DNA of 32,235 nt from Candidatus Gastranaerophilales bacterium (lineage in GTDB: Bacteria > Cyanobacteriota > Vampirovibrionia > Gastranaerophilales > Gastranaerophilaceae), in NCBI GenBank assembly GCA_947588755.1, contig CANPZB010000019.1, forward strand, positions 1 to 32,235. The letters are read 5' to 3'. This document shows, one piece after another, positions 1 through 32,235 of the stretch; position 1 is the first letter of the stretch; each line of letters begins with the position of its first letter. Below the pieces are notes generated by a model, which worked only from the letters and a program-made list of their open reading frames with translations, had not been told where the DNA came from and ran no database searches. A program made the translations under genes and the position numbers.

Positions 1-668
1 GGGTAATTTTTTAAAGCACTCTCATAAGTAAGCTGTGATATGCGTTTTTTAACTTTTCCGCCCGTTAATGCTGACCACCTTCCACAATTTTCACCCTTGC
101 AAAGCTCTTTTATTCTGTCCTCTCTTGGCATGCCGGAAGTTTTTTCAAGGATTTCGCATATTTCAATTATGCTTTCTTCACCGTCGCCAATCATAAAAAC
201 ATCTATAAATTCAGACAACGGAAGCGGATTATAAGCACAAGGTCCTCCTGCGATTATAATCGGGTCATTATCCGTTCTGTCGGTATTTTTATAGGGGACA
301 TCAGACATTTCAAGCATTTTCAGAACCGTAGGATAAGACATCTCGTACTGTAAAGAAAATGCTATCGCATCAAAATCTTTTAAAGCTTTTTTGCTTTCAA
401 GTGCATAAAGCGGTTCGGGATTAAAATCTTTTTCAGGTGCGTAAACTCTGTCACACATATAATTTTTTTGCCTGTTAATCAGGTCATACAAAATCCTTAC
501 CCCCAGATTACTTATGCCGATTTCGTATTTGTCGGGGAATGCTATTGCAAATTTGACTTTTGCGGTATCAAAGTCTTTATTATACGAAAAAAGTTCTTCT
601 CCCACGTACTGATAAGGTTTTGTACATTTTAACAAGGCTTCGTGGTAATTTCTGAAAAAGCAATCCAT
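1..668 (-). CDS. B12-binding-domain radical SAM protein, N-terminal part (cut by window edge)
   Basis: I read 222 codons from an ATG at 668 down to the window edge, with no stop. The N-terminal region has the pattern of the uncharacterised radical SAM family with a cobalamin-binding-like domain (TIGR03960 type). Seen here: FPDKYEIGISNLGVRIL at about residues 44-60, FSLQYEMSYPTVL near 105, and GGPCAYNPLPLSEFID with GDGEES in the second half. The CxxxCxxC iron-sulfur motif expected of the radical SAM domain would lie beyond the edge, so it cannot be checked. The gene is the last visible member of a minus-strand operon, 16 nt after the gene ending at 685. Members of this family are often fused to or followed by a DUF2344 domain and lie near ribosomal or RNase E/G genes. 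The substrate is not known. Confidence 0.82.
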   Translation of the reverse strand, partial: MDCFFRNYHEALLKCTKPYQYVGEELFSYNKDFDTAKVKFAIAFPDKYEIGISNLGVRILYDLINRQKNYMCDRVYAPEKDFNPEPLYALESKKALKDFDAIAFSLQYEMSYPTVLKMLEMSDVPYKNTDRTDNDPIIIAGGPCAYNPLPLSEFIDVFMIGDGEESIIEICEILEKTSGMPREDRIKELCKGENCGRWSALTGGKVKKRISQLTYESALKNY

Positions 669-684
669 AAAATTTTTCCGTCCG

Positions 685-1029
685 TTAGGCTAAGTCTTCG
701 GGAAAATACTTGTCAATTTCGACTATTGTACCGTCTAAAGTATTTTCTTCAAACGAGCGGATGAACTTGAATAAATCTTTATTCGGCACGTCATAGTTAT
801 AAAGAACGGTCTCATTTTTGTAATCTCTCATTACTCTCACGATGTAATGGCATTTCCCCGCGTATTTTTTCAAATGTTCGGGATTAAACTTGTTACCGTT
901 CTGGTCTTTGTCAATACGAACATAACTGAAACCGGCATAAAATTTAATCTTTTCTTTGAATTTTGCCGGTAAACCTTTTTTACTGCCCGAAAATATATTT
1001 ATTACTTTACGATTAATTTCATCGCTCAT
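685..1029 (-). CDS. hypothetical protein, 114 aa
   Basis: I do not recognise this protein. It is small, soluble-looking and rich in charged and aromatic residues, with no signal peptide or membrane segment. A basic N-terminal half (KKGLPAKFKEKIKF) is followed by a mixed alpha/beta-looking region and an acidic C-terminus (VEIDKYFPEDLA). It sits between the gene starting at 1400 and the radical SAM gene, all on the minus strand, so it is probably co-transcribed with them. No Shine-Dalgarno precedes the ATG at 1029; the region is AT-rich and contains a TATAGT 10 nt upstream, so a second internal promoter is possible. The position suggests, but does not show, a link to the radical SAM enzyme. Confidence 0.75.
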   Translation of the reverse strand: MSDEINRKVINIFSGSKKGLPAKFKEKIKFYAGFSYVRIDKDQNGNKFNPEHLKKYAGKCHYIVRVMRDYKNETVLYNYDVPNKDLFKFIRSFEENTLDGTIVEIDKYFPEDLA

Positions 1030-1085
1030 AAATATATTAAACTATATGTTAATACAAATTGTCCATTTGTTAAGAAAACTATAAA

Positions 1086-1400
1086 TTATTTTTTATCGGG
1101 GTCATAGTTTTCGTATTCATTAATAAAATCAATTATTTCCAAAGCAAGCTGTTTTCTGATATCAACCGGAGCGTTACGGAGGTACTCCATTGCATGCGAT
1201 ACTTTTATATTTTTGTCGTACCATCTCCGCATAATGTAATCATACTGGTCATCCAATGACAGTTTTATATCAAATTCAATATCTTTAAGCTTGTTAATAA
1301 TAAAATCCGCACAACGGGTACGAATATATTCTTCGGTTTTTTCAAGCTTATTGACTGCTCTGCTGACAGTCGGTTCAATATCATACCAACGCTTTTTCAT
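1086..1400 (-). CDS. hypothetical protein, 104 aa
   Basis: Not recognised. It is a helical, charged protein with a KRWYDIEPTVSRAVNKLE start and no membrane segment or signal peptide; aromatic RWYD motifs occur twice (near residues 4 and 60). I chose the ATG at 1400 over the in-frame ATG at 1418. A strong promoter on this strand (TTGACA at 1437-1432, 16-nt spacer, TATAAT at 1415-1410) overlaps the 1418 ATG. A transcript from it would start at about 1401-1403, so the 1418 codon would not be in the mRNA. The mRNA would then begin at or just before the 1400 ATG. First gene of the minus operon ending in the radical SAM gene; divergent from the gene at 1492. Confidence 0.7.
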   Translation of the reverse strand: MKKRWYDIEPTVSRAVNKLEKTEEYIRTRCADFIINKLKDIEFDIKLSLDDQYDYIMRRWYDKNIKVSHAMEYLRNAPVDIRKQLALEIIDFINEYENYDPDKK

Positions 1401-1409
1401 AACAAAATA

Positions 1410-1437
1410 ATTATACATTTTTTTTGCCTTGTGTCAA
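1410..1437 (-). promoter_or_regulatory. sigma70-type promoter, minus strand
   Basis: TTGACA (1437-1432), 16-nt spacer, TATAAT (1415-1410): both hexamers match consensus. The expected start of transcription is about 1401-1404, right at the ATG at 1400. Confidence 0.7.
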
Positions 1438-1456
1438 TATAAATTTTTATATCAAT

Positions 1457-1485
1457 TTGTAGAGATAGGATTAATGATATATAAT
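1457..1485 (+). promoter_or_regulatory. promoter of the exported protein gene at 1492
   Basis: TTGTAG at 1457-1462, a 17-nt spacer, and a perfect TATAAT at 1480-1485. Only six bases (AAGATT) separate the -10 from the ATG at 1492, so transcription should begin at or within a base or two of the start codon. Its -35 lies 20 bp from the -35 of the divergent minus-strand promoter. Confidence 0.55.
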
Positions 1486-1491
1486 AAGATT

Positions 1492-2646
1492 ATGAAAAAG
1501 ATTTTTTCATTAACAATTTTGTTTTGCTGGATGTTCAATATTTTTCCCGCTTATGGAGAAGTAATTCATGGTCATGCCGAAAAAAATGATACATATCAGG
1601 AACAGATGCAAAAGGAACTGTTTACGGGAGAAATTGAGGAACTTGAGAAAAAAGACGTTATTACAATGACGGTATCGCAAGTTCTGGACTCAACAATAAA
1701 CATTGAGGGTGATGAATTTTTTGCCGAAGTAACTTCCGAAGTATACGGCAACAAAGGAGTAATAATTCCTAAAGGAACCATAGCACACGGTAAAATAACT
1801 CAAACTTCAGACCCCAAAAGACTCGGGCGTTCAGGCTGGCTTGAACTTGATTTTGACTATTTAATAACACCCGACGGCAGAGAAATCCCTATTGAAGGGA
1901 AAATGTCCACAAAACTTCATCCGATAGCGGAAACAGGCAAAATAGTTGCACAGGATTTGGGCTACACTGTTGCAGGCGGGGCTGTCGGCGGATTTTTAGC
2001 GTTGAATTGGCTTGGCTTGGAAGCTGCTATATTATCACAAGGATATACCGTAGCGGGCGGAGCGGCAGTAGGCGGTGCAATTGGACTCGGTGCCGCACTT
2101 ATAAGAAAAGGACATGATGTTTTGATAGCTCCGGGAGATGAAATAAGAGTAAAAATAAATACTTCAATTCCGCTTCCCGTGTACAAAGACACTGCTCTTA
2201 TGCAGCATGAATTATTTTATCCCGGACTTGATATTAATATAAGCGATATTAAGCATGAAAAAGACCCTTTCGGCGAAATTAACACTCTGACTTTAACAAT
2301 TTTGATTTCAAACCTTTCCGATAAAAGCCTTTCCGGTTTGGATATGGCGTTAGTTAATGATTACAATGCGATTTTCAGACCGTCTGTTTTCGGCGACACC
2401 AAGATAATGTTTAAGCAAATTAATCCGGGTGACCGTGTAGCAGGACAGATTTCGTTTTCGGTTGATAACATAAACAGAAAATTCTGGCTTACTTTCTTTG
2501 ACAAAAGAAACGGAAAACCTTTATGCAAAATTTCACTCGACAATGCTTACCGCAAAGTGTCCGATAAAACCAAAAGAAAAAATGAAAAACTTAAAAAGAA
2601 AAAAACTGATTTTAAAAAGGAAACGGACTTATTTGACATAGAGTAA
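1492..2646 (+). CDS. exported protein with glycine-zipper repeat, 384 aa
   Basis: I place the start at the ATG at 1492, not the in-frame ATG at 1429. It begins a clear signal peptide (MKKIFSLTILFCWMFNIFPAYG) and a -10 box lies 6 nt upstream. After the signal comes an acidic stretch. Next is a domain reading GVIIPKGTIAHGKITQ then RLGRSGWLELDFDYLITPDG, a pattern seen in bacterial envelope proteins (a beta-rich module that sets out an allowed default and a dG-x-x-I step). Residues about 157-205 hold a duplicated glycine zipper: GYTVAGGAVGG at 157 and GYTVAGGAAVGG at 184, each followed by hydrophobic residues. A beta-rich C-terminal half and a very lysine-rich tail follow. The role is unknown; a membrane-associated or surface protein is the likely case. 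Confidence 0.75.
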   Translation: MKKIFSLTILFCWMFNIFPAYGEVIHGHAEKNDTYQEQMQKELFTGEIEELEKKDVITMTVSQVLDSTINIEGDEFFAEVTSEVYGNKGVIIPKGTIAHGKITQTSDPKRLGRSGWLELDFDYLITPDGREIPIEGKMSTKLHPIAETGKIVAQDLGYTVAGGAVGGFLALNWLGLEAAILSQGYTVAGGAAVGGAIGLGAALIRKGHDVLIAPGDEIRVKINTSIPLPVYKDTALMQHELFYPGLDINISDIKHEKDPFGEINTLTLTILISNLSDKSLSGLDMALVNDYNAIFRPSVFGDTKIMFKQINPGDRVAGQISFSVDNINRKFWLTFFDKRNGKPLCKISLDNAYRKVSDKTKRKNEKLKKKKTDFKKETDLFDIE

Positions 2647-2735
2647 TTGTAAAGATTAATGAAAAATACTTGTTTTAAAATATTTAAGTGTTACAGTCTT
2701 AGCAGAAGGTAAATTTTAAGAAAGCTGAGGATATT

Positions 2736-3080
2736 ATGCGATTAGGTGAACTGGAAATCGATATTTTAAATTCATTCTGGAAATTAAGTGACTCAATGGG
2801 AGATACCGATATATCAATCCAAGATGTTGTTGATGATTTAAAAGCTAATGGTATTGACAGAGCATACACAACGATAAAAACTATTATGGACAGACTTGCC
2901 TCTAAAAAAAGTATTCTTGTAAGGTACAAATCAGGCAAAAGATATTACTATAAAGCAGTAATGAGCAAAAAAGAAATTTCGCTCAATGTAATTGACAAGA
3001 TTGTAAAACAGTATTTTAACGGCAGTTATAGTGAACTGGTAAAATTCATTGAAACTGAATGTGTCAGTTTGACCATATAA
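2736..3080 (+). CDS. BlaI/MecI/CopY-family winged-helix transcriptional regulator
   Basis: The 114-residue protein has the BlaI/MecI layout. LGELEIDILNSFWKL starts the first helix, a region with SIQDVVDDLKANGIDRAYTTIKTIMDRLASK forms the helix-turn-helix, and VRYKSGKRYYYKAVMSKKE is the wing. A short C-terminal dimerisation segment follows. Family members repress target operons as dimers and are usually inactivated by proteolysis through a BlaR1/MecR1 sensor; no such sensor gene is visible here. A good Shine-Dalgarno (GAGGATATT) fixes the ATG. The next two genes follow at 6- and 7-nt gaps, so the regulator probably heads an operon with an unknown gene and the serpin-like protein. Its target is unknown; autoregulation is the default guess. 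Confidence 0.82.
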   Translation: MRLGELEIDILNSFWKLSDSMGDTDISIQDVVDDLKANGIDRAYTTIKTIMDRLASKKSILVRYKSGKRYYYKAVMSKKEISLNVIDKIVKQYFNGSYSELVKFIETECVSLTI

Positions 3081-3086
3081 TTAATT

Positions 3087-3464
3087 ATGTCCGAATATGC
3101 AAACAAAAATAACAGAATTAAGGTAGGAGAACTAATACGGAAAGTTCTTACGGATAGTATGTCTACAAGAGAGGCTTTGCTGAATTTTCCGAAAGACACC
3201 TCTGATGAAAGTCTGACTGCTGCATGGCATGCTCTTGTTCATTATGAAGCAGATGAAGATTTAAGACTCCGTGACGAATTGTATAAGGAAGAACAAAACG
3301 ATTATCTGGAATTTATTTCCGATACCCTTGCCAAGGGGCAGGACTTGCCCGATAATATAATAAATAATTATAAAAAGTATTATAAATCGGCCGTAATTCC
3401 GCATGAAAAAAATACACACGGTTTTTTAAAAGGATTTATGAAATTTTTGAATATAAAGGAGTAA
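3087..3464 (+). CDS. hypothetical protein, 125 aa
   Basis: Not recognised. It is a soluble, mostly helical, acidic protein with no signal or membrane segment (for example GELIRKVLTDSMSTREALLNF, then a WHALVHYEADEDLRLRDE stretch). It begins 6 nt after the BlaI-type regulator and ends 7 nt before the serpin-like gene, so it belongs to the same transcription unit. No Shine-Dalgarno is visible before its ATG. A TATAAT (3076-3081) lies 5 nt upstream, but it overlaps the previous stop codon and has no good -35, so it may be chance. Translational coupling to the regulator is the simpler explanation. Confidence 0.75.
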   Translation: MSEYANKNNRIKVGELIRKVLTDSMSTREALLNFPKDTSDESLTAAWHALVHYEADEDLRLRDELYKEEQNDYLEFISDTLAKGQDLPDNIINNYKKYYKSAVIPHEKNTHGFLKGFMKFLNIKE

Positions 3465-3471
3465 AAAAAAA

Positions 3472-4509
3472 ATGAAAAAACTTTTAACTTTATTCGCATT
3501 GCTAACTTTGGCACTTAATTTTACACCGGTTAGGGCATCTTCTCTGGATGTTCTGCCCGTAATGAGTTCAATATCCGTGTCGGAAAACAGAGTTTGGGTT
3601 GGAACATTTCAACTTGTATGGAATGATTTATCCGACAATTTGGTTAAAGGTGCCGTTAAATTCTACGGGAAAACGCCCGCAAATGTTAAACTGCTTAACA
3701 AAAAATCATTTAATGCAGATATGATTTCGGAGAATTCATATTACAAAACATTCGGTACCGTTTCACCCGAACTTAAAAATACTATTGAACAGGCAATAAA
3801 AGAAAAGTTTAATGAAACAAGCAGTATTCTGAATTCATTTGATTGGACTACCGCTGATAACAAGTATCTTTTTTATGCCATGCTGAAAAAGAATTTCAAA
3901 TTTACCAAAGCATTTGACAAACTGAACCCTGAGCCTTTCGGGAAAAATTTCAACAAAAAAACGGCATATTTCGGTATAACCAAAAAGAGTTCAAAAGAGT
4001 TGGACAGCTGTGTAAATGTCCTTTTCTATAATTCGCCTTCCGATTTTGCGGTATCACTTCCGACCGAAGAAGATGATATTGTTTATTTATACAGAACATC
4101 GGATAACAAAACTTTTGATAAATTATATTCGGATATGAATTTAAAAAGCAAAAAATACGACGGTTCGACGGAATTTCTAAAAGACGATGAGTTAAAAGTT
4201 CCTGATATTGATTTGAATGTAATCAAATCCTTTGATGAATTAACCGATAAAAGAATAAAACGTACCTCAATAACCATAGATAAAGCATTGGAAACCATTG
4301 AGTTTAAAATGAATAACGAAGGCGTAGAATTAAAATCGGAAGCAGCACTGGCAGCATTTACATCAATGCCGCTTCCGTATCCCGTAGCCCGCCCGAGATA
4401 TTTTTATTTTAATGATACGTTTGTAATTTTCTTGCAGGAAAAAGGTAAAGCCTTGCCGTATTTCGCATTGAGAGTGAATGACATTGATGCCGTAAACAAT
4501 GCAAAATAA
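3472..4509 (+). CDS. exported serpin-like protein, 345 aa
   Basis: A lipid-less signal peptide is clear: lysines, a hydrophobic core, then PVRA-SS as cleavage site (about residue 23). The rest follows the order of serpin landmarks although identity is low. YLFYAMLKKNFKFTKAFDK resembles strand 3A. VNVLFYNSPSDFAVSLPTEED matches the 'ELPY...LP' region, and ELKVPDIDLN resembles the strand-6B motif. ITIDKALETIEFKMNNEG then VELKSEAALAAF resembles the hinge. YFYFNDTFVIFLQEKGKALPYFALRVND matches the serpin C-terminus (normally F-x-x-x-F-x-F, ending in a G-K-V-like segment). The hinge carries bulky Val, Leu and Lys, so inhibitory activity is uncertain. Serpins are typically 350-400 residues. Strong Shine-Dalgarno (AAAGGAG). 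Secretion beyond the inner membrane is inferred. Confidence 0.6.
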   Translation: MKKLLTLFALLTLALNFTPVRASSLDVLPVMSSISVSENRVWVGTFQLVWNDLSDNLVKGAVKFYGKTPANVKLLNKKSFNADMISENSYYKTFGTVSPELKNTIEQAIKEKFNETSSILNSFDWTTADNKYLFYAMLKKNFKFTKAFDKLNPEPFGKNFNKKTAYFGITKKSSKELDSCVNVLFYNSPSDFAVSLPTEEDDIVYLYRTSDNKTFDKLYSDMNLKSKKYDGSTEFLKDDELKVPDIDLNVIKSFDELTDKRIKRTSITIDKALETIEFKMNNEGVELKSEAALAAFTSMPLPYPVARPRYFYFNDTFVIFLQEKGKALPYFALRVNDIDAVNNAK

Positions 4510-4609
4510 TTTTATAATTATACGGCTGATAATGTAAATTTTTATTAATAAATTAGCAAAAAAACTGCTTTATGATTTTTCAGGTTAAAGTACAAGAAAA
4601 GGAGAAAAA

Positions 4610-5098
4610 ATGACAGTTAAAATCAGACCTAAAGTTGTAAAAACTTTTTACAGCAATGCTCAAGAAGCAGCATACAAATTGGTAAGAAATGATAAAAATA
4701 CACTGACACTTTATAAAAATATCAGTGATACAAAAGGAATTGATAATTTTGTAAGTATAGCCAAAAAAGAAACTTCAAATGCGTATGGTTATATAGAAAA
4801 GACTCATTATAATCCACAAGACGGAAGTGAAATTGCAAATTACAAATTCAGTACATCGCGTGTGATAAATCCCGAATTTAATATATCAGATAAATCAATA
4901 GATGCTAATATGCATTTAAAAAAAGATTTGCATAGTGACAATTTTTTCCTGAATGATGAATTATACATTGATAAAACTTCAATTAAAATTAAAGATGCAA
5001 TAAGCCTGTCACCCATGGGAAAACGAATTTTAAAATTATATCTTAATGCATTAAAAAATACTTCCAAAGAAGTAGTAGAACGCAATAAAAATGTGTAA
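4610..5098 (+). CDS. hypothetical protein, 162 aa
   Basis: Not recognised. It has a good Shine-Dalgarno (AAAAGGAG) at the right distance from the ATG. The protein is lysine-, asparagine- and aspartate-rich, with no signal peptide and no membrane segment. The C-terminal third is basic and helical (GKRILKLYLNALKNTSKEVVERNKN). Its last codons overlap the start of the next gene by 8 nt, which suggests translational coupling. Both genes lie between the serpin-like gene and radA and may form a pair working together. Confidence 0.75.
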   Translation: MTVKIRPKVVKTFYSNAQEAAYKLVRNDKNTLTLYKNISDTKGIDNFVSIAKKETSNAYGYIEKTHYNPQDGSEIANYKFSTSRVINPEFNISDKSIDANMHLKKDLHSDNFFLNDELYIDKTSIKIKDAISLSPMGKRILKLYLNALKNTSKEVVERNKNV

Positions 5099-5522
5099 TA
5101 CAATATACAAATACAATTCAAAAGACTTAAGTTTTAAGGCAATAAAAGGTATAAAATATACGGGATTATACCGCCAATATCCTGAGTTTGCGGATGATTT
5201 GATAAAGACTTTCAAATCAAATAAGATTATTGCTGATTTTTACACAAAAAACGATGTCAGAATTACTCTTGATGCCGAATTTAAAAACGGATTATATGCC
5301 GTTGAAAATTCTCTTAGCGTGGTTTATAAAAGTATTCATGAGAAAAAAACATTAAAGAAGTTTCTTGAAAATATTTTTAACGGTCAGCCGCGTTATCAAT
5401 TTAGTATAAAAAATACTTGCGACAGTGAAGCAGATAATATAAAAAGTATTAAGAAATGCACACAAATATTGAAAGATAAAATTGAACAGGCAAAAGACTT
5501 AACAGGACTGTGTTTACCTTAG
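5091..5522 (+). CDS. hypothetical protein, 143 aa, with an N-terminal SFKA motif
   Basis: Not recognised. The ATG overlaps the end of the preceding gene by 8 nt and has no Shine-Dalgarno, so it is likely read by coupled re-initiation. The N-terminus (YNSKDLSFKAIKG, SFKA at residues 14-17) resembles the short Ser-Phe-x-Gly-type motif seen in other unknown proteins of this window (17922 and 25555). The middle and end are basic and helical with no membrane segment. Function unknown. Confidence 0.72.
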   Translation: MCNTIYKYNSKDLSFKAIKGIKYTGLYRQYPEFADDLIKTFKSNKIIADFYTKNDVRITLDAEFKNGLYAVENSLSVVYKSIHEKKTLKKFLENIFNGQPRYQFSIKNTCDSEADNIKSIKKCTQILKDKIEQAKDLTGLCLP

Positions 5523-5552
5523 TTTATAAAAACCGCTTAAAAATTTTTATTG

Positions 5553-5558
5553 TATAAT
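5553..5558 (+). promoter_or_regulatory. -10 box of radA, 6 nt before the start codon
   Basis: A perfect TATAAT, then TTGCTT, then the ATG of radA. No convincing -35 hexamer or TGn extension is visible and there is no Shine-Dalgarno, so a leaderless transcript is the reading I favour, with moderate confidence. Confidence 0.45.
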
Positions 5559-5564
5559 TTGCTT

Positions 5565-6953
5565 ATGGCAAAAGTAAAATCAAAATGGATATGTCAGCAA
5601 TGCGGATATGAATCTGCAGGGTATTTGGGGAAATGCCCCGAATGCTCGGCATGGGGAAGCTTTACGGAGGAAGTGCAGTATAATACAAAACCAATTCAAA
5701 CTTCTGCCGTAAATGAATTTATTAATACCGAAAAACCTCTGCTTCTTAAAGACATAAAATTTGATGAAGAAATAAGAGTAAGCACCAATATTCCCGAATT
5801 TGACAGAATACTCGGCGGAGGTTTTGTACAGGGTTCACTCGTTTTAATAGCCGGTGACCCCGGTATAGGAAAATCTACAATCCTTTTACAGACCTGCGGT
5901 GAATTGTGCAAAAAAAATAAAAAAGTATTATATGTTTCGGCGGAAGAAAGTGCAAATCAAATAAAACTCAGAGCCGAAAGACTTAACATAAAAGCCGACA
6001 CACTGTATATTTATCCGCAGACATTGGCGGAAAATATAAAATCGCGAATTGAAGAATTAAACCCCGATTTTGTTGTTATAGACAGTATTCAGGCGATATA
6101 TTCGCAAAATTTTCAGAGTTCTGCGGGAAGTATATCGCAAATAAGAGAATGTACAAATTTATTAATGCAGATAGCTAAAACAAAAAATATTACAATTGCT
6201 GTCATCGGGCATGTAACAAAAGAAGGCAACATAGCAGGTCCAAAGGTTTTGGAACACATGGTTGATACCGTCATTTATTTTGAGGGTGATAAATACAAGT
6301 CATACAGGATTTTGCGGTCAATGAAAAACCGTTTCGGCAATACTTCCGAAGTCGGAATATTTGAAATGCAGACAACAGGGTTAAAATGTATATCCAACCC
6401 CAACGAACTTTTTCTCAACGAACGTTCGCAAGGAACTATTCCCGGTACGGCAATAATAGTAACCAATGAAGGCACACGTCCTTTGCTTGTGGAAATTCAA
6501 GCACTGGTGGGAACAACTCCTTACCCCGCACCAAGACGTGTTACAAACGGGGTTGATACAAGCAGACTGCTGCAAATTCTTGCCGTTCTTGAAAAAAGAG
6601 TCGGATTAAACTTATCAAAGCAGGATGTTTATGTAAATGTTATGGGCGGAATTGAAGTTTCTGAGCCTTCCGCTGATTTGGGAATTGCACTTGCAGTCGC
6701 TACCTGTGCCAGAGATGTTGTAGTGGATTCACAAACGGTTATCATCGGCGAAATAGGTTTGTCCGGGGAAATTCATCCCGTCAATAACATTGAAAAAAGG
6801 CTCAACGAAGCGGCGGCATCGGGCTTTAAAAAAGCCATTATTCCTTATGCCAACAATGTTACCGCAAATTTTGACAGCATTGAAATAGTCAGGGTTAAAC
6901 GCTTAATTGATGCCATAAGTGCCTGTGTTGCACCGTGTGGGAGAAAAGCCTGA
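5565..6953 (+). CDS. radA: DNA repair protein RadA
   Basis: RadA/Sms is a RecA-like helicase/branch-migration factor acting in homologous recombination. The 462-residue protein shows the full family layout: a C4 zinc finger (Cys10, 13, 24, 27); Walker A GDPGIGKST at 97-105; the KNRFG signature at about residue 250; and a Lon-protease-like C-terminal domain (PSADLGIALAVAT, GEIGLSGEIHPV). I chose the ATG at 5565. A TTG at 5550 in the same frame is possible on paper, but it adds five residues ahead of the conserved start and lies inside the -10 box. The stop is only 2 nt from the stop of the convergent TPR gene, with no hairpin between them. Confidence 0.96.
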   Translation: MAKVKSKWICQQCGYESAGYLGKCPECSAWGSFTEEVQYNTKPIQTSAVNEFINTEKPLLLKDIKFDEEIRVSTNIPEFDRILGGGFVQGSLVLIAGDPGIGKSTILLQTCGELCKKNKKVLYVSAEESANQIKLRAERLNIKADTLYIYPQTLAENIKSRIEELNPDFVVIDSIQAIYSQNFQSSAGSISQIRECTNLLMQIAKTKNITIAVIGHVTKEGNIAGPKVLEHMVDTVIYFEGDKYKSYRILRSMKNRFGNTSEVGIFEMQTTGLKCISNPNELFLNERSQGTIPGTAIIVTNEGTRPLLVEIQALVGTTPYPAPRRVTNGVDTSRLLQILAVLEKRVGLNLSKQDVYVNVMGGIEVSEPSADLGIALAVATCARDVVVDSQTVIIGEIGLSGEIHPVNNIEKRLNEAAASGFKKAIIPYANNVTANFDSIEIVRVKRLIDAISACVAPCGRKA

Positions 6954-6955
6954 AA

Positions 6956-8353
6956 CTACTTCCCGAACAGCTTCATTATAACTCCGATTAACCCTTCATC
7001 CTCTTTCATTTCGGTATTATTAAGTTTTTCAAGCTTTGATTTTACTTTTGCGTAATCAGGTGTGCCTTTACCGATTTCCAGATAAACATTGTAATATTTT
7101 ATTGCATCAGGCTTATTTCTTAATTTTTCGTATGTTTGTGCAAGTTTTAAAGCAACCGAAGAATTTCTCGGGTTTAATTCGTAAAGTTTTTCCAGATAAT
7201 CCGATTGAACACCGTAATCACCTATACTTTCACGAAAATCAGCCAATTTCTCAAGAGCATTTCTGTCAGTCTTATCAATTTTAGAAATTCTTTCATAGAA
7301 TTCCACGGCATGATTTACATCGCCTGTTTCCTCCAAAAGTGCCGCAAGACTGTTTAATAAATTAATATCATCATTCTTTAACTGAAATGCATTCAAATAC
7401 TCGTTGATTGCGATATCTTTGTCACCGCGTGCAAGATTATATTTTCCCCAGTTGAGATGTGCATTGTATTCATCGTTCTTGTTTTCATAAATTAACGCCC
7501 GCATCTGGTAGGTAAGCACCGAGTTTTTAACAAATTCATCATACTTATTTACGCATTCCAAAGCCTTGTCATAGTCCTTTGTAACATAGTAATATTCAGC
7601 TTTTAAGGCATAATATTGAGGTTCGTTTTTATATTTTTGTTCATTTTCGTTTAAAAGGGTAAAAGCTTCCGAATTACGTTCACAACCTAAAAGACATTTG
7701 ATTTTTGTAAGTTCGTTTTCGGTAATTTCAAGTGCTTTTTGAGGATTACCGTCTTTAATATAAATTTGTGCGAGAGCCTCTTTTATATCCGCACTTTGAT
7801 GGCCGTTTTTTATAGCCTGTTCAAGAATATCAGCAGCCGCAGATTTTGCATCCTCTTTCATGTATAAATTAGCGAGTCTGAGATAAACTTCCTTTGAAGC
7901 ATCTTCACTATCCGCAAGCTTTAAATATTCATCCACCGCTTTAAGGTTTTGCCCAGTTTGCTCATACAGAACCGCTATTACGAAACGTGCCGTATCAATT
8001 TCTTTTTGCTCCTGCGTGCATGAAATAGCTTTTTTATAATCATTTATTGCCTGCTCATACTTTTGCTCGGTCTGACGTAAATTTGCCCTGTATATGTAAT
8101 ATTTATAACGGTTTGTATTTGCGTAAATATCCATTAATTGCTCATAGGCAAGGGTATTTGTCGCATCAAATTCCAAAATTTTTGTATAGTATTCTTCCGC
8201 CGAATTTTCGTCATTTAACATTACCGCCAGATGTCCGAGCCTTTCAAGCAAAGTCAAATCTTTCGGATTTTTTTCGTAAAGCTTTTTATATTCTTCGTAC
8301 GCTTCGTTATACTGTTCGTTATCTTCAAATTGTTCAGCCTGTTGTAAACTCAT
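6956..8353 (-). CDS. tetratricopeptide repeat protein, 465 aa
   Basis: Nearly the whole length is TPR units, each with the alternating small/aromatic pattern; clear copies include YKKLYEKNPKDLTLLERLGHL near the N-terminus and EKLYELNPRNSSVALKLAQTY near the C-terminus, with about a dozen helix pairs. There is no signal peptide; the C-terminus is hydrophobic-basic (GLIGVIMKLFGK). TPR proteins act as scaffolds for protein complexes, so the partner cannot be told from this sequence. A good Shine-Dalgarno (AGGAG) and a -10 box (8384-8379) precede the ATG. It is divergent from gyrB and convergent with radA. Confidence 0.85.
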   Translation of the reverse strand: MSLQQAEQFEDNEQYNEAYEEYKKLYEKNPKDLTLLERLGHLAVMLNDENSAEEYYTKILEFDATNTLAYEQLMDIYANTNRYKYYIYRANLRQTEQKYEQAINDYKKAISCTQEQKEIDTARFVIAVLYEQTGQNLKAVDEYLKLADSEDASKEVYLRLANLYMKEDAKSAAADILEQAIKNGHQSADIKEALAQIYIKDGNPQKALEITENELTKIKCLLGCERNSEAFTLLNENEQKYKNEPQYYALKAEYYYVTKDYDKALECVNKYDEFVKNSVLTYQMRALIYENKNDEYNAHLNWGKYNLARGDKDIAINEYLNAFQLKNDDINLLNSLAALLEETGDVNHAVEFYERISKIDKTDRNALEKLADFRESIGDYGVQSDYLEKLYELNPRNSSVALKLAQTYEKLRNKPDAIKYYNVYLEIGKGTPDYAKVKSKLEKLNNTEMKEDEGLIGVIMKLFGK

Positions 8354-8378
8354 CTTTTACTCCTATATTTACGAATTT

Positions 8379-8384
8379 ATTATA
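8379..8384 (-). promoter_or_regulatory. -10 box of the TPR gene
   Basis: A perfect TATAAT on the minus strand, 25 nt upstream of the ATG; the leader contains AGGAG. No good -35 at 17 nt. The rest of the 193-nt divergent region to gyrB holds AT-rich DNA and the gyrB promoter. Confidence 0.4.
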
Positions 8385-8497
8385 TCTTAAAAAATATTAT
8401 TTAAAACCGACAACAATTTAATTTTTAATTATATTTAACAGTCCGTTATTTTTTAAACTTTACTTTTTGTCATATTCGGGCAGTAAAAATGTGTTTG

Positions 8498-8506
8498 TGT
8501 TATAAT
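8498..8506 (+). promoter_or_regulatory. extended -10 promoter of gyrB
   Basis: TGTTATAAT fits the extended -10 consensus TGnTATAAT exactly. Transcription should start near 8513, leaving a leader of about 34 nt with a strong Shine-Dalgarno (AGGGGAG) before the ATG at 8547. No -35 consensus is needed or visible. Confidence 0.6.
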
Positions 8507-8531
8507 AAAGGTAGGGAATAAGACTATTTAA

Positions 8532-11087
<2,556 letters not shown>

Positions 11088-11107
11088 TCATAACAATTAT
11101 CGGAGTA

Positions 11108-11135
11108 AAATCGGTGGAATTAATTTCACCGATTT
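11108..11135 (+). other. 12-bp hairpin in the gyrB-tmk gap
   Basis: AAATCGGTGGAA pairs with TTTCACCGATTT (one G:U pair) around a TTAA loop. It is followed by CTTAC, not a run of T, so it is a poor terminator. A processing site, attenuator or mRNA-stability element is possible. It lies just upstream of the tmk Shine-Dalgarno (AAGGAG). Confidence 0.55.
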
Positions 11136-11152
11136 CTTACATAAGGAGTAAT

Positions 11153-11773
11153 ATGCAAAGAGGTTTATTTATAACATTTGAGGGCATAGACGGCTGCGGC
11201 AAATCAACTCAGCTTAATTTGGCGGAAAAATTTTTAATAAAAGAAGGTCGCGATGTTTTGATTACAAGAGAACCGGGTGCAAAAGGTCTCGGAGAAAAGT
11301 TACGCGAGATACTGCTTAACTATGACGGTAATGTTTCCGACAAATGTGAATCTTTTTTGTTTTTGGCTGACAGGGCTCAACATATAGATGAAATAGTTCA
11401 GCCCGCACTTAATAGCGGTAAAATAGTTCTTTGCGACAGATATACGGATTCTACGTTAGCATATCAGGGTTGGGGAAGAAAGCAAAATATTGATGAAATA
11501 AATATGCTTAATAATATTGCTACAGGGGGATTAAAGCCCGATTTAACCTTTGTATTTGATGTCGACATTGAAACATCATTTAAACGTGTCGGCAAAAATA
11601 AGGACCGTATGGAAAGTGCGGGATATGATTTTCATCAGAGAGTAAGAAACGGGTACTTGGAATTAGCTAAACAAGAACCTGAACGGATTAAAGTAATTGA
11701 CGGCACAAAATCCGTAAATGAAATAAGTGATGAGGTTATTAAAAATATAAATATTTTGCTTAAAAAATCTTAA
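11153..11773 (+). CDS. tmk: thymidylate kinase
   Basis: Phosphorylates dTMP to dTDP with ATP. The 206-residue protein has the P-loop GIDGCGKST (11-19), TREPG at 38-42, DRYTDS at 95-100, and a C-terminal RVRNGYLELA-type helix. Length is typical. The start at 11153 is set by a strong Shine-Dalgarno (AAGGAGTAAT) and by the family N-terminus; the GTG further upstream (11114) would add 13 non-conserved residues and run through the hairpin. Follows gyrB and precedes a small membrane-protein gene; probably one operon. Confidence 0.95.
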   Translation: MQRGLFITFEGIDGCGKSTQLNLAEKFLIKEGRDVLITREPGAKGLGEKLREILLNYDGNVSDKCESFLFLADRAQHIDEIVQPALNSGKIVLCDRYTDSTLAYQGWGRKQNIDEINMLNNIATGGLKPDLTFVFDVDIETSFKRVGKNKDRMESAGYDFHQRVRNGYLELAKQEPERIKVIDGTKSVNEISDEVIKNINILLKKS

Positions 11774-11842
11774 CGTATTAGCAAAAATATTTTTTCTCAT
11801 ATTTTAAAGTCTGATGAATGCAGTAAGCAAAAAGGTTAAATT

Positions 11843-12400
11843 ATGCCGTATTTTAATGCACCGGTTAATTATACACCAACAACATATCCGCAATATTACC
11901 TGCCCGACAAGAAAATGAGAAACGGCGTCAGAACTGCAGGGGCAGCTATAATCGGCGGTATAGTCGGTATGAGCGGTTACTATTTGCCGATTAAAAAAAG
12001 TTTTTTTGTAAATGAAGCTTTTAACGTATATAAAAACAAGAAAATGGAGCAAATACAAAACTTAAAGCAGGCAGCGGTTAATTTAACAGGTTTTACTACG
12101 AATTTATCACAAAATGACAGGATTTTTCTTAATAATCTCGGTGTAAGTCCCGATATAAACTCGATTACTGATAAAGCAAAAGTTTTGGAAGAAGAAATTA
12201 CGGATATAAATTCCGTAAAAAATATTAAAAAATATTTCGCTGATAATTTTGTATCATTTAAGAAGAATGCACACCTTATGGATAATACGGCTTACGAAGC
12301 AATGCGAAATTTAAAATGGAACGGTTTTAAATGGGGTTCGGCTCTTTGTGCGGCATTCGGAGTAGGTGTTTGCATGTTGTCCGCAAATAAAAGACAATAA
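11843..12400 (+). CDS. small membrane-associated hypothetical protein, 185 aa
   Basis: Not recognised. A proline/tyrosine-rich N-terminus (YFNAPVNYTPTTYPQYYLP) is followed by a glycine-rich hydrophobic segment (about 32-50, GAAIIGGIVGMSGYYLPI). A long charged, helical middle comes next, then a second hydrophobic segment near the C-terminus (WGSALCAAFGVGVCMLSA). This is a hairpin-like topology with two membrane segments and a soluble middle. Shine-Dalgarno is AAAAGG. It lies 69 nt after tmk and is convergent with the gene at 12404 with a 3-nt gap and no terminator. Function unknown. Confidence 0.75.
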   Translation: MPYFNAPVNYTPTTYPQYYLPDKKMRNGVRTAGAAIIGGIVGMSGYYLPIKKSFFVNEAFNVYKNKKMEQIQNLKQAAVNLTGFTTNLSQNDRIFLNNLGVSPDINSITDKAKVLEEEITDINSVKNIKKYFADNFVSFKKNAHLMDNTAYEAMRNLKWNGFKWGSALCAAFGVGVCMLSANKRQ

Positions 12401-12403
12401 GAG

Positions 12404-13033
12404 TTAATACAACATAAAAGTTTTTTGCGGACAATTTATAACGTCGATTACATCAAAATCTTTAAATGTTGATATAGTCTTAATGTTATTTTTGTTGTAT
12501 GTGTTCTCTTTTGCGAGAATTGCCCCCACAATGGCTTCAAGCTGTGACATCGGCATCATGTTAACTGGTAAATCAATACCCCATTCAATTTTTAATGTTT
12601 GCTGCAAAAACTTGCAATCCGCAGGAGTACGCTCTCTGTAACAAGAATTTAATTTCATATTTTGTCTTGTCAGGTATAATTCAAAACGTTTTATTTCTGC
12701 ACCTCTTTGCTCAAGAGTTTTAAAATAATCGCAACCTCTTGGCGAATATCTTTGAGTCCAGTTATCAATATTAGGCATATTGGAATTTGTACTTACGAGT
12801 TGATAAGGTTTTGAAAGTACTCTCCATTTCCCGTTAAGCATAGTTCTGTCCCATGCCAATGAAATACAAATCTTGGACTGTTTAAGCGATGAATAGTTAT
12901 CAAAAAAGTAGATAATATCATTCATTGTATAAAATTTATCAGTTTTAATAAGCGTATTATATTCGTCAATAATGGCTAAACCCGTATCCGCCGCGGAATT
13001 TGATGCCAATGAAAGCCCTACAAAATAATTCAT
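12404..13033 (-). CDS. DUF429-like protein (possible RNase H-fold), 209 aa
   Basis: The family assignment is tentative. The start MNYFVGLSLASNSAADTGLAII resembles the first strand of RNase H-like folds, where DUF429 proteins have G-x-D. A central CISLAWDRTM resembles the D-x-P region, RGCDYFKTL the R-x-C-x segment, and SQLEAIVGAILAK the C-terminal helix. The first acidic residue is replaced by Ser (GLSLAS), so catalysis is in doubt. Strong Shine-Dalgarno (TTAGGAG). It is the third gene after adk and map on the minus strand and lies 13 nt from map, so probably one operon. A divergent nucleoside-binding or non-catalytic member is possible. Confidence 0.45.
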   Translation of the reverse strand: MNYFVGLSLASNSAADTGLAIIDEYNTLIKTDKFYTMNDIIYFFDNYSSLKQSKICISLAWDRTMLNGKWRVLSKPYQLVSTNSNMPNIDNWTQRYSPRGCDYFKTLEQRGAEIKRFELYLTRQNMKLNSCYRERTPADCKFLQQTLKIEWGIDLPVNMMPMSQLEAIVGAILAKENTYNKNNIKTISTFKDFDVIDVINCPQKTFMLY

Positions 13034-13046
13034 ACGTCATTTTCTC

Positions 13047-13799
13047 CTAAGGCATTAATTTTGTTAAAATTAACGGTTCATCATCGGTAACAACAACGGA
13101 GTGTTCAAAATGTGCCGAAGGTTTTTTATCAACGGTACTTACCGTCCAATTATCTTCCGCCACAACCACATCATCACCCCCGAGGTTCAACATCGGTTCT
13201 ATGGCAATAGACATACCCTGTTTTAACAAAGTTTTATCTCCGACGCTATAGTTAAACAAAAACGGATCCTCATGCATAACATGCCCGACACCGTGACCGC
13301 CATATTGGCGAACAATACCGAGTTTTTCTCTGTTTGCAACGGCTTCAATAGCAGATGAAATATCATCCAATACATTACCTGCACGCATTTGTTTTATTCC
13401 CGCAAAAAGTGCTTCTTCCGTGTATATAAGAAGCTTTTCGAGTTCATGGCTTATTTTACCTACAGGATAAGTCCAAGCACTGTCACCTACCATACCGCCG
13501 TATGTTGCACCCACATCTATACTTATTATATCGCCTTCTTTTACGATACATTTTTCATCCGGAATACCATGGACAACCTGCTCATTTACGGAAGTACAAA
13601 TGCTTGCGGGAAAACCGTTATACCCGAGAAATGTCGGTACAGCACGGTTTTCTTTAATTATTTTAAATGCAATGTTATCAAGTTCTTTAGTACTAATCCC
13701 CGGTTCAATAACTTTTTTCATTTCCTGATGAACAAGAGCGACAATATGACCGGCATGTCGCATTCTTTTGATTTCATCTCTGCTTTTTCTTTGTATCAT
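13047..13799 (-). CDS. map: methionine aminopeptidase type I
   Basis: Removes the initiator methionine from nascent proteins. The 250-residue protein has all five metal ligands at positions matching E. coli MAP with an offset of two: Asp95, Asp106, His169, Glu201, Glu232. The substrate-binding His79 is also present (VHGIP). I chose the ATG at 13799 (MIQRKSRDEI), which has a good Shine-Dalgarno (AAGGAATTT). The upstream ATG at 13832 would overlap adk and add 11 lysine-rich residues. It lies 19 nt after adk, a common bacterial neighbour pair (adk-map). Confidence 0.96.
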   Translation of the reverse strand: MIQRKSRDEIKRMRHAGHIVALVHQEMKKVIEPGISTKELDNIAFKIIKENRAVPTFLGYNGFPASICTSVNEQVVHGIPDEKCIVKEGDIISIDVGATYGGMVGDSAWTYPVGKISHELEKLLIYTEEALFAGIKQMRAGNVLDDISSAIEAVANREKLGIVRQYGGHGVGHVMHEDPFLFNYSVGDKTLLKQGMSIAIEPMLNLGGDDVVVAEDNWTVSTVDKKPSAHFEHSVVVTDDEPLILTKLMP

Positions 13800-13818
13800 A
13801 AATTCCTTCTTTTTAAAT

Positions 13819-14481
13819 TTAATCTTCTTCAATAATGTTTAACAAACGCTTCCAAACCGTTTCTATATCACCGTTTGCATCCAGAGTTACGAGGACGTTT
13901 TTATTTTTATAATAATCCGTAAGCGGAGCGGTTTCTTTGAAATACGTTTCAAAACGTGCTTCGGCGGTTTCACGGTTATCGTCTTTTCTCTGTATAAGCT
14001 TGCCGCCGCATTTTGAACAGATATTTTCGGATTTTGGAGGATTAAATTTCAAGTTAAAAATTTCACCGCAAGAACTGCATGAACGGCGATAAATTATTCT
14101 GTCCAGCAGTAATTCATGGTCAATATCAAAATATATTGCGAGAAACTTCGTATCTGTGTCGTTATCAATTTCTTTGTTAATAATTTCGAGTTTTTGAGCC
14201 TGTTCGATACTTCTCGGAAAACCGTCCAAAATATAACCGTTTTTGCAGTCATCTTGCCTTAATCTGTTTTTGATAATGTTTGCCACAAGGTCAACGGGAA
14301 CCAGTAAACCTTTATCAATAAATGATTTTGCCAATATACCGTCCTGAGATTTTTTATCAATTTCCGCTCTCAATAATGAACCCGTATCAATGTGAACAAA
14401 TCCGAGATATTCGGCTAATCTGGCGGTTTGTGTACCTTTTCCGCTTGCGGGCGGCCCTAAAAAAATAAATTCTTTTTTCAT
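13819..14481 (-). CDS. adk: adenylate kinase with zinc-binding LID
   Basis: Interconverts ATP + AMP and 2 ADP. The 220-residue protein has the P-loop GPPASGKGT at 9-17 and GYILDGFPR at 82-90. The LID carries four zinc cysteines (Cys135, 138, 155, 158), which is the long-LID, metal-containing type. A good Shine-Dalgarno (AGGGAG) precedes the ATG, and a -10 TATAAT lies upstream (14513-14508). First gene of the adk-map-DUF429-like operon, divergent from gcvT. Confidence 0.96.
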   Translation of the reverse strand: MKKEFIFLGPPASGKGTQTARLAEYLGFVHIDTGSLLRAEIDKKSQDGILAKSFIDKGLLVPVDLVANIIKNRLRQDDCKNGYILDGFPRSIEQAQKLEIINKEIDNDTDTKFLAIYFDIDHELLLDRIIYRRSCSSCGEIFNLKFNPPKSENICSKCGGKLIQRKDDNRETAEARFETYFKETAPLTDYYKNKNVLVTLDANGDIETVWKRLLNIIEED

Positions 14482-14507
14482 TGTATATGTCTCCCTAACC
14501 TCATTTT

Positions 14508-14513
14508 ATTATA
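14508..14513 (-). promoter_or_regulatory. -10 box of the adk operon
   Basis: TATAAT on the minus strand, 26 nt upstream of the adk start, with no good -35 at the right spacing. The expected leader holds the adk Shine-Dalgarno. Confidence 0.4.
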
Positions 14514-14576
14514 CTTTAAATAAGAATTCAATGTCTCATTTTTAAATATTTTTGTTTAATTTTACTATACAAACCA

Positions 14577-14605
14577 TTGACATGGTATTCATTTATTAAG
14601 ACAAT
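14577..14605 (+). promoter_or_regulatory. probable promoter of the gcvT operon
   Basis: TTGACA at 14577-14582, a 17-nt spacer, and GACAAT at 14600-14605 (four of six consensus bases). The leader would be only about 17 nt, with a strong Shine-Dalgarno (AAAGGGGA). There is no room for a glycine riboswitch. Confidence 0.4.
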
Positions 14606-14628
14606 AAAACTGTTAGAAAGGGGATATT

Positions 14629-15732
14629 ATGACCAAACAAACATATTTGCATGATAAACACGTTAATCTCGGTGCCAAAATGGTTGATTTTGCAGGCTGG
14701 CACATGCCTGTTCAATACACTTCCATAATTGATGAACACAAAACAGTGAGAGAAAATGCGGGATTATTTGATGTTTCCCACATGGGCGAGTTATTTGTAA
14801 CAGGTAAGGATTCTACGGAATTTCTTAACGGTTTGGTTCCTCAAAACATAAAAAAATTGGATTACGAAAAAGCCGTTTACTGCCAATTAACTAATAAAAA
14901 CGGCGGGCTTACGGACGATTTGATAATTTATAAAATAGGAATTAACAATTACCTTATTATATGTAATGCTTCAAGGGTTGATGAAGACTTGAACTGGCTT
15001 GAAAACAACACACGCGGATTTGACGTAAATATAGATAATGTTTCGCATAAATATTCACTGCTCGCCGTTCAAGGACCGAAAGCTTGCTTAATCCTTCAAA
15101 AAATGGGGCTTGATATTAATCAAAGTTCATTTACAATAAAGCCTGCTGCAATTGCGGGGATAAAAGTTCTGGTTTCCCGCACCGGATATACGGGTGAAGA
15201 CGGGTTCGAAATTTTGACCGAAAACGAACATGCCGAATATTTATGGGATAAAATCCTTGATGACGGTAAAGAATTCGGGATTAAACCGATAGGTCTCGGT
15301 GCAAGAGATACTTTGCGGTTAGAAGCAGCATTACACTTATACGGCAATGATTTAGACAAAAATACCACTCCTATAGAAGCAGGTCTGTCATGGTCAATTC
15401 CTAAAGACAAAACCGATGATTATGTAGGAAAAGATGTTATATTAAACCAAATTCAAAACGGAACCGAAAAAAAATTAATCGGATTAAAAATGGCTGATAA
15501 ATCCGTTGCAAGACATGAATATGAAGTATATTACAACGGTGAAAAAGTCGGTGTTATTACAAGCGGTGCTCCTTCGCCGATGCTTAATGCGAATATCGCA
15601 CTCGCTTATGTAAAAAATATTAAAGAAATTTGCACCGGTGCAACCGTGCAAGTTATGATAAGAGAGAAATTTCATGATGCACTGGTCGTTAAAAGACCGT
15701 TTATTGAAAAAAGAAACAGCGTTAAATTTTAA
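14629..15732 (+). CDS. gcvT: glycine cleavage system T protein (aminomethyltransferase)
   Basis: Transfers the aminomethyl carbon from lipoylated GcvH to tetrahydrofolate and releases ammonia. The 367-residue protein has the family features: FAGWHMPVQY near the N-terminus, GLFDVSHMGE at 45-54, SRTGYTGEDGFEI in the middle (folate-binding region), and the C-terminal segment around GVITSGAPSPMLN. Length is normal. Strong Shine-Dalgarno (AAAGGGGATATT). First gene of gcvT-gcvH-gcvPA, 14 nt before gcvH. Confidence 0.95.
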   Translation: MTKQTYLHDKHVNLGAKMVDFAGWHMPVQYTSIIDEHKTVRENAGLFDVSHMGELFVTGKDSTEFLNGLVPQNIKKLDYEKAVYCQLTNKNGGLTDDLIIYKIGINNYLIICNASRVDEDLNWLENNTRGFDVNIDNVSHKYSLLAVQGPKACLILQKMGLDINQSSFTIKPAAIAGIKVLVSRTGYTGEDGFEILTENEHAEYLWDKILDDGKEFGIKPIGLGARDTLRLEAALHLYGNDLDKNTTPIEAGLSWSIPKDKTDDYVGKDVILNQIQNGTEKKLIGLKMADKSVARHEYEVYYNGEKVGVITSGAPSPMLNANIALAYVKNIKEICTGATVQVMIREKFHDALVVKRPFIEKRNSVKF

Positions 15733-15746
15733 TAAAGGAGAAATAA

Positions 15747-16130
15747 ATGACTATTACTGAAAAAATGTTATGTACAAAATCTCACGAGTATTTATCGGAA
15801 AATGCTGACGGTACATATACGGTAGGATTAACGGATTATGCCGTCGAACAGCTTGGGGATATAGTTTATCTGGAATTACCGGAAACAAATCAGGAATTTA
15901 CCAAGGGTGAAACTTTTGCTACCGTTGAATCAGTTAAAGCAGCTTCGGAAATATACCTTCCCGTAAGCGGTAAAATCGTTGAAGTTAATGAAGATGTGGT
16001 TAATGCTCCCGAAAAACTCAATGAGGACTGCTATGAAAACGGATGGCTGGTTAAAATTGTACCAACCGGTGATGCATCCGAACAAGACGATTTAATGACA
16101 TACACTGACTATAAAGAAGAATTGGATTAA
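15747..16130 (+). CDS. gcvH: glycine cleavage system H protein
   Basis: Lipoyl carrier that shuttles the aminomethyl group between P and T proteins. The 127-residue protein has LTDYAVEQLGDIVYLELPE, the lipoylation motif ESVKAASEIYLPVSG with Lys64 as acceptor, and NEDCYENGWLVKI. Strong Shine-Dalgarno (AAAGGAG). It is 2 nt from gcvPA. A lipoate ligase or LipA/LipB would be needed elsewhere in the genome. Confidence 0.96.
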   Translation: MTITEKMLCTKSHEYLSENADGTYTVGLTDYAVEQLGDIVYLELPETNQEFTKGETFATVESVKAASEIYLPVSGKIVEVNEDVVNAPEKLNEDCYENGWLVKIVPTGDASEQDDLMTYTDYKEELD

Positions 16131-16132
16131 AA

Positions 16133-17380
16133 ATGTATAATTTTTTAGTACACGATGAACAAACCAGAAAGGCTATGTTGAACAGTATCGGGCTGAACTC
16201 TGCCGATGAATTGTTTAAACAAATTCCGCAAAACGCACGCCTGAAAGAATTAAATCTTTCAAGTCCTTTGAGCGAAATGGAAGTTCAAAAGCATGTTAAA
16301 AACCTTGCGAAAAAGAATAAAACTGATTACCTGAATTTTGCCGGCGGCGGAATTTATAATAAATTTATTCCGGCATGCATAGGGCAAACGGCAAACAGAT
16401 TTGAATTTTTGACGGCATATACACCTTATCAGCCTGAAATTTCTCAAGGCACGCTTCAGGTTATGTATGAATTTCAAACCATGATTTGCCGTCTTACAGG
16501 GATGGATATTTCAAATGCTACGGTTTATGATGGCGGAAGTGCCTGTGCGGAAGCCATTCTTATGTCATCAAGAATAAGTAAAAAAAATAAAGTACTTGTA
16601 TATGACAGCATTAATCCTCAATACATGGCGGTTATAGAAACTTATGCACATGCAAAAGGGCTTGAAATTAATAAAATTAACCAAATACCATCGGATGTTT
16701 CCGAATATGCTTGTGTTCTGGTGCAAAATCCGAATTATTACGGAGAAATACTTGATATTGAAAAACCTGCAGGTACACTTCTGATTGTTTGCTGTGAGCC
16801 TTCTACGTTATCGGTCTTAAAGCCGCCTTCTGAATATGGTGCGGACATTGTCTGCGGTGATATTCAAACTTTGGGTATTCCTCAGGAATTCGGCGGACCG
16901 CATGCGGGATTTATTGCCTGCAAGGAGCAATTTATGCGTCAACTTCCGGGCAGACTGGCAGGAAGAACTACCGATGCTGACGGTAATCAGGCTTTTTGCC
17001 TGACAATACAGACAAGGGAACAGCATATCAAACGTGAAAAAGCCACGAGTAATATCTGCTCAAATCAGGCATTAATCGGCTTGTGTTCCGCTTTATATTT
17101 AAGTTTACTGGGGAAAGAAGGCTTCCGTCAGGCGGGATATCTTTCTTGCAGTCAGGCTCATAAATTGTCTGAAAAACTTGCAAAAAAAGGTATTAAGACC
17201 TTAAATAAAAACTTTTTTAATGAATTTGTAATCGAAACGGCGAATTCTGACAATTTCTTAAAGAACTTAAGAGCAAAAAACATTATAGGCGGTATTAAAC
17301 TAAGCAGTAAAAATATTCTCGTTGCCGTTACGGAAATGATAACTGACGATGATATTGACTATTATGTAAGTTCTTTATAG
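16133..17380 (+). CDS. gcvPA: glycine dehydrogenase (decarboxylating) subunit 1
   Basis: The alpha-type half of the split P protein, which decarboxylates glycine with PLP. The 415 residues show FAGGGIYNKFIPACIGQ near 68, YTPYQPEISQGTLQ near 101, YDGGSACAEA, GGPHAGFIA and GRTTDADGNQAFCLTIQTREQHIKREKATSNICSNQAL (shown in pieces; the whole motif runs near residues 281-318). The PLP-binding lysine sits in the partner subunit GcvPB, which is not in this window: the next element is a tRNA. It follows gcvH by 2 nt with a weak Shine-Dalgarno and is likely coupled. The end of its coding region carries the tRNA-Val promoter. Confidence 0.93.
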   Translation: MYNFLVHDEQTRKAMLNSIGLNSADELFKQIPQNARLKELNLSSPLSEMEVQKHVKNLAKKNKTDYLNFAGGGIYNKFIPACIGQTANRFEFLTAYTPYQPEISQGTLQVMYEFQTMICRLTGMDISNATVYDGGSACAEAILMSSRISKKNKVLVYDSINPQYMAVIETYAHAKGLEINKINQIPSDVSEYACVLVQNPNYYGEILDIEKPAGTLLIVCCEPSTLSVLKPPSEYGADIVCGDIQTLGIPQEFGGPHAGFIACKEQFMRQLPGRLAGRTTDADGNQAFCLTIQTREQHIKREKATSNICSNQALIGLCSALYLSLLGKEGFRQAGYLSCSQAHKLSEKLAKKGIKTLNKNFFNEFVIETANSDNFLKNLRAKNIIGGIKLSSKNILVAVTEMITDDDIDYYVSSL

Positions 17381-17383
17381 AAT
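17355..17383 (+). promoter_or_regulatory. promoter of tRNA-Val inside the end of gcvPA
   Basis: TTGACT at 17355-17360, a 17-nt spacer, TAGAAT at 17378-17383, which spans the gcvPA stop codon. Transcription should start near 17390, a few bases before the tRNA at 17399. Confidence 0.5.
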
Positions 17384-17398
17384 GATATTAGATTAAAC

Positions 17399-17471
17399 GG
17401 GCGATTGGCGCAGTTGGTAGCGTATCACATCGACATTGTGGGGGTCACGTGTTCGAGTCACGTATCGCCCA
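17399..17471 (+). tRNA. trnV-GAC: tRNA-Val (GAC)
   Basis: A complete 73-nt cloverleaf: acceptor GGGCGAT/ATCGCCC with perfect pairing, D-arm GCGC/GCGT, anticodon stem TCACA/TGTGG, T-arm ACGTG/CACGT with loop TTCGAGT, discriminator A. CCA is not encoded. The anticodon at 17432-17434 is GAC (valine). Position 33 (17431) is C, where nearly all elongator tRNAs have U. Preceded by a promoter inside gcvPA and followed by a strong terminator. Confidence 0.95.
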
Positions 17472-17474
17472 GAT

Positions 17475-17505
17475 AAAAAAGACAGATTATATATCTGTCT
17501 TTTTT
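17475..17505 (+). terminator. intrinsic terminator after tRNA-Val, bidirectional
   Basis: Stem GACAGAT (17481-17487) with ATCTGTC (17493-17499), loop of 5 nt, flanked by A6 and T6. It can stop transcription from both sides: the tRNA on the plus strand and the minus-strand operon ending at 17532. Confidence 0.85.
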
Positions 17506-17531
17506 ATTAAATATTTTACTATAAAAGGTAC

Positions 17532-17903
17532 TTATGACAATGCCATTAACGCTTTTACCGAGCGTGCATTATCTCTGACTTCTTCGTCCGAATGCATTTG
17601 AACCGTATCTTCAAGAATTTTCACAGCTTCGGTTTTATCCTGCAAAGCTAGCAATTCATTAATCGTACTCATTGCAACGGATGTGGACATATCGTTTATG
17701 CCTTTACCCTTGTTGGTTATAACGACTTTTAAGGAATCGTGCAGGTTTTTTCTGACCAATGCACAGGAAGTCATTTCTCTAATTGCATCAATACTGGAAT
17801 TTGTACCTACATCTTCCAAAAGTTCTATTGAACGCGGATCAGGATTTAGTCTTAAACCTTCAATTATATTTGTTACATCTTTTTCAGTTCTTCTGTCTGT
17901 CAT
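17532..17903 (-). CDS. hypothetical protein, 123 aa
   Basis: Not recognised. It is fully helical-looking and acidic with repeated helix pairs (SVAMSTINELLALQDKTEAVKILEDTVQ; the DEEVRDNARSVKALMAL tail), which hints at a HEAT-like or alpha-solenoid fold, but no family match is certain. It has no signal peptide or membrane segment. Strong Shine-Dalgarno (GAGGAG). It follows the gene at 17922-18440 by 18 nt in the same operon and ends at the bidirectional terminator shared with tRNA-Val. Confidence 0.78.
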   Translation of the reverse strand: MTDRRTEKDVTNIIEGLRLNPDPRSIELLEDVGTNSSIDAIREMTSCALVRKNLHDSLKVVITNKGKGINDMSTSVAMSTINELLALQDKTEAVKILEDTVQMHSDEEVRDNARSVKALMALS

Positions 17904-17921
17904 ATTATTATCTCCTCAATT

Positions 17922-18440
17922 TTATGCTGCGGAATTAGTCCATTCTGCTACTTTACCCGAGAATAACTCGCGTGTGCTTTTATACAATTCATCATTCGAC
18001 AAGTCAATTTTTGCTATATGACTTTTTCTTATACCGGGCGTTAAAGCATCTTTAAAATTATCAACAAAGTCAAGTTTTACTTCGGTAGTTTTTAACGTAT
18101 TCCACATTCCCGATACACTGTCAGAAACTCTGTTACAGAAGTTATTAATTGATTCAATACCCGCATGGAATTTCTGTGAAATTCTGTTTCCAAAATTATT
18201 AATTGAGCCTACGATAGTACTCATATACAATTTACTTTTAGCCGGAATTGCTCCTAATTTACCCGTAAAAGACGGTTCGCTTACTTTATTTTTTGAAGAT
18301 TCAAATACATCCGCAGTTAAAACATTACCTTTAAATGATGTTTTTGCAAACGGATTGGATGAATTTCTTGAAGTTGTTTGTTCATGTTTACTCGTATTAA
18401 ACAATCTTTCACGGATTGCAGGTATTGATAAATCAGTCAT
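17922..18440 (-). CDS. hypothetical protein with two SFxG motifs, 172 aa
   Basis: Not recognised. The N-terminal region is low-complexity and polar and contains NPFAKTSFKGN (SFKG at residues 35-38) and EPSFTGKLG (SFTG at 57-60), two copies of a Ser-Phe-x-Gly motif. The rest is a mixed basic/helical region with two similar phrases, GSINNFGNRISQKF and ESINNFCNRVSDSV, suggesting an internal repeat (about 20 residues apart). No membrane segment is seen. Good Shine-Dalgarno (AAAGGAT). First gene of a two-gene operon; divergent from mazG, with an inverted repeat over its promoter. Confidence 0.78.
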   Translation of the reverse strand: MTDLSIPAIRERLFNTSKHEQTTSRNSSNPFAKTSFKGNVLTADVFESSKNKVSEPSFTGKLGAIPAKSKLYMSTIVGSINNFGNRISQKFHAGIESINNFCNRVSDSVSGMWNTLKTTEVKLDFVDNFKDALTPGIRKSHIAKIDLSNDELYKSTRELFSGKVAEWTNSAA

Positions 18441-18465
18441 TTTATATCCTTTCGTTAATTAAATG

Positions 18466-18502
18466 TAACATATTAAGAATACCATACGGTCTTAATATGT
18501 TA
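18466..18502. repeat. 13-bp perfect inverted repeat over a promoter
   Basis: TAACATATTAAGA (18466-18478) and its exact reverse complement TCTTAATATGTTA (18490-18502), spaced by 11 nt. On the minus strand the spacer and left arm contain TGGTATTCT (extended -10, 18484-18476), so the repeat straddles the promoter of the gene at 17922-18440. The expected transcription start (about 18469) falls inside the left arm, so most of the repeat is not transcribed. An operator for a dimeric regulator is the best reading. Confidence 0.65.
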
Positions 18503-18558
18503 TCAACCTTTTGATGTATTCTCTGCGTAAAAATCTTATACTTTAGTTAGAGATTTTA

Positions 18559-18567
18559 TGGTAAAAT
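18559..18567 (+). promoter_or_regulatory. extended -10 promoter of mazG
   Basis: TGG followed by TAAAAT is an extended -10. Six bases (TTAACT) lie between it and the GTG start at 18574. There is no Shine-Dalgarno, so the mRNA is probably leaderless. Confidence 0.5.
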
Positions 18568-18573
18568 TTAACT

Positions 18574-19350
18574 GTGAAATATGAAAATTTAGAAAAACTT
18601 ATTGAAATAATAGAAAAGCTTCGTTCTCCGCAAGGTTGTGAATGGGACAGAGCACAGACCCACAAGTCATTAAAGAGGAATATGCTTGAGGAAGCTTATG
18701 AAGCGGTTGATGCAATGGAATCCGATGATATGCCGCATTTACAAGAAGAACTTGGCGATGTTCTTTTGCAGGTTTTGCTGCATTCACAAATAGCAAAAGA
18801 AGAAGGATTTTTTGATATCGAAAATGTTGCCGGAACCTTGAAAGATAAACTTATTCATCGCCACCCGCATGTTTTCGGCGAATTAAAAGTTTCGGATACT
18901 GATGAAATTATCTCTAACTGGGATAAATTAAAAAAAGAAGAAAAACCTGAAAGAAAATCGGCAATGGACGGTATCAGCAAGTCACAGTCAGCCTTAATGA
19001 GTGCACAGAAAATAAGCAAAAATGCCGTAAAAACAGGGTTTGAATGGCCCGATGAAAAATCGCTTTATGAGTGCATTAATTCTGAATTTGAAGAATTCAA
19101 ATCCGCAAAAATAAACCATGACACCGATAATATGGAAGAAGAACTCGGCGATATTTTATTTGCCGTTGTTAATCTTGCACGTTGGAATAAAATTGATGCG
19201 GAACAAGCTTTATTGAAAGCAAACAAAAAATTTATGCGTCGTTTTCGAAAAATGGAAGAACTTGCCATAAAACCTTTGAAAGAATATACTTTTGAAGAAT
19301 ACGACGAATTGTGGAAACTCGCAAAATCGAAAATTAACCCCAAAAATTAA
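18574..19350 (+). CDS. mazG: nucleoside triphosphate pyrophosphohydrolase MazG
   Basis: Hydrolyses (d)NTPs to the monophosphates and pyrophosphate, and is proposed to lower damaged nucleotide or (p)ppGpp pools. The 258-residue protein has both tandem MazG modules. The first has RSPQGCEWDRAQTHKSLKRN, EEAYEAVDAM and EELGDVLLQVLLHS. The second has NAVKTGFEWPD and EEELGDILFAVVNLARW. A GTG start is forced: no upstream ATG extends the frame, and the -10 box lies 6 nt before it. Divergent from the SFxG-motif gene. Confidence 0.95.
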   Translation: MKYENLEKLIEIIEKLRSPQGCEWDRAQTHKSLKRNMLEEAYEAVDAMESDDMPHLQEELGDVLLQVLLHSQIAKEEGFFDIENVAGTLKDKLIHRHPHVFGELKVSDTDEIISNWDKLKKEEKPERKSAMDGISKSQSALMSAQKISKNAVKTGFEWPDEKSLYECINSEFEEFKSAKINHDTDNMEEELGDILFAVVNLARWNKIDAEQALLKANKKFMRRFRKMEELAIKPLKEYTFEEYDELWKLAKSKINPKN

Positions 19351-19389
19351 TGTAAATTTATGTAACAAAAAAATAAACTGAAAAAGCAA

Positions 19390-19418
19390 TTTTCATAATA
19401 AAAAATCCTTTATATAAA
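19390..19418 (+). promoter_or_regulatory. possible promoter of the 67-aa gene
   Basis: TTTTCA at 19390-19395, a 17-nt spacer and TATAAA at 19413-19418. The hexamers are partial matches, so confidence is limited. The leader holds a good Shine-Dalgarno (GAGGA). Confidence 0.35.
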
Positions 19419-19443
19419 TATACAGGAAAGAGGATTAAATATT

Positions 19444-19647
19444 ATGAAAGAACAAGAATTAAATACAATGATGTCAGTTGTTGCAGACCCCATTGAAAAT
19501 GTATATAAAATTAATTCCAGAAAAGATTTGGAAGAAATTCAGCGTATAATCCGTATTTTCAATATATCAAGCGAACAGCACGTAAAACATACATTGCTTT
19601 CAATTAAAAATCTTGCGACTTTCAGATTAGTTTTAAGCAACAATTAA
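19444..19647 (+). CDS. small hypothetical protein, 67 aa
   Basis: Not recognised. A small, charged protein (MKEQELNTMMSVVADPIENV...LRLVLSNN type) with an amphipathic helix in the middle (EEIQRIIRIFNIS) and no membrane segment. The upstream AGAGGA is a plausible but distant Shine-Dalgarno (about 8 nt). A possible promoter lies at 19390, and a terminator follows directly, so it is probably a single-gene unit. Confidence 0.65.
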   Translation: MKEQELNTMMSVVADPIENVYKINSRKDLEEIQRIIRIFNISSEQHVKHTLLSIKNLATFRLVLSNN

Positions 19648-19664
19648 TAAATGCATATAAAAAT

Positions 19665-19694
19665 AAAAAATCTCTGAGAAATCAGGGATTTTTT
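19665..19694 (+). terminator. intrinsic terminator, bidirectional
   Basis: TCTCTGA pairs with TCAGGGA (one G:U pair) around a GAAA tetraloop, flanked by A6 and T6. It serves the 67-aa gene on the plus strand and dgkA on the minus strand; the dgkA stop codon overlaps the T-run. Confidence 0.85.
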
Positions 19695-20070
19695 AATGTA
19701 AAATTTTCAAAATTTCGGAGCCGAAAATCATTATTCCTACAGAAACTGATATAACCGTGGCAAGCATAACTGCACCTGCTGAGATATCTTTTGCCATTCC
19801 GACAAGTTTATTGTACTTGTTTTTAAAAACGGCATCCAGTGAGAATTCTACCGCAGAATTAATCATTTCCGCAACTATAACAAATCCGATGGTTAAAAGT
19901 AAAATACAAACCTTGGGAATACTCAAACCCAGCAAAAATGCAAAAATTATAACAAGTATCCCGACAATAAAATGAACTCTTATATTTTTTTCCGATTTAA
20001 AAACAATACGAACGCCTTTTCCCGCGTTTTTGAATGTATTATTAAAACCTTGTGATTTATATTTACTCAT
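19693..20070 (-). CDS. dgkA: diacylglycerol/undecaprenol kinase family protein
   Basis: Membrane kinase that phosphorylates a lipid alcohol; in most bacteria outside the Proteobacteria the substrate is undecaprenol. The 125-residue protein has the catalytic pattern E-x2-N-x3-E (Glu68, Asn71, Glu75 in AEMINSAVE) and AKDISAGAV near residue 92. Three hydrophobic segments run at about 32-51, 54-68 and 95-117. Lies 19 nt after ybeY; the pgpH-ybeY-dgkA order is common in Firmicutes and some other phyla. Confidence 0.92.
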   Translation of the reverse strand: MSKYKSQGFNNTFKNAGKGVRIVFKSEKNIRVHFIVGILVIIFAFLLGLSIPKVCILLLTIGFVIVAEMINSAVEFSLDAVFKNKYNKLVGMAKDISAGAVMLATVISVSVGIMIFGSEILKILH

Positions 20071-20089
20071 ATCCCTCTTATGTCATTGA

Positions 20090-20599
20090 TTAAAGTTTAG
20101 CCAGAGCCTCATTTTGCAACTTTATAATAAAATTATAATCTTCTTCACTTTGATGGTCAAATCCAAGCAAATGCAATATGCCATGACTTATTAAAAACAA
20201 AAGTTCATCATCAAATTTTTTATTCTTTTTATCTGCTTCCTGAGCTGTTTTATCAAGAGCGATTATCACTTCGCCAAGATTTATTTCACCGTCAAGAATA
20301 AACTTTTCATCATCCCGTGAATCTGCAAATACAGCAAAAGTTATTATATCTGCGGGATAATCCTTGTTACGGTATTCACGGTTTATTTCATGTGTTTTTT
20401 CGGAATTGCAAAATAAAAAGTCAAAAGATACGGTATTAAAACTGTGTCCGTTCAGGCAAGAAGCTTCAAAAACTTCCGGAATACCAAGATAATACTTAAA
20501 TATTTTCTTGGCTTTGTTAATAAAATAGCGTTCATTCAAATCTTTTCCGGTATAAATATTTTCGCTGAAAACATGCAGTTTAACCGTCCGCATTTTCAT
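20090..20599 (-). CDS. ybeY: endoribonuclease YbeY
   Basis: Zinc-dependent endoribonuclease involved in 16S rRNA maturation and ribosome quality control. The 169-residue protein has the signature HGILHLLGFDH (three metal-binding histidines) and a typical N-terminal domain ending in NREYRNKDYPADIITFA. The exact start is uncertain: three ATGs lie close together (20602, 20599, 20593). I chose 20599 because a GGAG lies 7 nt before it. The frame starts inside the last codons of pgpH, so the two are translationally coupled. Confidence 0.95.
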   Translation of the reverse strand: MKMRTVKLHVFSENIYTGKDLNERYFINKAKKIFKYYLGIPEVFEASCLNGHSFNTVSFDFLFCNSEKTHEINREYRNKDYPADIITFAVFADSRDDEKFILDGEINLGEVIIALDKTAQEADKKNKKFDDELLFLISHGILHLLGFDHQSEEDYNFIIKLQNEALAKL

Positions 20600-22793
20600 C
20601 ATTATGCTCCGTTTTTAAGTTTTCACCCGCTTCCAACTGCGAAATTTTTTTATCCAAATCTTCATCCAGCATTTTAACAGGCATATTAATTTTTGCATTT
20701 TTAAGTTCATCAGCGAGGTTTTCCTGATATTTAATTCTGTTATGCTGCATTCCTCTCAATATTCTTGAAAAAGTAGCTGCAATTGTCTTTATATCTTTTA
20801 AAGTCAAAGGACTGTCAGCCAGTTGTGTATCATTCAGACGCTCAATAATAATTTTATCAATTATTGCATCAATTTCTTCGGGTGAAGGATTTTTCAAAGA
20901 ACGAACCGCTGATTCAACCGCATCTGCAATCATTAATATAGCCGTTTCTTTCATATTAGGCTTAGGTCCGGTATAGCGGAATTGTTCTTCTTTTACATTT
21001 TCTTTGCCTTCTTCTTCCACTGCCTGATTATAAAAATACTTAGCAAGACCTTCACCGTGATGCTGTAGAATAAAGTTGTTTATTATCGGCGGAAGCTTGT
21101 ACTCTTTGGCAATTTCCACACCGTCTTTCGGATGTGCGGTAATAACCATTTTGCTAAGCCGCGGATTTAATTTTTGGTGAGGGTTTTCAATTCCGAAATA
21201 AGACTGATTTTCCACAAAAAATAACGGTCTTTTAAGTTTACCGATATCATGATAAAATGCACCGACACGTGCAAGTACGGGGTTTGCACCTATAGCTTCC
21301 GCAGCAGCCTCTGAAAGATTTGAAACCATAAGACTGTGATGATATGTTCCGGGGGCTTCAAATTGAAGTCGTTTTAACAACGGCTGATTATGGTCGCCAA
21401 GTTCGGCAAGACCGTAGGGAGTTATAATATTAAATGCACTTTCAAATAAAGGCAGTGTGCCTAATGCGATTATGGAACTCAAAATACCGTTTATAACAAT
21501 AAAGGCACTGTTTTTAATAATCAAGACATTACTTACATCAATTAAACATTTCTCAAGCACATAAATGCTCAGAACTATAATTAACCCTGCAACAGATATT
21601 TCAAATCCCGTTTTAATCAAGTCAAATCGTCTTGAATACCTGATTTGTGATATTGCCAGTGAAGTGAGCATACTCAGCAGTAAAAAAGTTACCGTAAGCT
21701 GAATATCGTACTGGAAACCGACAGCCATAACCGACAAAAGTACTATGGAAGCCGCAAATGCAACTCTTGATGACGTAAATATGGCGGTTAAAATAATATA
21801 TGCCGGTATAGGCACTATATACGGCGAAAATCCGACAGGAATAAGTACCGCTATAAATACAAGCAGTAATGACAGTACAGAAGTTACCATAAGATAACCG
21901 GGTTCAAGAAACTTTTTCTCAAAAAATTTCATATAATTAAGAAATAATATCGTACCTATAAATACAAGTATGTATATCGCGATTAGCCCCTGCCAATTTA
22001 GCTGATAAACATTATATCCCGCTTGACGCAGAGCATCCCTTTTAAGTCTTGTAACAGGTTCACCTTCAAATAATATTTTATCGCCTTTTTGGAAAACAAT
22101 TTCATAAGGTTTTACGGAATTTTGAGCATTTTTACGGGCGATTTCTGTGGCAAAGTCGTCAACAACAAGATTTGGTACAATAACCTGTTCCAAAAGTGCT
22201 TTAATAACCGATACCTGACGCTTTGAAACATTTGCTATAAGATTATCCGTTATAATTTTGTCAATGTTGTCTTTTTCGTAATCTTTCTCCGTTATTCCCG
22301 CTCTTAAAATATTTGTTAATGTTAAAGATGATTTATCAAAAGCTTCAACAAGACTCGCTTCATCAGCCTTCAATAAAAAATTAATAATAAAATCTTTTTT
22401 TGAAATATCCGAAATATCCAAAAGTATGCCTATTTCTTCTTTTTTCACGGCATCGGAAACATTTTTCTTTCTTATTTGCTTAATGGAACTGTGCAAAGTC
22501 AACAAATTATTTTTTATAAAATCATCCTCTGCAGGAGCCAGAATAGGGTCAATATTTTGTGCGACTTCTTTTTTATGCTGTTCGGTTCTTTTAACATCAA
22601 CAACCGTAAGCGTTTTTTGAGCAACGATATCGCGTTTGCTTATCCCGTTTTCGATAATATTTTGAAAAAAGAAATTTTGTGATGCTATAATTGCCGTCAT
22701 TATAACGGTAAATGCAAAAAATGAAATAACTTTTAATGTTGCAGCCGAAGTAAAAAATGTTTTGGCTCTCGTTATATAATCTTTGTTTATCAT
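20580..22793 (-). CDS. pgpH: 7TM-HD family c-di-AMP phosphodiesterase PgpH
   Basis: A 737-residue membrane protein with the PgpH/YqfF architecture: an N-terminal membrane segment (about 20-42); a large extracytoplasmic 7TMR-HDED region; seven membrane segments between about 260 and 450; then a cytoplasmic HD domain. The HD motif shows TYHHSLMVSNL, then GAFYHDIGKL with the HD pair, and an ITAHPKDG...HHGEG stretch. Family members hydrolyse cyclic-di-AMP to pApA. A -10 TATAAT (22838-22833) lies upstream of the ATG and the leader has AGGATA. It is 50 nt downstream of the GT2 gene and overlaps ybeY. The CdaA synthase (29042-29956) is also in this window. Confidence 0.93.
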   Translation of the reverse strand: MINKDYITRAKTFFTSAATLKVISFFAFTVIMTAIIASQNFFFQNIIENGISKRDIVAQKTLTVVDVKRTEQHKKEVAQNIDPILAPAEDDFIKNNLLTLHSSIKQIRKKNVSDAVKKEEIGILLDISDISKKDFIINFLLKADEASLVEAFDKSSLTLTNILRAGITEKDYEKDNIDKIITDNLIANVSKRQVSVIKALLEQVIVPNLVVDDFATEIARKNAQNSVKPYEIVFQKGDKILFEGEPVTRLKRDALRQAGYNVYQLNWQGLIAIYILVFIGTILFLNYMKFFEKKFLEPGYLMVTSVLSLLLVFIAVLIPVGFSPYIVPIPAYIILTAIFTSSRVAFAASIVLLSVMAVGFQYDIQLTVTFLLLSMLTSLAISQIRYSRRFDLIKTGFEISVAGLIIVLSIYVLEKCLIDVSNVLIIKNSAFIVINGILSSIIALGTLPLFESAFNIITPYGLAELGDHNQPLLKRLQFEAPGTYHHSLMVSNLSEAAAEAIGANPVLARVGAFYHDIGKLKRPLFFVENQSYFGIENPHQKLNPRLSKMVITAHPKDGVEIAKEYKLPPIINNFILQHHGEGLAKYFYNQAVEEEGKENVKEEQFRYTGPKPNMKETAILMIADAVESAVRSLKNPSPEEIDAIIDKIIIERLNDTQLADSPLTLKDIKTIAATFSRILRGMQHNRIKYQENLADELKNAKINMPVKMLDEDLDKKISQLEAGENLKTEHNDENADG

Positions 22794-22843
22794 AAAAATA
22801 TCCTATTAAAAATCAACAATTTATTCTAATATATTATAACTTC

Positions 22844-23788
22844 CTAATTTTTTTTCAAGCCCCATATTTTAAGGCGATTTTGCACATCTTCAAGGAGTTT
22901 TCTGTTTATTGACAAAAGTTCGGAAAGCACCGCTATCATTCCTACCTGAAAGCCTGTAATTATCAGAATTGCAGCCAGTATTAATGACTGAATATGACCG
23001 CTTCCGAAACCTTTCATCCAAAAATATAAAAACCTTACCGCAGGAATTAATCCCAAAACAATTAAAAAACACGAAATTAAAGCAAAAAATCTGAACGGTC
23101 TGTATATTATAAACATTCTAATCATTGTAAATACCGAACGAATTATATATATAAACATATTGGAAAACAGTCTGGATTTTCGAAGTTCGGGATTTACTCT
23201 TACGGGAACACATTCAATTCTAAGTCCTTTTGCACCTGCCTGAATAATTGTTTCAAGCGTATAGGTGTAATTATCAAAAATATTTAATTGAACTGCGGCA
23301 TTCCTTGACAAAGCCCGAAAACCGCTCGGTGCATCCTGAACTTGAGTGGAACTTATCAGTCTCATGACCTTGGAACCCGCTTTTTGCAATAATTTTTTTA
23401 TAAAAGAAAAATGCTTAATATCATTAACGGGACGTGTACCTATAACAAAATCCGCCTGATTTGTTAAAATAGGTTTTATAAGTTTTTCAATATCATCGGC
23501 ATAATACTGGTTGTCGGCATCCGTATTCACAATTATATCGGCACCAATGTCAAGAGATTTACTTATGCCCGACCGAAATGCGGCAGCAAGCCCGCGATTT
23601 GAAGAATGTTTTACGATATGTTTAACTCCGCAGGCTTTTGCTGTTTCAAAAGTATTATCGCTTGAACCGTCGTCGATAACAACAATTTCAATTTCATCCA
23701 CACCTTCAATTTCTTTTGGCAGCTGTGATAAAGTTACGGGAAGTGTACTTTCTTCGTTATAACATGGAATTTGTATAACAAGTTTCAT
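22844..23788 (-). CDS. family 2 glycosyltransferase with C-terminal membrane anchor
   Basis: The 314-residue protein has the GT-A layout of dolichol-phosphate-mannose-synthase-like enzymes: QIPCYNEESTLPVTL, VVIDDGSSDNTFE, NTDADNQYYADD (the DxD motif), APSGFRALSR and a PVRVNPELRKSRL stretch. Two hydrophobic segments near residues 225-255 and 268-296 anchor it. Such proteins usually transfer a sugar to undecaprenyl phosphate, making a donor for a membrane transferase. Divergent from the GT39-like gene at 23848 (59 nt apart), which would be the natural partner. Strong Shine-Dalgarno (GAGGTC). Confidence 0.88.
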   Translation of the reverse strand: MKLVIQIPCYNEESTLPVTLSQLPKEIEGVDEIEIVVIDDGSSDNTFETAKACGVKHIVKHSSNRGLAAAFRSGISKSLDIGADIIVNTDADNQYYADDIEKLIKPILTNQADFVIGTRPVNDIKHFSFIKKLLQKAGSKVMRLISSTQVQDAPSGFRALSRNAAVQLNIFDNYTYTLETIIQAGAKGLRIECVPVRVNPELRKSRLFSNMFIYIIRSVFTMIRMFIIYRPFRFFALISCFLIVLGLIPAVRFLYFWMKGFGSGHIQSLILAAILIITGFQVGMIAVLSELLSINRKLLEDVQNRLKIWGLKKN

Positions 23789-23847
23789 ATAGACCTCTTT
23801 AAAAAAATTTTTTTTTATTATATACTTAAAATGGGATTTTTACAATC

Positions 23848-25476
23848 GTGAAAAAATATATTGGGATATCTGCATTAATGGCTATAGGGCTTATTTTGCG
23901 ACTTGTTTTTTTAGACAAGTCCGACGGGCTTTGGAATGATGAATATATCAGCTGGCAAATAGCCCAAATGCCCTTGTTCAAAGGTTTTATCGACGGTATA
24001 AAATCACAATGTCACATGCCGTTTTATTATATCTATTTGAAATTATTTATGACTCTTTTCGGGCAAAATGATATTGTATTGCGGCTTTCATCCGTTACGT
24101 CTGGTGTATTATCAATATTTGTCATGTATTTGGTCGGAAAAGAAAAAGACGAAAAAACAGGTTTATTGTGTGCGGGATTTTGTGCGATAAGTTCCTTTCT
24201 AATCTATTACTCTCAGGAAGTCAGACTCTATTCACTTTTGTTTTTATTGTCGGCAATGACTCTTTTATACACTTTGAGAATAATTAAACAGCCTGATAAG
24301 AAAAATCTTATATTATGGGGAATATCCGCTTTTCTTGTAATGTTTACACATACGATAGGTTTTGTTTTTATTTTCTTTAACATTTTATTTTTAAGTGTTG
24401 TATTATATAAATCCTGTCAAAAAGCGGTTTTAAGGATTTGGATGACGGTTTGCGGTATATCAGTTTTATGTTTACCTTTGATATTGAAAATCTTTATGAC
24501 TCATTCTTTTTCTCAATGGTGGGGAAATTTTTCCGTTGCAAAAATCGGATTTCTAATAACCGATTACTTTTCACCGATATTAACCAACCTCACAAATTCA
24601 CCGCAAGACTTTTTCTATAACTTTTCGCCCGAATTTATAATTTTCGCTCTCATACCTGCATTTATATCGCTTGTTTTTCTTGTTAATGCTTTGAAAAATA
24701 AAATTAATGCGGGATTATTTTTGTCTGTTACGGGGATTTTAATTGTTCTTATTTTAGCCGCACTGTCAGGCAAATTAGTTTTTTTAACAAAATACTCCAT
24801 GGAAATCTACCCTATTTTAATATATCTGATTTGCTGCGGAATTTCCGATATGAAATCAAAAAAAATAAAAACGATATTAGTTTATTCCTACTGTATTTTA
24901 ACGGCAGTTTATTTAATATTTTATCCTTATTCCGCCCCGAAAATAAGACGTCCCGAAGGACATAAAATTGCTGCGGATTTGCTTTATAATGCCAAATTAT
25001 CTAAAGGCGATATTATACTCCTTGAATATTATCCGTCTGAAAGATTTGAAAAATATTTTGATTTTTCGGACTATAAAGTTATTTCCGTTAACAAAGCTAA
25101 TTTTAATGAATATTTACGAAATGACAATTCCATGCAAGAAATTTTGCAAAACGGAAAAGAAATCTATAAACCGATGTTTTTGGACGGCATGAATTTGGTT
25201 TTGAAAAACAGATTAAACAAAGAAATATTGAAAGACCTTAAACCCGGACAGAGTGTTGTAATGCTTGTATTGGACAGCGTTGCATTCTATCCGCCCGATA
25301 CGGTTAAAGAAATTACGAATAATGAAAAAAGGTACGAAAAAGAACCGTTTTTATTTTTAGTTTTTTCGTACATAAAATCGCAAATATTTGATGTGTTATC
25401 TCAAAACATGTCGGTTACAAACTATGAAAAGAAAGGAAATTGGATGATAATGAAGTTTACAAAACTTAATAATTAG
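23848..25476 (+). CDS. GT39/ArnT-like polytopic membrane glycosyltransferase
   Basis: A 542-residue protein with a hydrophobic N-terminal helix, then DGLWNDEYISWQIA (the D-E motif of the first periplasmic loop) and QCHMPFYYIYLKLF, followed by about ten membrane segments and a soluble C-terminal domain from about 370. This is the PMT/ArnT (C-type GT) pattern: enzymes that use lipid-linked sugars to modify envelope targets. The GTG start has no Shine-Dalgarno; a TATACT/TAAAAT pair lies 15-27 nt upstream. The C-terminal part is charged, with KSQIFDVLSQNMSVTNY near the end. Pairs naturally with the divergent GT2. Confidence 0.8.
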   Translation: MKKYIGISALMAIGLILRLVFLDKSDGLWNDEYISWQIAQMPLFKGFIDGIKSQCHMPFYYIYLKLFMTLFGQNDIVLRLSSVTSGVLSIFVMYLVGKEKDEKTGLLCAGFCAISSFLIYYSQEVRLYSLLFLLSAMTLLYTLRIIKQPDKKNLILWGISAFLVMFTHTIGFVFIFFNILFLSVVLYKSCQKAVLRIWMTVCGISVLCLPLILKIFMTHSFSQWWGNFSVAKIGFLITDYFSPILTNLTNSPQDFFYNFSPEFIIFALIPAFISLVFLVNALKNKINAGLFLSVTGILIVLILAALSGKLVFLTKYSMEIYPILIYLICCGISDMKSKKIKTILVYSYCILTAVYLIFYPYSAPKIRRPEGHKIAADLLYNAKLSKGDIILLEYYPSERFEKYFDFSDYKVISVNKANFNEYLRNDNSMQEILQNGKEIYKPMFLDGMNLVLKNRLNKEILKDLKPGQSVVMLVLDSVAFYPPDTVKEITNNEKRYEKEPFLFLVFSYIKSQIFDVLSQNMSVTNYEKKGNWMIMKFTKLNN

Positions 25477-25493
25477 CAATTTATTAGCAATTT
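25472..25493 (+). repeat. 11-bp perfect tandem repeat
   Basis: ATTAGCAATTT occurs twice, head to tail; the first copy contains the TAG stop of the GT39-like gene. Short, AT-rich, and possibly chance. Confidence 0.5.
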
Positions 25494-25554
25494 TTATTTT
25501 GTTTGAAACTCTATATATATAGAAGGACTTCATTATTGGGTGTAGTGGAAAATC

Positions 25555-26997
25555 ATGATAGAAAAAATTAATCAGAATTACAACAGAAATATCGCAAACT
25601 CGTACAGAACAAATGTACAGGCAAGAAGTTATAATCCGAGTTTCGGTAACAAAAAGTTAGCGAATGACATATTGGAACTTCTTCCTGATAAAAGAGCTTT
25701 AAAGTTTTTTGACAAACTAAAATGGTTAAAAGGTGAAATCGGCGGTATTTTAATTACGGCAATAGGTACTGGTGCAATTGCTCCTATATTTATTGCATTT
25801 AACCCATGTACCAAAGCACCTAAAAATGCTACTCCGGAGGAGAAAAAAGAAGTTGAAAATACCAAGAAATATACGGCAATGCGTCAGCCTATATCAGCCG
25901 CGTTAGCTGTTTTATTTCAGGTAGGAGCTTTAAAGCCGATAGACATGTTCCTTGATAATACGTTTAACAAACCTAAAAATGCTAAAAAACTCTGGGTAGC
26001 ACTTGACCAGAGCCTTTTGAATAACGATTCTTACATAGAAAAACTTGCAAAGAAAGAATTAAAAGGTCAAAAATTCCCCGACAAAAAAGCATATAAAGAT
26101 AGATTGGAAGATTTAAAAGATGAAATAAAAGATAGACAAATTACCGAACTCAGCAATTCAATTAAAGCAAATAATCAAATTATTATAAACGGTAAAACTT
26201 TAGATAATAAATATGTTGCTGAAGTTATAAACAAAAACATAGATAAATATATTGAAGATATAAAATTTTTACAGGTTGATACTAAAGGGTTAAATTTTTA
26301 TAAAAACAGAGCCAAATTAATTTTAGCTAACCAAAACAGAATAAGAGAAGTGCTTGGCAATGTTCCGGGAACGGACTTAGAAAAATATTTGACGGAACAA
26401 ATGCAAAAACCTGAAAATAAAAATATTAAAGAGTTGATAACGGAAATTCTCGGTAATCATGAAAATATGAGAGTAAGCCGCTGCAAAAGAACGGTAGACA
26501 GAATTGATAAGATAAAAGAGGCTTGCGGCGGTAAATATTCTTCTAAAAAATACATTGGAAGTATGTTGGATGACAACAATAAATTAGAAACACTGGTATT
26601 GGATTTGGAAGACTGCAAGATTAATACATCGGAAAACATTTCAGCTGATGACATTAAAAAAGCAATGGAAAAATTGACCGAAACCTGTACAATAAAAGAA
26701 AACGATAAAAGTTTTAAACGGATATTCAGAAATTTGGACATAATGATGGAAAATCCGAAAGAATTAGTTTCCAAGTTGTATAAAGATGTTGCTAAAAAAT
26801 ATCGTGAAAACTTAATGGACAGATATAAAGGCTTTAATCAGGTTTCCAAAATAGTTATCGGTTTATTAATAACACTTCCTATAACCTGTACTGCTTTGAA
26901 CTGGGTATACCCGAGATTTATGGAAATCTTCTTCCCCAAACTTTCGGGAGTTAAAAAAGCAGACAACAACGAAAATAAGAATGGAGGTGTTAAATAA
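25555..26997 (+). CDS. membrane-associated hypothetical protein with N-terminal SFG motif, 480 aa
   Basis: Not recognised. The N-terminus is low-complexity and asparagine-rich with SYNPSFGNKKLA (SFGN at 29-32), the same style as the gene at 17922. Two hydrophobic segments follow: GGILITAIGTGAIAPIFIAF (about 62-81) and ISAALAVLFQVGALKPIDMF (about 106-125). Then comes a long charged helical domain, and a third hydrophobic segment near the C-terminus (IVIGLLITLPITCTALNWV, about 442-460). The ATG has only a weak Shine-Dalgarno. Its TAA stop overlaps the next ATG (TAATG), so the two proteins are coupled and may form a complex. Lineage-specific is my inference. Confidence 0.75.
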   Translation: MIEKINQNYNRNIANSYRTNVQARSYNPSFGNKKLANDILELLPDKRALKFFDKLKWLKGEIGGILITAIGTGAIAPIFIAFNPCTKAPKNATPEEKKEVENTKKYTAMRQPISAALAVLFQVGALKPIDMFLDNTFNKPKNAKKLWVALDQSLLNNDSYIEKLAKKELKGQKFPDKKAYKDRLEDLKDEIKDRQITELSNSIKANNQIIINGKTLDNKYVAEVINKNIDKYIEDIKFLQVDTKGLNFYKNRAKLILANQNRIREVLGNVPGTDLEKYLTEQMQKPENKNIKELITEILGNHENMRVSRCKRTVDRIDKIKEACGGKYSSKKYIGSMLDDNNKLETLVLDLEDCKINTSENISADDIKKAMEKLTETCTIKENDKSFKRIFRNLDIMMENPKELVSKLYKDVAKKYRENLMDRYKGFNQVSKIVIGLLITLPITCTALNWVYPRFMEIFFPKLSGVKKADNNENKNGGVK

Positions 26998-27743
26998 TGG
27001 TTTCAGTATCAAATATTCGTTCCTCCGTAATGGGCAGCATAACAAACGTTAAAAAAATGCAAAAATGGTGCGATTACTTCCAAAAGAATAAAGAAAAAGC
27101 TTTGGCTTACGCGGTAATTACATCTGTTGCGGGTAAAGATGCCATCGGCGGTGTTATGTATGTTACTCAAAGTTTAAATAACAAAAAGATACCTGATGAT
27201 AAACGAAGATTTGTAGCTTCATTAGATGCAACAAACTGTTTATTAATGATAGCATCTCAACTTGCACTTTTCTTTGCGATGAGAAAAATTAACGAACCCA
27301 TATTTAACAGATTATTCAGAAAATCATTTGATAAAGAAGGGAAAGTTATTAAGACGGCAGCTACACAACTCAGAATTAACCAAAGAAATGCCGGTTTATC
27401 ACCCGAAAATACATCAAGAAAACTTCCCATAAACAAAGAATATAAAAAATTAAGAAATGACTCTTTGGAAACGTTTAAATTTATCAGTGAATTGGTTGCA
27501 TCAACAATAATTGCAAAACGCGTAATAGTTCCTTTCCTTGCAACCCCCATGGCTCAGAAACTTGAAAATTATGTCACCAAAAAGAACGCTAAAAAGCAGC
27601 AAAACTTACCGCCTGCTGCTGACGTAACTCAAATTTCAAAACCTGTTGAGACAGTTCAGGCTTCACAAAGCGTTCAACCGGAATTGACTCAAATTCACAA
27701 TACAAATATGCTTGATAAATTCATGAACAACAATAAAAAATAA
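26997..27743 (+). CDS. membrane-associated hypothetical protein, partner of the upstream gene, 248 aa
   Basis: Not recognised. It starts with a TAATG overlap and a strong Shine-Dalgarno (GGAGGTG) inside the previous gene. Hydrophobic segments appear at about 40-60 (AYAVITSVAGKDAIGGVMYV), 79-96 (LMIASQLALFFAMRKI) and 168-186. They are separated by a basic helical region (RLFRKSFDKEGKVIKTAATQLR) and followed by a polar, proline/glutamine-rich tail (PAADVTQISKPVETVQASQ). The pattern of segments is parallel to the upstream protein, hinting at a shared fold or a paired membrane complex. A strong terminator follows. Confidence 0.75.
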   Translation: MVSVSNIRSSVMGSITNVKKMQKWCDYFQKNKEKALAYAVITSVAGKDAIGGVMYVTQSLNNKKIPDDKRRFVASLDATNCLLMIASQLALFFAMRKINEPIFNRLFRKSFDKEGKVIKTAATQLRINQRNAGLSPENTSRKLPINKEYKKLRNDSLETFKFISELVASTIIAKRVIVPFLATPMAQKLENYVTKKNAKKQQNLPPAADVTQISKPVETVQASQSVQPELTQIHNTNMLDKFMNNNKK

Positions 27744-27770
27744 AAAAACTGTCAAAAGACAGTTTTTTTT
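27743..27770 (+). terminator. intrinsic terminator, bidirectional
   Basis: ACTGTC pairs with GACAGT around an AAAA loop, extended by A-runs and T-runs on both sides (11 bp in total). It ends the plus-strand pair at 27743 and the minus-strand gene at 27772. Confidence 0.9.
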
Positions 27771-27771
27771 A

Positions 27772-28119
27772 TTAAAACGGTTTTGTTTGGTTTAACTTTA
27801 ATCGTAAATCTCTGAAACGTGCAATGTCTTCCTGAGTTTTTCCCGATTCTCTGAATACCGCTTGTGAAGCGGGATGAACCATCAAGACATAATCCATGTG
27901 TATTTCAAGAAAATTGTATTTTCTTGGCGGTTGAGTTGAATTTCTGGGATAAATTTCAGCGTTTGTTACGGCAAGAAAACGTCTTTCGCGGTCATTTAAA
28001 AGGTCTGTAAGCTCTCTGTTAGTATTTGTGTACTTTGAAACATGAACAACACCTTTTATATCATGGTCAGCTGTCAATATACTTACTTCTATAGGTACCG
28101 TATCAATATTTTTAGCCAT
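27772..28119 (-). CDS. small hypothetical protein, 115 aa
   Basis: Not firmly recognised. It is a beta-rich, soluble protein with IEVSILTADHDIKGVVHVSKYTNTN (a strand-rich start) and LTDLLNDRERRFLAVTNAEIYPR, then a conserved-looking hydrophobic strand (NFLEIHMDYVLMVHP). This resembles the small DUF6812-type family of bacterial proteins, but I give that low weight. Strong Shine-Dalgarno (AGGATAAA) and a promoter (28146-28174). Separate from the lysA operon by that promoter. Confidence 0.7.
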   Translation of the reverse strand: MAKNIDTVPIEVSILTADHDIKGVVHVSKYTNTNRELTDLLNDRERRFLAVTNAEIYPRNSTQPPRKYNFLEIHMDYVLMVHPASQAVFRESGKTQEDIARFRDLRLKLNQTKPF

Positions 28120-28145
28120 AAATTTATCCTTATTCCTCTCTAATT

Positions 28146-28174
28146 AATATAATACATTTTTACAAAAAAGTCTA
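28146..28174 (-). promoter_or_regulatory. promoter of the gene at 27772-28119
   Basis: TAGACT (28174-28169), 17-nt spacer, TATATT (28151-28146) on the minus strand. Transcription would start near 28139, with a leader of about 20 nt holding a good Shine-Dalgarno. Sits directly downstream of the yitT stop. Confidence 0.5.
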
Positions 28175-28178
28175 TATG

Positions 28179-29042
28179 TTAAATTTTATCTATCCTTTTT
28201 TTAGTTCTTCCGCCGTAAGCTTCATGGACATCAACAACGGATATGAAAGCATTAGGGTCAATTTGTTTTATAATTTCTTTAATTTTGGTGAGTTCAAGTC
28301 TGCTCACAACGCAATATATAACTGTTTTTTCGGTACCCGAATATGCTCCCGTACCTTTTAAATATGTAACTCCTATTTCCAAATTCTCCAGAAGTTCTTT
28401 GCCTATTTCGGCATAATGTTCGCTTATAATCCTTATTGATTTTGCACTGTTTAAGCCTTCAAGAACGGTATCTATTACTCTGTAAGCTATTACATAGGTT
28501 AAAATTGAATACATTGCTCTTTCCCAGCCAAAAACGAGTCCCGCTGCGGAATATATAAAAATATTAAATGCCATTATTATTTCACCGACGGAATAACCGA
28601 ATTTTTTTGACAAAACAAGAGACATTATTTCCGTTCCGTCCAGTGAGCCTTCATTTTTCAAAACAATACCGACACCCGTACCCAGTATTATTCCTCCGAA
28701 AACCGTTGATAAAAGCAAATCATCGGTTATTTTAAAAGCGTGGAGAGCATTTGTTGCAACGGCTAATATAAAAATAGCGTAAAATGACTGAAATACGAAT
28801 TTTTTACCTATTTTATTAAAAGCCAAAAACATAAACGGGATATTCAAAATCAATATCAAAGTACCGAGATTAAATTTCGTTAAATAGCTTGTTATTATTG
28901 AAATACCGACAATTCCGCCGTCAATTATGTTATTGGGAACTAAAAAACCTTCAAGTGCAAAAGCCGCAATTGCAGGCCCGAGAGTAAGAAATATAATTTT
29001 TCTGAGTTTGCTTAATACTTCCGCACAACCTATTTTTAACAT
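28179..29042 (-). CDS. YitT family membrane protein with C-terminal DUF2179
   Basis: A 287-residue protein with five or six membrane segments in the first 200 residues (starting LTLGPAIAAFALEGFLVPNNIIDGGIVGIS), the DUF161/YitT pattern, followed by a soluble C-terminal DUF2179 domain (GTGAYSGTEKTVIYCVVSRLELTKIK near 230-256; DPNAFISVVDVHEAYG). The substrate of this family is not known; a small-molecule or ion carrier has been suggested. The ATG overlaps the TAA of cdaA (TAATG). Third gene of lysA-cdaA-yitT. Confidence 0.9.
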   Translation of the reverse strand: MLKIGCAEVLSKLRKIIFLTLGPAIAAFALEGFLVPNNIIDGGIVGISIITSYLTKFNLGTLILILNIPFMFLAFNKIGKKFVFQSFYAIFILAVATNALHAFKITDDLLLSTVFGGIILGTGVGIVLKNEGSLDGTEIMSLVLSKKFGYSVGEIIMAFNIFIYSAAGLVFGWERAMYSILTYVIAYRVIDTVLEGLNSAKSIRIISEHYAEIGKELLENLEIGVTYLKGTGAYSGTEKTVIYCVVSRLELTKIKEIIKQIDPNAFISVVDVHEAYGGRTKKRIDKI

Positions 29043-29956
29043 TATAAAACCTTACCCGATTCTTCCTTCATCTCACTTTTCTTTATGGTTATAAAATTAT
29101 TTATTTTAAATATTGTTTTTTTATTTTCGTCATCGGCACCTCTGACACCCAAAAACTTTTCCAAATCATTTTTCAAAGTTACCAGATCTTCGTACTTTTT
29201 AAGAGTACCGTCAATAGCGACCGAAACATCACCTGTTTCTTCGGAAACAACAAGACAAGCGGCATTGCTGTTTTCGGTCATACCTATAGCAGCCCTGTGA
29301 CGTGTACCGTATTTCCAACTGAGTTTAGGGTCTTCCGTCAAAGGTAAAAGAACCCCTGCGGATATAATTTTATTTTTACCAATAACTACTGCACCGTCAT
29401 GCAACGGTGTATTAGGATGAAATATTGTCAGAAGCAATTCGGTTGATACATCAGCGTTCAATTTTGTGCCGACATCGTAATATGTATGGCTTAAATCTTC
29501 CTGAAATACAATCAACGCACCGGTATGGGATTTTGATAAGTATTTTATTGCTTCCACAATTTCTTTTACAACATTTACCTGCTTATCGGTACTTTTTTTG
29601 TTATTTTGCCCGAAAGTTTTACTTATAAAATCAACCTGTCCCAAAAATCCTAAAAATCTTCTCAATTCCGGCTGAAATATTACGATTAAACTGACCGTAA
29701 CAAGAGCAACAATGGATTTTAAAAACATTCCTATAATTTTAAGGTCAAGCCGAATTAAAATTTCGCTGAAAAACCATGCGAAAACTATAATCATTAAACC
29801 TTTTACAAACTTTTCGGACTGTGTATTTTTAATAAATTTTTTATAAAAGAAAAGCAGAACGCAAACCAAAAACAAAATCTGAATAACATCTGTCCAATTT
29901 AAAGTCAGATTAAGCATTTTTATTTGTTGAGATATGTATGCAAAGATTTCGTTCAT
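29042..29956 (-). CDS. cdaA: membrane diadenylate cyclase CdaA
   Basis: Makes cyclic-di-AMP from two ATP. The 304-residue protein has three N-terminal membrane segments (about 21-40, 52-70, 76-95) and a DAC domain. The catalytic motifs DGA (187-189, in LHDGAVVIG) and RHR (219-221, in GTRHRAAIG) are both present, along with the SEETGDVSVA strand. Length and topology match CdaA/DacA. The ATG overlaps the lysA TAA by one base, and its stop overlaps the yitT ATG. The usual Firmicutes partners cdaR and glmM are not adjacent. PgpH, a probable hydrolase for the same product, is encoded at 20580-22793. Confidence 0.95.
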   Translation of the reverse strand: MNEIFAYISQQIKMLNLTLNWTDVIQILFLVCVLLFFYKKFIKNTQSEKFVKGLMIIVFAWFFSEILIRLDLKIIGMFLKSIVALVTVSLIVIFQPELRRFLGFLGQVDFISKTFGQNNKKSTDKQVNVVKEIVEAIKYLSKSHTGALIVFQEDLSHTYYDVGTKLNADVSTELLLTIFHPNTPLHDGAVVIGKNKIISAGVLLPLTEDPKLSWKYGTRHRAAIGMTENSNAACLVVSEETGDVSVAIDGTLKKYEDLVTLKNDLEKFLGVRGADDENKKTIFKINNFITIKKSEMKEESGKVL

Positions 29957-31284
29957 TAATTTTTTAACCTATCGGGAATTTTATCATGAGATATTAAATC
30001 ATCTAATGTCTCTCTGTTTACTATAATATCAGATTGTGAATTATTTACAAGTACCATGGCAGGTTTTTGCGTGCGGTTGTAATTTGAAGCCATTGAATAA
30101 TTGTAAGCACCTGTATTATAAACACACAAGATATCACCTTCTTCAATTTCGGGAAGATTTATGTTATGAATTAAAATATCACCCGATTCACAATACCTTC
30201 CTGCGACCGTAACCGTTTTAGTTTTTTCTTGTAAAGGTTTATTAACCACTTCGGCATAATATTCTGCTTGATACATAGCGGGACGGGGGTTATCAGCCAT
30301 GCCGCCGTCAACCGCAAAATATGTTCTGCCTTTAGGCACTTGCTTTGAACTTCCGACGGTATATAAAGTAACTCCCGCGGTAGAAATAATGCTTCTGCCC
30401 GGTTCCAGATACAAAATAGGAGGTTCAATACCATATTTTTTTGCGGAAGTCTCAAGTTTTGAAATAATTTTTCCCGCAACTTCATCAACTGAAGGCGGGT
30501 TGTCATTTTGCGTGTACTTAACACCTATACCGCCGCCTGCATTAATTTCATTAAGTGAAAGACCATATTTTTCGTTAATACGTGCAAGTTCTTTAACCAG
30601 AATTTCAATTTCGTCGGAATAAACCGCAGTTTCAAAAATTTGCGAACCTATATGTGCATGTATACCGCGAATATTTAAGTTTTTATATTCATTGACAATT
30701 AACTCGACAGCATCGTCAATTTGAGTCAGGTCAAAACCGAATTTTGAATCCAAATGCCCTGTCTGAATATATTCGTGCGTATGGCACTCAATTCCGGGAG
30801 TTACCCTGAGAAGTATATCAGTATTTTTTTTATAACTTGAAGCAATTTCGTTAAGCAAAGCCAGTTCAAAAAAGTTATCGGCGGAAATTCTGCCCACTCC
30901 GAGTTCCAAAGCCATGGACAATTCATCATAGGACTTATTATTACCGTTAAATAAAACCTTTGACATATCAATACCTGCTTTATATAACGTGTAAATTTCT
31001 CCGGCGGAAACAACATCAAATCCAAATTCTTCATCGTCAAGTATTAAAGCCAGAGCTTGCGTACATAAAGCCTTAGAAGCATACATCATCTTAACGTTTT
31101 TGTAAGCGGAAAAGGCTTTTTTATAGTCATTACAAACATTTCTTATTGTAAATTCATCAAGCACATATAAAGGAGTATCATACTTTTGAGCCAAAACGGT
31201 CAAATCGCAGCCGCCGATTTCAATATTGCCATTTTCGTTTATTTTTGTTGTCAGAGGTTTTAGCGATTGATTTGTTGTAGACAT
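29956..31284 (-). CDS. lysA: diaminopimelate decarboxylase
   Basis: Last step of lysine synthesis: meso-diaminopimelate to lysine with PLP. The 442-residue protein has the PLP lysine (Lys71, in MMYASKALCTQ), HAHIGSQIFE, NAGGGIGVKY and the C-terminal CESGD motif; YLEPGRS is also present. Good Shine-Dalgarno (CGGAG). First gene of lysA-cdaA-yitT. A DAP pathway indicates DAP-type peptidoglycan chemistry or at least DAP-based lysine synthesis. No clear promoter is visible upstream. Confidence 0.96.
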   Translation of the reverse strand: MSTTNQSLKPLTTKINENGNIEIGGCDLTVLAQKYDTPLYVLDEFTIRNVCNDYKKAFSAYKNVKMMYASKALCTQALALILDDEEFGFDVVSAGEIYTLYKAGIDMSKVLFNGNNKSYDELSMALELGVGRISADNFFELALLNEIASSYKKNTDILLRVTPGIECHTHEYIQTGHLDSKFGFDLTQIDDAVELIVNEYKNLNIRGIHAHIGSQIFETAVYSDEIEILVKELARINEKYGLSLNEINAGGGIGVKYTQNDNPPSVDEVAGKIISKLETSAKKYGIEPPILYLEPGRSIISTAGVTLYTVGSSKQVPKGRTYFAVDGGMADNPRPAMYQAEYYAEVVNKPLQEKTKTVTVAGRYCESGDILIHNINLPEIEEGDILCVYNTGAYNYSMASNYNRTQKPAMVLVNNSQSDIIVNRETLDDLISHDKIPDRLKN

Positions 31285-31377
31285 AAATTACTCCGCTTGG
31301 CTTTACATATAAAGATTACCACAATTTAAAAAAAATTAAAATAGATTAAATATACTAAATCTTACAAAAAATATCTG

Positions 31378-31406
31378 TTGACAATTAATTTTGGTTTAGA
31401 TATTAT
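31378..31406 (+). promoter_or_regulatory. promoter of tRNA-Glu
   Basis: TTGACA at 31378-31383, a 17-nt spacer and TATTAT at 31401-31406. Transcription should begin near 31413, 18 nt before the tRNA. Confidence 0.7.
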
Positions 31407-31430
31407 TGAGAATGTGAAAGTGATATACAT

Positions 31431-31503
31431 GCTCCCATCGTCTAGAGGCCTAGGACAACACCCTTTCACGGTGTAGACGGGGATTCGAATTCCCCTGGGA
31501 GTA
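31431..31503 (+). tRNA. trnE-UUC: tRNA-Glu (TTC)
   Basis: A complete 73-nt cloverleaf: acceptor GCTCCCA/TGGGAGT with a G1:U72 pair, D-arm GTCT/GGAC, anticodon stem ACACC/GGTGT with loop CTTTCAC (anticodon TTC), T-arm GGGGA/TCCCC with loop TTCGAAT, discriminator A. CCA not encoded. The G1:U72 pair and overall pattern match cyanobacterial and plastid tRNA-Glu. Confidence 0.95.
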
Positions 31504-31511
31504 ATTTTTAT

Positions 31512-31538
31512 AAAAGCCGCTTACAAAGCGGCTCTTTT
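31512..31538 (+). terminator. intrinsic terminator after tRNA-Glu
   Basis: AGCCGCTT (31515-31522) pairs with AAGCGGCT (31526-31533) around an ACA loop, followed by CTTTT. Confidence 0.85.
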
Positions 31539-31630
31539 AATACTTAATTTTGTAAATATCTGTTATTAATTGAAAATTTACTAATATTGCGAACTTTCAA
31601 TAAATCGAATAATATTTGTCCAAAATAGTA

Positions 31631-31659
31631 TTGACAAATATAAGAAAATAAGATATAAT
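31631..31659 (+). promoter_or_regulatory. consensus sigma70 promoter of the NYN gene
   Basis: TTGACA at 31631-31636, a 17-nt spacer and TATAAT at 31654-31659: a full consensus. Transcription should start near 31666, giving a leader of about 70 nt that holds two hairpins. Confidence 0.85.
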
Positions 31660-31672
31660 AAATATATAATTG

Positions 31673-31715
31673 CCGGGTTTTTTAACTCGGAGTTGAAGAC
31701 GACTTCGGTCGTCTT
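31673..31715 (+). ncRNA. two-hairpin leader of the NYN gene
   Basis: Hairpin 1: CCGGGTT (31673-31679) with AACTCGG (31684-31690), TTTT loop, one G:U pair. Hairpin 2: AAGACGAC (31696-31703) with GTCGTCTT (31708-31715), a TTCG tetraloop (UUCG, a very stable RNA loop). Hairpin 2 ends about 11 nt before the Shine-Dalgarno (AAGAGG) and lacks a long U-run, so it is not a clean terminator. A leader RNA with a regulatory or stabilising role is likely; its function is not known. Confidence 0.6.
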
Positions 31716-31735
31716 TCATCATTTTAAGAGGAAAT

Positions 31736-32235
31736 ATGGAGAAGAAAAACAGGATATTAGTTTTAATTGACGGGTTCAATTACTATCATAAACTAAAGGA
31801 ATACCAAAATAAATATAATAAATGTGTAAAATGGCTCAATTATAAGAGTTTAGTTCAATCTTGGCTTAAAGAAGATGATGACATAGGTTCAATGCAAATC
31901 TATTATTTTTCGGCAATAGCAAATTGGAGAGGTGTTGAATCTGCCAAAAGGCATAAAACTTATATTAAAGTTTTGGAACATGCAGGGATAAATGTTGTTC
32001 TTGGTGAATTTAAGCAAAAGAAAACTCACAGATGTAAAGATAATGAAAAATGTGCTAATTGTATCTGTACTCCTGACCGCAAAAAATTAATAAGACACGA
32101 AGAAAAGAATTCTGATGTAAATTTGGCTATAACTCTTATTGAAAAAAGTATTAAAAAAGAATTTGATAAATGTTTTATTTTAAGTGCTGATAATGATTTT
32201 GCAACTGCAATTACAAGGGCAAAAGAATTAAATCC
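31736..32235 (+). CDS. NYN-domain (LabA-like PIN) nuclease family protein, cut by window end
   Basis: I read 166 codons from the ATG at 31736 without a stop. The NYN family is a PIN-like nuclease fold. Seen here: LVLIDGFNYYHKL with Asp12, a KNSDVN segment (Asp127), and ILSADNDFATAI with Asp152 and Asp154, the acidic residues expected for metal binding. Between them is a Cys cluster (Cys100, 106, 109, 111), as in many members, likely a zinc site. Shine-Dalgarno AAGAGG. Transcribed alone from a consensus promoter with a two-hairpin leader. Confidence 0.88.
   Translation, partial: MEKKNRILVLIDGFNYYHKLKEYQNKYNKCVKWLNYKSLVQSWLKEDDDIGSMQIYYFSAIANWRGVESAKRHKTYIKVLEHAGINVVLGEFKQKKTHRCKDNEKCANCICTPDRKKLIRHEEKNSDVNLAITLIEKSIKKEFDKCFILSADNDFATAITRAKELN

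Follow-up and report, generated by a model that had tools for sequence, protein, structure and literature searches.

What does the gene at the end of a short BlaI-led run in a Gastranaerophilales genome encode, and does it belong functionally with the regulator that precedes it? The window, i.e., the whole stretch of 32,235 nucleotides analyzed here, is one contig (C19) of a genome of 1.83 Mb that is 99.8% complete. Three open reading frames lie in a row on its + strand, with gaps of 6 nt and then 7 nt: a BlaI/MecI-type regulator of 114 amino acids (2736 to 3080), a small protein of 125 amino acids without an assigned family (3087 to 3464), and a serpin-fold protein of 345 amino acids (3472 to 4509). 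A sequence-only reading had described this strand and spacing correctly; it had also proposed that the third product is an exported serpin that traps proteases, and that the three genes form one unit.

The serpin assignment was not available from the window protein by itself. Searched alone against Pfam, NCBIfam, and PDB sequences, the 345-amino-acid protein gave no serpin match, and it did not reach the Pfam cut-off for PF00079. Among its homologues, 22 of 63 individually match PF00079 Serpin (E < 0.1; best 4.4e-5), and family members from G025, G302, and G312 exceed the Pfam cut-off. The relatives' matches span model positions of about 282 to 369, the part from the hinge to the C terminus, which includes the C-terminal strands s4B/s5B (residues 309 to 337, RYFYFNDTFVIFLQE...PYFALRVND, at 4396 to 4482 of the + strand). 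An AlphaFold2 model built with the 63-row alignment has a pLDDT of 87 and a pTM of 0.84, and it contains sheets A, B, and C in order, followed by s4B/s5B. Against the PDB, the matches listed by Foldseek (best E 2.4e-10) and by VIA (Z 19.2, 270 amino acids, rmsd 3.9, 12% identity) are all serpins. A control modelled identically, the ordinary serpin L144 from the same class, gave Z 47.6 over 358 residues with rmsd 2.3, and the family model has fewer N-terminal helices than this control. The difference between Z 19.2 and Z 47.6 indicates a fold that is that of a serpin, yet strongly remodelled. Profile-profile comparison of the family with ordinary class serpins gave a weak match (E 0.0012) that was still weak after deep relatives were added (E 1.2e-4, probability 55%). 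A proteasome match of the family profile to PDB sequences (E 2.1) was set aside as chance.

Export is the other half of the assignment. Residues 1 to 22 (3472 to 3537, + strand; MKKLLTLFALLTLALNFTPVRA) resemble a signal peptide, as had been claimed, with low pLDDT at residues 13 to 22. A lipobox-like start replaces this type of start in 11 of 80 homologues; since one or the other occurs across the homologues, export to the envelope is a common feature of the family. One member (L178:1688-3319, - strand) is a 543-amino-acid open reading frame with a long acidic, proline-containing stretch between its signal segment and its serpin domain. Altogether, the model and the relatives' sequences establish the fold, and the product of 3472 to 4509 is a real, exported, highly divergent serpin. 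The proposal of serpin landmarks in the expected order at low identity has held up, at 12% identity to the best PDB matches, and the AlphaFold check that had been suggested was run and returned the three serpin sheets together with an unordered loop segment.

Given a serpin fold, are the residues that drive serpin movement also present? We compared the columns of the family alignment (A1, 63 rows) with those of 30 ordinary serpins of the class (A2). In the shutter, S53, S56, N186, and H334 are replaced in the family by G, Q, A, and E or Q, the first three fixed or nearly so; these equivalences were set by ungapped motif alignment, without structural superposition. In the hinge, which in the window protein is GVELKSEA (residues 284 to 291, or P15 to P8 with Gly284 as anchor; 4321 to 4344, + strand), T becomes V at P14, A becomes L at P12, A becomes S at P10, and T becomes A at P8, nearly all fixed in the family. 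P12 in particular is Leu in 63 of 63 family members versus Ala in 30 of 30 ordinary class serpins. The replaced shutter and hinge residues are invariant or nearly so in the ordinary class serpins.

The inhibitory hinge motif from P17 to P9 reads ExGTEAAAA (PMC8233489). With the Gly-anchored register, neither this motif nor one like it is found in the family, and the P15 glycine, present in all members, is the only residue of it that is retained; the inhibitory shutter set of S53, S56, N186, and H334 is likewise absent. The Gly anchor was chosen since it brings the loop lengths into agreement with no gap needed and puts inward- and outward-facing positions in the same phase. The profile-profile alignment places a 4-residue gap in the hinge, with SEAA on TEAA, and this may be an alternative register, under which the hinge would look canonical. 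Both groups have fixed residues at the inward-facing hinge positions, T, A, A, T in ordinary class serpins versus V, L, S, A in the family, as would be expected if the hinge segment inserts into sheet A. Judged from the alignments, the shutter and hinge replacements are a coherent second set of residues and do not represent decay. The family also has invariant motifs of its own, e.g., W-GTFQ--WN.

The reactive-loop segment (residues 292 to 308; 4345 to 4395, + strand) is variable, modelled mostly at low confidence, and presumed to be exposed. From the hinge glycine to the s4B phenylalanine, the family has 31 to 34 residues and the ordinary class serpins have 29 to 33, a comparable distance, so the loop has a normal length, as in inhibitory serpins. 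It is unordered in the AlphaFold2 model, with pLDDT < 50 at residues 292 to 301 and 303 to 305. The two models differ at the hinge: in the family model, the hinge strand spans residues 284 to 291, is inserted in sheet A to P8, and loses order from 292, whereas in the L144 control, the hinge strand goes no further than P13 and disorder begins at P11. This suggests that the loop is already half inserted, though a single AlphaFold comparison is no proof. In known serpins, hinge insertion to P8 goes with loss of inhibition. We rejected the cleaved and latent serpins among the top VIA matches as evidence for insertion, since the L144 control ranks such entries high too; the model-based hint lies only in the strand and confidence pattern, which differs from that of the control. 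At one locus (L179), two divergent family members adjoin, one of them with a loop 8 residues shorter than that of the window protein.

Of the 292 genomes sampled across the phylum, 119 carry the gene. They all belong to the window's own family, in which genomes without the gene are few and the copy number is nearly always one; it is a single-copy core gene of nearly the whole family. A separate search found further members, partly more divergent, in other families of the order. Most named relatives are metagenome-assembled genomes of Gastranaerophilales or Melainabacteria, several of them titled gut or rumen. Another family of the class (f8; L109, L119-L147) is rich in ordinary serpins: its genomes have between one and six, some of them arranged in tandem. 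Within the family alignment, the hinge has an entropy of 0.16, versus a mean of 1.4, and the loop has an entropy of 2.31, rank 2 among 297 alignment windows. Pooled over 18 independent pairs of close relatives, dN/dS is about 0.01 for the hinge, 0.27 for the loop, and 0.06 for the rest, by simple counting and with few changes in the hinge. By these measures, the gene is strongly constrained, above all in the hinge, while the loop has more freedom but is constrained too. An arms race in the loop was rejected, as its dN/dS of 0.27 is below 1, and no positive selection was seen there in the 18 pairs. The variability of the loop is itself weak evidence, because variation is to be expected of any disordered loop.

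What, then, might the protein do? Serpins at large are known as protease suicide traps, but trapping in the canonical manner, as originally proposed, is not supported, because shutter and hinge residues that are invariant or nearly so in the ordinary class serpins have been replaced. The reading that we tentatively place first is of an exported housekeeping protein whose loop meets one of the cell's own envelope proteases, with hinge insertion as the working step. After export to the cell envelope, the hinge, as far as about P8, would occupy the place of the fourth strand in beta-sheet A, and the loop (residues 292 to 308) would be offered as bait to an envelope protease. Once the loop was cut, the hinge would complete its insertion, and the protease would be trapped or at least consumed. 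The likely task would be a housekeeping one, to keep proteolysis in the cell's own envelope under control, and not to attack enzymes of the host or of competitors. The serpin fold, the normal loop length, the near-frozen hinge, and the nearly constant single copy speak for this, as do the operon order and the promoter box before BlaI (see below). A further point in its favor is that the genome encodes one trypsin-family protease, an exported HtrA-like enzyme of 240 amino acids (L177:1693-2415) for which the Pfam scan gave no PDZ match; no S8 protease was found in the genome, and since these two protease families were the only ones searched, the target is a guess. Leu at P12, the replaced shutter residues, and the modelled insertion of the hinge to P8 count against it, and protease trapping is an unproven candidate function of the 345-amino-acid protein.

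The same observations can be read in another way, and we regard this as nearly as likely as an encounter with an envelope protease. The protein could be a non-inhibitory member of the fold, its loop permanently half inserted and its sheet A locked by the V/L/S/A and G/Q/A/E core, and it could bind a ligand, an envelope protein, or a wall component in the way of the hormone-carrier or chaperone serpins. Here, the wholesale and fixed replacement of shutter and hinge, and a hinge inserted with high confidence in the family model and not in the control, are what one would look for, and the single copy under strong purifying selection, the family-specific invariant motifs, and the acidic, proline-containing linker of L178, which would fit an anchored binding part, agree with it. 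However, the family has kept a loop of normal length that is unordered in the model, and its hinge is the most constrained part of the protein, beyond the apparent need of a permanently buried strand.

A more doubtful idea, though one that we still consider, is that the loop-insertion machinery was rebuilt as a set, with the loop constitutively half inserted, to give a core envelope protein that works in a mode undescribed for serpins, e.g., as a one-shot proteolysis sensor or a loop-gated binding protein.

It is improbable that the protein is a secreted serpin of the canonical type, switched on by BlaI and aimed at gut host or competitor proteases, as the sequence-only reading had envisaged. 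Export, the serpin fold, an operon with a regulator, and the animal-gut origin of many relatives (from record titles) would suit such a role, and there is a precedent in the siropins, serpins of gut bacteria that are reported to inhibit human proteases (PMC5127057). However, the canonical hinge and shutter are not kept, the loop bears no sign of positive selection, BlaI is linked in only part of the lineage, and a single-copy core gene under strong purifying selection is unlike a weapon.

This leaves the second part of the question, whether the serpin gene belongs with BlaI. The first open reading frame matches PF03965 Penicillinase_R (E 2.7e-16, 60.4 bits versus a cut-off of 22.6) and is the only PF03965 match in the genome; the small protein has no Pfam match over the cut-off. 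The order and strand of BlaI, small gene, and serpin gene are kept with short gaps in 48 of 80 loci, while the other 32 serpin loci have neither BlaI nor its promoter box. The main contexts of these unlinked genes, with neighbor names presumed from sequence, are a position between a YggU-like gene and radA and one next to genes for an aminotransferase and a TPR protein. In 47 of 80 loci, with or without linked BlaI, the serpin gene has radA (5565 to 6953, + strand, in the window) within 1 kb downstream and in the same orientation. In the window, two small open reading frames (4610 to 5098 and 5091 to 5522) stand between the two; neither has a Pfam match over the cut-off, and among the other fetched loci, they match only in copies of the window. 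Upstream, a conserved exported gene (1492 to 2646, + strand; the start codon is our choice) precedes BlaI in 41 of the 43 BlaI-linked loci with room for it, with nothing over the cut-off in the Pfam scan. The linkage types are clustered on a quick tree of the serpins, with a few changes.

BlaI has a companion of its own. It occurs in 35 of 39 genomes, some of which have the serpin gene elsewhere or lack it, and in 19 of 19 fetched BlaI loci, the small gene is directly 3' of it; in 18 of the 19, no serpin gene adjoins, and several of these genomes have no serpin match at all. Because the pairing holds with or without an adjacent serpin gene, BlaI and the small gene (window 2736 to 3464; L158-L176) make up the order-wide unit, the small protein carrying the motifs HALVHYEADEDLR...EEQDDYLE...LPxNII. 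On this comparison of loci, the serpin gene either became attached to the unit in part of the lineage or was retained beside it there. The proposed BlaI-serpin unit thus stands as to direction and order in the 48 linked loci and fails for the rest, and the pairing that had seemed unusual does exist, though in part of the lineage only. The absence of a BlaR1 sensor, also pointed out from the sequence, proves to be the rule in this order: no M56/BlaR1 gene over the PF05569 cut-off was found in any of 39 genomes (the window genome and 38 relatives), and in place of a cognate M56 sensor-protease, the small gene follows BlaI. A literature search on BlaI without BlaR1 returned nothing relevant.

The promoter region leads to a similar view. 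In 39 of 42 loci, TATGTTACAATnTTAGTAA precedes BlaI, an extended -10-like element that overlaps a TTAC...GTAA dyad; the window's copy (2685 to 2707, + strand) is degenerate, scoring 6.3 versus a median of 33. Similar dyads also stand before BlaI in several genomes where no serpin gene is linked, none of the 32 unlinked serpin genes has the box upstream, and genome-wide counts of the BlaI box with up to two mismatches do not exceed the reversed control. We infer that BlaI acts on its own promoter and carries the serpin gene along only where the two are linked; in those loci, the serpin gene is probably co-transcribed with BlaI and the small protein and so under BlaI control. That all three form one system, with BlaI as repressor, the small protein as sensor or its modifier, and the serpin as effector, is unlikely, for although order, strand, and short gaps are kept in 48 loci with the box before BlaI, the BlaI pair occurs apart from the serpin gene, even in serpin-less genomes, and the serpin gene apart from both partners and the box.

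A related box, TGTTACAATArTAGTA, precedes the same exported protein of ~420 amino acids in four genomes (L195, L200, L203, L204); the L200 copy is a PF09992 phosphodiester glycosidase (E 1.1e-40). This gene is possibly a second BlaI target, or it may share only the extended -10 promoter. Between box and start codon in these four lies a conserved untranslated leader, GATGAGTGTTATTCCCC...CCACTC...AAAAAGGTATCC, with no Rfam match. In the window, the sole match of the Rfam search is a tRNA gene (RF00005) at 31431 to 31503.

Prokaryotic serpins are reported to be sparse, with an enigmatic function (PMC8233489), and the literature searched contained no relevant paper on serpins in Melainabacteria or Gastranaerophilales. 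Here, a gut-associated lineage has one as a conserved single-copy gene that escapes Pfam and NCBIfam scans when the window protein is the query, and its alternative fixed residues stand at the very positions that define serpin mechanics. Because ordinary serpins abound in a sister family of the class, there is a close reference for studying the change, and which sheet-A residues loop insertion needs can be tested directly. The same locus raises a second question, that of a BlaI/small-protein pair with no BlaR1.

How does the family compare with known systems? With serpins (PF00079; MEROPS I4; L144 and the groups of PMC8233489), it shares the fold, the order of sheets A, B, and C, the helix F region, the hinge glycine, the loop length, and the C-terminal FxxxF strands. 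It differs from them in its 12% identity to the best PDB matches, its place below the Pfam cut-off, its Z of 19 versus 47 for the control, its mature part of about 323 amino acids with fewer modelled N-terminal helices, and its different fixed set of shutter and hinge residues.

Non-inhibitory serpins, such as hormone carriers, ovalbumin, and HSP47, have the fold without the canonical small-residue hinge, and so does this family. Unlike in those proteins, its hinge is not relaxed but exceeds the rest of the protein in conservation, and the gene is a lineage-wide core gene in bacteria. The regulator, for its part, resembles BlaI/MecI/CopY-type repressors (PF03965) in its near full-length match and in the dyad near its own promoter, and it departs from them in having no BlaR1/MecR1 partner and, throughout the order, being paired with a small protein instead.
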